Below the pieces are notes generated by a model. That model saw only the letters and a program-made list of their open reading frames with translations, ran no database searches and was not told the origin of the DNA. A DNA stretch of 64,000 nt. Origin: Rubritalea marina DSM 17716. GTDB taxonomy: Bacteria > Verrucomicrobiota > Verrucomicrobiia > Verrucomicrobiales > Akkermansiaceae. Every line of letters starts with the position of its first letter. The first letter of the stretch is position 1. A program made the position numbers and the translations under genes. Shown here in pieces: positions 1-64,000 of this stretch. The stretch lies in contig NZ_KB899252.1 of assembly GCF_000378105.1 (NCBI RefSeq), positions 124,001 to 188,000 of the forward strand. The letters run 5' to 3'.

Positions 1-32
1 GTCAAACAAGCGATAGTGGTGAACGAGCTCAT
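1..32 (-). CDS. 5' end of the next gene of the respiratory operon (partial)
   Basis: An ATG on the minus strand opens 9 bases after the stop of the 69-aa membrane protein gene and reads MSSFTTIACL before the window ends. The tight spacing matches the other gaps of the operon, so it is probably a real co-transcribed gene, but ten residues do not identify it. A CuA subunit II or an oxidase assembly factor would fit the context; this is only a guess. Confidence 0.4.
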   Translation of the reverse strand, partial: MSSFTTIACL

Positions 33-41
33 GGTATGATT

Positions 42-251
42 CTATGCGTTAGAATAGAGTGATTTGGCTTTGGAGATAAAATAAGCGCCGTAGATAGGTG
101 CGAGGATTGCTGTGGCTACACAGATCCATGCCACGGGTTGCCAGAACTTCGCATCTTGCTGCATGCCGAAGAAGAAGCCCCAAGCGGCAAATGCTGCAAA
201 GAAGAGTGTGACTAGGGAAATGAAGACGATGTGGAATCCGCGGAGTGACAT
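42..251 (-). CDS. Small two-helix membrane protein of the oxidase operon
   Basis: A 69-residue protein with two hydrophobic segments, at about residues 7-29 and 38-60, and a short basic C-terminus. It lies 31 bases after the ctaF-like gene and 9 bases before the next start, so it is embedded in the ACIII/oxidase operon. No family was recognised. Position and size suggest a small accessory or assembly subunit of the terminal oxidase, as short membrane peptides often sit in cox operons. The role is inferred from context only. Confidence 0.7.
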   Translation of the reverse strand: MSLRGFHIVFISLVTLFFAAFAAWGFFFGMQQDAKFWQPVAWICVATAILAPIYGAYFISKAKSLYSNA

Positions 252-282
252 AGGTTTATCTCGTGAGTGGTTGATGGATCAA

Positions 283-633
283 TTACTGACCAGGCTTCGC
301 AGGGAGCATCCCATCAAAGATGATTGGATCACCGAATGCCCATCCGAATAGGCCAATGAGGATTGCAGCGAATGCAAGGGAACCGAAGAAGATCCAGTAG
401 ATCGCTTTCTTTTCGTGGTTCAAGTGCATGAAGACGTAGCCCACACAGCACATTTTGAAGGTAGCAATCGCGAGACCGAGGACCAAATCGTATGTATCGA
501 AACCGTGCCCACCAATGTCGAGTGACTCAACAGTGGCAACAAGTACGGTAAGAACGGTACCTACGAACAACACGCCAGCAATCGTGAAATAGAGCTTGAA
601 GTGTGACTTAATTTCTTCAGGAGTATCTGCCAT
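283..633 (-). CDS. ctaF: Cytochrome c oxidase subunit IV (prokaryotic CtaF/CoxD type)
   Basis: A 116-residue membrane protein with three hydrophobic helices at about residues 13-33, 50-72 and 79-101. The pattern of a short polar N-terminus, three helices and the segment GYVFMHLNHEKKAIYW between helices two and three fits the prokaryotic subunit IV family that accompanies aa3/caa3 oxidases. It follows ctaE by 38 bases. The family stabilises the oxidase core and has no cofactor. The bases before the start include the 8-mer ATAACTAC, shared with three other gaps of this operon. Confidence 0.85.
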   Translation of the reverse strand: MADTPEEIKSHFKLYFTIAGVLFVGTVLTVLVATVESLDIGGHGFDTYDLVLGLAIATFKMCCVGYVFMHLNHEKKAIYWIFFGSLAFAAILIGLFGWAFGDPIIFDGMLPAKPGQ

Positions 634-671
634 ATTCTTGAGTAGTTATAGGTGAATATTCTTAGGTAAAA

Positions 672-2333
672 TTACATGAGGTAGAAGACTGGGAATACGA
701 GGATCCATACCAAGTCAACAAAGTGCCAGAAAAGGCCGCCTACTTCAACACGGTTTGCAAGCCACTCCGGGTTGGAGTTGTACATCTTGCGACCGAAGAA
801 GAGATAGTAACCGAGGACGATAGCGCCGCCAATCACGTGAAGGCCGTGGAGACCAGTGATGGTGAAGTAGATCGCGTAGTAGTTATTCATCTTCGGAGAG
901 AACACAGAATCAAAGCGTACTTTTTCACGCGGTACTTCCACTTCTTTCGGGAAGGTGGCCTTGTGCTCCTTTGTCATGCCTGTGATGTCATAGATCATGG
1001 ATGGTTGGTGGTCATCCTTCACTTGCATCCAGTTCTCTTCGGTAATGTTGTAATCTAGCTGAGCGTAGGCATACATCTGATGCCACGTGACGCGGTAGAG
1101 ATCGATTTCTGTAGGCTTACGGCCTTCACCAGTGAGGGCATCTTTACGGCCTTCGAGGTGCTTTGCAAGATGCTTGCGCCATTCTTTGTGGGTCTTCCAG
1201 ATCTTACGAATCTTATCACCACCTTCACCTTCGAGGGCTAGGATCGGGGACTGTTCGATGAGATCGTCTGCATGCAGGCCCTTTGCTTCTGCCTTCATCA
1301 CCAAGTGACGGAAGTCGAGAGCATCAACGTAGCGGTAGTGGAAATTAGAATCACCAGCAGTACCGGTAACCACGGTGCCATCGAGTAGGCTGAGGTTGGT
1401 AGAATCGCCTTCCTTAGCGTCAGAGGTTCGGCCCCAGCCGGAGTTGAACTTGAGTTCAGCACCATCGGCGTCGAACACCATGTTACCATTAGCGAGTAAG
1501 AACTCGTTGTTGTTTTCTGCCTTCTTGACGAGTGCGGTGTGCACTTCAGCCACGGTGTTCTTGACCTTGGAATCGAAGTCCTTAAGCCCAACGAGTTCAT
1601 TGTGCTTGTTCGGATCGCGAGCGATGACCCAGGCATCTTTGAGAAGCTGTGTGCGAAGCTCTTGGTTGTGCGTACGAGCCTTGATGAAGTGCTGCTTAGC
1701 TTCTGCAATCACCTCTGGAGTGAGTGCTGTGCCAGCTTCAAACAAAACCTTTTCATTGAACGTATTGCCGGAGATCTCGCGGATCACATAATCACGCTTC
1801 AGGCTAAGCTTGTCCCCAGCCTGAGCAATGATAGAGGCAAGGTAGTTCGCGGTGGTGCTGTCTACAGAAAAGTTGACTTCCTTGGCTGCTACCACATAGG
1901 CATTGCCGTGGGTGCTGTCGCCCTCATCGTAGTGAAGGTGACCTTCTACCCAGCCGTAGTCTTCGGTCTGAGTGGCGTGGTGGTGGAACTTGCCTGCGTA
2001 CTCCTTGGCCTTGAACACCATGAATACTGCAGCACAGATGATCGTGATTGCCATGTTGGCAACGAACATGTTCCAATTGCGAAGCTTGAGGCCTGCCCAT
2101 GCGAACACCACAGTCACTGAAGATAGAATCAGGATGAAGGTGTTGATCAGACCTGGAAGTACTGGAAGAGTACGCTCCGGCCATGGGTAGTCTGCGTAGA
2201 TACGCAAGAAGATGTAGGAGGAGAACAAGCCACCGAAGAGCATCACCTCAGAGGCGAGGAACAACCAGATTGCGATCTTGGAGTTGTTCAGACCGGTGTC
2301 CTTGCGGGCGTTGACGATATAAGGAATTTCCAT
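672..2333 (-). CDS. ctaE: Cytochrome c oxidase subunit III with a ~360-aa insertion
   Basis: A 553-residue subunit III of the haem-copper oxidase. Helices at about 20-45, 58-83 and 88-110 carry the usual start of the family (LFLASEVMLFGG), and two more at about 484-512 and 530-553 carry TGLHGLHVIGG and the terminal WHFVDLVWILVF, so both ends are normal. Ordinary five-helix members have about 200 residues. Here residues from about 118 to 478, between helices three and four, form a hydrophilic, charged, His-containing domain without obvious helices, cysteines of a haem site or a known motif. The reading frame is open and the flanking helices are intact, so it is not a frameshift. The function of the insert is unknown; its loop position predicts a globular domain on one membrane face, perhaps contacting ACIII or a cytochrome. 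Confidence 0.92.
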   Translation of the reverse strand: MEIPYIVNARKDTGLNNSKIAIWLFLASEVMLFGGLFSSYIFLRIYADYPWPERTLPVLPGLINTFILILSSVTVVFAWAGLKLRNWNMFVANMAITIICAAVFMVFKAKEYAGKFHHHATQTEDYGWVEGHLHYDEGDSTHGNAYVVAAKEVNFSVDSTTANYLASIIAQAGDKLSLKRDYVIREISGNTFNEKVLFEAGTALTPEVIAEAKQHFIKARTHNQELRTQLLKDAWVIARDPNKHNELVGLKDFDSKVKNTVAEVHTALVKKAENNNEFLLANGNMVFDADGAELKFNSGWGRTSDAKEGDSTNLSLLDGTVVTGTAGDSNFHYRYVDALDFRHLVMKAEAKGLHADDLIEQSPILALEGEGGDKIRKIWKTHKEWRKHLAKHLEGRKDALTGEGRKPTEIDLYRVTWHQMYAYAQLDYNITEENWMQVKDDHQPSMIYDITGMTKEHKATFPKEVEVPREKVRFDSVFSPKMNNYYAIYFTITGLHGLHVIGGAIVLGYYLFFGRKMYNSNPEWLANRVEVGGLFWHFVDLVWILVFPVFYLM

Positions 2334-2377
2334 TTGAAGGTATTCAGTTCGTAGTTATTAGTATCGTTGCCTCGTCG

Positions 2378-4216
2378 TTACTTAGCATCGTTGTTCTCTG
2401 ATGATTCAGCTTTCTTAGCAGGCTCAATCCATTGCGGGTAGAAGTCTTCTTCGCGGTCAGGGCGGCTGTATTCGTATGGGCCGCGGTACACTGCTGGCTC
2501 GGTGGTGAAGTTGCCGTGTCCTGGAGGCGTAGGAGTCGCCCACTCTAGGGTGGTTGCGTCCCATGGGTTGTCATTTGCAACTTCCTTACCGGCGAACCAT
2601 GAAGTGAAGAGGTTGATGATGAATGGGAGCTGAGCAGCTGCGAGGACGAATACTGCTACAGACATCACAGAGTTGAGCCCAATGTTGTCACGTACGATTT
2701 GACCGAAAACGTTCGCTGAATCAGCATCTACGACATAGGCGTCACCACCATTGTACCAGCGGCGGTGGAAACCAGCCATCCCCTGCATGAGCATTGGGAA
2801 GAATACAAAGTTGATTGCCACCAATGATGGCCAGAAGTGAAGGTGCCCAAGGAACACATTCATGTGACGACCGAACATCTTAGGGTACCAATAGTAGATA
2901 CCTGCGAAGAGGCCGAAGAGGATACCTGGTGCAACCACATAGTGGAAGTGGCCAATCACATAGTAAGTGTCGTGAAGGTGAAGACCTACCAAGTTGAACG
3001 CGAGCGGTAAACCAGTGAGGCCACCGATACCGAACATTGGAAGGAAGGCACAGGCCCAGATCATTGGCATCGTGAAGCGGATGGAACCACCCCAAAGTGA
3101 AATCAACAGCGAGGTGATCAAGATCACAGACGGCACGGAAATCATCACCGTGGTAACCTGGAAGAAGGTGGAGATCGAGGAGCTCATGCCAGTGATGTAC
3201 ATGTGGTGAGCCCATACGATGAAGGAAAGGAAGCCAAGGACCATGACAGCGAAGACCATCGACTTGTAGCCCCAGAGTGGCTTACGTGTGTTTGCTGGGA
3301 TAATTTCAGCCACACAAGCAATCGCTGGGAGAAGAAGAACGTACACCTCTGGGTGACCAAGGAACCAGAACAAGTGCTGGAACAAGAGTGGTGAACCACC
3401 ACCAGCTTGTTCGACCACACCAGTCGCTGAGGTGTAGAGACCAGATGGCTGGAAGAATGATGAGCCAAAGAAGCGGTCAACCACCTGCATGATACCAGCC
3501 ACTTCGAGTGGTGGGAATGCGAGCAGAAGAAGGAATGCGGTGACGAGCATCGCCCATACCAGGAATGGCATACGTAGCCATGTGAGACCCTTGGCACGTA
3601 GGTTGATGATCGTCGTGATCACGTTCACCGAGCCTAGTAGCGATGATGAGATTAGCATCACGAGACCGAGAAGCCACTGAGTCTGACCAGTGAAGAACTG
3701 GTGGGGGTGCTGGGAATCAGCAATTGAGGAAAGTGGTGGGTAGTTTGTCCAACCAGACTTTGCAGCACCAGACTCGAGGAAGAATGATCCACACATCATG
3801 AGACCACCGACAAGGTAGAGCCAGTATGACATCATGTTGAGTTTCGGGAATGCCATATCTGGCGCGCCGATCTGGAGTGGTGTCACGTAGTTACCAAAGG
3901 CACCAAAGCCAAGTGGCACAACACCGAGGAAAACCATGATGGTTCCGTGCATGGCACCGAACATGTTGTAGGTCTCGCCAGTCACCTTACCGTCAGTGAG
4001 CCAGCGCCCTTTCCAAGTGTCGGTGAACACCCAGCTCATCCACTCTGGGAGTGGTTCGTTAGGATACGCGATGCTCCAGCGCATCACCATCATAAGGAAG
4101 AAACCGAGTAGCAAGAACAGCAAAGCCGTCAAGCCGTATTGGATCCCAATGATCTTGTGATCTTGGGAGAAGATGTATTTCTGTACGAAACCTGGGTTGT
4201 GATCGTGGTCACTCAT
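2378..4216 (-). CDS. ctaD: aa3-type cytochrome c oxidase subunit I
   Basis: The catalytic subunit (612 aa, about 12 helices) reduces O2 to water and pumps protons. All metal ligands are visible: H90 (GAMHGT) and H425 for low-spin haem a, H423 for haem a3 (IGHFHYV), and H288, H337 and H338 for CuB (LGHPEVY and AHHMY). Y292 is the crosslinked tyrosine and E290 the D-channel glutamate; D120 (GAPDMAF) is the D-channel entry. It is therefore an intact A-family oxidase, in contrast to the CcoN-like protein upstream. It lies between a monohaem cytochrome c gene and ctaE, with 44-base gaps on both sides. Confidence 0.97.
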   Translation of the reverse strand: MSDHDHNPGFVQKYIFSQDHKIIGIQYGLTALLFLLLGFFLMMVMRWSIAYPNEPLPEWMSWVFTDTWKGRWLTDGKVTGETYNMFGAMHGTIMVFLGVVPLGFGAFGNYVTPLQIGAPDMAFPKLNMMSYWLYLVGGLMMCGSFFLESGAAKSGWTNYPPLSSIADSQHPHQFFTGQTQWLLGLVMLISSSLLGSVNVITTIINLRAKGLTWLRMPFLVWAMLVTAFLLLLAFPPLEVAGIMQVVDRFFGSSFFQPSGLYTSATGVVEQAGGGSPLLFQHLFWFLGHPEVYVLLLPAIACVAEIIPANTRKPLWGYKSMVFAVMVLGFLSFIVWAHHMYITGMSSSISTFFQVTTVMISVPSVILITSLLISLWGGSIRFTMPMIWACAFLPMFGIGGLTGLPLAFNLVGLHLHDTYYVIGHFHYVVAPGILFGLFAGIYYWYPKMFGRHMNVFLGHLHFWPSLVAINFVFFPMLMQGMAGFHRRWYNGGDAYVVDADSANVFGQIVRDNIGLNSVMSVAVFVLAAAQLPFIINLFTSWFAGKEVANDNPWDATTLEWATPTPPGHGNFTTEPAVYRGPYEYSRPDREEDFYPQWIEPAKKAESSENNDAK

Positions 4217-4260
4217 AATCTTAGCCGTGTGAAAGGTTGGTGTGAGGTCTGGTAGCTGAA

Positions 4261-5037
4261 TTAGTTGTTTGCGTCAACGACTTCTCCAGTCTTTAGGTTG
4301 AGCATTGTTTCGGATGGAAGGTCAGCAGCCTCGAACTTGTGCGCGAGGTACTTTTCTAGATCGCTGGCAGTCATTGGCTTCTTGCCAAATTCTTTACTAA
4401 TCGCGCGGATTTCAGCAATTTGGTCGAGCGAGTAAATCTGGCCAACTTTATTACCAAAGCTATTCTGAATGTAGTAAATCAGGGCAGCAACATCGAAGTC
4501 GCTCCAGCCATCAGCCATTGCAGGCATCGCACCATTGTAGGTGGCACCCGCTACTTTGATCTGTCCGTTGAGGCCGTGGATGATGGTAAGCGCAGGAACC
4601 ACGCCAGAGCCTTCTACCCACTCAGAGCCTGCAAGTGGCGGAAACACCGCACCATTACCTGCACCACCTGGACCGTGACATGATGCACAGTTCTTGTAGA
4701 GAGCCGCACCTTTCTTCATGTAGGCGTCTGCGGCTAGTGCCATTGGAATCGCAGCCTTGCCATCATCAAACTGTGCACGCACGTAGTTTGGTTTCACAGA
4801 TTGCTCATAGTTGAAGAAGGAATCGGATGAGAAGAGCACACCGCCGCCAATGACAGCGACAATGAAGCCAGCAATCATGATCCAAGTGGAAACTGGCTCG
4901 AGACCATTCTCGCGGAGCTGCTGTTCACGTGAAACCGCAGCAGCATTACGAGTAACCTCTTCATGCGCTTTGGCGACGTTTGTTGATTCTTCGAGATCCG
5001 GCTTTGTTGGATCTACAGGTGTTTGATCAGATGACAT
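4261..5037 (-). CDS. Membrane-anchored monohaem cytochrome c
   Basis: A 258-residue protein with a cytoplasmic N-terminus of about 50 residues, one helix at about 51-71, then a periplasmic cytochrome c domain. The haem site is C117-A-S-C120-H121, and M171 or M174 (MPAM) is the likely axial ligand. Placement directly after the CcoO-like gene and the N-terminal helix recall CcoP, but CcoP has two haem domains and this has one. It may carry electrons from ACIII to the aa3 oxidase in place of a soluble cytochrome. The residues after about 200 form a charged tail without a motif. Confidence 0.85.
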   Translation of the reverse strand: MSSDQTPVDPTKPDLEESTNVAKAHEEVTRNAAAVSREQQLRENGLEPVSTWIMIAGFIVAVIGGGVLFSSDSFFNYEQSVKPNYVRAQFDDGKAAIPMALAADAYMKKGAALYKNCASCHGPGGAGNGAVFPPLAGSEWVEGSGVVPALTIIHGLNGQIKVAGATYNGAMPAMADGWSDFDVAALIYYIQNSFGNKVGQIYSLDQIAEIRAISKEFGKKPMTASDLEKYLAHKFEAADLPSETMLNLKTGEVVDANN

Positions 5038-5092
5038 CGGAATGTAACGGGTAGTTATTGAAATGGATGAACAAAAGTGGGAGTCGGCAGCA

Positions 5093-5857
5093 TTACTTGC
5101 CAGTAGCTTTCTTCTTGTTGCGTGAGTAGTTCATGGAGAATGGCACTTCGCCATCACGCTTGAGACCGAGGAGGTATGAGGCGAGGCGCTGAGCTTCTGC
5201 ACCAGGCACCAGCTCGAGTTCGCTGCTCGGATCGATCATCAGAGCATTCGGTTGCTCCTGGCCCTTGACCGCACTCTTCTTGAAGAAGCACTTGTTCGAT
5301 GGGCAGATGGACTTGGTATTGTCGGCACGGGGATTGTAGAGGTGTTGGTACACAGCCATCTCTGGGTTAAACTTTTGAGCAACACTGAGCTCTTCAACCT
5401 TCACGCCGAGCGCTTCAGCGGTCTTGGCATTTTCTTCAGCAGTTCTGATCTCCATACGGCGACCATAGTTACTAAGGTCTGGCCCCATGCGGGTCTCACC
5501 GATCCAAGCGAATGGCTCTTTGTCATAGTCCCAGAGGTTTGACTCACGACGCGTGTCACCGAGGTTAGGATCTTTGGCAATACCCGCGAGAGCCGGGCGG
5601 CCAAGGTCGTTACCTGCGTAGGTTGGGCGGGCAAGCTGGCTGTGGCACTGAGCACAACCTTCTGCACCGTAGACAGCAGAACCGTCAGTCACACGACCAG
5701 ACTTCACTGGTGTGTAGGCACCAGACTTGCCGTCTGCAACGTCGTCGTATTGAGGGATCTCCACCGCACGCATTTTTGCGAATGGTACAGCAACCACCAC
5801 GAGCCATGGGAATGCAAAGCTAGCAATGAGGCCGATAAAGAATGTTTTAACAGTCAT
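5093..5857 (-). CDS. CcoO-like monohaem cytochrome c with altered axial-ligand region
   Basis: A 254-residue protein with one N-terminal helix (about 5-27) and a haem motif C68-A-Q-C71-H72 in the context GCAQCHSQLARP, which is typical of CcoO, the cytochrome subunit of cbb3 oxidases. The segment RMGPDLSNYG (123-132) and HLYNPRA (172-178) also match CcoO. In CcoO the latter runs into SxMPxYPWL, whose Met is the haem ligand; here the sequence is SICPSNKCFF (183-192), so the Met is a Cys (C185) with a second Cys at 190. It pairs with the ligand-less CcoN-like gene upstream. Whether the haem has another axial ligand cannot be told from sequence. Confidence 0.85.
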   Translation of the reverse strand: MTVKTFFIGLIASFAFPWLVVVAVPFAKMRAVEIPQYDDVADGKSGAYTPVKSGRVTDGSAVYGAEGCAQCHSQLARPTYAGNDLGRPALAGIAKDPNLGDTRRESNLWDYDKEPFAWIGETRMGPDLSNYGRRMEIRTAEENAKTAEALGVKVEELSVAQKFNPEMAVYQHLYNPRADNTKSICPSNKCFFKKSAVKGQEQPNALMIDPSSELELVPGAEAQRLASYLLGLKRDGEVPFSMNYSRNKKKATGK

Positions 5858-5893
5858 GATTGTAGATAAATCGTTGGTAAGTTACGAGGTGGA

Positions 5894-7354
5894 TTAAGCT
5901 GGTGGCAGAGTTGGTTCATGGTGCTCAAGCAGCGTTGGGTGGCTACTGCGGCGACCGAGGCGGAGCCACATCATGAGCAAGTGGAAGCAGAAGAATACAT
6001 TCGCAAGTGCTACGAAGATCCAACCGACAGTGATGCCAACGGTGTACGCTAGCAGACGATCTTCAGATGCCTCGCCTGGTACGTCGAGAGCTTCAAGTGA
6101 GTAGCCGTGCATGAAAGCTCCGAGGATTCCACAGAAGAGACCGATGAATACCACACCGTAGAGTGACATCCAGAAGTGTGAGCGAATCAAACCTCCAGCA
6201 ATCCATTCACGATTGGTAACACGTGGCACGATGAAGTAAATCGCACCGAACATGCACATAGAGAAGAATCCATAGAGTGCGAGAATCTCGTAACCATAAG
6301 TGCCGCCGAAAGCAAACTGGGTGTACTTGAGCGCATCTGGGTGAGAAAGGATGCCGCCAACTACTGCAGTGGCGATGAGGCCAATGATACCTGCCACGGT
6401 GAAGCGCAGGGATGGTGAATGGGCCACAGTCTCAGACTTCCCTGTGGTGGTTCTGAGAACATTCACACCCACACAGATTGCTGGGATGATGAAGAGGATC
6501 GAAGCCGCAGCACCAGCGTACTGGAGGAATACTGGGATGGGAGCACCCATCACCTTCTGCATCCCAGCCCATGGGCCGATGATTGCGAGAGCCCAGAAGC
6601 CCAGAAGCGCTAGTTTGTATGAGTAGACCGGTCGACCAGTCACCTTTGGTGCGATATAGTATGCGGATGCAATCGCAACCGGCGTGAAGAAGAGGAAGAA
6701 CATGGCGGAGCGGAACCAGGCATTGATCCCTGCAGCCATCACCCCATTGCCAGCATCTGCGAAGCTATTCACAAAGACGTTGCCGGAGAGGAATACCCAT
6801 GGGAACCAGAACAGCGCTGCCATGAGATACCACTGAGAGATGTAGACGTGACCACCGCGACGCACGCGGAATGCAATCACAGACCAGATGCCAATCGCGA
6901 AGTAACATACGATGAGCAGCGGCCATACCCAATCAGGGAAATACATCCAAGGCTTGCCAGTACCGCCGCCGAGGAGAATACCAATGGAGCCAAGAGAAAT
7001 TACGAAATTCCATGCGTGGCCGATGCTGAGGATCACACCTGATTTTTTGCTTTCCTGGCGGGAAAGACGCGCCATCAGCCAGATGATGGTGCCGAAGGCT
7101 GCCTGTGCAGCCCATCCGTAGATGAAGGTTGCCATGTGCGCGCTGAACACACGACCGTAATTGAAGATGCCACAATCACCAAGGAATCCTGGTGAGTGAG
7201 ACTTGGCAGATGCCACCATTCCGAGAATGAGTGACAAAGCGAGCCAGGCTGCTCCACTGGTGAAGAAGAACATGACTGGGTGACGTAGCGAGCGGTCAAT
7301 GGACGCACGCAGCACCTTGTCTTCTACTTGTTGGCTTGTGATGTCTGAGGCCAT
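5894..7354 (-). CDS. CcoN-like oxidase subunit lacking haem b3/CuB histidines
   Basis: A 486-residue polytopic protein of about 12 helices that is clearly related to CcoN, subunit I of cbb3 oxidases: it has GRPVYSYKL (240-248), SQWYLMAALFWFPW (173-186) and IYFIVPR (372-378). Aligned by eye, the CuB His of YGHNAV is replaced (WFRSAM, 213-218), the CuB pair of AGPHHLHY by AGMQKVM (263-269), and the haem HVH of IGHVHSG by YEI (355-357). Only H73 (SAHMAT), equivalent to one low-spin haem b ligand, remains. The protein therefore cannot form a normal O2-reducing site. It sits between ACIII and an intact aa3 oxidase, with its CcoO-like partner downstream. A structural or electron-relay role in a supercomplex is inference. 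Confidence 0.9.
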   Translation of the reverse strand: MASDITSQQVEDKVLRASIDRSLRHPVMFFFTSGAAWLALSLILGMVASAKSHSPGFLGDCGIFNYGRVFSAHMATFIYGWAAQAAFGTIIWLMARLSRQESKKSGVILSIGHAWNFVISLGSIGILLGGGTGKPWMYFPDWVWPLLIVCYFAIGIWSVIAFRVRRGGHVYISQWYLMAALFWFPWVFLSGNVFVNSFADAGNGVMAAGINAWFRSAMFFLFFTPVAIASAYYIAPKVTGRPVYSYKLALLGFWALAIIGPWAGMQKVMGAPIPVFLQYAGAAASILFIIPAICVGVNVLRTTTGKSETVAHSPSLRFTVAGIIGLIATAVVGGILSHPDALKYTQFAFGGTYGYEILALYGFFSMCMFGAIYFIVPRVTNREWIAGGLIRSHFWMSLYGVVFIGLFCGILGAFMHGYSLEALDVPGEASEDRLLAYTVGITVGWIFVALANVFFCFHLLMMWLRLGRRSSHPTLLEHHEPTLPPA

Positions 7355-7403
7355 AAATCTAATGTCTTAAGAATTTGAAATGTGCAGGTTTCTTAGCGCG
7401 GAA

Positions 7404-7736
7404 TTAGTTGAACTTCTTGCCGTGGGCCATGCTGGATGCGCTTGGCTGTTGGAGAAGACCCATTTCTTTACCGAGTCCGAATACGTCTTCTGGCTTCACC
7501 TTGACGGTGCCGTCGCCATTGTCGCTGTAGCTATTGCGCTCCTTGAGCTGCTCAGCCTTGATTTTGTTGTAGGTTTCAGTGCGAACTTTGCCTTTTTCAG
7601 TCTCGGCATCGATCACGTTGTCTTGCACCGCGTTCTTAACCAACACTGCTGCAATAGCAAATGATAGGAAGAGTGCAAGCCCCCACCAGAAGGTATTGAA
7701 TCGACGAAGTGGTGTGTCTCTTAGATTCGGTTCCAT
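7404..7736 (-). CDS. Single-helix membrane protein between ACIII and the oxidase-like genes
   Basis: A 110-residue protein with one hydrophobic segment (about 16-35) after a basic N-terminus, then a charged, probably helical stretch (about 40-70) and a polar tail. There is no cofactor motif and no family was recognised. Gaps of 42 and 49 bases to actF and the CcoN-like gene show that it is part of the operon. By position it could be a CcoQ- or CcoH-like accessory or a bridge between the two complexes; this is inferred only. Its leader carries the recurrent 8-mer ATAACTAC. Confidence 0.75.
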   Translation of the reverse strand: MEPNLRDTPLRRFNTFWWGLALFLSFAIAAVLVKNAVQDNVIDAETEKGKVRTETYNKIKAEQLKERNSYSDNGDGTVKVKPEDVFGLGKEMGLLQQPSASSMAHGKKFN

Positions 7737-7778
7737 GGTAATGATAATCAGAAGTTAGTAGTTATCCGGCTAGCTGGA

Positions 7779-9224
<1,446 letters not shown>

Positions 9225-9266
9225 GGGACTAGTAAAGTTATAAAGTGAGTGTGAGTGGGAAGGAAA

Positions 9267-9923
9267 TTACTGAGCAGCTTCGTAAGCGGCTTTGACTTGC
9301 TCGAGTGGAGCTTTGCGAGCGTATTGGAGTGAACGGATGTATGCGATGACTGCCCAGCGATCCTTGAGATCGATCTGATAACCAAATGCTGCCATGTTAC
9401 CACGGCCATTAGCGATCACGTCGAACATACCGCCGTCTGGCAGCGTGGAGTCGATGAGATTGAAGACACCTGGAACACCGTATGATGCTACCACGCCCTT
9501 ACCGTTACCAGACACGCCGTGGCATGCTGCACAGTTGGAGTCGAACACAACCTTACCGCGCTTGATGAACGCTTCGAGATTTGCTTCGTCGAGAGCGAGA
9601 TCAGACACTGGAAGTCCAGTACCGAAGACCTTCTCGTCAAACATCCCAGTGTGGTAGTAGCTGTTGTCGTTGGTGAATTGCTTGGCATTCTCGTCAGCAA
9701 GGTCCGCCTGAACGAGCCCTTGTGGAACGGTATTCTCGACCGGAAGGCGAGCACCATTGTTGTCAGCAAAGAACGGGCTGAGTTCCTGAGCGTCGATGCG
9801 GTCCTGCTCATCCATATCTGGGAAGATACGAATCGGAGTGTCCTTGAACTTTTCGCCACGGAAACCGCCGATGCTTACAACGAGTACAGCGAGAAGTGCG
9901 TAGATGATAAAGAAATAGCGCAT
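9267..9923 (-). CDS. actE: Alternative complex III subunit ActE (monohaem cytochrome c)
   Basis: A 218-residue monohaem cytochrome c. It has an N-terminal hydrophobic anchor (about 3-20) and a class I cytochrome c domain with C131-A-A-C134-H135 and probable axial Met M177 (GNMAAF). In ACIII, ActE is the subunit thought to pass electrons from the pentahaem/Fe-S chain to the downstream acceptor. It lies between actD and actF, with spacings of 26 and 42 bases. Confidence 0.93.
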   Translation of the reverse strand: MRYFFIIYALLAVLVVSIGGFRGEKFKDTPIRIFPDMDEQDRIDAQELSPFFADNNGARLPVENTVPQGLVQADLADENAKQFTNDNSYYHTGMFDEKVFGTGLPVSDLALDEANLEAFIKRGKVVFDSNCAACHGVSGNGKGVVASYGVPGVFNLIDSTLPDGGMFDVIANGRGNMAAFGYQIDLKDRWAVIAYIRSLQYARKAPLEQVKAAYEAAQ

Positions 9924-9949
9924 AATGTTAGTAGGTGAAATGGTTGCTA

Positions 9950-10501
9950 TTAGTCTTCTTCGACGAGTTCAATGTTGGATCCGCCGGCTTCTTCCAAGAG
10001 TGACTTGGTTTCTTCTGCGGAAAAATTAGGATCGCGGGCTTCGATGGCGATGAAGAAGCCATCGTCGGTCACGCGGTTGAATTGGCGGCTAGCAAAGAGC
10101 GGGTGGTTCAGGCGAGGAAGGCCCATCAGACCGAGCACACAGAAAAGCACCGTGAAACCTGAGAACAGGATGGTAAGCTCAAACATGATCGGGAAGAACG
10201 CCGCGGTGGTGAAGATGTTGGCTGGCTTGTCCTGCACAATTGTTGGGTAGATCAACACCTGGGTGATGAATGCCAAGCTAAAGCCGGTAAGGAGACCAGT
10301 GGATCCTCCGAAGAACACGAAGTATGGTAGGATCGAGCGCTTCACACCCATGGCATCATCGAGGCCGTGAATCGGGTATGAGGAATAACAATCCCACTTT
10401 TTAAATCCAGCATCGCGCACTTTTTCTGCACCTTTGTAGAGTGCTGATGCGCTTTCAAATTCGGCAAGGTAGCCGTAGACGCGTTTTACTTTTGTACTCA
10501 C
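9950..10501 (-). CDS. actD: Alternative complex III subunit ActD (DUF3341)
   Basis: A 183-residue protein with a soluble N-terminus beginning VYGYLAEFESASALYKGAEK, two hydrophobic helices at about 58-80 and 95-120, and an acidic C-terminal domain. This matches the DUF3341/ActD family, a small cofactor-free subunit that packs against ActC and ActF. It is located between actC (39-base gap) and actE (26-base gap). Confidence 0.92.
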   Translation of the reverse strand: MSTKVKRVYGYLAEFESASALYKGAEKVRDAGFKKWDCYSSYPIHGLDDAMGVKRSILPYFVFFGGSTGLLTGFSLAFITQVLIYPTIVQDKPANIFTTAAFFPIMFELTILFSGFTVLFCVLGLMGLPRLNHPLFASRQFNRVTDDGFFIAIEARDPNFSAEETKSLLEEAGGSNIELVEED

Positions 10502-10540
10502 TGTTGTGTGATAGGTAAAGGTTTCGTGATTCGTGTGGGA

Positions 10541-12037
10541 TTAGCACTCAACGTTTGGATTTTCATTGAGCTCGTACTGATAGGAAGCTTCCTTCTTCAC
10601 GCCCTTATCTGGGTGTGCTTTGTGGTCGTCAAAGTGAGGGTCACTTTCGAGGAGTGTCCACTTCACCTCTGCAATGTTGATACATGGCAAGAAGCGTAGG
10701 AAGAGAAGGAAGAGTGTGAGGAACATACCGATAGTTCCTACGAAAGTAAGAACATCCACTGAGCTAGCCTCGTAGTACTTCCAGTCACCTGGGAGCCACA
10801 TACGTGGGAGTGTGGTTACGATGATCACGAATCGCTCGAACCACATACCGATGTTCACGAGCATACAAGTACCCATGACCACCCAGAGGTTCTCACGCAT
10901 TTTCTTGAACCAGAAGATCTGAGGAGCAATCACGTTACAGAACATCATCAGAACGTAAGCCCACCAGTACGGACCAGTGATACGTAGCTTGAAGGCTTCC
11001 ATCTCGAACTTCGCACCAGAGTAGAAGGCCACGAAAAGCTCCATGATGTAGGCGTAACCGACGATCGTACCAGTCGCTAGAATGATCTTACACATGTTTT
11101 CGATGTGCTTCATGGTGATCACGTCGTGCAGACCATAGATCGAACGCGCAGGCACCATGATGGTGATCACCATTGCGAATCCACCGAAGATCGCACCAGC
11201 CACGAAGTATGGCGGGAAGATCGTGGTGTGCCAACCTGGTACAGTTGAGGTCGCAAAGTCAAAGGAAACGATAGAGTGAACCGATAGAACCAGCGGAGTA
11301 GAAAGCGCTGCGAGGAGAAGGTACATCATTTCGTAGTGGCTCCACTGGCGGTTTCCGCCGCGCCAGCCGAGTGAAAAGATACCGTAGAGCACCTTGCGGA
11401 TACCTGGCTTCGCACGGTCGCGGATGGTTGCTAGGTCAGGAACCATGCCCATGTACCAGAAGATAAGTGAGATTGTGAAGTAGGTGGAAACCGCAAACAC
11501 GTCCCAAAGTAGTGGTGACTTGAAGTTCTGCCAGATCGCATTCGCGTTCGGAATAGGTGCAAGGAACCAAGCCATCCAAACACGCCCGACGTGGAAGGCT
11601 GGGAAAATACCCGCACAGCAAACCGCGAAGATCGTCATCGCTTCCGCCGCTCGGTTAATCGAGGTTCGCCAGTTCTGGCGCGTCAGGAAAAGAATCGCAG
11701 AGATCAGCGTACCAGCGTGGCCGATACCGATCCAGAATACGAAGTTCACAATCGGCCAACCCCACATCGTGCGGTTTGTGTTACCCCAGACACCAACACC
11801 AGTGGATACGAGGTAAGTCAGACCACCACCCACGCCAATGAGGGCGATGAGTGCGCACGGAATGAAGAGGATCCACCAAAGTAATGGTTGTGGCTTCTCG
11901 ACGATTCCGGCAATACGATCGGTGATCCATGAATAGGATCTGTTGTTGAGGATAAGCTTTTCACGCTCCAATACTGGGAGCTGGAAATTCTTATCTTCGG
12001 AGTTTTGCTCCGTACTTGTTGATGCTGTATCAGCCAT
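10541..12037 (-). CDS. actC: Alternative complex III subunit ActC (NrfD/PsrC-like, quinol-oxidising)
   Basis: A 498-residue membrane protein with a soluble N-terminus of about 50 residues and about ten helices. Segments such as [20 protein letters not shown] (94-113) and [14 protein letters not shown] are typical of the ActC/NrfD family. ActC carries the main quinol site of ACIII, next to the Fe-S domain of ActB. It follows actB by 55 bases. There are no haem-binding motifs, as expected for the family. Confidence 0.95.
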
Positions 12038-12092
12038 GGTAGGTTGCTAGATTAGATTTAGAACGGTTGGAGAAATTACTGATTCGTTGCAA

Positions 12093-15000
12093 TTAGTGCA
12101 TGTGGACTGTTGCCTTACCGACATACTCTTTACCAGGCATGTTGGTGTTCGGGTTCTTCACGCGAGCGAGGTAGCTAGTGCGTGGACGTGTGCCGATGTA
12201 GTTCAAGAGATCGTAGGCGCGGTCATTGATGATCTTATTGTTCTCATCTTTGATGCGGCTGATCATGGACTTAGGGTCTAGAAGGTTACCGAAGACAATC
12301 GCGCCAGCGTCACAGGCATCTTGACATGCAACACGAACGGAGTCGGTCTTAGGCATGAGCTTTTCAGCAGTGATGGTTGCCTTGGTAGAACCGCCAGCCA
12401 CAGCCAGAGCTTCTTGCTTGGCGAGCTTCTTCGCTTCGATCTTAGCGGACTGAAGGCGCTGCACACAGTAGGTGCACTTCTCCATCACACCACGCATACG
12501 AACTGACACGTTCGGGTTGCGCTGGAGTGACTTAGAATCACCTTCCTGCTTCACACCCATCGGCCCCTTGTAGAGATTCTTGTGGATCAGCGGGTTGCGC
12601 TTATTGTAGTCAAAGAAGTTGAAACGACGTGCCTTGTACGGGCAGTTGTTTGCACAGTAACGCGTTCCGATACAACGGTTGTAAGCCATGGTGTTAAGGC
12701 CGTCTTCTGAGTGCACCGTGGCATTCACAGGACAAACGGTTTCACATGGAGCAGACTCACACTGCACACAAGCGACTGGCTGAGGAATCATCTCTGGAGA
12801 CTTTTCCCACTCGTCGGTACCTTCTGGGTACTGATCGAGGTCTGGTGCTGCAAAGTAGCGATCCATACGGATCCAGTGCATTTCACGTCCCATTGCCACC
12901 TGAGTCTTGCCCACTACTGGGATGTTGTTCTCAGCCTGGCAAGCAACGAGACAGGCATTACAACCATTACAAACGTTGAGGTCGATGCTCATCGCCCACT
13001 GCTGGGACTTGTCAAAGAGGTTTGGCTTTTCTTCACGGCCGGCAAGACCTGAGGTGATAGGACCACCATTGGTAACACCTTTGTAGAGGCTCATGTTCTC
13101 AGGGATGTGAGAATCCATGCCTTGCTTCTGCACACCCTTGATCTGAGCTGCGTAGTCTTTGTGAGTCAGCTTGTCTTCAGCTGTTGAGATCTCACGAGCA
13201 AGAGCGCGTCCGTACATGGAGTGGTGCTCCTGAGTACGTGCCATCTTGTAGGTTGCGCCGTTTTCAGCACGAGCGATGCTAGCTCCTTGGGCAAAGTAAT
13301 CAACACCACCACGGAGTGGGTAGGCGTTGAAGCCAGCGTTCACGCCGACAGAAGAAACGTTGCCTTTGCCATCCTGATTGTAGCTGATGCCTCCATTCTT
13401 AAACTCAGAAGCGAAGTGCTCATCGTAGCCCTGGCCGTAACCGAGGGAGATAGAAATCACATTGGCTGCCATCCCGAAGGCAACAATCACTGGAGCCTCT
13501 AGAGTCTTACCATTGATCGTGATTTTCGCTACTGGAGCAAAGAGGCTAGGACCTTCACCTTCTTCAGGCACATCGGACTTCTTGAGGTCGCGATCATCAA
13601 AACCAAGGCTCGCCCACCAAGCTGCACCCTTCTTCTCAAGCTCTACGAGCTCTTCGTAGATGCCGAGATCTTTGGCTGTCTCTGGCGCGAGGTAAATTGC
13701 GTTATCCCAGCACACCTTGGAGATTGGATCCGGTGCTTCCTGGAGCCATGCGTTGTCGATGTAGCGACCATCAAAAACGGAACCGTCCGTGCTGTAGACG
13801 ATGTCGAGTGCCTTCGCTGACGGCTCAGCTTGAGCCTTGAGCGCCGGCACTGGAGGAGCAGCGACTACTGAAGCGAGTGCGTACTGACTACCTTTGAGGA
13901 AGCCTTCACGAAGAAGCTTCATCCAGGCCGCTTCAGCAGCTTTGGCACCAGTCACAGGATGGACAGTGGAATCGAATGTCTTACGTACTGCAGTGTATGC
14001 AGGGGAAAGTGCGGATGTGTTTGAGTCGTGGAGCTTGCCATCGCGAAGCGCGAGAAGTAGCTCAAGCTCAGAAACGCCGCCGTAAAGCGGAAGAATCATC
14101 GGCTGCACGATGGTGTACACACCAGATGAGGTAAAGGAATCGCCCCAGCTTTCAAGGTAGTGAGCAGCGGGGACGTGCAGGTCTGCAGCATTTGCAGACG
14201 CATTCAAACGAAGACCAAGCTGAACGATCTTCACCTTGGAAAGCGCTTCTGTGAGTGCTTCATTTTCCAAGACTGGGTTCGCAGGGGTGAGTAAGATCAC
14301 GGTATCGAGCGCCTTAGCATTGATATCTGCCACAAGCTGTTCCGCATTAGCAAGACCGGCCTTCTGGGTCTTCACTGCGTTGAGTGATTTACCGTAAGCA
14401 CCGAGCTTCACATTCACAAGGTGCGCGAGATCGTGAAGCTCCTTATCGTAGCGGGAACCTAGAAGCACCAATGCTTCACCGCGATGCTTGGCGAGATCCT
14501 TGGCACACTCTTTGACCCACTTTTCCTTCTTACCAGTAAACTTACCACCAGGGATGGCAACTGACACACCGAGTTCACTTGCCAACTGGGCAAGGAAGCG
14601 ACCAATCTGAGATGGAGCCACTGGAGCACGGTGATCGGCCATACCGCCGGTCAGTGAGTACGTCGGCTCAGCAACATAGAGACGGTTGAGATTCTTCTTA
14701 TTCTGTACCGCATCCTTATCGTAGTTGCGGCCATTGACGTGGCGACGATCGTAGAAGCCCTTTACTGGGCCCTGCTTATCAAGCTCTAGGAAGTCTGAAT
14801 CGAGAGAGAGGATTGCTTTCGCTTGTGCATAGTCAGCAACAAGCTCAGCGCCTGCACCAAAGATCGCTTCATTCGAAGCCTTGCGGCCTGCACCTGCAAG
14901 CGCCTCGTAGGAGTAAAACTTCGCGCCAGCAAACTTCTGCGCCAACTCACCGCGAAGGTGCGTGCGAGTTGCTGAGTCATCTTCACCGAAGACAAAACCC

Positions 15001-15557
15001 ACCTTACCGGAAGCTGTCCACTCAGCGAGCTGCTTTTCAGCTGTAGCACGGCTCACCTTTTGCCCTTTATTGAGGAAGTCGCGGGAGCGTGCTGGATTGT
15101 AAAGATCAAGAATTGATGCCTGATCAAAAGCGCTCTGACCATCATTACCTGGGTGAATGCGGTTAGGCTCGAGCTTGGTTGGACGGCCCTGGTAGTTTGT
15201 CACCACTGCCGGCACGGCACCTCCTGCTGTTGGGATAGATGATGCGTAGTAGAGCGGCTTGCCGGGGATCACCCATTCTGGAGCGTTCACGTAAGGCACG
15301 ATAAGCTCTTCTGGGCGACGACACGCTGCCAAACCGAAACCTGCAAGTGCGGTTGAAGCCCCCATGACCTTCATGAAACTACGGCGGGATGTCTCACGAT
15401 CATCTTCATCGATCATCGTCTCAGCGGCACGTGGAAACTCGCGCTCCAACCACTGACGAAGACCGTGTGTGTCTTCTAACTCACCAGCACTGCGCCACAC
15501 CTTCGTGCTCGCTTCATTCGCTGGAATCTCTGGATGTTGCCATTTACGTTTGCTCAT
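12093..15557 (-). CDS. actB: Alternative complex III subunit ActB (molybdopterin-like plus Fe-S fusion)
   Basis: An 1154-residue fusion. The N-terminus carries a twin-arginine motif (RRSFMK, 58-63), so the protein is exported folded. The first ~840 residues resemble a molybdopterin oxidoreductase domain, which in ACIII has lost its cofactor. The last ~300 residues are a PsrB-like ferredoxin domain with Cys clusters starting C863-C866-C869-C873, then CVQCESAPCETVC, CIGTRYCANNCP, and CTYC with a later CQDAC; the usual set is three [4Fe-4S] and one [3Fe-4S]. It transfers electrons from ActC toward ActA/ActE. It is preceded by actA, with a 38-base gap. Confidence 0.96.
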   Translation of the reverse strand: MSKRKWQHPEIPANEASTKVWRSAGELEDTHGLRQWLEREFPRAAETMIDEDDRETSRRSFMKVMGASTALAGFGLAACRRPEELIVPYVNAPEWVIPGKPLYYASSIPTAGGAVPAVVTNYQGRPTKLEPNRIHPGNDGQSAFDQASILDLYNPARSRDFLNKGQKVSRATAEKQLAEWTASGKVGFVFGEDDSATRTHLRGELAQKFAGAKFYSYEALAGAGRKASNEAIFGAGAELVADYAQAKAILSLDSDFLELDKQGPVKGFYDRRHVNGRNYDKDAVQNKKNLNRLYVAEPTYSLTGGMADHRAPVAPSQIGRFLAQLASELGVSVAIPGGKFTGKKEKWVKECAKDLAKHRGEALVLLGSRYDKELHDLAHLVNVKLGAYGKSLNAVKTQKAGLANAEQLVADINAKALDTVILLTPANPVLENEALTEALSKVKIVQLGLRLNASANAADLHVPAAHYLESWGDSFTSSGVYTIVQPMILPLYGGVSELELLLALRDGKLHDSNTSALSPAYTAVRKTFDSTVHPVTGAKAAEAAWMKLLREGFLKGSQYALASVVAAPPVPALKAQAEPSAKALDIVYSTDGSVFDGRYIDNAWLQEAPDPISKVCWDNAIYLAPETAKDLGIYEELVELEKKGAAWWASLGFDDRDLKKSDVPEEGEGPSLFAPVAKITINGKTLEAPVIVAFGMAANVISISLGYGQGYDEHFASEFKNGGISYNQDGKGNVSSVGVNAGFNAYPLRGGVDYFAQGASIARAENGATYKMARTQEHHSMYGRALAREISTAEDKLTHKDYAAQIKGVQKQGMDSHIPENMSLYKGVTNGGPITSGLAGREEKPNLFDKSQQWAMSIDLNVCNGCNACLVACQAENNIPVVGKTQVAMGREMHWIRMDRYFAAPDLDQYPEGTDEWEKSPEMIPQPVACVQCESAPCETVCPVNATVHSEDGLNTMAYNRCIGTRYCANNCPYKARRFNFFDYNKRNPLIHKNLYKGPMGVKQEGDSKSLQRNPNVSVRMRGVMEKCTYCVQRLQSAKIEAKKLAKQEALAVAGGSTKATITAEKLMPKTDSVRVACQDACDAGAIVFGNLLDPKSMISRIKDENNKIINDRAYDLLNYIGTRPRTSYLARVKNPNTNMPGKEYVGKATVHMH

Positions 15558-15595
15558 TGTAGGCGGAAATTTTGAAGTTTAGAGAATGATGAAAA

Positions 15596-16336
15596 TTATC
15601 GGTGACATGTCGCACAGCTTTCTTTCGGCTGCACATCCCAATGGTTCTTAAGGAAGGTGCCAACCACCTCCTGCACTTCTTCCTCAGAAGCCGCAGAGTC
15701 GTAGTCCTCACCAAATACCGCAGCCCTAAAATCAGGGTGCGTCTCAACATAATTTTTCGCGGTGTAATCAAGATTGAAAACCTCCTCGAGCGGACGAAGG
15801 TGCTTCTCAGGAGCACGGTGACAATCCAAACAGAAACCCATGCTGTGATCCTTCGCTTGGTAGACCACACGCATCTCGTTCACATTACCGTGACAGCTCA
15901 CACAGGAAACACCACGGCTGAGGTGAGCGGAGTGATCAAAGAACACATAGTCAGGTGACTTGTGAATGCGCACCCACTTCACCGGCTCGCCAGTGTAACC
16001 TTCAAAAGACTTATCAATCGCACGACGGAGAGGCACAAGCTTCTCACTTTCCGTCTTCACATGCTGGTGACATGTCCAACAACGATCAGCTGTGGGAATA
16101 TTTGCATGCCCTGACTCCTCTGCAAAAGAGTGACAGAAACGACAATCCATACCCAACTGCTTCACGTGCAGCTCATGATCATACGGGATCGGCTGATCCG
16201 GCATGTAGCCAACACGCTGAGTCTTAGGAGTCGCGTAGTAAGAGAATGCAATTACAACACCAAATGCAAGAGCACCGAGACAGATCGCAATCTTGATTGG
16301 TAGTAGGTTGGTCCAACGAGGAAAAATATTAGCCAT
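15596..16336 (-). CDS. actA: Alternative complex III subunit ActA (pentahaem cytochrome c)
   Basis: The first gene of the operon: 246 residues with one N-terminal helix (about 13-34) followed by a periplasmic multihaem domain. Five CXXCH sites are visible, with haem His at 69, 90, 149, 173 and 245; this is the usual number for ActA. The last site is only one residue from the C-terminus (CATCHR). ActA relays electrons from the ActB Fe-S clusters to ActE or cytochrome acceptors. A 315-base intergenic region lies upstream. Confidence 0.95.
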   Translation of the reverse strand: MANIFPRWTNLLPIKIAICLGALAFGVVIAFSYYATPKTQRVGYMPDQPIPYDHELHVKQLGMDCRFCHSFAEESGHANIPTADRCWTCHQHVKTESEKLVPLRRAIDKSFEGYTGEPVKWVRIHKSPDYVFFDHSAHLSRGVSCVSCHGNVNEMRVVYQAKDHSMGFCLDCHRAPEKHLRPLEEVFNLDYTAKNYVETHPDFRAAVFGEDYDSAASEEEVQEVVGTFLKNHWDVQPKESCATCHR

Positions 16337-16651
16337 GTGTAAGAGTCGTTACTTGTCTAACCCGATCACCGCAGACTGCTAGATTGCAGCAAGCACCAAT
16401 TGGGCTCGACGAGTATCAATATGAACGCACACTTTGCAATCCGAAAAACCCTAGGATCCCATTTTCCTCATAAGGCATTTATGCTCACCGAGTAAACAAC
16501 GCAAAACCCATCCAACGACATCAACAAAACTGCCTAACGATCAACGAAATCTGCGAAGATTGTTAGCACCTCAGAAGGAGATCATTATAATAATGAATGA
16601 TCCTATCAGACATTCTAATAACACGCATGAATGTGCTCCAATTTTTAGGTT
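16337..16651. other. Intergenic region upstream of the ACIII operon
   Basis: 315 bases separate actA from the stop of the dehydrogenase gene; the region must hold the promoter of the respiratory operon. Visible items are an AT-rich stretch around 16581-16600 with TATAAT on both strands, and 7-base inverted arms GATTGCA (16382-16388) and TGCAATC (16435-16441) within what would be a long actA leader. A 20-codon plus-strand frame (16593-16655) with a distant AAGGAG is also present but weak. No tRNA-like fold or known riboswitch was recognised. Confidence 0.6.
16584..16589 (-). promoter_or_regulatory. Candidate -10 element for the act operon
   Basis: An exact TATAAT on the minus strand. No convincing -35 lies 16-18 bases upstream of it, and it would give a leader of about 240 bases before actA. 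The same AT-rich patch reads TATAAT on the plus strand too. Weak evidence. Confidence 0.3.
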
Positions 16652-17626
16652 TTAAACTCCATTTCGCAGATCAACACCAGCCTGATAATCTGCGATATTA
16701 TCCATGGTTGTCCCCACAATCCCAGCCATCGCCTCATGAGTGAAAAACGCCTGATGACCAGTGATCAATACGTTAGGAAATGTCATCAAGCGCATCAGCA
16801 CATCATCTTGAATAATTCCAGAGGACTGATCAGCAAAGAAGTAATCGCGCTCCTCTTCATAGACATCCATCGCTAGGTAGCCTAACTGGCCAGTTTTTAG
16901 CGCAGCAATCGCAGCAGACGCATCGACCAATGCCCCCCGACCCGTATTAATCAGAGTGAAGCCTGGCTTCGACTTTAGGAATGTCTCTTGATTGTACAAG
17001 TGATAGGTATCTTCCAAAAGCGGACAATGCAGACTAACCACATCGCATTCACGATACAATTCCTCAGGATCAACTAATTCAAACTGTCGCGCCTCCTCTG
17101 AAGGATAGGGATCGCACACCAACACCCTACACCCCATGCCATTCATGATTTTTGCGAATGCGATCCCGATCTTTCCAGTACCGAACACCCCCACGGTCTT
17201 GCCAAACAAGTCAAAGCCCATCAGCCCATGAAGCTCAAAGTTCCCCTCCCTCACTCGATTGTAAGCTCGGTGTGTTTTACGATTCAATGTCAGCAACATT
17301 GCCACCGCATGCTCAGCGACAGCATGAGGTGAATAGGCTGGCACCCTAGCCACCTTCAAGCCGAGCTCCCTCGCGGCTTCAATATCCACATTGTTGTAAC
17401 CAGCACAGCGAAGCGCCACCAAACGCACCCCCTCATGCCTCAATCTCACTAACACCTCACGGGTGAGTTCATCATTCACAAACACGCACACCGCTTCGCA
17501 CCCAGCAGCCAAGGGAGCAGTCTCAGAGCGAAGCGCATTCTTCAGAAACAAAAATTCATGCTCACCTTGAGCCTTCTTAAAGAACTCCTTGTCGTACTCT
17601 TTAGTCGAATAAAATGCCACTCTCAT
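16652..17626 (-). CDS. ldhA: D-2-hydroxyacid dehydrogenase, D-lactate dehydrogenase type
   Basis: A 324-residue NAD-dependent dehydrogenase that interconverts a 2-oxoacid (probably pyruvate) and the D-2-hydroxyacid. The NAD site is G149-T-G151-K-I-G154. The catalytic triad of the family is seen as R230 (NTGRG), E in VYEEE (257-259) and H291 (GHQAFFT). The VYEEE segment and the Phe pair after the catalytic His are typical of the LdhA branch. It is transcribed away from the esterase block and lies upstream of the ACIII operon on the same strand, separated by 315 bases. In an aerobe it may oxidise D-lactate or act under low oxygen; the direction is not shown by the sequence. Confidence 0.88.
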   Translation of the reverse strand: MRVAFYSTKEYDKEFFKKAQGEHEFLFLKNALRSETAPLAAGCEAVCVFVNDELTREVLVRLRHEGVRLVALRCAGYNNVDIEAARELGLKVARVPAYSPHAVAEHAVAMLLTLNRKTHRAYNRVREGNFELHGLMGFDLFGKTVGVFGTGKIGIAFAKIMNGMGCRVLVCDPYPSEEARQFELVDPEELYRECDVVSLHCPLLEDTYHLYNQETFLKSKPGFTLINTGRGALVDASAAIAALKTGQLGYLAMDVYEEERDYFFADQSSGIIQDDVLMRLMTFPNVLITGHQAFFTHEAMAGIVGTTMDNIADYQAGVDLRNGV

Positions 17627-17779
17627 GATTGACTCAAACTACAAAGGCATGGGCCAAGCCACAAGACTCATCGCGAGACAATTCCGACCCACAGAAATCA
17701 GCCTCCTACATCTATCCGATTAACAGCGAGGCTCTATCAGTCTATAGAGAGACATCACGACAGACAAACTTTCACCCGC

Positions 17780-18604
17780 ATGATCATAAAATCCATCCGC
17801 GCCGCCGTCATCCTCGCAGCACTCCTTAGCTCACTATCAACACAATCCGCCGAGCCAACTCACACGAGGCTGGATGCCATCGCCATCTGGGACGACCGAC
17901 CTATCGACCCAGCGAAGATTGCCGAGACTATCAAAAATGTTGGAGTCTTCCAACACGTCACCAACCCAGCGATCATTGCCTACTTACCTCCAAAGGAAAA
18001 AGCGAATGGCACTTCACTCCTGATTTGCCCGGGTGGCGGCTACTCAGGCTTGGCTTGGCTCCACCACGTCGAACGCCTTGCACCATTCTTCGCCGAGCGC
18101 GGCATCGCCGTCATCGGCCTCAAATATCGCACCAACTATGCCGAAAATAAAATACCCGAAGACCCAGTGGCTGACTTCAATCAAGCCATCAAGGTCGTAC
18201 GCCAGCACGCCAAAGAGTGGAATTTGGACCCCAAAAAAATCGTTGGCACGGGCTTCTCAGCTGGAGCAAACCTCCTCTTACAATACGCCTGCACTCCTGG
18301 TGGAGAAACCATTGACCACCTCAACTTCCTCTGCCTTTGGCCATATTTCCGTGAGCCAGCAACTTACAAAATCCAAAAGAAAGACCTCAACACCATCCTC
18401 TTTACTACGGGAGAAGATAAAATCGCCCCAGCTGCATTCTCGATCGCAATGACCGACATCCTCAAGCTATCCGACTGCGATGCCACGCTCAAAATGTACG
18501 AGAAAGGCACGCACATGGCTTTCAACTGGGAAGTGAACGGCTCACGGGTGGACTGGGCTCAGGACTTCCTCAAATGGCTCGAAAGCGAAGGGCTCATAGA
18601 GTAG
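17780..18604 (+). CDS. Secreted alpha/beta hydrolase, carbohydrate-esterase-like
   Basis: A 274-residue protein with a signal peptide (about 1-24). The oxyanion segment CPGGGYSG lies at 83-90, the nucleophile elbow is G158-F-S160-A-G162, and D213 (GEDK) and H245 (GTHMAF) complete the triad. This layout is that of the BD-FAE/Axe-like esterases that remove acyl groups from sugars. The next gene is a paralogue and a sulfatase follows, so a role in deacetylating polysaccharide fragments outside the cytoplasm is likely (inference). Peptide or xenobiotic ester substrates are not excluded. Confidence 0.85.
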   Translation: MIIKSIRAAVILAALLSSLSTQSAEPTHTRLDAIAIWDDRPIDPAKIAETIKNVGVFQHVTNPAIIAYLPPKEKANGTSLLICPGGGYSGLAWLHHVERLAPFFAERGIAVIGLKYRTNYAENKIPEDPVADFNQAIKVVRQHAKEWNLDPKKIVGTGFSAGANLLLQYACTPGGETIDHLNFLCLWPYFREPATYKIQKKDLNTILFTTGEDKIAPAAFSIAMTDILKLSDCDATLKMYEKGTHMAFNWEVNGSRVDWAQDFLKWLESEGLIE

Positions 18605-18706
18605 CGTCTGCGATATTTGTCAAAAGACAGCATTACCTTCCTATGTGAAACACCTGTAAAGCCTCATGCGTAGTGATGGGTTGAGCTTAACTTCAAAAGC
18701 AAACCC

Positions 18707-19627
18707 ATGAAACACCACCTACACGCCATCCTTCTATCAAGTGCCGTTGGCTTGGCAAATTTCACTTCAGCCGCCCCCACAGTCACCCTCTGGCCAGAGG
18801 GCACAGCTCTCACCGACCCAACAATCCTGGAAGAAGAACACGAGCAACAAAAAGGCACCGTACGCAACATCCACAATCCGAACCTCACCGTTCACACACC
18901 ACAACAACCTAATGGTGCAGCCGTGGTCATCTGTCCAGGTGGCGGCTACCATTGGATCGCAAGCGGCCACGAAGGCCACGCAGTTGCCAAACGCCTCAAC
19001 CAGGAAGGCATCACCGCCTTTGTCCTCAAGTACCGCCTCCCCACCACGCCTGATGTAGAGTACAAGCACCCAATTCCTGTGTCAGATGCACTTCGGGCAG
19101 TCCAGTGGGTTCGCTTCCACGCCAAAGACTACCAATTAGATCCTCAAAAAATTGGGCTGATGGGCTTCTCAGCTGGGGGCCACCTCACCGCCACTGCTGG
19201 CACACACTTCGATAAAGTCCAATTCGGTAGCGACGCCATAGCAAAAGTGAGCAGCCGCCCCGACTTCCTTGGTCTTGGCTATGCGGTCATCAGCACCCGC
19301 CCTGACATCGCCCACGGCTGTGTCACCTCCCCACTCCCCGAGGCTCAAAAAACCAGCAAGCGCGACTCCATGTCAATGGAATCTCATGTCACCGCCCAGA
19401 CTCCACCAGCCTTCATTTTCCACGCCAAAGACGACCAAGGCGTCCTCCCTGGCAACAGCGAAGCAATGCACCAAGCCCTCAAAGAAAAAGGCGTTCCATC
19501 TGAACTCAAACTCTACGAAAAAGGCGGCCATGGTTTCGGACTCGGTCGTCCAGAAAACGACTCCTCCCAGTGGAGCCGCGACTTCATTGCTTGGCTCAAA
19601 CAACAAAATTTCATCCCCAAAGACTAG
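18707..19627 (+). CDS. Secreted alpha/beta hydrolase, carbohydrate-esterase-like (second copy)
   Basis: A 306-residue relative of the preceding gene with a signal peptide (about 1-22), CPGGGYHW at 76-83, the nucleophile G153-F-S155-A-G157-G-H, an acid in KDDQG (D242/D243) and H275 (GGHGFGLG). This copy is closer to the classical BD-FAE pattern in which GFSAGGHL is followed by a cap and a GGHGF His. It starts 102 bases after its paralogue and ends 43 bases before the sulfatase, so the three probably share a transcript. Confidence 0.87.
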   Translation: MKHHLHAILLSSAVGLANFTSAAPTVTLWPEGTALTDPTILEEEHEQQKGTVRNIHNPNLTVHTPQQPNGAAVVICPGGGYHWIASGHEGHAVAKRLNQEGITAFVLKYRLPTTPDVEYKHPIPVSDALRAVQWVRFHAKDYQLDPQKIGLMGFSAGGHLTATAGTHFDKVQFGSDAIAKVSSRPDFLGLGYAVISTRPDIAHGCVTSPLPEAQKTSKRDSMSMESHVTAQTPPAFIFHAKDDQGVLPGNSEAMHQALKEKGVPSELKLYEKGGHGFGLGRPENDSSQWSRDFIAWLKQQNFIPKD

Positions 19628-19670
19628 CCAGACACAACAGCCTCCAATCAACAACATCCACTCACTGCCC

Positions 19671-21521
19671 ATGAAATTGAATGTATCACTCGCCCTACTA
19701 GCTGGCTCACTCAGCCTCTATGCCGAGCGCCCAGCAAAGCCGAATATCATCCTGCTACTCACCGACGACCTCGGCTGGCAGGATGTGAAATGCTACGACA
19801 TCGATGAACCCTCCCCGATGGAAACCCCGAACCTCGATGCCCTCGCCAAAGATGGCGTCATGTTCTGGCAAGCGTACTCACCAGCTCCAACATGCGGCCC
19901 GAGTCGCTGCGCCATCATGAGCGGCACTCACCCAGCCCGGGCAAACATGACTCACGTCTCAGGCGGAAAGCCTCCGCACCCACACCACCCAACTGGCTGG
20001 AACTACATGTCTCCATGGTACACCGCGAGCATGCCAGTAGAGACCGTGACGATAGCCGACGCCCTCAAGACAAATGGCTACACCACGGGCCATAGCGGCA
20101 AATGGCATATGTCAATGAACCATCATGGCTACCCGCAACCCAAGGATCAAGGGTTTGACTTCTCGGAAGGCTCCAGAGGAGTCCAGTCACGCATGCAAAA
20201 CCGCATCAAAGACTTCGCCACCACGGACCCAAAGCATCCATTCCGCCTGGATCCAAATGGCTTCCCATACGATCAAACAACTGCAGACGCCATGAAGTTT
20301 CTTGATCAAAGTAAAGGCGAACCATTCTTCCTCTACTTTGCCACTTGGCTCGTCCACGGACCGTGGCACACCTACAGCGAACAATTACTCAATAAGTATG
20401 TCGAAAAGCTCGGTGTCGAGCTCACCCCAGAAGCGAAAGATAGCTGGAAGGTAGAAGGACAAAATAACCCATTCTACTGTGCGATGGTCGAACAACTCGA
20501 CTACTACATCGGCGGCATGATCGACTACCTCAAAACCACTGACGACCCACGTTGGCCAGGGCACAAGCTCATCGAAAACACCTACATCATCGTCTCCTCA
20601 GACAATGGAGGCATGTGTAACGGTGGCCGCAAGGAAGTTGTCACAACAAACAAACCTCTGCAAAAAGGTAAAATATCCGCGATGGAAGGCGGAACACGCG
20701 TGCCGCTCATTGTCTATGGCCCCACTATCCCCAAAGGTATCCAATCCGACGTCATGGTCAATGGGCTAGACTTCTACCCCACCATCCTATCACTCACAGG
20801 CACAGCAACACCGAAAAACAAGCACTTCGATGGCTGCGACCTCAGCTCGCTACTTGAGCGAGACCCTCGGGACGCCAAGCTCGTCCTAGATTCCAAGCAG
20901 CAAGTCAGAGACACCATGATCTGGCACTTCCCAAACTCAGCCGCCCAAGAGAGTACCATCCGCATTGGGGACTACAAACTCGTGCGCAATTATTTCGACA
21001 AGCCAGCACTAGAACTCTACCGGCTCTACGACTCTTCGAATGGCACGCAAAAACGCGTGGACATTGAAGAAGCAAAAAACCTAGCGGAATCGATGCCTGA
21101 GAAAACCAATTCAATGAATGCCGCACTCACTGCCGCACTCTCCGAAATGGACGCAAGCTACCCACATCTGAACCCGAATTCACCTCGGAACCCGCTGGGT
21201 AAAAAAGCACCAACAGTAAGCTCATCCAAGCAATCTGGCCGCCAGATCACCGTCACCTACCAAGACAATGGGACCAAACTCAACCGCGCCGATCTCATCT
21301 ACACCAAGAATGGGAACGACCGCTACGAGGAGTGGTTTCGTGTGCCAGCTACCATCGGTGCAGACAACACCATCAACGCCACCCTCCCCAAAGGCACCAC
21401 TCACTTCTTTATCAACCTCATCGATGCCAATAACTTCCTCGTAAGCTTCCCTAAAATCGACCGAAAAAAGATGACCAAGAAAAAGGCCAAATACGCTGGG
21501 ATCGCCATTGCTGTAGAATAG
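19671..21521 (+). CDS. Secreted formylglycine sulfatase
   Basis: A type I sulfatase of 616 residues. The ATG chosen begins a signal peptide (MKLNVSLALLAGSLSLYA); the frame is open upstream but overlaps the esterase. Metal-binding D32/D33 (LLTDDLGW) and the activation motif C75-G-P-S-R79 are present; the Cys is converted to formylglycine by a maturation enzyme not found in this window. SSDNGGM near the middle supplies further metal ligands. The last ~95 residues form a beta-rich extension after the sulfatase fold. Together with the two esterases this points to trimming of a sulfated, acylated polysaccharide; the substrate is unknown. Confidence 0.93.
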   Translation: MKLNVSLALLAGSLSLYAERPAKPNIILLLTDDLGWQDVKCYDIDEPSPMETPNLDALAKDGVMFWQAYSPAPTCGPSRCAIMSGTHPARANMTHVSGGKPPHPHHPTGWNYMSPWYTASMPVETVTIADALKTNGYTTGHSGKWHMSMNHHGYPQPKDQGFDFSEGSRGVQSRMQNRIKDFATTDPKHPFRLDPNGFPYDQTTADAMKFLDQSKGEPFFLYFATWLVHGPWHTYSEQLLNKYVEKLGVELTPEAKDSWKVEGQNNPFYCAMVEQLDYYIGGMIDYLKTTDDPRWPGHKLIENTYIIVSSDNGGMCNGGRKEVVTTNKPLQKGKISAMEGGTRVPLIVYGPTIPKGIQSDVMVNGLDFYPTILSLTGTATPKNKHFDGCDLSSLLERDPRDAKLVLDSKQQVRDTMIWHFPNSAAQESTIRIGDYKLVRNYFDKPALELYRLYDSSNGTQKRVDIEEAKNLAESMPEKTNSMNAALTAALSEMDASYPHLNPNSPRNPLGKKAPTVSSSKQSGRQITVTYQDNGTKLNRADLIYTKNGNDRYEEWFRVPATIGADNTINATLPKGTTHFFINLIDANNFLVSFPKIDRKKMTKKKAKYAGIAIAVE

Positions 21522-21546
21522 ACCCCAACACAATCACTCCTCCACT

Positions 21547-21578
21547 AGCGAAGGTTGCCCAGCATCCTTCGCTTTTTT
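21547..21578 (+). terminator. Intrinsic terminator after the sulfatase gene
   Basis: Stem AGCGAAGG/CCTTCGCT with an 11-base loop, followed by a run of T. It closes the esterase-esterase-sulfatase unit and separates it from the first paralogue. Confidence 0.85.
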
Positions 21579-21605
21579 TATGCATCATCTACCATCTATC
21601 AATAT

Positions 21606-21637
21606 CTTGTTGTATCACACAGGATTCCGTCTAAAAT
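21606..21637 (+). promoter_or_regulatory. Possible promoter of the first tandem secreted paralogue
   Basis: CTTGTTG at 21606-21612 recurs ahead of the other two tandem paralogues. TTGTTG followed after 19 bases by TAAAAT (21632-21637) could be a weak promoter. The start codon lies 72 bases after the CTTGTTG, the same distance as for the third paralogue. Confidence 0.35.
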
Positions 21638-21677
21638 AAACTACCATTTCCCCATAAACCTCACACAACCCAACATC

Positions 21678-22421
21678 ATGACATCAATCCCCACCGTCAC
21701 TTGCGCATTAGGCCTCATCGCACTCAGCCCCACTATTTCAGCCAAACCCATACTCCATGAAACTTTCAGCTCTCCCCAAAAACTGACTCCCATGGGCCGC
21801 GTCTTCGACACCACACTCGACCTCGGCTGGCGCTCCACCATCGGCTACGGGGATGACCACCTAGGACAGTCGATGTGGGAAATCGCAGCAGACGATGGTG
21901 GCCGGCTCCAGAACACCACATCCGATGCTACCGCCAGCTACATCCAAGGCGAGGCACCCGCCTGGCAGTGGTTCTCCAACCCCCATGCCTCATACAGCAA
22001 AAGCACTACAATAAGCATCAGCTTCGATTACGCCGCCGACGGAGATGACCAACTCATGCTCCACCTCTGGGCAGTCCAGAAAACCAATGATTCCGGATCA
22101 CAACCCTGGATCACTAACAACCAAGGCTGGATTCATGGTTTCAGCTGCCAAAATGAAGCTCTCAGCAAAGGTGGCTACAAACCATACAACCTAAAAACAG
22201 GCAAAGCCCTACCGTGGCCTCAAGACATCGCAATCACTACCCTCAAAGGCCAAGGGACATATCAGCAAGTCATCGACCTCAAATCTCTTAACATACCAGG
22301 CATCAACTCCCTTGCTGACATCGATACATTCTTCATCGCCTTCGCCGCTAAAGAAGCCGGTGGCGGAACGATGTGGGTGAAAAACCTCCAGCTCACAGAA
22401 AACAAAACGACGTCCAAGTAA
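21678..22421 (+). CDS. Secreted protein, tandem family member 1 (no PEP-CTERM)
   Basis: A 247-residue protein with a signal peptide ending near SPTISA (about residue 22); this ATG is preferred over an upstream in-frame start because it begins the signal peptide directly. The body is beta-rich and shares blocks with the next two genes: GRVFD, GWRSTIGYG, GGRLQNTT, AWQWFSN, FDYA, LWAV, WITNNQGW and DIDTFFIAFA. There is no catalytic motif, and unlike copy 2 it has no PEP-CTERM tail, so it would be released or periplasmic. The overall shape, a single beta-sandwich of 220 residues, is like that of a carbohydrate-binding or surface protein. The function is unknown. Confidence 0.8.
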   Translation: MTSIPTVTCALGLIALSPTISAKPILHETFSSPQKLTPMGRVFDTTLDLGWRSTIGYGDDHLGQSMWEIAADDGGRLQNTTSDATASYIQGEAPAWQWFSNPHASYSKSTTISISFDYAADGDDQLMLHLWAVQKTNDSGSQPWITNNQGWIHGFSCQNEALSKGGYKPYNLKTGKALPWPQDIAITTLKGQGTYQQVIDLKSLNIPGINSLADIDTFFIAFAAKEAGGGTMWVKNLQLTENKTTSK

Positions 22422-22454
22422 TCCACCTAACACAAACACCCCTGAATTCCCTTG

Positions 22455-22482
22455 TTGACACATCATGTGTTTACAGGATAAT
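22455..22482 (+). promoter_or_regulatory. Sigma-70-type promoter of the PEP-CTERM paralogue
   Basis: TTGACA (22455-22460), a 16-base spacer and GATAAT (22477-22482) give a near-consensus promoter about 105 bases ahead of the start codon. An interrupted palindrome, ACACAT-C-ATGTGT (22458-22470), overlaps the -35 and spacer and could be an operator. Confidence 0.65.
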
Positions 22483-22586
22483 GACTTTTAATACATTTAG
22501 GTGAATGAACGAGTTAACTTAATCATTTTCAGCCACCGCCATCAATCACGCGGGATAGATTTCAGAACCCCCAAACCCCACACCCC

Positions 22587-23402
22587 ATGAAGAAACAAAC
22601 ACTCCACACAGCTATTGCAAGCATCACCGCAATAGCAAGCAGCCAAGGCGCAACCCTTCTCTCAGAAAACTTTGATGCCCTCCCTACAGTCACACCGATC
22701 GGCCGAGTCTTTGACAATCAGCTAGACGTATCTGGCTGGCAGTCCACCACGGGTTATGGCGCAGTTCATTCCAACCCATCCAACTGGGAAACTTCAAGTG
22801 ACGGAGGTGGTGGTCGCTTACAAAACACAACAAACGACACCACGAGCTACGTCCAAGGTGAGACTCCAGCATGGAAGTGGTTCAGTAATGTCAGTACTGG
22901 TGCCAACACCGACACACTCATCAACCTTCAGTTCGATTACGCAACAGAAGGCGCAGACACACTGACTGTGCACTTCTGGGCAGTTCAATCAGGGGTCACG
23001 CCAGGATCAAACAGCTGGATCACCAACAACCAAGGTTGGAACAATGGCAACAGTAACCAAAACGAAACTGCAAGTAGCGGCGGCTATGCCCCATATGACC
23101 TCAATACAGGTGCAGTCATTCCGAATAGTGGCGCCACTTACTTCGGCTCCCCACTCAATGGCACGGGAACCTTCAACGCGACGATCAACCTCAGCACACT
23201 TGGCATGTCCGGTGTGAGTGATGTGGGTGACATCGATACCTTCTTCATCGCCTTTGCTGGTGATGAAACAGGAGATGGCACAGGCACTACCACCACTTGG
23301 GTAGACAATCTCACCATCACTTCCGCCCCGGTCCCAGAACCGAGCAGCATTGCTCTTCTTGGCCTAGGTGCTCTGGCGTGTTTCACGCGCCGCAAACGAT
23401 AA
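22587..23402 (+). CDS. PEP-CTERM secreted protein, tandem family member 2
   Basis: A 271-residue protein: signal peptide (about 1-25), a beta-rich domain with the family blocks GRVFDNQLD, GGRLQNTTND, FDYATEG, WITNNQGW and DIDTFFIAFAGDE, and a C-terminal PEP-CTERM sorting signal. The signal consists of VPEPSS, the hydrophobic IALLGLGALACF and the basic TRRKR. Such tails are processed by an exosortase and go with exopolysaccharide-producing bacteria; no exosortase gene is in this window. It has its own promoter and terminator. It differs from its neighbours mainly by this tail, so the same domain is presented in sorted and unsorted forms. Confidence 0.88.
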   Translation: MKKQTLHTAIASITAIASSQGATLLSENFDALPTVTPIGRVFDNQLDVSGWQSTTGYGAVHSNPSNWETSSDGGGGRLQNTTNDTTSYVQGETPAWKWFSNVSTGANTDTLINLQFDYATEGADTLTVHFWAVQSGVTPGSNSWITNNQGWNNGNSNQNETASSGGYAPYDLNTGAVIPNSGATYFGSPLNGTGTFNATINLSTLGMSGVSDVGDIDTFFIAFAGDETGDGTGTTTTWVDNLTITSAPVPEPSSIALLGLGALACFTRRKR

Positions 23403-23430
23403 CCACATTCATTATCAACCGACAATCATG

Positions 23431-23461
23431 GTCTCACTGGATTCTCCAGTGAGACCTTTTC
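23431..23461 (+). terminator. Intrinsic terminator after the PEP-CTERM paralogue
   Basis: A perfect 12-base stem, GGTCTCACTGGA/TCCAGTGAGACC, with a 3-base loop and a short T run. Confidence 0.88.
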
Positions 23462-23549
23462 GTTAAAACCTATCAACTCCCCTGGCTCAGAAGAACTGAT
23501 ACTCTTCGATTGACTCTGCCACCATTGCTGGTCAATATCGCACATCTTC

Positions 23550-23584
23550 CTTGTTGAAAAAAAGATATCATTTTTAACAACAAG
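23550..23584 (+). promoter_or_regulatory. Inverted repeat ahead of the third tandem paralogue
   Basis: Arms CTTGTTG (23550-23556) and CAACAAG (23578-23584) flank an A-run and a T-run around GATATC. The element lies 38 bases before the start codon and shares CTTGTTG with the upstream regions of both paralogues. It may be an operator or promoter region. Confidence 0.4.
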
Positions 23585-23621
23585 TCATCACGACCATCAA
23601 TTCCCCAGCCACTAAATCACT

Positions 23622-24419
23622 GTGTCTCATCCTCGCGCCTCCATCATACTTGCCCTACTTTCATGCACCGTCTGTTCCTCTTATGCTGGCAAACTTCTGG
23701 AAGAACAGTTCAATGATGTAGGCATACTCAAAGCTGAGTTCCGCGTGTTCGACCACCTCGTTGATGCCGGTTGGAGGTCCTCCATGGGAGAGACCACAGA
23801 TGGCAAAAACAATGCTGTGATCACCTGGGCGGTCACGGATAGAAATCGGCTCGAACTCAACAGCACAGACACAAATGATACGCGCGTCAGTGAATCCCCA
23901 GCATTCATTTGGATAAGCAACCCATCCAAAGATAGTAGTAACGATTCACTACTCAAACTCACCTTCGACTACGGCAGCGATGGTGGCGACACCATTTTTG
24001 TCAATCTCTGGGCAGTGCATAGCAGCAATGAAACTGCTGAACGCACCTGGATTACAAACAATCAAGGCTGGTTCAACGGATACAGCGCGCAGACTGAAAC
24101 AGTGAGCAAGGCGGGCAACAAGGTATTCAACCTGCGAGATGGAGAACGCCTCATCGGGACGAAAAAAACATCCCTCAGCGAAGGCCAAAAAGGCCAAGGT
24201 TCTTTTCAATGGCAAGTTGACGTCAGCAAGCTAGGCATTGAAGGCGTTCGCAACATTGGAGACATCCAAAGCTTTTTCCTCGCCTTCAGCGTCGCTGAAA
24301 AGGGAGGAGGCACAGTATGGGTCGACAACATCTCTCTCCAAAGTGCATCAGACCGCAGCAACAAATCCACCCTCCTCAGCATTGGTCATTTAGATCTTGA
24401 GATGGAAAAGTCCAACTAA
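23622..24419 (+). CDS. Secreted protein, tandem family member 3 (no PEP-CTERM)
   Basis: A 265-residue protein, probably starting at GTG, with a signal peptide (ILALLSCTVCSSYAG). It shares FRVFDHL, GWRSSMGE, FDYGSDGGD, NLWAV, WITNNQGW, GQGSF and FFLAFSVAEKGGGTVWVDN with the two preceding genes but is more diverged and lacks RLQNTT. It ends in a polar tail instead of PEP-CTERM. Its stop overlaps the stop of the convergent panE gene by four bases (CTAA). The function is unknown; the tandem arrangement points to local duplication followed by divergence. Confidence 0.78.
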   Translation: MSHPRASIILALLSCTVCSSYAGKLLEEQFNDVGILKAEFRVFDHLVDAGWRSSMGETTDGKNNAVITWAVTDRNRLELNSTDTNDTRVSESPAFIWISNPSKDSSNDSLLKLTFDYGSDGGDTIFVNLWAVHSSNETAERTWITNNQGWFNGYSAQTETVSKAGNKVFNLRDGERLIGTKKTSLSEGQKGQGSFQWQVDVSKLGIEGVRNIGDIQSFFLAFSVAEKGGGTVWVDNISLQSASDRSNKSTLLSIGHLDLEMEKSN

Positions 24420-25348
24420 CTCAGCCCCAGTTTACGCTGAATGCGCAGCACCAAGTCTTGCATCTCCGGCACGGGCACACCAAGCCTCTTCGCCACAGCC
24501 AGTGGCTGCCCCCAAATCGCATCAAACTCCACCTCTCGACCATCGACAAAGTCGATCATGCTCGACGGGCGATATGGCCCCATCGGCAGGGTGATCTCAA
24601 TCTGTAGTTCAATAAAACTCTCGGGGATATCATGCCCCAGAGCTGCCGCTACAGCCACCACTTCCGCCATGATTTTTCGCACCTTCGGCTCCAAGCACCG
24701 CTGCTGAAGTAGCTCCTCAGTATCCACTCCCCCTTCTGCAATCGCGAGCCCGTTGAAGGGGAAATTCCACACCAGTTTCATCCACTGCGCCTTCTCCAGT
24801 GAATCCACTGCTTGGCAAGGAAACCCTGAGCCCTCAAAAGCTTCGGCGATCTGCACCAAGCGTGCGCTCTTACCGCCAACAAGCTCGCCAATGCGAATCA
24901 ACCCCGATGCGCTATGCGCTATCACCCCCGCTTTGAGACGGTTGATACACACAAAACACAAGCCTGCCATCACACGCTTGGCTCCAAACAATTGCCCCAA
25001 ATATTCCGCATTACCTAGACCGTTCTGTAGAGTGAGGATCGCAGTTTCTTGGCCGAGCAATGGCCGAATCACCGACTCCGCCGCACCATTCGCCGTAGCC
25101 TTCCACGCCACAATGACAAGGTCCACTTCACCAATATCTTCTGAGTTCTGAACACATTGAACCCTTGGCAAATGAAAGTCACCATGGACACTCTTCACCT
25201 GCAATCCCCGCTGATTGACCACCTCGTAGTCAGAGCGCAAGAGAAAGGTCACATCGTAGCCGGACTGCGCGAGCCTTGCCCCGTAGTATGACCCAACCGC
25301 CCCACTACCAACGATCGCGATTTTCCCCAAACCCATTTGCCTATGCAT
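24416..25348 (-). CDS. panE: 2-dehydropantoate 2-reductase (ketopantoate reductase family)
   Basis: A 310-residue enzyme of the PanE/ApbA family, which reduces ketopantoate to pantoate with NADPH for coenzyme A synthesis. The Rossmann motif is G14-S-G16-A-V-G19. The family segments LTLQNGLGN (the conserved Asn) and EKAQWMKLVWNFPFNGL (the catalytic Lys) are present, with DFVDGREVEFDAIWG near the C-terminus. The start could also be the internal Met-5. coaX, a later step of the same pathway, is about 25 kb away. PanE paralogues with other oxoacid substrates exist, so the exact substrate is likely but not certain. Confidence 0.87.
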   Translation of the reverse strand: MHRQMGLGKIAIVGSGAVGSYYGARLAQSGYDVTFLLRSDYEVVNQRGLQVKSVHGDFHLPRVQCVQNSEDIGEVDLVIVAWKATANGAAESVIRPLLGQETAILTLQNGLGNAEYLGQLFGAKRVMAGLCFVCINRLKAGVIAHSASGLIRIGELVGGKSARLVQIAEAFEGSGFPCQAVDSLEKAQWMKLVWNFPFNGLAIAEGGVDTEELLQQRCLEPKVRKIMAEVVAVAAALGHDIPESFIELQIEITLPMGPYRPSSMIDFVDGREVEFDAIWGQPLAVAKRLGVPVPEMQDLVLRIQRKLGLS

Positions 25349-25545
25349 GGCTCTGGATGTAGCGAATCTCCTCTACAATGGCAACCACTCAACCCCACAA
25401 GAGGGATGAGCACCCCAACAATACCCCGTGCGGTTCGGTAAATTTTGCGAAACGCAATACACCAAACCACACGGAGACTCTGCCGAGTAGGAGGCTAAAA
25501 ATCGTCTTTAACTCATGGCGTCCAGTAAATACCATCGATTAGGCA

Positions 25546-25571
25546 ATCGGCCAGCATGCTATGCTGCCGAT
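25546..25571. other. Hairpin without T-run downstream of the PVC dehydrogenase
   Basis: Arms ATCGGCcAGCAT and ATGCTGCCGAT, with one bulged base and a 3-base loop, lie just after the stop of the minus-strand 887-aa gene. No T tract follows on either strand, so an intrinsic terminator is not proven; it may stabilise a 3' end. The rest of the 239-base gap shows nothing recognisable. Confidence 0.4.
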
Positions 25572-25587
25572 CACCACATCATGAGCA

Positions 25588-28251
25588 CTACTTGAGCTGC
25601 TGTAGATAAGCCGTGAGGTCGGCTAGATCTTGAGGGTCGGTGAGCCCGAGTTGCTCTGGGTAGAACATGAGGGATTTCTTGGTGTCCTTCACTTCCTTGA
25701 TCTCACGCCAAGACACCTTCTGTTGTTGACCGCCAAAAGTCACTACAGTGAGGTATGCCGTAGCACCTGCGTTGTTCACGAAGTGCCAGCTACGCTCTTT
25801 AGAAGATTTTACCAAGCCATCGATCACACCACCATTCTTGAGATGGACACGCGATGCTGTGAAGCCGTGCGCGATGTCGCGGTCTGGGTAAAGAATCGCA
25901 TTGAGGATTTGCTCCTTGTTGCGGCTCTGCCCCCACCCAGTGAGACCAGGACCATAGTTCACCCCCATGTCGCCGATCTCGTGACACACCGCACATCGTG
26001 CAGCCACGGCCTTGCCCTTGACTGGATCGCCTGCTAGAGCCGTGATCTCCTCCATCTTCGGAATGTTGCGCTCAGTCGGTGGAGCTGGGTGCTCGATCGG
26101 CACCGCTGGAGCAGGCTTCGCCACGTTGGCTTCTTTCGCCACGCGGTCACGGTCTACCCATTCGTCCCACTTCTTACCGTCGAGGTTGGTGGTGAGCCAC
26201 ATTTGCACGTACTCCTTTTCTGGAGCATTGAGTGCGTAGAGTTTGAGCATCGACTCAGGCGCTACTGGGCTGTTGATAAAGGCTAGAGTATCGATAGCGA
26301 ACTTACGTTCTTTGTCGCTGAGGTCTTTGTTCACAGCACGCTCGATGAGCTCAGGTGCCGCCACTTCTGGGTGCAACCTCCAGGTGAGCCAGGCAAACTT
26401 AGGATCCCAAGCTTCAACCAACTTGCGCTGGCGGGCCCAGAACGCAGCTTCGTGTCCTAGCATCGCGGAGCCCAATGCCTCAAGGTAGGTGCGGTCGACA
26501 CCATCCCAGCTGGCATAGAGGCTATCAAGAAGTTCTACTTTGTCCGCGAATGGCACATCGCGCAGAGAGATGAGCACCTCGCGGCGCACACCAGCAGATG
26601 CATCTGAACTGAGGTCTGCGAGGTACGGCATCACGTCCACATCAGCACGCTTGAGAGCCATCAGAGCAGTGATGCGCACTTGGTCGTCCGCATCCTTGAG
26701 AAGGCTAACACACTGCTTCATCCCCGCATCTCCAAGGTGCGGAAGAAGCCAGATCGGGCGAGCAGCCACGTATGGGTTCTCATCCTGCATCATTTCAAGC
26801 AGTGCTGGGAGCGCCTCTGCGCCACGCTTCTTCAAGAGGTGGAAGCCAAGAAAACGTACGTTATCGGACGGGCTGCGCAAAAGAGCAATCTGGCCTTCGA
26901 GGGAATCAAAGTCCGTAGCAAACTCAGGCTTGAAACCCTTCGGTGCAATACGGTAGATCGTCCCACTCATGGTGTCATCCAAAGCGGCATGGCCACCCAC
27001 ACGTGGGTCAAACCAGTCAGCAACATAAATCGCGCCGTCTGCGCCCACTTCCACATCAGATGGGCGGAAGTTGTAGGCTTCTTCCACTTCGTTCGCCTTC
27101 AAGAAAATACCACGGTCCATGGTGAAGTTCGCACCATCTGGCTTCGGAAAGTAGGACATGATGTCGCGACGGCCAGCGTCACAGGCGAGGTACATCCCTT
27201 CAAATTTTTTACCAAGAGCACCATTCTCGTAGAATGCCACCCCCGTAGGTGAACCAGATCCATACACATCGCCAGCTGGCTGAGTACCTGGGTTTTCTTG
27301 GCGCCACTGAGCTACTGGGATCGACTGACCTGGGCGACGGTCAGATTCCCATGAATACTTGCCGTCTGCAGAGGAGAAGCCTGCATTACCAAACTCGAGC
27401 ATGTAGGTGTTGCGACATGCCGGTGGATCGTCGTTATCGCTGTGGAAAATGTTACCAAATGAGTTCATCGTATGCTCATAGGCATTACGCAGGTTGTGGC
27501 CCACGATTTCGGTCTGCGTCCCATCTGGGTTGATGCGGGCGATGAAGCCACCGATCCACACCTTGCCATCGTCTGACTTCTTACCAGCAATGGTCATCGG
27601 GTCGTAGGCCCATTCACCTTTTTTGTAGCCGCCGCTATAGGAAGATGCGATGCGGAAGGTCTTTCCATCTTTATCGGTGAATTGAGCACCACAGTTGCCC
27701 TGGTTGATGTACCACTTCCCGTCAGGGCCTGCAGTGGTGGAGTGAAGTGAGTGGTCGTGGTTCCAACCATTGAAACCATCGAGAAGCACCTCGCGTTTGT
27801 CCACCTTCGGGTCGAACTTCAAGTCACCATCGACGTCGGTGTAAACAATCAAGTTTGGCGGCTGAGCCACAAGGATTTTGTTACCGAAAACGCTCACACC
27901 GAGTGGCGACACAAGTTCCTTATCCTGAACAAAGACGTGGGAGCTATCAGCCTTCCCATCACCATTGCTGTCTTGAACCACCATGATGCGGTCCCCCTCA
28001 GGGCGTCGACCGTTCAAGCGGCGGTAGTTCACCCCCTCAGCCACCCACATGTTGCCATACGCATCCATGTCCATGTTGGTAGGGTTTCCAAAAAGTGGCG
28101 ACTTCGCCCAGACAGTCACCTCAAGAGAATCATCCACCAACAGGAGCTTCGGATTCACCGTCTCAACCTCAGCATACACCGTTGGCATCGCGCCCAGCGC
28201 TGCCAACACGGCTGAGGATTTTTTCAAAAGTCTCAATGGAATACGTTTCAT
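25588..28251 (-). CDS. PVC-type secreted dehydrogenase with HEAT repeats and C-terminal cytochrome c
   Basis: An 887-residue secreted protein. After a signal peptide (about 1-27) comes a beta-propeller region (about 35-435) of the membrane-bound dehydrogenase type found in Planctomycetes and Verrucomicrobia, then HEAT-like helical repeats (about 440-660), then a haem domain with C753-A-V-C756-H757 followed by NYGPGLTGWG. This order matches the TIGR02604/TIGR02603 families. Relatives are thought to oxidise sugars or alcohols in the periplasm and pass electrons to cytochromes, but the substrate is unknown. The gene stands alone between panE and the HNH gene. The haem would link it to the same periplasmic electron pool that feeds the aa3 oxidase (inference). 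Confidence 0.88.
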   Translation of the reverse strand: MKRIPLRLLKKSSAVLAALGAMPTVYAEVETVNPKLLLVDDSLEVTVWAKSPLFGNPTNMDMDAYGNMWVAEGVNYRRLNGRRPEGDRIMVVQDSNGDGKADSSHVFVQDKELVSPLGVSVFGNKILVAQPPNLIVYTDVDGDLKFDPKVDKREVLLDGFNGWNHDHSLHSTTAGPDGKWYINQGNCGAQFTDKDGKTFRIASSYSGGYKKGEWAYDPMTIAGKKSDDGKVWIGGFIARINPDGTQTEIVGHNLRNAYEHTMNSFGNIFHSDNDDPPACRNTYMLEFGNAGFSSADGKYSWESDRRPGQSIPVAQWRQENPGTQPAGDVYGSGSPTGVAFYENGALGKKFEGMYLACDAGRRDIMSYFPKPDGANFTMDRGIFLKANEVEEAYNFRPSDVEVGADGAIYVADWFDPRVGGHAALDDTMSGTIYRIAPKGFKPEFATDFDSLEGQIALLRSPSDNVRFLGFHLLKKRGAEALPALLEMMQDENPYVAARPIWLLPHLGDAGMKQCVSLLKDADDQVRITALMALKRADVDVMPYLADLSSDASAGVRREVLISLRDVPFADKVELLDSLYASWDGVDRTYLEALGSAMLGHEAAFWARQRKLVEAWDPKFAWLTWRLHPEVAAPELIERAVNKDLSDKERKFAIDTLAFINSPVAPESMLKLYALNAPEKEYVQMWLTTNLDGKKWDEWVDRDRVAKEANVAKPAPAVPIEHPAPPTERNIPKMEEITALAGDPVKGKAVAARCAVCHEIGDMGVNYGPGLTGWGQSRNKEQILNAILYPDRDIAHGFTASRVHLKNGGVIDGLVKSSKERSWHFVNNAGATAYLTVVTFGGQQQKVSWREIKEVKDTKKSLMFYPEQLGLTDPQDLADLTAYLQQLK

Positions 28252-28441
28252 ACTTACCTAGCTATTTCCTGCCATTTGAATTCCTGACATAATTTTTTGA
28301 AAAATATTTCCACCACCACCAACGCAAGCCGGAAATTCGTCACAACTATGACACAAGGCACTGATAAATAATCATTGATACACTGAATACATCCATGGTA
28401 TTACTTTAGATGAGTTAAGGAATTCAACCCACCATAAGAAT

Positions 28442-29035
28442 ATGAATGCCCTTCACAGCAACTGCGTGCTTGTCCTCAACCGTCAGTGGCAAGCAATTTC
28501 GATCATCACACCGGCGACAGCATTCGCACACTTGTCGACGGAAAATGCCAAGGCGCTCAATATCGAAGATCAACATTGTATGGAACCAGTCACCTTGAGC
28601 CAATGGTTCAAACTTCCAGTCCGCGAAGGTGACCAATCGATAGGGACAGCAAGTGGCGCTATCCGCATTCCAACCGTCATTGTGCTCAGAGACTTTTCCA
28701 AAGTACCCATCCACCGCCCGAAGTTCTGCCTAAAAAACCTTTGGCTCCGTGACGGTGGCCAGTGCCAATACTCTGGCAGGATGCTACGCCCCAGCGAGGC
28801 CAGTATCGATCATGTCATCCCGCAGTCACGTGGCGGCGACACCTCATGGGAAAATTGCGTTTTAGCTGAGCGCCTACTCAATTCCCATAAAGGCGCTCGG
28901 ACGCCGTCTGAAGCGGGACTCAAACTCATCAAAACCCCGATCACCCCACCCCCGGTGCCAGTGACTCTCACACTCAAAAATAAACTCGGCATCGCCGATT
29001 GGGATTATTTCCTTATCCCGAACGCCGCAGCCTAG
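28442..29035 (+). CDS. HNH endonuclease family protein
   Basis: A 197-residue protein with an HNH nuclease domain at about 100-155: D123-H124 (IDHVIPQSRGG), N138 (WENCV) and N147-H149-K150 (LLNSHKG). The usual CxxC zinc pair ahead of the motif is degenerate: C108 is kept, but the second Cys is a Ser (QCQYSG). The N-terminal ~90 residues (VLNRQWQAISI) occur in many such stand-alone proteins. No methylase, phage or toxin gene is adjacent, so a restriction role is not supported. It starts 190 bases from the divergent dehydrogenase gene. Confidence 0.85.
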   Translation: MNALHSNCVLVLNRQWQAISIITPATAFAHLSTENAKALNIEDQHCMEPVTLSQWFKLPVREGDQSIGTASGAIRIPTVIVLRDFSKVPIHRPKFCLKNLWLRDGGQCQYSGRMLRPSEASIDHVIPQSRGGDTSWENCVLAERLLNSHKGARTPSEAGLKLIKTPITPPPVPVTLTLKNKLGIADWDYFLIPNAAA

Positions 29036-29037
29036 AG

Positions 29038-30486
29038 TCACTCCCCCTCAGCCAAGCGCTGCACCATTTGCGGAAAAATGATGAGATGGAATGGATAGGT
29101 CGAAGCCCAATAGAGCCTCCCAAATAATCCTCTCGGTCGAAACACGGCGCGTTGACTCAGACTCCCCTCTTTCACCGTGAATTCCAACCAAGCCTCACCA
29201 GGCAACTTCATCTCTGCAAAGAGCACAAGGCGTCCCTGCTCGCGATCCGCCACCACGACACGCCAAAAATCCAACGCCTCTCCAGTCCGCAATTCAAATT
29301 GATCACGTCTCCCTCGACGCATACCGGATCCTCCCACCATTTTATCCATCAATCCACGCAGGCGCCACGCCCAGTCCATACTAGGCCATCCGGAGTCACC
29401 ACCCAGACGCCATACCGCATTGATGACCTCTTCACGCGTCGCCTTCAATGGCACCTCACGGGCATCCTGCAACACGCCATGAGCTGGCACCTGCACATTA
29501 CGGATGTGTCTTGGGTCAAAGCTTCCTGAAGAAATCGCATCATACCACACCGAAGCCACTCGATTCTGCGCCACGCGTGAGAGCGCAAGCTCGATCGCCT
29601 CATCGTAGTTGAGTAGGTCCTGTGGCACCAAGACAGCCATCGTATTCTCGCGGCATAATGTCTCCAAATGCAACGAGCCCACCAAGGCTTTGGCCAGGGC
29701 AAAGCTCGTGGCAGTCATAAAGTACAACCAATGCGCCGACAACTTCGGACTCAACAAGGGTACAGGCACAATCACCCGCTTCAAGCCTCGCACCCTCGCG
29801 TACCCCGTGAGCATCTCCTGATAGGTCAACACATCAGGCCCACCAATATCAAAGCCCTTCCCCGCTACCTGAGCCCTCCTCTCTGGCTCGATCACCCCGA
29901 GCAAGTACCCCACCACATTGCGGATCGCAATCGGCTGGCAACGCGTGCGCGTCCACTTTGGGGTGATCATCATCGGCAGTTTCTCCACAAGATCACGGAT
30001 AATCTCAAAAGACGCGCTCCCAGACCCCACAATGATCGAGGCCCTCAGGCACGTAAGCGAGGCGTCCGCTGAGTCCAGCACCTCTGCCACGCGATTACGC
30101 GATGCCAGGTGCTCCGATAAGCCCACTTCATCAGGAGTAATGCCCCCGAGATAGACAATCAACCCACAACCCAAATCATTAAGCCATCCCACAAAACTTG
30201 TCGCACAGCATTCCTCCTTATCCCCGAAGGCAGCTCCATCGCCCATCGAATGCACCAGATAATACGCCACATCCACCTCCCCCACGCCAAGCGGATCAGG
30301 CAGCCCCTCCGGCCTCAAAAAATCACCCTCTAGCACCCGCAATTGATCACCCCATTCCTCAAAATCCTCAGTGGGAAAACGGCGCGGATTACGAACAAAT
30401 GCTAGCACCTCATGCCCCGCATCCAATAGACTAGGAATTAAGCGTAAGCCAATATACCCATTCGCACCTGTAACCAACACTCGCAT
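29038..30486 (-). CDS. NAD(P)-binding SDR-like protein with C-terminal DUF2867
   Basis: A 482-residue protein. The N-terminal ~290 residues form an atypical short-chain dehydrogenase/NmrA-like Rossmann domain with the GANGYIG glycine motif (7-13), YYLVHSMGD and LGGITPDEVGLSEHL segments. The C-terminal ~160 residues (W..., GSGMRRGRRD, FRPRGLFGRLYW) match DUF2867. This fusion is common and uncharacterised; quinone, sugar or lipid substrates have been proposed for relatives. Its stop lies two bases from the convergent HNH gene. Confidence 0.85.
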   Translation of the reverse strand: MRVLVTGANGYIGLRLIPSLLDAGHEVLAFVRNPRRFPTEDFEEWGDQLRVLEGDFLRPEGLPDPLGVGEVDVAYYLVHSMGDGAAFGDKEECCATSFVGWLNDLGCGLIVYLGGITPDEVGLSEHLASRNRVAEVLDSADASLTCLRASIIVGSGSASFEIIRDLVEKLPMMITPKWTRTRCQPIAIRNVVGYLLGVIEPERRAQVAGKGFDIGGPDVLTYQEMLTGYARVRGLKRVIVPVPLLSPKLSAHWLYFMTATSFALAKALVGSLHLETLCRENTMAVLVPQDLLNYDEAIELALSRVAQNRVASVWYDAISSGSFDPRHIRNVQVPAHGVLQDAREVPLKATREEVINAVWRLGGDSGWPSMDWAWRLRGLMDKMVGGSGMRRGRRDQFELRTGEALDFWRVVVADREQGRLVLFAEMKLPGEAWLEFTVKEGSLSQRAVFRPRGLFGRLYWASTYPFHLIIFPQMVQRLAEGE

Positions 30487-30627
30487 AACAGCCCAACACT
30501 AACATTTACAAAAACTTAAGCAATCAAGAACACCTTAATAGAAAGACCTATAAATACCGCATTTTCTGCATCCTGGCGCATTCTCTTTTCCCTTTCTCAA
30601 TCCCCCCATCTTTGCCACAGTCGTTCC

Positions 30628-31530
30628 ATGCAACGCATCCTTGAGTCACCTGGAATCGTATTGGGAGAAGGCGCCATAGCCGAGCGCCTAAGAAGAATCC
30701 CTGGCGTGGAACTGCACCCAGAACTCTTCAATGCCCCGCTCATCTACGACGATGCACTCAGCCTCAAAATGGCAGCAATTCATAGTGAGTACTACCAAGT
30801 CGCACGCGAATTCCAGCTCCCACTCCTCAGCACGGCACCCACATGGCGACTGGATCGAGAACGCCTCGAACGCAATGGCTTCGCCGCCAGCATGAACATC
30901 GACGCCGTCAACTTTCTCAAAGAGCTACGCCATAAGACGCAATCACAACACCCCGACCAACCGAGCATTTGGGTCGGCTCATTACTCGGCCCAAAAAACG
31001 ATTGCTACCGCCCAGAACTCGCGCTGAGCGCCTCAGAGTCTGAGCAATTCCACCGCTGGCAAATCGAGCAACTCGCCGAGGCACAAGCCGAATTCATCAT
31101 AGCTCAAACGATCCCCGCAGTCTCTGAGGCCGAAGGCATCCTCCGAGCTGCTCAGCAGCAAAACACCCCAATGATCATGAGTTTTTGCATCAACGCTGAC
31201 ATGCAGGTCCTCGATGGAACCCCACTCGATGAGGCAATCCATCACCTCGATCAAATCAACGCCCCACTGGCATATGCAGTCAACTGCGTCTACCCAAGCA
31301 CCCTCAAGCTCAAGCAACTCCAGAACTCCGAGCGCGTCCTCGGCATCTGGGCCAATGCCTCTTCACTGAGTCACGACCAACTCGAGCATGCGTGCTGCTC
31401 CCAGAGCGACTCCATCAGTGACTGGCTCCATGAAATGCAATCCCTTCGCAAGCAGGGCCTCCGTGTCTTTGGTGGCTGCTGCGGCACCACTACCGAGCAC
31501 CTCCGCGGCCTAGCCCAACTGCAAAGCTAA
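30628..31530 (+). CDS. Homocysteine S-methyltransferase family protein
   Basis: A 300-residue TIM-barrel methyltransferase. The zinc-binding cysteines of the family are visible as C220 (VNCVYP) and C284-C285 (FGGCCGTTTEHL), and ADM/GTPLDEA-type segments lie between. Members transfer a methyl group to homocysteine from S-methylmethionine or AdoMet, as MmuM does. The N-terminus differs from MmuM (LGEGAIAERL in place of a DGG motif), so the methyl donor is uncertain. It is monocistronic, 141 bases from the divergent SDR gene. Confidence 0.83.
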   Translation: MQRILESPGIVLGEGAIAERLRRIPGVELHPELFNAPLIYDDALSLKMAAIHSEYYQVAREFQLPLLSTAPTWRLDRERLERNGFAASMNIDAVNFLKELRHKTQSQHPDQPSIWVGSLLGPKNDCYRPELALSASESEQFHRWQIEQLAEAQAEFIIAQTIPAVSEAEGILRAAQQQNTPMIMSFCINADMQVLDGTPLDEAIHHLDQINAPLAYAVNCVYPSTLKLKQLQNSERVLGIWANASSLSHDQLEHACCSQSDSISDWLHEMQSLRKQGLRVFGGCCGTTTEHLRGLAQLQS

Positions 31531-31621
31531 ACCACCAGGACTCCAGCTCCTGGATCATACGCTCAGATACTAAGGACTTGAGATTGCATTACCAGGCGCT
31601 GTTAGGTAGCGTGCTAGCATC

Positions 31622-32881
31622 GTGCGTCGCTTTCTGTCATTTGCATTAGTCTCCAGCCTACTTTTGGGCTTGTGCTCCTGCGCCAAACTTAGCCCCAGCC
31701 CCTACGCAGCGCTCAGTAGCTCCGCCCCAAAAGTCAATCATCGCGACTTTACTCAGAAGATGGCCAGTACCTGCCGTGCCACTTGGACCCATGGCAACCA
31801 CATTGAGACCCTCGTCAATGGCGCCGAGTATTTCCCAGCCATGCTCGAGGCAATCGAATCTGCCGAACAAACCATCACCTTTGAAACCTTTGTTGCCATC
31901 AATGCTCAAGTCACCTACGAACTCGTAATGGCACTCAAAGCCAAAGCGGAGCAGGGGGTGAAAGTCCACTTTGTAGTCGACGGCATCGGCTCTCGTAAAC
32001 TCCCGGATTGGTACCTGGACACCCTACGTGACGCGGGCGCTGAAGTCCATATCTACAGGCCGCTCCGGCCGCACAACTTCTGGCGCTGCAACAACCGAGA
32101 CCACCGCAAAGTCATGGTCATTGACGGCAAACTAGGCTTCACTGGAGGCGCCGGGTATGCGGATGTTTGGGATGGAGACTGCGAACATCACTGGCGCTGG
32201 CGTGACACCATGTATCGCTTGGAGGGACCCATCGTCGCACACATCCAGCACGCATTTAATGACAACTGGGAGGAACTCACTGGACGGCGCCTGAGTGGCG
32301 CAGAATATTTCCCTAAGCCAGAAAAAGCAGGCTCGATGCAGGCCATCGGGGTTCTTGGGGCACCCCAAGAACAAGGCGACACTCTCGGAGCAAGCTACCT
32401 CTTAGCCATCGATGCAGCGAAGCACTCCATTCTTATTGGACACGCCTATTTCCTCCCCAATAAAACATTACGTGACGCACTGTTTCGCGCACGCAAGCGA
32501 GGCGTCGAGATCGATATCATCCTTCCAAACGAGACAATCGATTCCAAAATGATCCGTCTCACCAGCAAGACCTATTGGCGTGAAATGCTCGATGCAGGCA
32601 TGCGTATCTACGAATTCGACTCCGGCATGCTCCACGGCAAACTCATCGTAGTCGACGACTCGCTCTCGATCATCGGGTCGGGCAACTTCGACGACCGCAC
32701 CTTCTTCATCAACGATGAGTTTAACGTCAATGTTCTCAGTAAACGCTTCGCTGCAGAGCAACGCGCCATGTTCGAAGATGACCTCAAAAAGAGCAAGCCA
32801 ATGAGCTGGTCCGATGCAAAAGTCCCCCTCTATGACAAACCACAACAGTGGCTTGGCAGACTCATAGAGCCACAACTCTAA
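31622..32881 (+). CDS. Phospholipase D/cardiolipin synthase-like lipoprotein
   Basis: A 419-residue member of the phospholipase D superfamily starting at GTG. A lipoprotein signal (LLLGLCSCAK, Cys at about 18 or 20) replaces the membrane helices of classical cardiolipin synthases. Both HKD motifs are intact: H161-K163-D168 (DHRKVMVID) and H338-K340-D345 (HGKLIVVDD), each followed by the usual Gly/Ser-Asn-Asp segment (GSGNFDDR in the second). It could synthesise cardiolipin by phosphatidyl transfer, as ClsB does, or hydrolyse phospholipid. Its stop overlaps that of the convergent transporter gene by four bases. Confidence 0.85.
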   Translation: MRRFLSFALVSSLLLGLCSCAKLSPSPYAALSSSAPKVNHRDFTQKMASTCRATWTHGNHIETLVNGAEYFPAMLEAIESAEQTITFETFVAINAQVTYELVMALKAKAEQGVKVHFVVDGIGSRKLPDWYLDTLRDAGAEVHIYRPLRPHNFWRCNNRDHRKVMVIDGKLGFTGGAGYADVWDGDCEHHWRWRDTMYRLEGPIVAHIQHAFNDNWEELTGRRLSGAEYFPKPEKAGSMQAIGVLGAPQEQGDTLGASYLLAIDAAKHSILIGHAYFLPNKTLRDALFRARKRGVEIDIILPNETIDSKMIRLTSKTYWREMLDAGMRIYEFDSGMLHGKLIVVDDSLSIIGSGNFDDRTFFINDEFNVNVLSKRFAAEQRAMFEDDLKKSKPMSWSDAKVPLYDKPQQWLGRLIEPQL

Positions 32882-33819
32882 TCACTCTTGCGGCGCCAAT
32901 ACGCGGCCAACAAGCTACCAATCAAACAATGGTAGAATGCCGAAATTGCACAGGGAGTAGAGGCCAAAACGGTGAAGTGTTGCTTCGCAAGCTGCGATCC
33001 GAGCCCAGAGTTCTGCATCCCAACTTCGATCGATAAGGTACGGCAGTTTTCCTCACGTAGCTTCAACACTCGAGCAATCAGATAACCCAAACCAAAACCG
33101 CAAACATGCACGATGAAAACCGCAGGAAGCAGTGAACTAGAATACTCGATGATATCCTCTCGTGTGCGCCCGACAATCCCACTAACAATAAGCACAATCA
33201 CAGCCACCGACACGACTGGTGCTAGAGCGCGAACGGCAAGCAAACGCTTCCCAAAGAAGTGATTGAGCACAGCCCCGCTAACCACTGGGATCAAAACCAC
33301 CAACAACATCGTCTGCATCATCGCGCCTGCGTCCACCTCCAAAATCGCGCTCGCATACCATTTGGTAAGTATCGGCGTCATCAACACAGCCAACAAGGTA
33401 GAGCACATTGTCATCATCACACTCAGAGCCACATTCGCCCGCGCCAAATAACAGATCACATTACTCGCCGTACCGCCCGGGCAACAACTCACTAAAATCA
33501 CACCTAACTTGAGCATCGGAGGTAAACTAAAGACCGTGGCCACCGCCCAGCCAACAAAGGGCATGATGATAAATTGCGCCGCCACGCCGGCACCCACCTG
33601 CCACGGAGTCTTCAATACACCGAGAAAATCGCTAGTCTTCAAGGTCACTCCCATCCCAAGCATGATCAAACCCAAGCCAGCCGTCAGCAACTTGACTTCT
33701 GTACCAGGTACCTTGCCACTGAGAAACCAAGTGAAGCTATCCGGGAAAAACCATGCAAAAATTGCGCCGAGGATGGTCCACAGCCAAAACAAGTTCGTGA
33801 TGTATGATAAGATACGCAT
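32878..33819 (-). CDS. Bile acid:sodium symporter family transporter
   Basis: A 313-residue membrane protein with about nine or ten helices. Diagnostic segments are LVSCCPGGTASNVICYLARANVALSV (the crossover helix region, in pieces) and VGMQNSGLGSQLA, where the sodium-site residues E/Q and N lie in this family. In bacteria these proteins import organic anions such as pantoate or other carboxylates with sodium, rather than bile acids. The substrate cannot be told. It is convergent with the phospholipase-D-like gene, with a four-base stop overlap. Confidence 0.88.
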   Translation of the reverse strand: MRILSYITNLFWLWTILGAIFAWFFPDSFTWFLSGKVPGTEVKLLTAGLGLIMLGMGVTLKTSDFLGVLKTPWQVGAGVAAQFIIMPFVGWAVATVFSLPPMLKLGVILVSCCPGGTASNVICYLARANVALSVMMTMCSTLLAVLMTPILTKWYASAILEVDAGAMMQTMLLVVLIPVVSGAVLNHFFGKRLLAVRALAPVVSVAVIVLIVSGIVGRTREDIIEYSSSLLPAVFIVHVCGFGLGYLIARVLKLREENCRTLSIEVGMQNSGLGSQLAKQHFTVLASTPCAISAFYHCLIGSLLAAYWRRKSD

Positions 33820-33947
33820 TTGCTAACGAAGCGGCTTTTACCTGCACGAACAAGTAAGGTCAAGATACCATCGAAATAAGCCCAAGCACCAAAACCAATC
33901 TCAGCAAAGACAACCAGAGTAGAGTCATGCGGTGGCACCTGCCTGGC

Positions 33948-34736
33948 TCACTCAGCATGCCTCCTAATCATCAGAAACGTACGATCATCCCTCGTGTTAC
34001 CGTCCCGTTGATGCCTATTGGCCTTATTCCAGAAAGCATCCGCCACCTCCTCTAAGGGCAGTTTCACCACCTCTTTCAAAAGCTCCTTAAATGCCACTTC
34101 ACCAATCATTTCTCTCTCTGGACTGAATGTTTCCCCAAAGCCATCACTCAGCACAACCATCGCATCTCCAGGTGCAAAATACGTCTTTATCGGTTGGTAA
34201 TTGTCCAAATCTGGAGCCACACCCAAAGGAGCTAGATTCGCCGTGTATTCAACAATCTCACCATCTGCCGCTCGATAGAACCAGATAGGACCATGCCCAA
34301 AACTCACCCACCGAAAATACGCCTCGTCCACATTCAAGCGCCCCATCAACAAGGTCACGAAGTGGTCGTCCGCTAGATCCTCATACAATTGCTTGTTGAT
34401 CAAAAATGAAAGCACGCGGTGGTAAACCCCAAGACGGATCGCCGCCCTGATCAGCGCTCGCAATTCAGTAGCCATCAATGCAGCTGCCATCCCGTGCCCT
34501 GTGGCATCTCCTAACAGCAGCACCATATTACGAACATCTTCAGACCGATCCATGATGAACCCTTTCTCGATCTCACGGCTCGCCACCCCAATCGCATCGT
34601 AAAAGTCGCCATTATTGATCTCAGCCGGCACCGTCTTCCCGTAGACGTCAAAACCAGCAACTGGAGGGATCTTACTTGGATAGGTCCGCTTCTGCACCTC
34701 CCATGCGAGTTGGTCTTTTTGGTGGAAATATTTCAT
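33948..34736 (-). CDS. Stand-alone PP2C/SpoIIE-type serine phosphatase
   Basis: A 262-residue cytoplasmic protein that is essentially one SpoIIE/RsbU phosphatase domain. Metal-binding segments are GDFYD (43-47), LLGDATGHGMAAAL (about 74-87), LSDGFGE and RDDRTFL. No sensor, receiver, HAMP or membrane segment is attached, and no anti-sigma factor or antagonist gene is adjacent. It would dephosphorylate an anti-sigma antagonist in a partner-switching pathway encoded elsewhere. The start codon is 209 bases from the divergent gltS. Confidence 0.87.
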   Translation of the reverse strand: MKYFHQKDQLAWEVQKRTYPSKIPPVAGFDVYGKTVPAEINNGDFYDAIGVASREIEKGFIMDRSEDVRNMVLLLGDATGHGMAAALMATELRALIRAAIRLGVYHRVLSFLINKQLYEDLADDHFVTLLMGRLNVDEAYFRWVSFGHGPIWFYRAADGEIVEYTANLAPLGVAPDLDNYQPIKTYFAPGDAMVVLSDGFGETFSPEREMIGEVAFKELLKEVVKLPLEEVADAFWNKANRHQRDGNTRDDRTFLMIRRHAE

Positions 34737-34945
34737 CTCAGCAATCGGTCAGTCAGATTACAATCTATAGCATACGTGGCAGCACAACAATACCTATAGA
34801 TCCTCAATCGAGGAAAAAATGCCACTCATCGCAACATCTCATAGAGCATCCATGTGTCACACCAAAATTCGAGTAAATCATTGATGCATGAATAGTTTTA
34901 CAAATCTCAACGACCATGGCATGTTAGTAATATCCCCCAAAATTT

Positions 34946-36169
34946 ATGGAAAAAAATCTGATAGAGGTCGACACCTTCATGACCTACACGCTGGCGATCC
35001 TCGTGTTTTTCATTGGATTGAGCCTCACGCATCGGTTCAAGATCCTGCGCGACTACAACATCCCCGAGCCGGTCACTGGCGGCATCATTGCATCACTTAG
35101 CAGCTTAGGGCTCTATCACCTGCTAGGGATCGAGCTATCCTACAATCTGGAATTCCGAGACATCCTACTAGTCTACTTCTTCACGACAATCGGAATCAAC
35201 GCCCGCTTCTCCGACCTACGCTCAGGCGGTCGCCCACTCTTCGTCCTCTTAGTGCTCACCTTGAGCTTTATCATCATCCAGAACATTGTCGGCGTGGCTG
35301 GAGCACGAGCAATCAATCTCCCCCCAGCGATGGGAGTCATCACTGGATCTGCTGCCCTCATTGGTGGGCACGGAACCGCAATCGCATGGTCGGGCGAAAT
35401 ACAAGACCACCACCAAGTCCAAGGCGCCCTAGAAATCGGTGTCGCCGCCGCCACACTTGGACTCGTCATGGCCAGCTTGTTAGGTGGGCCCGTCTCGAAA
35501 TGGTTGATCCAAAAATACCATCTCAAAGGCCCCAACAACCTACATCAGAAAAAAAGCAAATTGACGGTAGGCCTCACATACGACAACGAAGAAAAAGAAA
35601 AAATCACCCACGTCAGCTTGATGCATTCCACCCTCGTGATCCATATCGCCATCATCTGCGGGTACTCACTCAACGGCTGGATCAACGAACAAGGGGTTAA
35701 GCTCCCACTCTTCGTGTCATGCCTCCTAGTCGCTATCGCTCTTTCAAATAGCATCCCCTTCCTCTTCAAAGAACTCAAGTGGCCGGCACACAGCCGCGCC
35801 ATGGCAGTCATCTCAGACTTCTCTCTGGGCCTCTTCATCGCCATGTCACTGATGGGGATGCAGCTCTGGACTCTCGCCGATCTGGCGGGCTCACTCCTAT
35901 TATTACTAGGCATTCAAGCCATCGCCACGATACTTTTCGTACGCTTCCTCCTCTTTCCTCTGATGGGTCAAGGCTATCGCGCTGCAGTACTTAGCGCGGG
36001 CTTCACCGGCTTTGCGCTCGGCGCCACCCCCACCGCCATCGCCAACATGACAGCAGTCACCAAAACTCACGGAGCAGCACCAACCGCCTTCATCATCCTC
36101 CCACTCGTCGGTGCCTTTTTTGTCGACCTCGCGAATGCGTTCGTCATCCGCTACTTCCTCTCGCTCTAG
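34946..36169 (+). CDS. gltS: Sodium/glutamate symporter
   Basis: A 407-residue membrane transporter with about ten helices in two inverted halves. The segments YNIPEPVTGGIIASL, TTIGINARFSDLRSGGR and SAALIGGHGTAIAWSG align directly with GltS of enterobacteria. GltS imports glutamate with sodium. The first 14 residues precede the first helix, as in known members; a Met at residue 12 is an alternative start. The gene is followed by a strong hairpin terminator. Confidence 0.94.
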   Translation: MEKNLIEVDTFMTYTLAILVFFIGLSLTHRFKILRDYNIPEPVTGGIIASLSSLGLYHLLGIELSYNLEFRDILLVYFFTTIGINARFSDLRSGGRPLFVLLVLTLSFIIIQNIVGVAGARAINLPPAMGVITGSAALIGGHGTAIAWSGEIQDHHQVQGALEIGVAAATLGLVMASLLGGPVSKWLIQKYHLKGPNNLHQKKSKLTVGLTYDNEEKEKITHVSLMHSTLVIHIAIICGYSLNGWINEQGVKLPLFVSCLLVAIALSNSIPFLFKELKWPAHSRAMAVISDFSLGLFIAMSLMGMQLWTLADLAGSLLLLLGIQAIATILFVRFLLFPLMGQGYRAAVLSAGFTGFALGATPTAIANMTAVTKTHGAAPTAFIILPLVGAFFVDLANAFVIRYFLSL

Positions 36170-36190
36170 CTCAACCCTCCGCTGCCCTAA

Positions 36191-36238
36191 AACGAAACAA
36201 CCCCTTAACGCTGGGAGCTTCGTTAAGGGGTTTCGTTA
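36191..36238. terminator. Bidirectional terminator between gltS and the TPR-STN gene
   Basis: A perfect 10-base stem, CCCCTTAACG (36201-36210) and CGTTAAGGGG (36221-36230), with a 10-base loop. The outer arms AACGAAA/TTTCGTT extend it and supply T runs on both strands, serving two convergent genes. Confidence 0.82.
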
Positions 36239-36288
36239 TGTCTAACAATCAAATATTCTATTGGCCACAGCGCATGACCATCTACCAA

Positions 36289-36849
36289 TCAGCGACTAGC
36301 CTTTGATTTCACCACGATCGCATACTCGCCAAAGTTCGCGGTGGCTCCAGCCATCTCCATTAGGTAATTCAGCACGACATGAGCAGGCACTTGCTTGAGG
36401 CTCAATGATACTTGCTTCTTCTGCAGCTGATCACTTGGGTCTTGAATCACGAAGTTTGGAATCACCTTATCTTCACTCACCTTCATGACCAAATCACTCA
36501 GGTCACGCAGAGCATCTTCCAGAGGCACGTCATTAAACTCAGCAATCGGCAATACCACACTCTGGAATTGCTTCTCACGAGCCTTCACCTTGAATGCTGG
36601 CCCAGAATTCTTTAGCTTCAATGCCAGAGCGTACGACGGGCCATGATTGGGGTTCAACTTGAGAGCTCTGCGTAAAGCCTCCGTGCAGATCTCCAGATCT
36701 CCATCACGGTATGCTTTCTCAGCCTGTTTGTAATAACTACTCACCATTTGCTCAGCTTTCACTTGGCTGGCACCCGTTGATGGCTGCGCCACCAAGGAAC
36801 CACTCGCCACCACACAAACACAGATTAAAGTCGGATACAGTCTCATCAA
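36289..36849 (-). CDS. Secreted TPR plus STN-like domain protein
   Basis: A 186-residue protein with a signal peptide (about 1-21), a short TPR-like helical region (about 35-75: AEKAYRDGDLEICTEALRRALKLNPNHG), and a C-terminal ~90-residue domain. This domain has the pattern of secretin/TonB short N-terminal domains: PIAEFNDVPLEDALRDLSDLV, then VSLSLKQVPAHVVLNYLMEMAG. In secretins this domain precedes a pore; here it is alone, so the protein may be a periplasmic adaptor for a secretion or sorting system. No secretin is in the window. Confidence 0.75.
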   Translation of the reverse strand: MMRLYPTLICVCVVASGSLVAQPSTGASQVKAEQMVSSYYKQAEKAYRDGDLEICTEALRRALKLNPNHGPSYALALKLKNSGPAFKVKAREKQFQSVVLPIAEFNDVPLEDALRDLSDLVMKVSEDKVIPNFVIQDPSDQLQKKQVSLSLKQVPAHVVLNYLMEMAGATANFGEYAIVVKSKASR

Positions 36850-36925
36850 ATACTAGGGAAATAAGTTCATTGTACTCACCTAACAAAAACTGCCAAAGCG
36901 AGAGTATCGAACAAACTAGCAAATT

Positions 36926-36943
36926 TATTTCATCGATGAAATA
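36926..36943. repeat. 18-bp perfect palindrome upstream of mreB
   Basis: TATTTCATCGATGAAATA is its own reverse complement. A related half site, GGTGAAATA, follows at 36961-36969. The palindrome lies between the divergent TPR-STN gene and mreB, so it could be an operator for either. Confidence 0.6.
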
Positions 36944-36971
36944 GAAATTCTCACTTTTCCGGTGAAATACA

Positions 36972-36992
36972 ATTATGAGCCGCCCTCATAAT
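36972..36992. repeat. Inverted repeat upstream of mreB
   Basis: ATTATGAG and CTCATAAT are separated by CCGCC. The element lies directly before TTGACC (36997-37002), a possible -35 that has only a weak -10 partner. It may be a regulatory site or a hairpin in a leader. Confidence 0.45.
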
Positions 36993-37041
36993 CGGCTTGA
37001 CCTAAGGAGGCGCTGGTCAAATAGTTAGTCCGCACTTTTGA

Positions 37042-38169
<1,128 letters not shown>

Positions 38170-38211
38170 TTCTTCGGAGGTGCGAGGCTTGGGCTTTGCA
38201 CCACCATCTCT

Positions 38212-39015
38212 ATGAAGCCGCTGAATCTCATTGCGATCTTACTATTCCTTGCGGGCGTCATTTGGGCGTTCACCCGCAGCGAGCAAGGTGTGCGTGATAT
38301 CCAGCGTTCCTATTATGCAGTCATTGATCCATTCCTTAAAAATGGGTCGAGCCTCAAACAAGAAGTGCGCGAGTTCCGCAACGAACTCGAACACTCCTCC
38401 ACCTTACAGGCCAAACTCACGTCCGCAGAAGCACAATTGGTGCAGCTGCGCACCGAAGTTTCCCACCTTCGTAAGCTGGAGCAAGAAAACATCGACCTTC
38501 GCGCCGCACTCCACTTCAAGGAACGTTCCCCGTTCCGCGTGATTGCGGCCAACATCATTCGCCGCAAACCCGCAACATGGTGGGAAACCGTCACCATCGA
38601 TCGCGGATTGCAAGACCAACTCAAAGATCACCTTCCAGTGATCGCTGCAGAAGGACTCGTCGGCAAGGTAGACCGACCACACGATGAGTCCTCCACCGTC
38701 ATTTTGCTCACCGATGAAAAGTGCCAAGTATCCGCCAAGATTCAAGGCACCCAAGAAGTGGGCATCCTCAGTGGACAACGCGCTCAGCAGGGCCAAGAAA
38801 GTATGCTCCTGCTCCGTTACCTTTCTAAGGAGGCTAAAATCCGCCCCGGCGCCAGTGTCGTCACCACTGGCCGTGGTGGATTATTTCCAGCCAACATCAA
38901 GCTCGGCACCATTGTGTCGACAGAGCTTGGTGCCTTTGACACTGAAGCACTGGTGAAACCTGCAGTGGACTTTGCGGCATTAGACTCCGTATTTGTCCTA
39001 ACAGGCCACAAGTAA
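38212..39015 (+). CDS. mreC: Rod-shape determining protein MreC
   Basis: A 267-residue bitopic membrane protein: a helix at about 6-22, a coiled coil at about 45-95, then the periplasmic beta domain with VIAANIIRRKPATWWETVTIDRG and DEKCQVSAKI typical of MreC. It links MreB to the PBP2 transglycosylase complex. It lies in the expected order between mreB and mreD. Confidence 0.95.
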   Translation: MKPLNLIAILLFLAGVIWAFTRSEQGVRDIQRSYYAVIDPFLKNGSSLKQEVREFRNELEHSSTLQAKLTSAEAQLVQLRTEVSHLRKLEQENIDLRAALHFKERSPFRVIAANIIRRKPATWWETVTIDRGLQDQLKDHLPVIAAEGLVGKVDRPHDESSTVILLTDEKCQVSAKIQGTQEVGILSGQRAQQGQESMLLLRYLSKEAKIRPGASVVTTGRGGLFPANIKLGTIVSTELGAFDTEALVKPAVDFAALDSVFVLTGHK

Positions 39016-39018
39016 ACC

Positions 39019-39657
39019 GTGATTCGCTACCATATCAGCCTCTTTATATTGCTCAGTATTGCCTGCATCACGCAGCAATACTTCAGCTCGATGGAGACCT
39101 TATTCAACGCGCGAGTGCTGCTATTCCATACGGTCTTTCTATGCTGCGCAGTCACCGTCAAATTCCCCGCCATGCTCCTACTCGCCTACTTCGGAGGCTT
39201 CCTCTGGGATGCAGACAACACCCTAGCTGCTGCTGCTGGCGATCCCTCGATCTACCACTCACCCACGGGTTCATTACACTTTGGCTATTCGATCATCCTC
39301 TTCGGCATCATGGGAGTGATCATGCAAGGGATCCAGCCACTCTTCCGCAAAGGGGTCTGGCAAATATCCGCCATCCTCTCCGGCGTCTCACTCAGCATCT
39401 ACTTGCTGATCGAGTTCTTACTCATCAACTTCATTCGCGGCGATTTCACTTTCACCCACCAAGTGGCATACCAGATAGGCCTCACCAGCCTAATCTCGAT
39501 GGGACTAGCCCCAGTGATCTTTATTCTCTTATTCAAGCTTTCGAACATATTTGACTACACCATCCGCTACGACGGACTCAAACGACGCTACTTCAACCAA
39601 GAAGGTTACTCGATCGAGACCGCCGCGCACAAGCTGCTGAAAAAACCGAAAGGATAA
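39019..39657 (+). CDS. mreD: MreD-like rod-shape membrane protein
   Basis: A 212-residue protein starting at GTG three bases after the mreC stop, with five or six hydrophobic helices and a basic C-terminus. Sequence similarity to MreD is weak, as usual for this family, so the call rests on topology, size and position between mreC and the PBP2 gene. It would form part of the elongasome in the inner membrane. Confidence 0.85.
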   Translation: MIRYHISLFILLSIACITQQYFSSMETLFNARVLLFHTVFLCCAVTVKFPAMLLLAYFGGFLWDADNTLAAAAGDPSIYHSPTGSLHFGYSIILFGIMGVIMQGIQPLFRKGVWQISAILSGVSLSIYLLIEFLLINFIRGDFTFTHQVAYQIGLTSLISMGLAPVIFILLFKLSNIFDYTIRYDGLKRRYFNQEGYSIETAAHKLLKKPKG

Positions 39658-39676
39658 GCACCCCGCATTGCCAATC

Positions 39677-41773
39677 ATGCCAAGTAAACGCTACAGCTAT
39701 CGCATCTACCTCCTCACCGCCACGGTGTTGGTAGCCTGTGGCGTGCTCCTAACAAAGCTCTACGACTTCCAGATCAACCATCAGCCCAAGTTCCGCAGCA
39801 TGGTGCCCAGCAACTATGAAGTCAAAGTACGCGAACCCGGAGTGCGTGGCGAGATCACCGACCGCCATGGCATCACCCTCGCGCAAAACACCATCAACTA
39901 CCAACTGAGCTTCAACCTCCGAGAAATCCAACAAGATTACCTCCAGCACTACCGCGAACTCCCAGAAGAACAACGCCCCGAAGCATTCCCCGACATCGTC
40001 ACCATCATCAACCAATGGGTGCGTCCACATCTCGCCAAGCAAGGGGTAGACAACGACTACAGCGCCAAAGCACTCGAAGCACACTACAACACCCACGGCG
40101 GCCTCGTTCCATTCGTCTTCAAAGACAATTTGAGCTACGACCAGATGGCGCACTTCTCCGAGCACAACCTCGCACTCCCAGGCGTCTACGTCATGGCCAA
40201 CCCACGCCGCCACTACCCCTATCAAGCGCTGGCCTCACACACACTAGGCTACCTCAAACAATGGGAAAAAGGCGACATCCCACCACAATTCAAACACTAC
40301 GTCGGTGACCCCAAAGGCATTGCAGGAGTCGAATCCACTATGGACTCCTACCTCCGAGGCTCCGAGGGCGTGCGTACCATTCTCAAAAACGAGAAAGGCA
40401 AGAACCTTCGCGTCTCAGATTACCAACCACCCGCCCAAGGGTCTCAAGTAGAACTCACCATCGACGCCCGCATCCAATACCTCACCGAAACTGTACTCCG
40501 CCGTGCTGGCCGCGCCGCAGCGGTCGTACTCGACGTGCGCAATGGCGAAATACTCGCCATGGCCTCGGTTCCTGATTTTGATCCCAACGACTTCATCCCC
40601 AACATCAGCGTCGAGCGCTACAGCTACTACCGTGACAACCCATCAGGCCCGTTTCTCAACCGCGCCATCAGCACCTTCCCACCGGGCTCCACCTTCAAAC
40701 TCCCCGCAGCACTAGCCGCCGCAGCAAACGGCATCCACGATACAGAATGCGACTGCATCGGCTACACCACCTACGGCAAAGCGAAAATCCGTTGCTGGAA
40801 AACCTGGGGGCACGGTGAACTAAGACTCCAAGAAGCGATCCAAGTCTCATGCAATCCCTACTTCATGAAACTCGCCAACCTCCTAGGCTCAGCAAAAATG
40901 GTCGATAGTTTCAACATGTTTGGATTCGGCTCCCCCACCGGGGTCCAGCTCCCGCGTGAATCCAGCGGCATCATCACTGGCAGCAAGGCCTGGCAAAGGC
41001 GCAACCGCAACAACCGAATCACGCCAGCCCTCAATGGTATGCTCTCGATTGGCCAGGGCGACGCCGAGGCCACCCCATTGCAAATGGCCACCCTCGTCGG
41101 CGGCATTGCCAATGGCGGCACACTCTACCACCCACGCATCATCCGCAGAGTCATCCACCCAGAACTCGGAGAACAAATCAAAAACCGCCCACGCACCAAA
41201 CTCGATCTCACCAAGCAAGGGATCACCACAGGCCAAATTGAAGACATCCGCCTCGGCATGCACCGCGCCGCCCACAAGCTCGGAGGAACCGCGCGCCTAG
41301 CCGCCCCCACCGGCATCGAAGTAGGCGCCAAAACCGGCACCGCGCAAACCTCCGATTTAGGCATCAAAACACACGTGGCCTGGACCGTCGCCTTCGCCCC
41401 ATTCGAAGAACCGCGCTACGCCGTAGCCGTCGCAGTCAAACGTGGAGGCAGCGGGGGCAAGGTAGCCGCCCCGCTTGTAAAACTCATCCTCAACGGCATC
41501 TTCGCCAAGGAGGCCGGACAGCGCCTCCCACTCGACCCACTCGAACCCTACATCGGCAACACCGACCTCATTGCTGAAATTTCCATTCCAGAAAATAACG
41601 CCCTCATGGCCACCTTCATGGCCAATGGCGAATCCGGCGACGAAGCCTCTTCGATCGTCATCATTCCCACTGAACCCGAACCAGAAGATGAGAATATCCC
41701 CACTCCAAGTATCCGCCCCGAAGTCGACACTCGAGGGACCCTCCCACCCAGAGCCATACCAGTTTCAGAATAA
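39677..41773 (+). CDS. mrdA: Peptidoglycan transpeptidase, penicillin-binding protein 2
   Basis: A class B penicillin-binding protein (698 aa from the ATG used; a TTG three codons earlier is in frame). It has an N-terminal helix (about 9-27), a pedestal domain with VREPGVRGEITDRHG (51-64), and a transpeptidase domain with S338-T-F-K341, S391-C-N393 and K552-T-G554. These are the three active-site motifs for crosslinking lateral wall peptidoglycan. The acidic, Pro-rich tail of about 45 residues is longer than in enterobacterial PBP2. The usual partner rodA does not follow; the next gene is ribonuclease E/G. Confidence 0.94.
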   Translation: MPSKRYSYRIYLLTATVLVACGVLLTKLYDFQINHQPKFRSMVPSNYEVKVREPGVRGEITDRHGITLAQNTINYQLSFNLREIQQDYLQHYRELPEEQRPEAFPDIVTIINQWVRPHLAKQGVDNDYSAKALEAHYNTHGGLVPFVFKDNLSYDQMAHFSEHNLALPGVYVMANPRRHYPYQALASHTLGYLKQWEKGDIPPQFKHYVGDPKGIAGVESTMDSYLRGSEGVRTILKNEKGKNLRVSDYQPPAQGSQVELTIDARIQYLTETVLRRAGRAAAVVLDVRNGEILAMASVPDFDPNDFIPNISVERYSYYRDNPSGPFLNRAISTFPPGSTFKLPAALAAAANGIHDTECDCIGYTTYGKAKIRCWKTWGHGELRLQEAIQVSCNPYFMKLANLLGSAKMVDSFNMFGFGSPTGVQLPRESSGIITGSKAWQRRNRNNRITPALNGMLSIGQGDAEATPLQMATLVGGIANGGTLYHPRIIRRVIHPELGEQIKNRPRTKLDLTKQGITTGQIEDIRLGMHRAAHKLGGTARLAAPTGIEVGAKTGTAQTSDLGIKTHVAWTVAFAPFEEPRYAVAVAVKRGGSGGKVAAPLVKLILNGIFAKEAGQRLPLDPLEPYIGNTDLIAEISIPENNALMATFMANGESGDEASSIVIIPTEPEPEDENIPTPSIRPEVDTRGTLPPRAIPVSE

Positions 41774-41896
41774 TTATTCGATTTTAAGCTACCACAAGCG
41801 CAAACATCCAACTACATAACCACACAAGCAATTAATATAACCCAATTCCCATTGCTGAAATTTTCAATTTAAATAACCAATTTCCCTATTTTCAAT

Positions 41897-43486
41897 ATGA
41901 TTAAAAAGATCAAACAAGCGCTCGGGCTCGGCGAACCGAACCCGCGCGAAGGCGTATCACTCGTCATCAACGCTGAAAAACTCGAACGTCGTGTCGCACT
42001 CATCGAAAACGGCAGCCTCGAAGAATACGATGTAGAACGCGAAGGCGATGCCAATATCGTTGGCGGCATCTTCAAAGGTACCGTCAAAAACATCGAACCA
42101 GGACTCAAGGCCATGTTCGTCGACATCGGACTCGAGAAAAATGCCTTCCTGCACTTCTGGGATGCCATCCCCGCAGCACTCGACGGCGGACTCGAAGAAA
42201 TCCAACGCGAAGGACGCCCGAAGAAAAAACAAAAGAAAATCACCTCCAAGGACATCCCGCGCATCTACCCGATCGGCTCCGAAATCATGATCCAGGTCTC
42301 CAAAGGCCCGATCGGCAATAAGGGACCACGCGTCACAACCAATGTCTCACTCGCGGGTCGCTACCTTGTCCTCATGCCATTCTCTGAGCAATTCGGCATC
42401 TCCCGCAAGGTAGACAACCCGAAAGAACGCCAGCGTCTACGCCGCATCATGCAAAAGCTCCAAGTGCCAGAAGGCATGGGCATCATCATGCGCACCGTAG
42501 CCCAAGGCCAGCGCTCGCGCCACTTTGTGCGCGACCTCGCGATGCTCCTCGAACAATGGGCAGAAGTAGAACGCAAGCGCGACTCCAAGCCAGCGCCAGT
42601 CTGCACCTTCCAAGAACCAGGACTCATCGAGCGTACCGCACGTGACTTCCTCACCGATGAAGTCGATCAAATCATCTGCGATGACCTCGAAACCACTGAG
42701 TTCATGCGTGACGTTGCCGGCAAGATTTCACGCCGCGCCAAGCGCCGCATCCACCACTACCCATCCCGCCGCTCCATCTTTAATAAGATTGGGGTGCAAA
42801 AGCAAATCGACGAAGCATTCCACCGCCAAGTCTGGCTCCCATGTGGAGGCTACCTTGTGATCGATGAAACCGAGGCCTTGATCGCCGTTGACGTCAACAC
42901 AGGCCGCAACAAAGGCTCCAAGGATGTCGATAAGATGATCCTTCAAACCAACGTAGAAGCCGCCGAAGAGGTTGCACGCCAGCTGCGCCTCCGCAACATC
43001 GGTGGCCTCGTGGTAGTGGACTTCATCGACATGCGCCACCGCCGCGATCAGATGACTGTCTACCGCGCCATGAAAGAACGCCTCAAGCGTGATAAGGCCA
43101 AGACCCAAGTGATGCAAATCTCTCCAGTCGGCCTCATGGAAATGACGCGCCAGCGCCTCAACGAATCACTGCGCGACACGATGTACGAGCCATGCCCATA
43201 CTGTCAGGGCCGCGGCCGCGTCAAGACCACCATGACCATGTCCGTGGAAATTCAGCGCCGTCTCAACACCATCATCCAACGCAATGGCGAGCAACTCAAC
43301 GACCTCATCGTGATGGTCAACCCTGACGTGCTCAACCGCTTCAAATCCGAAGACTCCAAGCTCCTCATCGAACTCGAGCGCACCCATAGCGGCCGCTTGA
43401 TCTTCCGCACCGATCCCTCACTCCACCGCGAACGCTTCGCAGTCATCGATGCAGAAACTGAGAAGACCGTCTTCCAAAGTAACTAA
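41897..43486 (+). CDS. rng: Ribonuclease E/G family endoribonuclease
   Basis: A 529-residue enzyme that cleaves single-stranded RNA in rRNA and mRNA maturation. An S1 domain with an insertion lies at about 35-130. The catalytic DNase-I-like subdomain has AVDVNTG and VVDFIDM, whose Asp residues bind magnesium, and the zinc-link CPYCQGRG lies near the end. The protein stops soon after the zinc link, so it lacks the degradosome scaffold of RNase E and is RNase G-like in length. Location after the mre genes is also seen in Gammaproteobacteria. The 123-base upstream gap is AT-rich and may hold a promoter. Confidence 0.94.
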   Translation: MIKKIKQALGLGEPNPREGVSLVINAEKLERRVALIENGSLEEYDVEREGDANIVGGIFKGTVKNIEPGLKAMFVDIGLEKNAFLHFWDAIPAALDGGLEEIQREGRPKKKQKKITSKDIPRIYPIGSEIMIQVSKGPIGNKGPRVTTNVSLAGRYLVLMPFSEQFGISRKVDNPKERQRLRRIMQKLQVPEGMGIIMRTVAQGQRSRHFVRDLAMLLEQWAEVERKRDSKPAPVCTFQEPGLIERTARDFLTDEVDQIICDDLETTEFMRDVAGKISRRAKRRIHHYPSRRSIFNKIGVQKQIDEAFHRQVWLPCGGYLVIDETEALIAVDVNTGRNKGSKDVDKMILQTNVEAAEEVARQLRLRNIGGLVVVDFIDMRHRRDQMTVYRAMKERLKRDKAKTQVMQISPVGLMEMTRQRLNESLRDTMYEPCPYCQGRGRVKTTMTMSVEIQRRLNTIIQRNGEQLNDLIVMVNPDVLNRFKSEDSKLLIELERTHSGRLIFRTDPSLHRERFAVIDAETEKTVFQSN

Positions 43487-43500
43487 GCTCACGACCGACA

Positions 43501-43920
43501 ATGGCAATTGATCGCAACGTCATCGAAGCACGCGTGGACGAAGTCCTCAGTGCCAATGATTCTAGATCCCAGCAGAACACCCGCAATGCATCGGCCGCGC
43601 AAGGCTCGCCATTCGCGGGCACTGCTGGCAGCATGCCAAACATCGACCCCAACAATCCCTTCGCCGCCTTCCAAGGGGCTCAGGGGTTCGGCGCTGGCGG
43701 CCCCGGCGCCTCGTCGCTCAAGCTCAAGCTTCTCGCTTGGCTCACACGCCTTGCTACCAACCCAAAGTTCACCCGCTTCCTACAAAAGAAGTGGTGGCCA
43801 CTTTGGGTCGTAGCCGGCATCCTACTTTCTGGCTTCATCGTCCTAGGCGGCATCCTCTTCCTCATCTACAAAATGGTGCAGGCCATCATCAGCGCCTACA
43901 CCGACCTCTTTAAAAAATAG
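43501..43920 (+). CDS. Hypothetical membrane protein after rng
   Basis: A 139-residue protein starting 14 bases after the ribonuclease gene. Residues 1-70 are polar and Ala/Gly/Asn-rich (low complexity), then a basic segment and one strong helix at about 100-125 with a short C-terminal tail. No family was recognised. The spacing suggests co-transcription with rng and the next two genes. Confidence 0.7.
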   Translation: MAIDRNVIEARVDEVLSANDSRSQQNTRNASAAQGSPFAGTAGSMPNIDPNNPFAAFQGAQGFGAGGPGASSLKLKLLAWLTRLATNPKFTRFLQKKWWPLWVVAGILLSGFIVLGGILFLIYKMVQAIISAYTDLFKK

Positions 43921-43928
43921 CTTTGCGC

Positions 43929-44498
43929 ATGAGACCCTGGATCACAGTCTGCAGCATTCTCATCACCCTGGCCTTCAGTGGTCTGGCGCAGGCGCAGGCG
44001 ATCTTATCTCCCCCCTTTGGGCTCAAGTGGGGTGAAGCTCCCGAAAAGTTCTTCAAGTGGGCGGAAGCACAAAAGCTCGATGTCACCATCGAGTACCCCT
44101 CGGATAAACCCGGCGAACGCTACATCACCATCAGCAATCGCGGGAACACTCTGCCGAAACACCAAGCCACCTCGCTCGAAGCTCACTTCCGCAAGGGCCG
44201 ACTCTACGAAGTCAGCCTCCACTACCAACTGGAATCCCAGAGCTACGAAGTCGCACGGAGCCAGTTCTTCCAAGCCAAGCGCGACCTCACTGCCAAACAC
44301 GGCCAATTTAAGCTCACTCACAAAAAGCGCGACGTGCTTCCGAATGATTTCACCATCAATGAGCAAAGCTATCACATCGAACCCGTGGCAGGACTCTTTC
44401 TCATGCTCTCCTACTCAGAAATCCGCGACAACCTTCGCAACAGCCAGCGTGCGACCTTCTCGGTGATCTATCACAACGACAACATCATCACCAACTAA
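43929..44498 (+). CDS. Hypothetical secreted protein
   Basis: A 189-residue protein with a clean signal peptide (about 1-22, ending AQA). The ATG was chosen because the upstream in-frame TTG would only add two residues. The mature part is mixed alpha/beta, with FGLKWGEAPEKFFKWAEAQ near the start, which recalls small periplasmic proteins that bind or sense ligands through one domain. No cysteine or catalytic motif is seen and the function is unknown. It lies 8 bases after the preceding stop and 7 bases before the next gene. Confidence 0.75.
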   Translation: MRPWITVCSILITLAFSGLAQAQAILSPPFGLKWGEAPEKFFKWAEAQKLDVTIEYPSDKPGERYITISNRGNTLPKHQATSLEAHFRKGRLYEVSLHYQLESQSYEVARSQFFQAKRDLTAKHGQFKLTHKKRDVLPNDFTINEQSYHIEPVAGLFLMLSYSEIRDNLRNSQRATFSVIYHNDNIITN

Positions 44499-44505
44499 AG
44501 CCCCA

Positions 44506-44949
44506 ATGCGCCTACTTGCCATCACCCTCACACTCCTCACAGCACTGCAGCTTAGCTCCTGTGTCGAAGTAGCCGCCATGGCGGTCATGCTTGAACAAGA
44601 AGAAAAAGAAACGCCAGACCTCCCAGCACCCATCATGGTCGACGGTCCCAAAGGGCGTCACGCCATCGCCCAGTCATCACGCGGGCTATCCGCAGCAGTC
44701 ATCGACCCATACACCGGCAAGGCCGTATCCGTGCACGGCAAAGTACCTGGCACACTCCTGCGCTCAGAAGGCAAGCGCTACTACATCCCCAAGATCAGTA
44801 AATATCCAACTGCCCAAAAGGTGCCCGGCACCCGCCACACCTACATCAACCCCTACGACAAACGTCAGGTATCTTTCTTCCACAGCAAGCCCGGAGCCCT
44901 CGTCTCCTCACCCACGGCCGGCACATTCTTCTACCTAGCAGCTCAATAA
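44506..44949 (+). CDS. Hypothetical lipoprotein
   Basis: A 147-residue protein with a lipoprotein signal (LQLSSC, Cys at 19). The rest is basic and beta-rich, with repeated short units ending in KVPGT (KVPGTLL, KVPGTRH) and a similar KPGAL, suggesting three related beta hairpins. No domain was recognised. It follows the secreted protein gene by 7 bases and precedes nspC by 18, so it is likely in the same transcript. Confidence 0.75.
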   Translation: MRLLAITLTLLTALQLSSCVEVAAMAVMLEQEEKETPDLPAPIMVDGPKGRHAIAQSSRGLSAAVIDPYTGKAVSVHGKVPGTLLRSEGKRYYIPKISKYPTAQKVPGTRHTYINPYDKRQVSFFHSKPGALVSSPTAGTFFYLAAQ

Positions 44950-44967
44950 ATCGTATTCGCTCATTAG

Positions 44968-46116
44968 ATGACAACGCCTCGCTACGTGATCGACCTCGCA
45001 GCATTGCGCCGCAACCTTGAAATACTCTCGAAGGTCAAACAAGACGCAGAGTGCAAGATCGTCCTCGCCCTCAAAGGATACGCACTCTGGAAATCATTTC
45101 CCTTGATCCGTGACTACCTCGACGGATGCTGCGCCAGCGGCCTCTGGGAGGCCAAACTCTCCCAACAAGAATTTGGCTCACACACGCTGACCTACTCACC
45201 AGCATACAAGGAACCTGAGCTGCTTGAGCTACTCGAAATCTCAAACCACCTCGATTTCAACTCCCCAAGCCAATGGCTGCGCTTCCGTGATCTCGCCCTA
45301 AAGCACCCGCGCTACCACAGCGGCAAACTCAAGCTAGGGCTACGCATCAACCCCGAACACTCAACCGGCAGCACCCCGATCTATGATCCTTGCGCCGCCG
45401 GCTCACGACTGGGCACCACCACCGAGCAGCTAGATGGCGTCGATCTCACCGGCATCACCGGCCTCCACTTCCACACCCTCTGCGAACAAAACTCCCACGA
45501 CCTAAAAAGTACACTCGAGGCCATTCACCAGAAGTTTGGTCACATCCTCAGCCGCCCCGAAATCACGTGGCTCAATATGGGTGGTGGCCATTGGATCACC
45601 AAGCCCGACTACGACTGTGATTTGTTAGTGAAGCTCATTAGAGAGACAAAGCAACGCTACCAACTTGAAGACGTCTGGCTTGAACCCGGTGAAGCCATCG
45701 CCATCCACACCGGGGTACTCGAGGCCAGCGTCTTGGATATCGTAACAAATGCAGGACAGCACATTGCCATCCTAGATGTCTCGGCCACATGCCACATGCC
45801 CGATGTGCTCGAAATGCCCTACCGCCCCGATGTCATCGGCCCAAACGGCCTAGCCGCTACGGCGAGTGGCCAGCACCTTTACCGACTTGGTGGCCCCAGC
45901 TGTCTAGCAGGCGATGTCATCGGCGACTACGCCTTTTCAAACCCTTTGAAGGTGGGTGACAAACTCACCTTCGACGACATGGCACACTACACCATGGTCA
46001 AAACCACGACCTTCAATGGCGTACCCCACCCAGCCATCGCCCTCAAGCACGAGGACGGCAGTATTGAATGCCTGCGCGAATTCGGCTATCACGATTTCCG
46101 AGATCGCCTTTGCTAG
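44968..46116 (+). CDS. nspC: Carboxynorspermidine decarboxylase
   Basis: A 382-residue PLP enzyme of alanine-racemase fold that decarboxylates carboxynorspermidine or carboxyspermidine in polyamine synthesis. The PLP lysine is K36 in VLALKGYALW. GLRINPEHS, AAGSRLGTT, LHFHTLCEQ, MGGGHWIT, LEPGEA and the C-terminal CLAGDVIGDY, with its catalytic Cys, all match NspC. The dehydrogenase that makes its substrate is not in this window. Spacing suggests it ends the transcript begun at rng or nearby. Confidence 0.93.
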   Translation: MTTPRYVIDLAALRRNLEILSKVKQDAECKIVLALKGYALWKSFPLIRDYLDGCCASGLWEAKLSQQEFGSHTLTYSPAYKEPELLELLEISNHLDFNSPSQWLRFRDLALKHPRYHSGKLKLGLRINPEHSTGSTPIYDPCAAGSRLGTTTEQLDGVDLTGITGLHFHTLCEQNSHDLKSTLEAIHQKFGHILSRPEITWLNMGGGHWITKPDYDCDLLVKLIRETKQRYQLEDVWLEPGEAIAIHTGVLEASVLDIVTNAGQHIAILDVSATCHMPDVLEMPYRPDVIGPNGLAATASGQHLYRLGGPSCLAGDVIGDYAFSNPLKVGDKLTFDDMAHYTMVKTTTFNGVPHPAIALKHEDGSIECLREFGYHDFRDRLC

Positions 46117-46170
46117 CTTGTCACTCGTTTTTCGGTGGCAGCTCCCGCCCAGCTATGCTTAGCTGCAGCC

Positions 46171-46908
46171 ATGACCGTCACCCAGTCTTTTGTCGACCTC
46201 GAAACAGCCACTGGCACAATGCGCTGCAGCGTAGTGCGCCCCACGATTGATGGCGCCTTCCCTACCGTTATTTTCTACTCAGAGATCTTCCAGATCACCA
46301 GCCCGATCGCCCGCACCGCTGCCTACCTGGCCGGCCAAGGATACGTGGTCGTCGTCCCGGAAGTCTTCCACGAACTCAATCCGATTGGCACCGTGCTCGC
46401 CTACGACGATGCGGGTAAAGACAAAGGCAACAACGACAAGTTCACCAAAGCACTCAGCGACCACGATAGCGACACCGAAGCCATCGTCCAATGGCTGGAC
46501 GAGCAAGCATTCTGCAATGGCAGCCTCGGGAGCTTTGGTGTCTGCCTCGGTGGCCATCTGGCCTGCCGCGCCGCTCTCCACGCGCGCGTCCAAGCCGCCG
46601 CCTGTCTCTACGCCACCGACATCCATTCCTCCACCATGCCTGCTGGCGACAAGCCACAAACCATCGAACAACTCGGCGACACCGATGCCGAACTCATGTT
46701 CATTTGGGGCCGACAAGACCCACACGTCCCACTCGATGGACGCAAGCTACTCTACGCCACACTCAATGAAGTAGACACCAACTTCACCTGGCACGAATTC
46801 AACGGCCAGCACGCGTTCATGCGCGACGAGGGCGACCGCTACGACCCAGAGCTAGCCACCATCTGCCACCGCCTCATCCTCGACCTATTCCATCGAGCAC
46901 TTCGCTAA
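46171..46908 (+). CDS. Dienelactone hydrolase family protein
   Basis: A 245-residue cytoplasmic alpha/beta hydrolase. The nucleophile is a cysteine, C125 in GVCLGGH, as in dienelactone hydrolases; the acid is in GRQDPHVP and the His in GQHAFMRDEG. Family members hydrolyse dienelactones or other esters. The ATG used gives the usual N-terminus; a GTG 12 codons upstream is possible but has a non-family extension. It lies 54 bases after nspC. There are no aromatic degradation genes nearby. Confidence 0.86.
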   Translation: MTVTQSFVDLETATGTMRCSVVRPTIDGAFPTVIFYSEIFQITSPIARTAAYLAGQGYVVVVPEVFHELNPIGTVLAYDDAGKDKGNNDKFTKALSDHDSDTEAIVQWLDEQAFCNGSLGSFGVCLGGHLACRAALHARVQAAACLYATDIHSSTMPAGDKPQTIEQLGDTDAELMFIWGRQDPHVPLDGRKLLYATLNEVDTNFTWHEFNGQHAFMRDEGDRYDPELATICHRLILDLFHRALR

Positions 46909-47014
46909 TTGGGAATCATTGGTCGGCCTAATAAAAACTAGAGTACGGATGATAGTTAGACCTGAAAGCTAAAAAGCAGCCTCCGCTAGCTTCTCACTTC
47001 TCACTCTAGCCCAC

Positions 47015-47374
47015 CTACATCAAGGGGAAGCCTAACTTCTTCATCACGAGGTGAAGCGCGACAAAGAGCACCATCGTGCCAAGGGCGTAGAGCAGCATCA
47101 CCCAGCCAAAGTGCATCCCCTTCTTCAACAAGCTAGGAATCACCAAGAACATTGGCAAAGTAGGCAGCACATACCAGAAGGTGTACCAAGCGTGGCTACC
47201 GATGCGTTCAACTTGCTCATCACCTTTCAGCTCCACGAACATCCAGAGCATGGCAATCGAGGTCACCACTGGAAGTGCAGCGATGAGCGCTCCTATCTTG
47301 TCGCTTCGTTTCGCTACTTCGGACACGAGCACCACAATCGCTGCGGTGATTAAATACTTTAATACGATCGGCAT
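47015..47374 (-). CDS. DUF3147-like small membrane protein
   Basis: A 119-residue protein with four hydrophobic helices. The MPIVLKYL start is used; an upstream in-frame Met adds 12 residues that run into the start of the divergent lipoprotein gene. AAIVVLVSEVAKRSDKIGALIAALP and the paired C-terminal helices resemble the DUF3147 family, of unknown function. Only 38 bases separate it from the divergent gene. Confidence 0.75.
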   Translation of the reverse strand: MPIVLKYLITAAIVVLVSEVAKRSDKIGALIAALPVVTSIAMLWMFVELKGDEQVERIGSHAWYTFWYVLPTLPMFLVIPSLLKKGMHFGWVMLLYALGTMVLFVALHLVMKKLGFPLM

Positions 47375-47412
47375 TGGTGCACATTCTAACGAAGCAAATC
47401 CATCTAGCAACC

Positions 47413-48231
47413 ATGAAGAACCTGATTCTTATTGCCGCATCGACCATCAGCTTGATCAGCTGCACCGCCACCCAAGCCAACGCCCCCACCGCCCCGCAGC
47501 AACTCCAGCTCAGCCCCAGCCAAGTCAAAAAGGTCGGGCTCAAAATCTGGCAGAACGAATGCGCCGGCAAAGTCGAGGGACTCACCACTTGGAATGATGG
47601 AGAGGAATTTCCTTCACTCGGCATTGGCCACTTCATCTGGTACCCAGCCGGCTATCGCGGCCCCTTCACCGAATCATTCCCAGCGTTCATCGCCTATGCC
47701 AAAGCCAGCGGCTCTGCGGACCTCCCCGCCTGGCTCCTCAACACCCCAGCCTGCCCATGGCCGAATAAAGCCGCCTTCCAGCGAGACTTCCACGGCGAAC
47801 ACCTCAGTGGGCTACGCCGTTACCTTGCTGGGAATATCGAACTGCAGAGCGCCTTCATCATCCAGAAGTCAAAAGCGGCACTCCCCAAGATCCTCGCTAC
47901 GGCACCTGCAAGCAAGCGCCAGCGCATTCAACAAAACTACCAAAAGGTAGCTAGCACCAGCAATGGCACCTACGCCCTGATCGACTACGTCAACTTTAAG
48001 GGAGAAGGCATCAACCCCAAAGAACGCTACAAAGGCGAAGGCTGGGGTTTGCTGCAAGTGCTCGAAAACATGCGCCCAGCTGAAGCTGGACAAGACGCAG
48101 CACGCGCCTTCGCAGATTCGGCCAAGGCCATGCTAGATCGACGCATTGCCAACTCACCGCCTGCACGCGGCGAGCAACGCTGGCGTCAGGGCTGGCACAA
48201 GCGCTGCAAAACATACGCAAGCCCCCTCTAA
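47413..48231 (+). CDS. Lysozyme-like lipoprotein (hypothetical)
   Basis: A 272-residue protein with a lipoprotein signal (SLISC, Cys 17). An early Glu, in IWQNECAGK (E49), and the segment EEFPSLGIGHFIWYP (64-78) resemble the catalytic region of T4-type lysozymes, where a Glu is followed by a T-x-G-x-G-H strand. The remaining ~180 residues are helical. A muramidase role at the cell wall is possible, but the fold is inferred from this motif alone. Confidence 0.7.
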   Translation: MKNLILIAASTISLISCTATQANAPTAPQQLQLSPSQVKKVGLKIWQNECAGKVEGLTTWNDGEEFPSLGIGHFIWYPAGYRGPFTESFPAFIAYAKASGSADLPAWLLNTPACPWPNKAAFQRDFHGEHLSGLRRYLAGNIELQSAFIIQKSKAALPKILATAPASKRQRIQQNYQKVASTSNGTYALIDYVNFKGEGINPKERYKGEGWGLLQVLENMRPAEAGQDAARAFADSAKAMLDRRIANSPPARGEQRWRQGWHKRCKTYASPL

Positions 48232-48371
48232 GGCCGACAACCTCAATACCGCGTTTAAAAAATCCAATGCATCATCTAATGCCGATGCACTATGGATTCC
48301 AAGGAGATAGCACCCACCAAGTATGAATTGAATTCACAACATGTAAAATTTTTTTCATATCACCCAAAAAG

Positions 48372-48388
48372 TTGGCATGCCAAGTGCT
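48372..48388 (+). promoter_or_regulatory. Sigma-54-type promoter of the ammonium transporter gene
   Basis: TTGGCATGCCAAGTGCT keeps the GG and GC dinucleotides with exactly ten bases between them and most of the TTGGCAc/tTGCT consensus. Transcription would begin near 48399, about 16 bases before the start codon. Its first 12 bases are also a perfect palindrome. Nitrogen-controlled amt genes are often sigma-54 dependent. Confidence 0.65.
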
Positions 48389-48414
48389 AAGTTGGATTCA
48401 GACTATCTAAAACT

Positions 48415-49713
48415 ATGAGAAAACTACTAGTCACAACAGCAATCGGTTCACTCGGCCTGATGGGTACAGCATTCGCAGAGGATGCAGCACCTACCACCAC
48501 TGAAGTGAAGTTCCTTATCGACAACCTGTGGATCCTTATTTCCGCAGCTCTCGTGTTCATCATGCACCTTGGCTTCGCATCCGTTGAAGCTGGTATGTGC
48601 CAACGCAAGAACACAGTGAACATCATGTTCAAGAATGTGTGGATCGTCTGCATCGGTGCAGTCGGCTACATGCTCTGGGGCTTCAACGCAATGTACCCTG
48701 GTGACTTCGGCGGCTTCTTCGCAGCTGGCTCACCAATCGCAGCTGGCTTTGCTGAAGGTCAGGACACTGTGGACAACCTCACCAGCGCATACGCTGACTA
48801 CACTTACTGGGCAGACTTCATCTTCCAGGCAATGTTCGCAGCCACTGCTGCTACCATCGTTTCTGGTGCAGTAGCTGAGCGTGTCAAGCTTGGTTCCTTC
48901 ATGATCTACGCAGCGGTTCTCGTGACATTCCTTTACCCTGTGACCGGTTCATGGCACTGGGGTGGCGGCTGGCTCGCTGAGAAGGGCTTCGGCGACTTCG
49001 CTGGTTCTTCACTCGTTCACGCCTTCGGTGGTTTCGCAGCTCTTGCAGCAGTCATCATCCTCGGCCCACGTGCTGGCAAGTACACCAAGTCTGGTGTGAA
49101 GCCAATCCTTCCATCAAACCTTCCACTTGCGAACATCGGTGTATTCCTCCTCTTCCTCGGTTGGTTCGGATTCAACGGTGGTTCCGTTCTCTCTGCAGAC
49201 GCTGCTACAGTTTCACTCGTATTCGTGACTACCGCAATGGCTGGCTTCGCAGGCGGCATCGGCGCAATCCTCATGTCATGGATTGTTACCAAGAAGCCTG
49301 ACCTTTCCATGGCTCTTAACGGCATGCTTGCTGGTCTCGTTTCCATCACAGCTGGTGCAGACGTCATCCCACCATACCTCGCACTCCTTGCAGGCTTCAT
49401 CGGTGGTATCATCGTAGTACTCTCCGTTGGATTCTTCGACAAGATCAAGATCGACGATCCAGTAGGTGCTATCTCCGTTCACGGTGTGGTAGGTATCTGG
49501 GGCACGCTCGCAGTAGGCATCTTCGGTGGTGGCAACTTCGGTGTACAGCTCATCGGTACGCTCTCCATCTCAGCCTTCGCCTTCATCACTTCATTCATCC
49601 TCTTCTTCATCATCAAGCTCATCATGGGTGTGCGTGTTGACGAGCAGGAAGAGCACGAAGGTCTCGACGTTGCTGAACACGGTGTTCCAGCATACAACGA
49701 CTCCGCTAACTAA
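48415..49713 (+). CDS. amt: Ammonium transporter (Amt family)
   Basis: A 432-residue ammonium channel with a cleaved signal peptide (about 1-21), as in AmtB, and eleven helices. The twin histidines of the pore are H202 (LVHAFGG) and H356 (SVHGVVG); the substrate-entry segment GFASVEAGMCQRKN is present. No glnK gene follows, although the two are usually paired. Codon use is strongly biased and differs from the neighbouring genes, suggesting high expression when induced. It has its own sigma-54-like promoter and a strong terminator. Confidence 0.96.
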   Translation: MRKLLVTTAIGSLGLMGTAFAEDAAPTTTEVKFLIDNLWILISAALVFIMHLGFASVEAGMCQRKNTVNIMFKNVWIVCIGAVGYMLWGFNAMYPGDFGGFFAAGSPIAAGFAEGQDTVDNLTSAYADYTYWADFIFQAMFAATAATIVSGAVAERVKLGSFMIYAAVLVTFLYPVTGSWHWGGGWLAEKGFGDFAGSSLVHAFGGFAALAAVIILGPRAGKYTKSGVKPILPSNLPLANIGVFLLFLGWFGFNGGSVLSADAATVSLVFVTTAMAGFAGGIGAILMSWIVTKKPDLSMALNGMLAGLVSITAGADVIPPYLALLAGFIGGIIVVLSVGFFDKIKIDDPVGAISVHGVVGIWGTLAVGIFGGGNFGVQLIGTLSISAFAFITSFILFFIIKLIMGVRVDEQEEHEGLDVAEHGVPAYNDSAN

Positions 49714-49745
49714 TTCCTAGCGGATCCCCCCAAATAACAATCTTT

Positions 49746-49776
49746 AAAGGAGAGGCTGAAACGCCTCTCCTTTTTT
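49746..49776 (+). terminator. Intrinsic terminator after amt
   Basis: A perfect 11-base stem AAAGGAGAGGC/GCCTCTCCTTT with a 6-base loop, followed by six or more T. Confidence 0.92.
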
Positions 49777-49921
49777 GTGCTCTAAAATACCCCAACCCTC
49801 ACACCACCCAGAATCGCGCCACACACAAATAGTAGCAAATTTCTGCAAACTGACTCTAATCCTTGGATTTCGCCTTGTGTCCCCATCGCCACCATGGCAA
49901 GCCATTGGCAACGCCTTCGTC

Positions 49922-50656
49922 ATGCAATTTTTACTCATCGACAACTCCAACACACGCACCAAATTCGCACTAGCGGATGGAGAGGCCTTATGTGAGTGGA
50001 GTGCATGGGTAGCCACTGCTGAGCTGAGCCCTGAATCACTCGACCGCACCCTTCATGGTGTCAGCTTTGACGCCGTCATGCTCTGCTCCGTCGTCCCTCA
50101 AAAGGCCGCAATGATGGCCGACTACTTTCATGGCACACCCTTCCATGCACTCAGTCACGAAAGTAACACCAACATCCAAATCGACTACCCCAACCCGGCT
50201 CAGATTGGAGCCGACCGCCTGGCCAATGCCATGGCGGTCTGCCGCCACCACAGCTCACCTGCGATCGTCATCGACTTCGGCACAGCCGTCACCTTCGATG
50301 TCATCGGTGCCAACTGCACCTACTTAGGCGGCGTGATCACGCCCGGCTTAGCCTCGATGACCGAAAATCTCGCCAAACGCACCGCCCTACTCCCTAAAAT
50401 CCAGCTCGAAGAACCACAACGCGCCACGGGTAAATCCACCACTGAAGCCATGCTTGTTGGTGCCGTCTATGGCTACCGCGGCATGGTGAAAGAGATTGTA
50501 CACAAACTCAGTGATGAGTTAGAATCCGCGCCATTGATCATTGCAACAGGCGGCGATGCTGGCCTCATCGCTCAAGGAATCGATGAGATCGCCCACGTCG
50601 ACCCCACCCTCACCCTCTCAGGCCTACTCCATGCAGCCCACCTCCACTATCATTGA
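49922..50656 (+). CDS. coaX: Type III pantothenate kinase
   Basis: A 244-residue ASKHA-fold kinase that phosphorylates pantothenate in the first committed step of coenzyme A synthesis. The N-terminal phosphate loop is LLIDNSNTRTKFA; GADRLANAMA and VIDFGTAVTFD are the substrate and catalytic segments, and LGGVITPGL follows. The ATG chosen places the loop at residue 4, as in other CoaX proteins. A Ser replaces the usual Gly of DxGNT. It precedes the ROK kinase by 17 bases. Confidence 0.93.
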   Translation: MQFLLIDNSNTRTKFALADGEALCEWSAWVATAELSPESLDRTLHGVSFDAVMLCSVVPQKAAMMADYFHGTPFHALSHESNTNIQIDYPNPAQIGADRLANAMAVCRHHSSPAIVIDFGTAVTFDVIGANCTYLGGVITPGLASMTENLAKRTALLPKIQLEEPQRATGKSTTEAMLVGAVYGYRGMVKEIVHKLSDELESAPLIIATGGDAGLIAQGIDEIAHVDPTLTLSGLLHAAHLHYH

Positions 50657-50673
50657 TCCACTCATCAAGCATC

Positions 50674-51612
50674 ATGAAATCTACTGACAAAGCAATCGGC
50701 ATCGACTTCGGAGGCACCTCCATCAAGTTTGGCGTCGTGCAGGGCAAACATATCCTTGCTGACGCACCCTTAGTCATCCCCAGCGAATACCATGATCCGG
50801 CAGACCTCATTGATGCCATCGCCGACACCGTCAACATTCTTAAAGAACAACACCAAGACATCGTCGCCGTCGGTGCCGGAGTACCTGGGTTTGTCGACAC
50901 ACCAACAGGCCGAATCCACAATCTAAGCAATGTCCCAGGCTGGACCGACATCCCATTCCGCGACCTACTCAAAGAAAAAACAGGCCTGCCCGCCATGGTC
51001 GAAAACGATGCCAACGCCATGGGTGTGGCCGAATGGAAACAAGGTGCAGGAGTCGGATTCGAACACCTCATTTGCATCACACTCGGCACCGGTGTCGGTG
51101 GCGCAATCATCGTCAACAACCAACTCGTGCGTGGCTCTCGCTTCGTGGCTGGCGAACCCGGCCAAACCTCCATTTACTACAATGGCCGCATCGGCGCCTA
51201 CAACAATGCCGGAGCACTCGAAGACTACATCGGCAACCGTGAATTCGCCGCCGATTCACAACAAGCCTACCAAGATGCAGGAATCGACAAAGACCTCTAC
51301 GAATGCTCACCAGCTGCACTCGCTACCGCGGCCCATCAGGGCGACGTGATCGCACTCGCTTGCTGGGATGACTTCGCACGCAAACTCGCCTGCACCCTTG
51401 CCAACTGCTGCTGGCTTCTCAACCCCGAGGCCTTTGTCATCGGCGGCGGCCTCAGCAAAGCCGGCCCCATTCTCTTTGGCCCACTTAAAAAGCATCTTAA
51501 CAGCCAGCTCAGTAGCCCCTTCAAAGACCACCTGCAGCTCATCCCTGCACACTTCTCCAACGAAGCGGGTATCATCGGCGCAGCCACTCTGGCCATCGAA
51601 GCCGCACAATAA
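50674..51612 (+). CDS. ROK-family sugar kinase lacking the zinc motif
   Basis: A 312-residue kinase. The ATP loop is IGIDFGGTSIKFG (8-20), the catalytic Asp is D112 in ENDANA, and GTGVGGAII is intact, so kinase activity is likely; glucokinase is the usual substrate class. The ROK zinc site, normally a His plus CxCGxxGC, is missing: Q164 takes the His place and GAYNNAGA (174-181) replaces the cysteines. An in-frame TTG at 50653 overlaps the coaX stop and may be an alternative start. The two genes are likely co-transcribed. Confidence 0.88.
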   Translation: MKSTDKAIGIDFGGTSIKFGVVQGKHILADAPLVIPSEYHDPADLIDAIADTVNILKEQHQDIVAVGAGVPGFVDTPTGRIHNLSNVPGWTDIPFRDLLKEKTGLPAMVENDANAMGVAEWKQGAGVGFEHLICITLGTGVGGAIIVNNQLVRGSRFVAGEPGQTSIYYNGRIGAYNNAGALEDYIGNREFAADSQQAYQDAGIDKDLYECSPAALATAAHQGDVIALACWDDFARKLACTLANCCWLLNPEAFVIGGGLSKAGPILFGPLKKHLNSQLSSPFKDHLQLIPAHFSNEAGIIGAATLAIEAAQ

Positions 51613-51640
51613 TTTCAAGGACCGCGCTCAAGCAGGGCCG

Positions 51641-52567
51641 CTACAAAAAGCGTTCGCCCGGCTGTGCTTCATACAAGCTGCGGAATCTTTCCCCTGAACA
51701 AAGGACATCGTTGCTGTAGACCACGGTGACCTTGAGGCAGCTGCTATCAGTGCAGAGAATGTAGAGCCCGGGGTCATTCGGCACATCAACTATCGTACCG
51801 GCTGGCTGCTGTGGCCTGCTTTGCAGCGGAAGGCACTCCGCCTCAGCCAAGCGCAGGGGCAGGCCTCGGAAACTAGTGATCCCCCCCTGCGAGAGTGAAT
51901 TCGCAGCACGTATCAAGCGCTCAAGCTTCCGCCCCTCCATCGTCTGCCAGTCGACAATTAAGTCCTTTTGTGAGGCGCGCGGGTAGTACTTTGCTTGCGA
52001 TGGATCCTGCTCGCACAGCTCAAGGGGGCCTTGTTGGAGTGCAGCCACCAGGGCCTGAAACATCTCCGGTGCGAGGGCGCTGACTTTACTTAGAAGAGTC
52101 GCATGCGTGTCCTGTGGCGCAATATTACAGTCTCTGACCTCGAAGATTGGGCCCGCATCAAAGCCAAGCTCCATGCGGTGCAAGCTCATCGCCGCGTGGC
52201 TCTCACCCTGCACCATTTGCCAGAACAAAGGAAGCGGCCCACGGTACTGCGGCAGCGTACCCGCGTGGAAATTCCACGCACCATGCGGCGCGAAATCCAA
52301 CACCGCTGCAGGCAGGCGGTAAGGAAAGGTATTCGCCACCAGCAGCTCAGGCGCACGATCGCGCAACCATGGCAAGAGCTCCAACTCCATCCCCTCCTCT
52401 GAAAGCTCCATGATTGGCACCTGAAACCTCTCTAAAAAACGCTGCACCACTTCCTTATTCGGAAACGAAGAACTAGGCAGCACCACCCCCGCCAATTGCC
52501 CAGCTTGAGCCATCGACTGCAACAAAAACAAAGCCACCTGATGCGAACAAAATACCACCGCTTTCAT
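51641..52567 (-). CDS. Formyltransferase-family protein, not canonical Fmt
   Basis: A 308-residue protein with the formyltransferase fold of methionyl-tRNA and sugar formyltransferases. The catalytic set is visible as N99-F-H101 (WNFHAGTLPQYRGPLPLFW) and D137 (GFDAGPI), with an OB-like C-terminal half. The formyl donor would be 10-formyltetrahydrofolate. It lacks def and the usual fmt neighbours, and some loops differ from Fmt, so the acceptor could be a tRNA, a nucleotide sugar or an amine. It is convergent with the ROK kinase. Confidence 0.83.
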   Translation of the reverse strand: MKAVVFCSHQVALFLLQSMAQAGQLAGVVLPSSSFPNKEVVQRFLERFQVPIMELSEEGMELELLPWLRDRAPELLVANTFPYRLPAAVLDFAPHGAWNFHAGTLPQYRGPLPLFWQMVQGESHAAMSLHRMELGFDAGPIFEVRDCNIAPQDTHATLLSKVSALAPEMFQALVAALQQGPLELCEQDPSQAKYYPRASQKDLIVDWQTMEGRKLERLIRAANSLSQGGITSFRGLPLRLAEAECLPLQSRPQQPAGTIVDVPNDPGLYILCTDSSCLKVTVVYSNDVLCSGERFRSLYEAQPGERFL

Positions 52568-52720
52568 GCCTGAAAACTAACACCCAAAAAGAGGAACTCA
52601 ACAGCCAAAAAACACCCATCACAGAACCTAACTGATACTACTAACAAAAGGTGAATTTTACCTTGCCACACCTAACAATCAACACTAACACTAACAACGC
52701 ATTAGTTAGAATGCTCACGG

Positions 52721-52726
52721 TATAAT
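52721..52726 (+). promoter_or_regulatory. -10 element of the tail-collar gene
   Basis: An exact TATAAT in an A-rich context, 26 bases before the start codon. The -35 is not clear. CTAACA is repeated upstream (three copies between about 52671 and 52696). Confidence 0.5.
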
Positions 52727-52752
52727 AAAACACAAACGAAAACACCCACACT

Positions 52753-53427
52753 ATGTCTGATCCACTCATCGGAGAAATCAAATTATTCGCAGGCACATTC
52801 GCCCCACGCAACTGGGCCTTCTGTGCAGGTCAAATACTACCAATCAACCAATACCAATCACTCTATTCCATCATAGGATCCATTTACGGTGGCGATGGCC
52901 GCAGTACCTTTGGCCTGCCTGACCTGAGAAGCCGTGTGCCGGTGCATGCCAGCAGTGGCAGTGTCCCTGGTCGCACCCCATATCCACTTGGTGCCGCGGG
53001 TGGCGTGGAGACAGTCACTTTGCTTCCTACTGAAATCCCAGCCCACAATCACCAAGCCGCAGCTGACACCAGCCAACTTGGGATCAACGTAGACACCAGC
53101 GGCCTCGACGTGGCGGTGGACACTTCTGGCATGGGGGCGAAGGTTGCCGTTTCTACAGAAGACGCTGATCGACGTAACCCATCTGGCGGCATCCTTTCAC
53201 AAGCACCTGGCTATTCTACGGAAACACCTGACGGAGAACTCGGCGGCGTGTCTCTGACAGGATCAGCCAGTGGCACTATTTCAGGAACAGCAACCGCCAG
53301 TGCTTCTGGTAATCTTCCCGTTGCGATAGGAAACACAGGGGGCAGTGGCGCCCACGAAAACCGTCAGCCATTCCTCGCCCTGAACTACATCATTGCCCTC
53401 GAAGGGATCTACCCGCCACGAAGCTAA
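52753..53427 (+). CDS. Phage tail collar / MdpB-like protein
   Basis: A 224-residue protein without signal peptide. The N-terminal ~95 residues are a tail-collar domain: GEIKLFAGTFAPRNWAFCAG and FGLPDLRSRVPVH are the diagnostic segments, followed by the ELPAHNH-like IPAHNHQAA. The middle is Thr/Ser/Gly-rich and the C-terminus (ENRQPFLALNYIIALEG) is the usual family ending. Such microcystin-dependent (MdpB) proteins occur widely outside phages; no other phage gene is near. The function is unknown. Confidence 0.9.
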   Translation: MSDPLIGEIKLFAGTFAPRNWAFCAGQILPINQYQSLYSIIGSIYGGDGRSTFGLPDLRSRVPVHASSGSVPGRTPYPLGAAGGVETVTLLPTEIPAHNHQAAADTSQLGINVDTSGLDVAVDTSGMGAKVAVSTEDADRRNPSGGILSQAPGYSTETPDGELGGVSLTGSASGTISGTATASASGNLPVAIGNTGGSGAHENRQPFLALNYIIALEGIYPPRS

Positions 53428-53465
53428 GCTCACCAAGCGCCTTAAACAAAGATCGCTTTCACCCC

Positions 53466-53496
53466 AGCCCGCTTGCGCATCGCAAGCGGGCTTTTT
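53466..53496 (+). terminator. Intrinsic terminator after the tail-collar gene
   Basis: A perfect 12-base stem AGCCCGCTTGCG/CGCAAGCGGGCT, a 3-base loop and five T. Confidence 0.92.
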
Positions 53497-53547
53497 CATT
53501 CTCAACCAACATTGGAGGTGATCTAGCACTAGCTAACAAAAAAACTG

Positions 53548-53576
53548 TTGCACTCTAACACCAATCCCATTATAAA
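53548..53576 (+). promoter_or_regulatory. Sigma-70-type promoter of the PEP-CTERM gene
   Basis: TTGCAC (53548-53553), a 17-base spacer and TATAAA (53571-53576) lie 28 bases before the start codon. Confidence 0.65.
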
Positions 53577-53603
53577 AAAGCGATACCAATATCATTACGC
53601 AGA

Positions 53604-54440
53604 ATGAAAACTCTTACATCCCTCAAGTCAGTAGGCCCGATCGCCTGTGTAGCATCAGTGCTGGTATGCGGATCAGCAAGCGCGGTAACGACCCAGATTT
53701 ATCAAGAATCCTTCGAAGACGACAGTAACATATACGGCGGAGGCTTTTCACCAACCGCAGCTGACCGCGGCTACAATAGCGGTCAGGTATTTGATACAGC
53801 AAATGATACAAACGATTATTGGTATCGCTCAGATAAAACAACCATCGATAGCTTCACTGAGCACGTCGAAATTGGAACCGTTATTGGCGATTATTACTGG
53901 GCTGCTCAAGACTTACCAGACATCTTAAATGACCCATCACCCAGCTCTATTAAAACGTTAACTATTGAAGGAATCGATATTGCCTCACAAACTGGGCTTT
54001 CGTTCGCATTCCTCGTAGCTGCTAACCCGGGAGATACGGGAGCTAGTACCAACTATGACCATCAAGGGGGCCTCTCTGATGGCTTACTGATTGAATACAG
54101 TATTGATGGCGGCTCATATCAAAACCTACTCGCGTTTCGCCCTCAATCCCCAACCTCCGACACCTCCAGCAATACTGGGCATCTTGCATTAGATACGAAT
54201 TTCGACGGTCAAGGGGATGCTGTGACAACATTGACCCGCGCCATGCAAGAGTACACGGCCAACATTGGATCAACTGGCACGACTCTCGATTTACGCTTCA
54301 CGGTCACGCTTGACGGCGCTAATGAATATATTGGCATAGACAACATCCGCATCAACGCAGATGCTATTCCAGAACCATCCTCCAGCATGCTCTTTGGCCT
54401 TGGTGCCCTCGGTATGATCGCGCGCCGCAAGCGCCAGTAG
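53604..54440 (+). CDS. PEP-CTERM secreted protein
   Basis: A 278-residue protein: signal peptide (about 1-27), a beta-rich body with many Asp/Asn/Gly and the ending IGIDNIRINADA, and the sorting tail IPEPSSSML, hydrophobic LFGLGALGMI and basic ARRKRQ. It is not related in its body to the tandem family at 21.7-24.4 kb, apart from the shared type of tail. The protein would be handled by an exosortase at the envelope. It has its own promoter and terminator, so it is a single-gene unit. Confidence 0.88.
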   Translation: MKTLTSLKSVGPIACVASVLVCGSASAVTTQIYQESFEDDSNIYGGGFSPTAADRGYNSGQVFDTANDTNDYWYRSDKTTIDSFTEHVEIGTVIGDYYWAAQDLPDILNDPSPSSIKTLTIEGIDIASQTGLSFAFLVAANPGDTGASTNYDHQGGLSDGLLIEYSIDGGSYQNLLAFRPQSPTSDTSSNTGHLALDTNFDGQGDAVTTLTRAMQEYTANIGSTGTTLDLRFTVTLDGANEYIGIDNIRINADAIPEPSSSMLFGLGALGMIARRKRQ

Positions 54441-54466
54441 GCTAGACTGAGAAACAGATTTTCACC

Positions 54467-54500
54467 AAAGCGAGCCCCTCTCCGAGGGCTCGCTTTTTTT
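54467..54500 (+). terminator. Intrinsic terminator after the PEP-CTERM gene
   Basis: A perfect 11-base stem AAAGCGAGCCC/GGGCTCGCTTT with an 8-base loop, then a T run. Confidence 0.9.
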
Positions 54501-54580
54501 ACAAGCTCGACTCGGGTACAAAAAAAGTGCGAAGCGGCGCGGTGGCCACTTCGCACTGAAATTGAGTTTCTACAGCTCGC

Positions 54581-55723
54581 TTATTCGAAGAACTTCTTCG
54601 CCTTGGCAAAGAACGACTCTTGGATTGGAGAGTTCTTCTCACCAATCGACTCGGAGAATGCTTGAAGCTTTTCCTTCTGCTCGGAGTTGAGCTTGGTTGG
54701 CACTTCCACGTGCACTTCCACGTGAAGGTCACCTTTCGCCCCATAAGAAAGGTCAGTGATTCCCTTTCCACGTAGGCGGAAGGTTGTTCCCCCCTGCGTG
54801 CCAGCAGGGATTTTGATGGAAGACTTACCCTCAAGAGTAGGCACCTCCAACTCGCCACCAAGGGTAGCGACACTGAATGGCACTGGAATCTCACAATGCA
54901 AGTCGGCTCCATCGCGCTCGAACATGTCGTGCGGCTCGATGTCGATGAAGACGTAGAGGTCGCCTGCTGGGCCACCACGTAGACCTGCATCACCATTGCC
55001 CGCGGAGCGCAATCGTGTGCCACGGTTCACCCCAGCAGGGATACGAATTTTGATACGGGAAGTCTCTTCCTTTCGGCCTTGGCCATTACAAGCGTCACAC
55101 GGATCAGTGATCACTTGGCCAGCACCTTGACACTCCGGACAAGTCGTTTGCTGAACAAAAATACCCGCCTGACGCGTCACCGAGCCAGAGCCACCACATG
55201 TCGTACATGCCTTCGCGCCAGTTCCACTTTTGGAACCTTTACCACTACACTTCTTACACGTCGCTTCCTTCACGATCTCGAGCTCCTTCTCGCAACCAGC
55301 AGCTGCCTCTTCTAGGGTGATATCTAAATCATAGCGCAGGTCACTGCCCGGCTGAGCCACCGAACGACGGCGCGAACGACCACCTCCAAAGAATTCTTCG
55401 AAGCCGCCACCGCCGCCTCCAAAAGCACCCCCAAATACTTGGGAAAAGATGTCTGACGCATCGTGGAAGCCACCGCCACCACCCATGCCGCCGCCCTCAA
55501 AGGCTGCGTGTCCGTAGCGGTCGTAGCTCGCACGCTTTTCTTCATCAGAGAGCACCTCATAGGCCTCGCCAATTTCTTTAAATTTTGCCTCGGCCTCGGC
55601 ATCATCAGGATTTTTATCCGGATGGTACTTGATTGCCAATTTGCGATACGCCTTCTTGATCACCGAAGCTTCCGCATTGCGGTCGACTCCAAGGAGGTCG
55701 TAATAATCTGATTTGCTTGCCAT
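54581..55723 (-). CDS. dnaJ: Chaperone DnaJ
   Basis: A 380-residue type I J-protein and co-chaperone of DnaK. The J domain (about 4-70) has H34-P35-D36, the Gly/Phe-rich linker covers about 76-115, and four CxxCxGxG zinc repeats begin at C156 ([32 protein letters not shown]). The C-terminal substrate domains complete the protein. It follows grpE by 24 bases; dnaK is not in the window. Confidence 0.97.
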
Positions 55724-55747
55724 ACTCTTGTAGTTTCCTCTGTGCGA

Positions 55748-56377
55748 TTAGTCTTCAGCCTGTTCACCGGCGGCCTCAGCCGACTGAGCGACCACGACAT
55801 TGGCAGGACGAATCAAGCGATCCCCCATCATGTAACCTTTGCGCATGATGCGGATGATTTGCCCCTCTTCAAATTCCTCGGAAACTTCCTGCGACATCGC
55901 ATCGTGTTGTTTTGGATCAAATACTTCACCTGGCTTGAGCTTGACCTCCTGCACGCCCTGCCCTTCGAGGAAGCCATCTAGTTGCTTCTGCACCATCTGC
56001 ATGCCCATGTAAATCATCGACCCTGCGTCCTGCTCAGAAGCCGCCATTCCCATACCAAAATTATCAATCACTGGGAGGAGGTCTTCAATCAGGCGTTGGT
56101 TGCCAAAGCGAATTGCGTCAGCCTTTTCACGCGCTGTGCGCTTGCGGAAGTTTTCGAGATCCGCGATACTACGGATCAGCTTGTCTTTAAGCTCTGCTAC
56201 CTCTACCTCAAGCGCCTCTTCGCGCGTTAGTTCGGGCTGAGGCTCAGCCTCTGCAGCCTCTTCGAGTTCTTGCTCGATCTCGGCATTGATCTGCTCTGCG
56301 GTTTTACCGACATCCTCAGAGGAGGCCTCTACCGGCACTTCCTGCTCACCTGCGTTGCTAGTATTATCTTGTTGCAT
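55748..56377 (-). CDS. grpE: Nucleotide exchange factor GrpE
   Basis: A 209-residue exchange factor for DnaK. It has an acidic N-terminal tail of about 55 residues, a long helix (about 55-100) and the GrpE beta domain with GVQEVKLKPGEVFDPKQHDAM and RMRKGYMMGDRLIRPANVVV-like ending. The last ~15 residues are acidic. It is first in a grpE-dnaJ pair. No CIRCE operator is seen in front of it. Confidence 0.96.
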   Translation of the reverse strand: MQQDNTSNAGEQEVPVEASSEDVGKTAEQINAEIEQELEEAAEAEPQPELTREEALEVEVAELKDKLIRSIADLENFRKRTAREKADAIRFGNQRLIEDLLPVIDNFGMGMAASEQDAGSMIYMGMQMVQKQLDGFLEGQGVQEVKLKPGEVFDPKQHDAMSQEVSEEFEEGQIIRIMRKGYMMGDRLIRPANVVVAQSAEAAGEQAED

Positions 56378-56547
56378 GAGGCACTCATAACTTGTTGGGC
56401 AATATGGTCAACCCAACATCAAAAAATTTCCCGGATTTTTTACCCATCCATCGTCTAGCAATCACCAGACTCACTGGCATGAATCAACCAAGACTTAGCT
56501 GATTTTACTTGAGTCCCTCAGACACCACGGCTACCTACAGCGGCGAC

Positions 56548-56946
56548 ATGCTTCGCCTCATCGCAAAGATCCTTGTGACACTCGCTGCCATCACCGTGAT
56601 GCAGCTACCCACGGCTTTGCTTCAATTGACGGCTTGGTCGCAGATGCTTGCCGACCGCATTCCTGATCAAGGAATCGAACAAGCCATCCACTCGACCTTC
56701 GATGGCTCTAGCCCATGTTCACTCTGCCTGGCCACCCAAGAAGTGCAAAAAACTCAGCAAGAATCTGACTCCGAACATACAACGACGAGCACGCCATCTG
56801 TCGACAAGTTCAGCCGCTACAAGCTGAGCAAAGTCACTCCGCCAATGGCTCCATCAGGCCAGCGTCTCAAGCTATCGATACCCATCACCTTCCCCCCAGT
56901 CTCGCCTGACTTTCAGGTTCCCACGCCTCCGCCCCGAAACGCCTAG
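56548..56946 (+). CDS. Hypothetical small secreted or anchored protein with CXXC
   Basis: A 132-residue protein from the ATG used: one hydrophobic segment (about 5-27), then a soluble part with C57-S-L-C60 and a Ser/Thr- and Pro-rich C-terminus. Upstream in-frame codons (from 56509) add no signal-like residues. The lone CXXC in a short exported protein next to a Met-rich outer-membrane protein suggests metal handling; this is inference. No family was recognised. Confidence 0.6.
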   Translation: MLRLIAKILVTLAAITVMQLPTALLQLTAWSQMLADRIPDQGIEQAIHSTFDGSSPCSLCLATQEVQKTQQESDSEHTTTSTPSVDKFSRYKLSKVTPPMAPSGQRLKLSIPITFPPVSPDFQVPTPPPRNA

Positions 56947-57133
56947 TGCGTCATTCTCACGTGGCCTCATAACGCCACCCCTAAGCTCAGGCATTCTCGC
57001 CTGCTAGCAAGCTACGGCATTTCCATGCGCGCAACTTATTGATTGCTGCCTCGCCGTTTCCTGACCCCGGGCAGCCGATTGCCCGCAACGAGCCCCCCCC
57101 TGCTCACTCCATTACAAAACGTAACACACAACG

Positions 57134-58174
57134 ATGAAACTTTACAACACACTCGCTCTCGCCTCCCTCGCCACCATCAGCCCAGCACTCGCGCATTCAG
57201 GAAAGGATACCTTGAATTCGGGCAACAAATGGTACGGAGCTCGACCAGATGGTCATGCCCCGATTTCCGTGATGGCCGAGCACACCCATAGTGCCGGTGA
57301 ATGGATGGCTTCCTATCGCTACATGAACATGCAGATGAATGGACTCTACATGGGAGATTCCAAGATCAACCCAAATAGCACGAACTACAACATGGTGCCA
57401 GAGGACATGGAGATGCAGATGCACATGGTAGGCGTCATGTACGCACCTACCGATGAGCTCACCCTCATGGCCATGACCAACTACATCGAGAACAGCATGA
57501 CCATGCTCGCCACGAAGGGCATGATGGCAGGCCGTAAAAGCACCATGAAGTCTAGCGGCTGGGGCGACACCTCGATTGGCGGGCTTTACAAGTTCCACGA
57601 CGCCAACCGCGCACGCGCGCACGTAGGACTCAACCTATCGCTGCCTACAGGTTCCACCAGCCAATCATTCACCATGATGGGGAATCAACGCCACCAGCCA
57701 TTCGGCATGCAGCTTGGCTCAGGCACCTTCGACCTCCTACCATCCATCACCTACCTCCACCAACCCAGCGACAACTGGTCATGGGGCGCTCAAGCCAATG
57801 CCCGCCTGCACCTCGGCACCAATGACCAAGGTTATTCGCTCGGCGACAGCATCGGTGCGCAAAGCTGGATCGCTCGCAACGTCTGTGAATGGGCCAGCCT
57901 CTCACTAAGGCTCGGAGCAAAAAGCTGGAGCCGGATTGACGGCGACACCGACAATAGCGTGAATCAAGGCATGATGAGTACCATGTCATCCGCCGCTGAC
58001 CCAAACAACTACGGCGGAACTCGCATCGACATTGGCGCTGGGCTTAACCTCTGGCACCCAGGTAATGGATTCCGTGTAGCTACTGAACTCACCACCCCGC
58101 TCTATCAGCAGTTAGATGGCCCACAACTCGGCAATGACTGGACCCTAACACTAGGCACTCAGTACGCTTGGTAA
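57134..58174 (+). CDS. Met-rich outer-membrane protein, transporter-like
   Basis: A 346-residue protein with a signal peptide (about 1-20, cleaved before HSGKD) and alternating beta strands ending in an aromatic residue (QYAW), typical of an outer-membrane barrel. It resembles the MetA-pathway/alpha-amylase-neighbour transporter family often found with heavy-metal genes. About 20 Met fall within the first 138 residues, many as MxM or MM (YMNMQMNG, DMEMQMHM, GMMAGRK), like copper-binding Met motifs. Copper or silver handling is plausible but unproven. It follows the CXXC gene by 187 bases. Confidence 0.78.
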   Translation: MKLYNTLALASLATISPALAHSGKDTLNSGNKWYGARPDGHAPISVMAEHTHSAGEWMASYRYMNMQMNGLYMGDSKINPNSTNYNMVPEDMEMQMHMVGVMYAPTDELTLMAMTNYIENSMTMLATKGMMAGRKSTMKSSGWGDTSIGGLYKFHDANRARAHVGLNLSLPTGSTSQSFTMMGNQRHQPFGMQLGSGTFDLLPSITYLHQPSDNWSWGAQANARLHLGTNDQGYSLGDSIGAQSWIARNVCEWASLSLRLGAKSWSRIDGDTDNSVNQGMMSTMSSAADPNNYGGTRIDIGAGLNLWHPGNGFRVATELTTPLYQQLDGPQLGNDWTLTLGTQYAW

Positions 58175-58203
58175 GCTAAACCAAGGAAAGCGAACAACTC
58201 TAC

Positions 58204-58241
58204 AAACACCCTAGGTTTTCATATGAAACCTAGGGTGTTTT
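58204..58241. terminator. Bidirectional terminator
   Basis: A perfect 15-base stem AAACACCCTAGGTTT/AAACCTAGGGTGTTT with a 7-base loop. The A and T ends provide T runs on both strands, serving the convergent outer-membrane and DUF1501 genes. Confidence 0.88.
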
Positions 58242-58243
58242 GT

Positions 58244-59716
58244 TTAAGCTAAAATATCTTTGACCACCTTGCCGTGCACATCGGTGAGGCGGAAGCGACG
58301 CCCTTGATACTGGTGTGTGAGGTGCTCGTGATTCACGCCTAAGAGGTGCAGGATAGTCGCTTGTAAGTCGTGTACGTGAACAGCGCCAGATTCGTAGTGG
58401 TGCTTGGTAGGACTGATTGGCACTCCTGAGGCATCGACAATGTTGTAACCATAGTCGTCGGTGGCACCATAGCTAATACCAGGCTTCACCCCTCCGCCCG
58501 CCATCCACATACTGAAGCATCGCGGGTGGTGGTCGCGGCCATAGCTGGTTTTTGAAATCGCTCCTTGAGAATAAGATGTGCGCCCAAATTCTCCTCCCCA
58601 GATCACTAAAGTATCGTCTAACATCCCTCGTTGCTTGAGATCTTTAATCAATCCCGCGGATGCTTGATCAGTTTCTTGGCATTGATTACGAATTCCATTA
58701 GGTAAATTACCGTGTTGATCCCAGCCTTGATGGTAGAGCTGGATGAAACGCACCCCACGTTCCGCTAGGCGACGCGCCTGCAGGCAATTGGCGGCAAAGG
58801 TTCCCGGTTTACGCGCGTCATCTCCATAGAGTTCAAGAACATGCCCTGGTTCATCGCTCATGTCAGTGACTTCTGGCACACTGGTCTGCATCCGATACGC
58901 CATCTCGTACTGGGCGATTCGACTCTCGATTTCAGGGTCTAACTCCCGCTCGAACTGAAGCCGGTTAAGATCATTCACTTTATCTAGCAATGCCCGTCGC
59001 CCCGACTGACAGATTCCATCCGGATTTGAGAGGTAGAGCACGGGATCTTTCCCAGAGCGGAACTGTACTCCTTGGTACTTTGAATCAAGGAAGCCCGCCC
59101 CCCATAATCTTGAGTACAATGGTTGGCCACCTTGGCCAGCGGAATTCAAGACAATGAATGAGGGCAGGTTTTCATTGAGCGAGCCAAGCCCATACGACAG
59201 CCAGGCTCCCATCGACGGCCGCCCTGCAATCTGTGAACCAGTCTGGAAGAAAGTGATGGCAGGGTCGTGGTTGATCGCCTCGGTGTACATCGACTTGATC
59301 ACGCAGATGTCATCCACAATCTCGCGATGGTGCGGTAAAAGCTCGCTGAGCCAGGTGCCAGATTCTCCGTATTGGGCAAACTTGAATTGTGAACCAGCAA
59401 GCGGGAACGACGACTGGTTCGCAGACATACCCGTGAGGCGTTGACCTCCTCTAACCTCTGGTGGCAATTGCTCGCCGTTGAGTTTGTTGAGTAGCGGCTT
59501 GTAGTCGAACAAATCTTGCTGGGCCGGCCCACCAGACTGGAACAGATAGATCACACGCTTCGCCTTGGGTGCATAATGCGCCAAGGTAAAGGCAGCACGT
59601 CCTTCACCTAACAACGAGCTCAATGCTGCGCTACCAATCCCAGCCATCGCCGACTTGAAGAAATGCCTGCGATTGACGGCCATCAGGTCATTGTAATTAC
59701 TCGCTATCTTTTCCAT
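58244..59716 (-). CDS. DUF1501 family secreted protein
   Basis: A 490-residue alkaline-phosphatase-fold protein of the DUF1501 family. A twin-arginine signal ([12 protein letters not shown], about 15-26) sends it out folded. [37 protein letters not shown] and [13 protein letters not shown] are typical. In PVC bacteria it is almost always beside a DUF1549/DUF1553 gene, as here. The start used overlaps the end of that gene by 13 bases in another frame, suggesting translational coupling; MAVNRRHFF is an alternative start. The biochemical function is unknown. Confidence 0.93.
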
Positions 59717-62700
59717 ACACTTGCATCTAAATTAACCATGGCTTGGCAGAGCACAGTCATCGCAGCCAGCTCCACCGTTTCTATTGCTTCGTTCACCTTC
59801 GACTCACCATGAGAAACTAACTTTTTGGCAGCATCACCACGTTCACGATAATACTCTAATTGCTCCTGATAGAGAGCTAACAACAATTGCATTTCCTCCT
59901 CTGTTGGCGCTCTACCAGTCAGGCTCAAAAAGGCATGACGCACACGAAGATGGTGGTCATCACCCTGCAACATCACCTTGGTGGCCAGCGCCCTAGCAGC
60001 TTCTACAAATTGGACATCATTGAGCAGAACCAATGCCTGCATGGGCGTGTTGGTGCTGGAGCGTTTGACGCTACACACTTCACGGCTCGTGGCATCGAAT
60101 GCTGTCATATTCGGCAATGGTGCGGTGCGTTTCCAGACCGAGTAGATGGATCTCCGAAGCAGCGCATTCCCTTTGCTCTGACGGTATGCTGGCGACATAG
60201 AGTTCGACTCACGCCAGAGGTCTTTCCCCGGTTGGTAGGGTGACACTGGGGCTCCACCCATTTGTGGATTGAGTAAGCCTGAAGCCACCAGCACCTGGTC
60301 TCGAAGTTGCTCGGCACCTAGCCGGTGCGCTGGCCCACGAGCCAACCATCGATTCTCTGGGTCGCGCTCAAGCACCTCTTTTTTAACAGATGAGCTCTGT
60401 CGATAGGTCGCTGATAGAACGATTTGTTTATGCAATCTTTTGATGTCCCATCCGTGCTGGATGAAGTCACGGCTCAACCAATCGAGCAACTTGGGATGAG
60501 ATGGTAGGCTCCCCTGCAGCCCAAAATTATCTGAAGTTCCAACGAGGCCATTGCCAAAAAAGTTTTGCCAAACTCGGTTCACGAAGACTCTCGAGGTGAG
60601 TGGATGGCTAGGATCTAGCAACCATTGAGCCAAGCCTAGTCGATTCTTGGGCTGCCCTTCAGGAAAGCGTGGTAAAATTTCTTCAAAGACATCACGCTCG
60701 ACGCGATTCTCTTCATGCTTTGGCGAATCATACTCCCCTCTTTCTAGGATATACGTTGGCCGAGGATCCGGGAGCTCTTTCATGATGCTAACTTCAAAAA
60801 CACTATTCTCGATACTCACTTGATGCCTGCGTGCCTCATTGAGCTTCACCTTTGCTTGGTGCACAGCACCCGCATGGTGCGTCAGGGAATATTCACGCAG
60901 CATACACTCACTGTGCTCTTCCTTACGGTAGCGAATTACTTTTGCATACATTCCAGAACTCAGGGCATTCAGCTCAATGGCCGTTAAATCGCGCTGATAA
61001 AGGAAGATGGAATCTAATGCGCCCCCTTTGAATCCACGACCTCTGAAACGAGGTCCTAAAGTCAATGGCTCGAGCCCATCTCCTTTTCCTGTGGCACTCT
61101 TGAGTAGTACATCACTCCCCAATTCTTCGACTTCGACCAATACTCCATCGATCGACAATTGCATACCGCTGGCATAGTTGGAGCCGTCATACGCGAAGGC
61201 AACCTGATGCCACTTTGCCTGCTTCAGAGGAACTTTGCTGCGAATACCAATCCCATTTCCTGGCCAAACCCGGTAGAGTCGCAGCTCCATGAAGCCGTCA
61301 CGTAGCAGCACATCAAAGCCATTGTAGCCGACTTCAGTCCCCCAAGTCTTATGAGCAACTGCTGCAGTGATGGGCGACTTTTCATTATCCTTTATGCGAA
61401 ACCCTAGGCTGAAGGGATGCCCGCGCTCAGTAGCCACCTCAGTGTGGAGCTTGACCAATTGGTCTCCGTTGAATTGGACCGCTTGCCCGGAGGGTCCGAC
61501 GATCGGCTTCAGCCCATTTGCTGAACTTGGCTTTTCCTTTGCATTCACCAAATTCTTCACTGATCTGAGTGCCTCTTCAAATTCGTAATGCCCACTCAAT
61601 CCATTCAAAGCCGAACGAAAGTCGACTTGCTTTTTCCATTCTTGGAAACCTGGCTCAGCCGCTTCTTTTGCCAACTTCAATTCCTTCTCGGCATGCGCAA
61701 TTCTATTCCTAGCACCTTCTAACGATTTTTCCTGTTGGGCATTCGGCAAGAGCATGGTCGGCGACGGCACCTTGGAGGGATTATCATACAATCCATTCTC
61801 TGGGATAGAATTGAAGAACGCGAAGAGGCTGTAGTAGTCTTTGGCACTTATTGCGTCGTACTTGTGGTCATGGCAACGAGCACATTCCATTGTCAAACCT
61901 ATGACTGCGGTGCCAAAGGTGTGCAAACGGTCTGCCGCATTCTCAACCAAAAACTCCTCCTCAATCGACCCACCTTCATTGGTCAAGCGATGCAGACGAT
62001 TGAACGTTGTCGCCTGCAATTGCTCACGAGTCGGACTCTCTAGCAAATCACCTGCTAGGTTGTAAGTTAGAAACTTATCATAGCCTAGGTTGTCATTGAA
62101 GGCCTTAACCACCCAGTCACGGTACGGCCATTGATTGTTGAGTTTGTCAGACTGAAAGCCATAAGAATCGGCATATCGAGCAGCATCTAACCATGCGACA
62201 GCCACGTGTTCACCGTAATGCTCACTCGCTAATAGTTCATCGACCATCGCTTCGTACTCCGCTTCTGACTTGCCTTTAAAGCGCTCAATCATCTCCAAAC
62301 TTGGAGGTAAGCCAGTGAGATCGAATGAGGCCCGGCGCAGCCAAGTCAATGGCTCTGCCGCGGAGTTCGGTGAGAACCCTAAGTTTTGGTGTTGGGCGGA
62401 CACGAAGTGATCAATCGACCCTTTTGGCCAATGCAAATCAGAAACTTCAGGAACTTCGACATCTTTGGGAAGGTCGATGAATGCCCAATGTTCTTGATAG
62501 GTTGCTCCTTGATCTATCCACTCTTGAATCAGCTGTTTCTCCTCTTGAGTAAGATCAATCATAGAGTCTGGCGGAGGCATCACCTCGTCCGGATCTTGGC
62601 TGATGATGCGCTGCCACGCTACCGATGCTGAGCTATCACCCGGCACAATCGCATGCCCTTGGCCTTCTTTGAGTGCTGAATAAGCAGCTTCAGCGGTATC

Positions 62701-62934
62701 TAGGCGTAAGCCTGCTTTATTATTTTTCTCATCTGGCCCGTGACAGAAAAAACATTTGTCCGACAGGATCGGACGAATGTCCGAATTGTACTCAACTAGC
62801 ACTTCAACATCTGTCGAGACTGGCATCGTTTCGGCTTCATCCTCGGCTTTGTCGCAAGCAGAAAATAACAACAATGAGCCACACAACACACTCTTGTGGA
62901 AACACTTAAACGCCGCCCATTTGGATTCTCCCAT
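59704..62934 (-). CDS. DUF1549/DUF1553 cytochrome-like lipoprotein with LamG-type insert
   Basis: A 1076-residue lipoprotein (LLLFSAC, Cys 27). Order: a planctomycete cytochrome c domain with C61-F-F-C64-H65 (about 45-115), DUF1549 (about 155-370) with a second CXXCH in [12 protein letters not shown], a concanavalin/LamG-like beta domain (about 480-650) and DUF1553 (about 770-1040), with [14 protein letters not shown] and [12 protein letters not shown]. These proteins are PVC hallmarks, thought to act on polysaccharides with redox help, but no activity is established. The LamG-like insert could bind sugar. The gene is coupled to the DUF1501 gene and may follow the DUF502 gene by 47 bases. Confidence 0.92.
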
Positions 62935-62981
62935 CAGAACAAATCTATACGACAGGATCTCTATTATTCTATCAAGTGAAA

Positions 62982-63641
62982 CTATACTGGCGCCACGAGT
63001 CCTGCGGAAAGAACCATCTTACTCGCTTGCTCGACGGTCATCGAGCTGGGCTGTACCTTGTCATTATCGATCAACAACAGAAAACCCGTGAGCGGGTTCG
63101 GGCTCGTGGGGATAAAGACGGAGGTCACTTCATTCCCGTCCTCCACCAATGTTGACTCGCTCGTCACAAAGCCAATCAAGCGACAACCTGGACTCGGATA
63201 CTCCACATAAACCACGCTCTTAAACTGGCGGTCTTTACCAAGCTCGTCGATCGCCGCGACAAACTGCACCAGGGACTTGTAGACAAAGCCAGCAAGCGGC
63301 AAACGCGTGGCCACATTCTCTATTCCCTTCAGGATCGCTGAACCCACACGGTTCCGCACGATGAGTCCGAGGACCAATAAAATACACAATGGCAACAAAA
63401 AGTGTACCAAGCCGAGTGCTGGCACCCGCTCCAACAATTGCTCTGGCTCGGTGCTTGGGTTCCACAGCTTGATCACCGCATCAGTGATCATGTCGCCCAC
63501 CCCCAATAAGGAACGGTACACGATGTAGAGAATCCAAATCGTCCCCATCACAGGCACCAGTGCCTTGAGGCCGATAAACATGACCTTGGACACTCGTAGC
63601 CCGAGGGATTTGCTAGTTACTTCGCTCTGTTCCATCAACAA
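62982..63641 (-). CDS. DUF502 family membrane protein
   Basis: A 219-residue protein with two helices (about 25-47 and 77-98) and a soluble C-terminal part. FIPTSPNPLTGFLLLID and VEQASKMVLSAGLV near the end are hallmarks of DUF502, a family of unknown role in many bacteria. The start may be Met-3. It follows the kinase-like gene by 11 bases, so the two are probably co-transcribed. Confidence 0.9.
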   Translation of the reverse strand: MLMEQSEVTSKSLGLRVSKVMFIGLKALVPVMGTIWILYIVYRSLLGVGDMITDAVIKLWNPSTEPEQLLERVPALGLVHFLLPLCILLVLGLIVRNRVGSAILKGIENVATRLPLAGFVYKSLVQFVAAIDELGKDRQFKSVVYVEYPSPGCRLIGFVTSESTLVEDGNEVTSVFIPTSPNPLTGFLLLIDNDKVQPSSMTVEQASKMVLSAGLVAPV

Positions 63642-63652
63642 AAACTATACCA

Positions 63653-64000
63653 TCACTTTGGCGACTGACCAGTGATAGAATGGATATCTGCATTCGCTTT
63701 TTCCACAATCTTTCGGTGCAGATTCATCCACGAATTCCAGAGTTGCTGCAGCCCACCTTCTTGTCCCTCTGGTGCCAGCACCTTGAGCTTATTCTTCGCC
63801 GGTGAGAAAGCCACCTCGGTCGCGCGCCCAGCGTATTCGCCATCGATTTCGATCGGCACCTCACGATTGCTTGTCACCGTAAATTCATCCGCCTGCACGT
63901 ACTCCACTGATGAATCGACCAAGTCGATCACCCCCGCCATCCCTTTGATCGAATCGAGCACGAGCTTGTAGCCAGATTCTTTAAAAATCAATAGATCCAG
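63653..64000 (-). CDS. C-terminal part of a diacylglycerol kinase-like lipid kinase (partial)
   Basis: The frame is open to the window edge and shows 115 residues of the C-terminal domain. The pattern LDLLIFKES, then a strand pair with VPIEIDGEYAG, then VLAPEG matches the end of YegS/DgkB-type kinases, where the DGE segment is conserved. A ~35-residue helical tail follows the usual end. The catalytic N-terminal half lies outside the window. Confidence 0.75.
   Translation of the reverse strand: MDLLIFKESGYKLVLDSIKGMAGVIDLVDSSVEYVQADEFTVTSNREVPIEIDGEYAGRATEVAFSPAKNKLKVLAPEGQEGGLQQLWNSWMNLHRKIVEKANADIHSITGQSPK

Follow-up and report, generated by a model that had tools for sequence, protein, structure and literature searches.

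The window, a stretch of 64,000 nucleotides from Rubritalea marina DSM 17716, carries within an operon for alternative complex III (ACIII) a gene for a CcoN-like subunit without oxygen-reducing centre (5894..7354, minus strand). This protein of 486 amino acids, hereafter CcoN', was recognized from its intact reading frame, a match to COX1, an alignment of the ligand positions and a structural model. The best explanation, to which we assign a probability of about 0.6, is that an ACIII-cbb3 oxidase has repeatedly become an oxygen-inactive scaffold, and that its two cytochromes c would carry the electrons of ACIII onward. Genes of the CcoN' family and their products are called N below.

The CcoN-like subunit and its operon

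CcoN' matches the Pfam family COX1 at 138.5 bits (cut-off 34.8) and scores 101.4 bits with the NCBIfam ccoN model, far under the curated cut-off of 583. Its frame is open over the 486 codons, as the first-pass annotation had stated in reporting no frameshift. The five sequences matched in the PDB are all CcoN subunits of cbb3 oxidases, with E values from 1e-22 to 7e-19. The structural modelling suggested in that annotation confirmed the CcoN fold. An AlphaFold prediction that used 19 relatives (pLDDT 86.6, pTM 0.89) superimposes on CcoN of 3mk7 with a Z score of 46.1 and an rmsd of 2.3 over 446 residues, while structures of NorB, an enzyme that shares the ligand columns of CcoN, score lower (Z 41.7). 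In sequence as in fold, the closest counterpart of CcoN' is cbb3 CcoN, and the protein has the kinship expected of the C-family (cbb3) of haem-copper oxygen reductases. Two motifs had been named as matching CcoN; GRPVYSY is indeed common to CcoN, but SQWYLMAALFWFPW belongs to the ACIII-linked family and not to canonical CcoN. The genome carries also, elsewhere, a fused CcoNO with all ligands present.

Ligand positions are numbered here as in P. stutzeri CcoN, which we take to be H60 and H347 for the low-spin haem b, H207, H257 and H258 for CuB, H345 for the proximal side of haem b3 and Tyr251 for the active site; the letters agree with the 3mk7 alignment. Aligned with true CcoN, CcoN' keeps the low-spin ligand H60 as H73, the only one that the first-pass annotation had found retained, while the other, H347, is I357 and the pair is incomplete. 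None of the three CuB histidines is left (H207 is S216, H257 is Q266 and H258 is K267), Tyr251 is G260 and the haem b3 proximal histidine is Y355. Six of the seven catalytic positions are thus gone, and the earlier claim that the centre had been erased was correct. Its list of replacements, FRS, MQ and YEI, holds in substance, with MQ placed one residue off. The histidines that might have filled the vacant haem and CuB positions do not align with them: H113 falls at no ligand column, and H169 and H393 align with histidines outside the ligand columns in three and in all six, respectively, of the six canonical CcoN references.

The loss is concentrated on the catalytic positions. Outside the seven ligand and tyrosine columns, 124 columns of the family alignment show no variation in the 21 intact rows; CcoN' keeps 81 of these and one of the seven. 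Mean retention over the 79 eroded rows, in which a few genomes appear twice, is 16% at the seven columns and 60% at the 124, showing that the loss is selective and not due to chance. The window protein would be left without CuB and b3 sites, could bind a low-spin haem only weakly if at all, and is probably devoid of haem b.

The operon, read on the minus strand, has the order ActA, B, C, D, E, F, a protein of 110 amino acids, CcoN', CcoO, CcoP, CoxA, CoxC, CoxD and CoxB. All six act genes lie in order upstream of CcoN'. ActA (15596..16336) has five CXXCH motifs, a number found also in its homologues. It is followed by the iron-sulphur, molybdoenzyme-like subunit ActB (12093..15557), named by its operon position, the membrane subunit ActC (10541..12037), named by position and gene order, and ActD (9950..10501; Pfam ActD, 190.6 bits). 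ActE (9267..9923) is a monohaem cytochrome c that matches Pfam Cytochrome_CBB3 and Cytochrom_C and is likewise named by position. ActF (7779..9224) has no Pfam match of its own and is assigned from its place in the conserved order, and the small protein that separates it from CcoN' (7404..7736) matches neither Pfam nor NCBIfam families.

Both cytochrome c partners expected in a cbb3 oxidase follow CcoN'. CcoO (5093..5857) is a FixO-like monohaem cytochrome c with a CAQCH motif (Pfam FixO, 36.6 bits). Canonical CcoP has two haem motifs; the CcoP-like protein of the window (4261..5037), which matches Cytochrom_C and Cytochrome_CBB3, has a single one, CASCH, and an N-terminal hydrophobic anchor recognized by eye. 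Next come an aa3-type CoxA (2378..4216; Pfam COX1, 432 bits) with the catalytic motifs GHPEVY, AHHMY and GHFHY, as judged by eye, the subunit III CoxC (672..2333) and the subunit IV CoxD (283..633; Pfam COX4_pro). The Pfam COX3 match of CoxC is split in two stretches by a long insertion, and long CoxC frames occur in relatives too. CoxB lies about 0.2 kb beyond the window edge and must be counted for the operon to have the 14 genes first attributed to it. Its CuA motif is full by eye, so that the aa3 oxidase of the operon looks complete and the possibility that CcoN'-O-P replaces an absent CuA subunit was rejected.

Intact and eroded forms across the Verrucomicrobiia

The family is widespread around the window's genome: 55 of 58 relatives carry it at E <=1e-60 (in one case split over two contigs), one has only a weaker match and two have none. 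The CcoN' query matched 91 of 288 genomes sampled evenly across the phylum, and 65 of these 91 hold the ACIII-linked family. All 65 belong to the window's class, Verrucomicrobiia as judged by named relatives, and the other matches that were fetched fall outside the family. A search for the same gene in other ACIII operons had been proposed, and of the 66 genomes in the class whose ActD match is clear, 65 have N, the Akkermansia-like genus being counted apart; 13 genomes of that genus gave a weak ActD match. ActD was found also in 22 genomes outside the class, among which the neighbourhood was inspected for L104 only. N sits between ActF and CcoO in the 57 loci with flanks. Six duplicate loci were removed before the family alignment and 19 rows before the family tree.

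The operon shows local variations. ActF and N are several kilobases apart in one genome (G127; loci L090 and L119), which by analogy may be an insertion of nos genes like that of Methylacidiphilum caldifontis IT6, whose nos cluster lies within the ACIII genes according to the accessible text of PMC11102522. The operon is broken between ActD and ActE in G042 (L055, L120) and, by coordinates, in G046 and G049; in L055 ActA-D are on a separate contig and ActE, ActF, N, O, P and the cox genes stay together. Three loci (L052, L053, L084) have an additional CcoP-like frame between ActF and N, and in family f17 (L063, L132) N and CcoO are intact and no CcoP is recognizable.

A few operons dispense with N, CcoO and CcoP. 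In G064, from the methanotroph family f8, ActA-F are followed directly by CoxC, CoxD and CoxB (L112), the three genes are gone from this place and CoxA is on a different contig (L148). No N of the CcoN' family was found in this genome, and a moved copy was rejected as two further COX1 frames on contig C36 fail the family profile. G074 and G198 each have, besides the first, a divergent ACIII operon that includes a CoxB-CoxA-CoxC set and lacks N-O-P (L117, L118). A Verrucomicrobiota isolate is described, in the part of PMC13274419 available to us, with actABCDEF beside a caa3 oxidase and ccoNOP absent. These cases together indicate that ACIII can work without the N-O-P module.

All six histidines and the tyrosine are present in N of 21 of the 65 genomes. 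The first-pass annotation had asked if the histidine positions are empty across homologues: they are eroded in the other 44, where zero, one, two or three of the seven residues are left in 8, 30, 4 and 2 genomes, respectively. It had also envisaged that homologues would bear the histidines and that the window gene was simply decaying. Such homologues do exist, but their presence in the same ACIII operon and in the same class identifies erosion as a secondary loss and not as simple decay. In two genomes of one genus (G058, G201), searched for COX1 and cytochrome bd, the intact N is the only COX1 and cytochrome bd is lacking, which makes it most likely that the intact form, and with it the ancestral module, is a working oxidase. 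A separate COX1 above 400 bits, A-type-like by score, was detected in all 35 eroded genomes tested and is missing from 4 of the 21 intact ones, the four representing two genera.

Changes of state were read as losses because the regain of six histidines and a tyrosine is implausible. The N tree (48 rows, ligand columns removed) requires at least two losses and a single origin of erosion appears in 0 of 200 bootstrap trees, though the AU test on this tree does not reject a single origin (p 0.15). The trees of neighbouring genes do reject it: at least seven changes are forced by starred branches in the ActB+ActC tree (45 rows; AU p 2.5e-46) and at least four in the CcoO+CcoP tree (43 rows, outgroup L104 and CcoP-less L063 excluded; AU p 4e-123). 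The two disagree within the opitutaceal rows, where exchange of the N-O-P cassette or long-branch effects are possible causes; for this reason only four losses or more are claimed, and the neighbour-gene trees suggest that the eroded centre arose in at least four lineages. In L057 and L059 both ligands of the low-spin haem persist and the CuB and b3 sites are gone, which suggests that the oxygen site was lost first in their lineage or lineages.

CoxA is found in the fetched locus of 18 of 33 eroded operons against 1 of 11 intact ones (raw table for the ActBC tree), and 15 of the 33 have no CoxA in the fetched stretch. The idea that erosion is made possible by a neighbouring aa3 operon found no support once phylogeny was taken into account, with 0 of 6 independent pairs in the expected direction, a number of pairs too small to reach 0.05. 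Since loss of the centre does not follow the presence of aa3 genes nearby, the connection of ACIII to aa3 oxidase stands as a single case.

Conservation and possible role of the eroded module

The partners of eroded N have kept their haem-c motifs. A haem-c motif is present in CcoO of all 81 loci, so that the retention of a CcoO-like partner noted earlier in the window extends to the family, and in CcoP of 79; the two loci where CcoP went undetected have an intact N and belong to one family. Part of this count comes from the 57 family loci with flanking DNA and an alignment row, L004, L009, L011-L013, L016 and L020-L042 lying outside that part.

Eroded N genes are under purifying selection, as the first-pass annotation had supposed from the state of the gene. 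Their dN/dS is 0.02-0.19 in 17 of 18 pairs, the remaining one being saturated; it is 0.04-0.19 in the seven pairs with dS <0.8, and dS exceeds 0.8 in the other 10 of the 17. The reference values are 0.13 for intact N (one computable pair of three) and 0.24 for a true CcoNO pair. The rate of N relative to ActB+C is 1.3 (range 0.99-1.95) in the window's order and 0.8 for intact N. Five family residues absent from canonical CcoN (N116, P140, P185, W186, W384) are kept in 97-100% of the 79 eroded rows and may be contact sites.

These figures bear on the view that N is a leftover that decays like a pseudogene and is slow to vanish inside an essential operon. Ligands gone in many lineages and a genome without detectable N of the family (G064) would agree with it, and so would the opitutaceal eroded rows, where N changes at roughly three times the rate of ActB+C (median distance ratio 3.1), a rate that also fits slow decay there. 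We nevertheless hold decay to be quite unlikely as the general explanation: the family matches among the 58 relatives contain no in-frame stop, and the low dN/dS, even with most pairs at high dS, the moderate relative rate in the window's order and the near-invariant family residues all speak for upkeep.

A second view sees in N a protein that is still a cytochrome b: H73 and an unconventional partner ligand would bind one haem, and the subunit would serve as membrane electron relay or sensor. The H73 column has histidine in 62% of the 79 eroded rows, a set weighted to the window's order, against 0-18% at the six other columns, and L057 and L059 retain both low-spin ligands despite loss of CuB and b3. 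The position of the second ligand is however I357 in the window, and in the even sample the H73 column is histidine in just 19 of the 44 eroded genomes, being F, A, Q, S, L or R elsewhere. With a single low-spin ligand left, and so often lost, an electron relay through CcoN' itself is improbable, and we judge the haem-binding view unlikely. The candidates for carrying electrons are CcoO and CcoP, and a structural role for eroded N is reached by exclusion.

The preferred reading, that of a scaffold derived from an oxidase, would thus run as follows. A cbb3-type (C-family) oxidase module would have become fixed to ACIII at the root of the Verrucomicrobiia or close to it, and oxygen chemistry would have been lost from it later in several lineages. 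ACIII would oxidize menaquinol and pass the electrons via ActA and ActE, while CcoN' would dock CcoO and CcoP onto ACIII. Their haems would then hand the electrons to an acceptor, for which the CuA subunit of the operon's own aa3 oxidase is the simplest candidate in the window; in other genomes it would be a soluble cytochrome or a different oxidase. The original proposal of a scaffold or electron relay between ACIII and the intact aa3 oxidase survives in its scaffold part as the best reading; its relay through CcoN' and its specific connection to the adjacent aa3 oxidase do not.

Docking may be imagined on the oxidase side instead, with N'-O-P forming no part of ACIII and serving the neighbouring aa3 oxidase as a specialized donor complex or as a factor for its docking or assembly. 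The position of the N-O-P genes between ACIII and aa3 genes in the window, in Verrucomicrobiales and in methanotroph loci would suit this arrangement. However, CoxA is absent from the fetched DNA of the eroded opitutaceal operons (three were read gene by gene), and no COX1 was found in two Akkermansia-like genomes, yet the loci of that genus keep relic N-O-P. We hold this arrangement, too, to be quite unlikely.

The Akkermansia-like loci have a distinct organization. All five that were fetched (L111, L113-L116) contain ActC-D-E-F followed by a single frame in which CcoO and CcoP are fused. A relic N precedes the fused O-P in the four loci analysed, giving products of 772-813 amino acids, counted from a chosen start methionine, with both CXXCH motifs; the relic was identified by profile comparison (hhalign 96.6%, E 6e-10). 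ActB is encoded elsewhere in six genomes tested, and cytochrome bd is present in the sole genome tested for it. The fused loci, and the two genomes where COX1 was not found, show that the O-P arm can persist with ACIII without a detected haem-copper oxidase. We give even odds to a wider reading in which a class-wide arm of ACIII, once an oxidase, was converted several times in parallel to a structural holder of two output cytochromes c, and became a single fused protein in Akkermansia-like bacteria, with no haem-copper oxidase found in the two such genomes tested.

Relation to known respiratory systems

That ACIII genes and C-type oxidase genes lie together is already known. According to the accessible parts of PMC8498564 and PMC6688271, ACIII genes adjoin C-type oxidase genes, taken as a cbb3 oxidase, in verrucomicrobial methanotrophs; PMC8498564 names Opitutaceae too, and the cbb3 type is named also in the available text of PMC10205796 and PMC11102522. 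For the missing ligands, a search of titles and abstract starts in the open-licence PubMed Central literature retrieved no report of a ligand-less CcoN or of an oxidase pseudoenzyme. N of L086 (G207), likely the copy of strain Kam1, has S, V, F, E, S, H and S at H60, H347, H345, H207, H257, H258 and Tyr251, respectively, hence one of the seven catalytic residues, a histidine at one CuB column, and no complete site. In the same locus ActC is found in two frames of 381 and 112 amino acids (about 4823-6270), possibly due to a frameshift or a sequencing error. Genes of the PmoA/AmoA family are present in all five f8 genomes tested, out of six in the sample.

Terminal oxidase genes are often read as a sign of oxygen use and of oxygen affinity. 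The gene type published as cbb3 oxidase is without oxygen site in most sampled members of the class, including acidophilic methanotrophs, and one paper ties the oxygen affinity of these methanotrophs to such a cbb3 oxidase, which its accessible text judges in line with high oxygen affinity (PMC6688271). If the preferred reading is true, a haem-copper oxidase has turned into a pseudoenzyme and a part of the respiratory wiring. Because intact, half-eroded and fully eroded forms occur in the same operon, each step on the path from enzyme to scaffold is open to test, and the eroded module offers a handle on how ACIII hands electrons on.

Three systems can be compared with the window. ActABCDEF stand beside an aa3-type oxidase both in the window and in the ACIII-aa3 and ACIII-caa3 supercomplexes of Flavobacterium johnsoniae and Rhodothermus marinus, in which ACIII is reported to pass electrons directly to the oxidase; the accessible text of the two papers describes no CcoN-O-P module there (PMC5928083, PMC8552683). 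The operons with an ACIII-adjacent cbb3 oxidase published for Methylacidiphilum and Opitutaceae have the same layout as that of the window. The cbb3 oxidase itself, represented by 3mk7, has in common with CcoN' the fold, the length, the GRPVYSY and HFW motifs, the CcoO and CcoP partners and the histidine at H60. CcoN' differs from its CcoN in lacking the CuB histidines, the active-site tyrosine, the b3 histidine and one haem b histidine, in being encoded by a stand-alone gene within an ACIII operon, and in having a CcoP partner with one haem motif.
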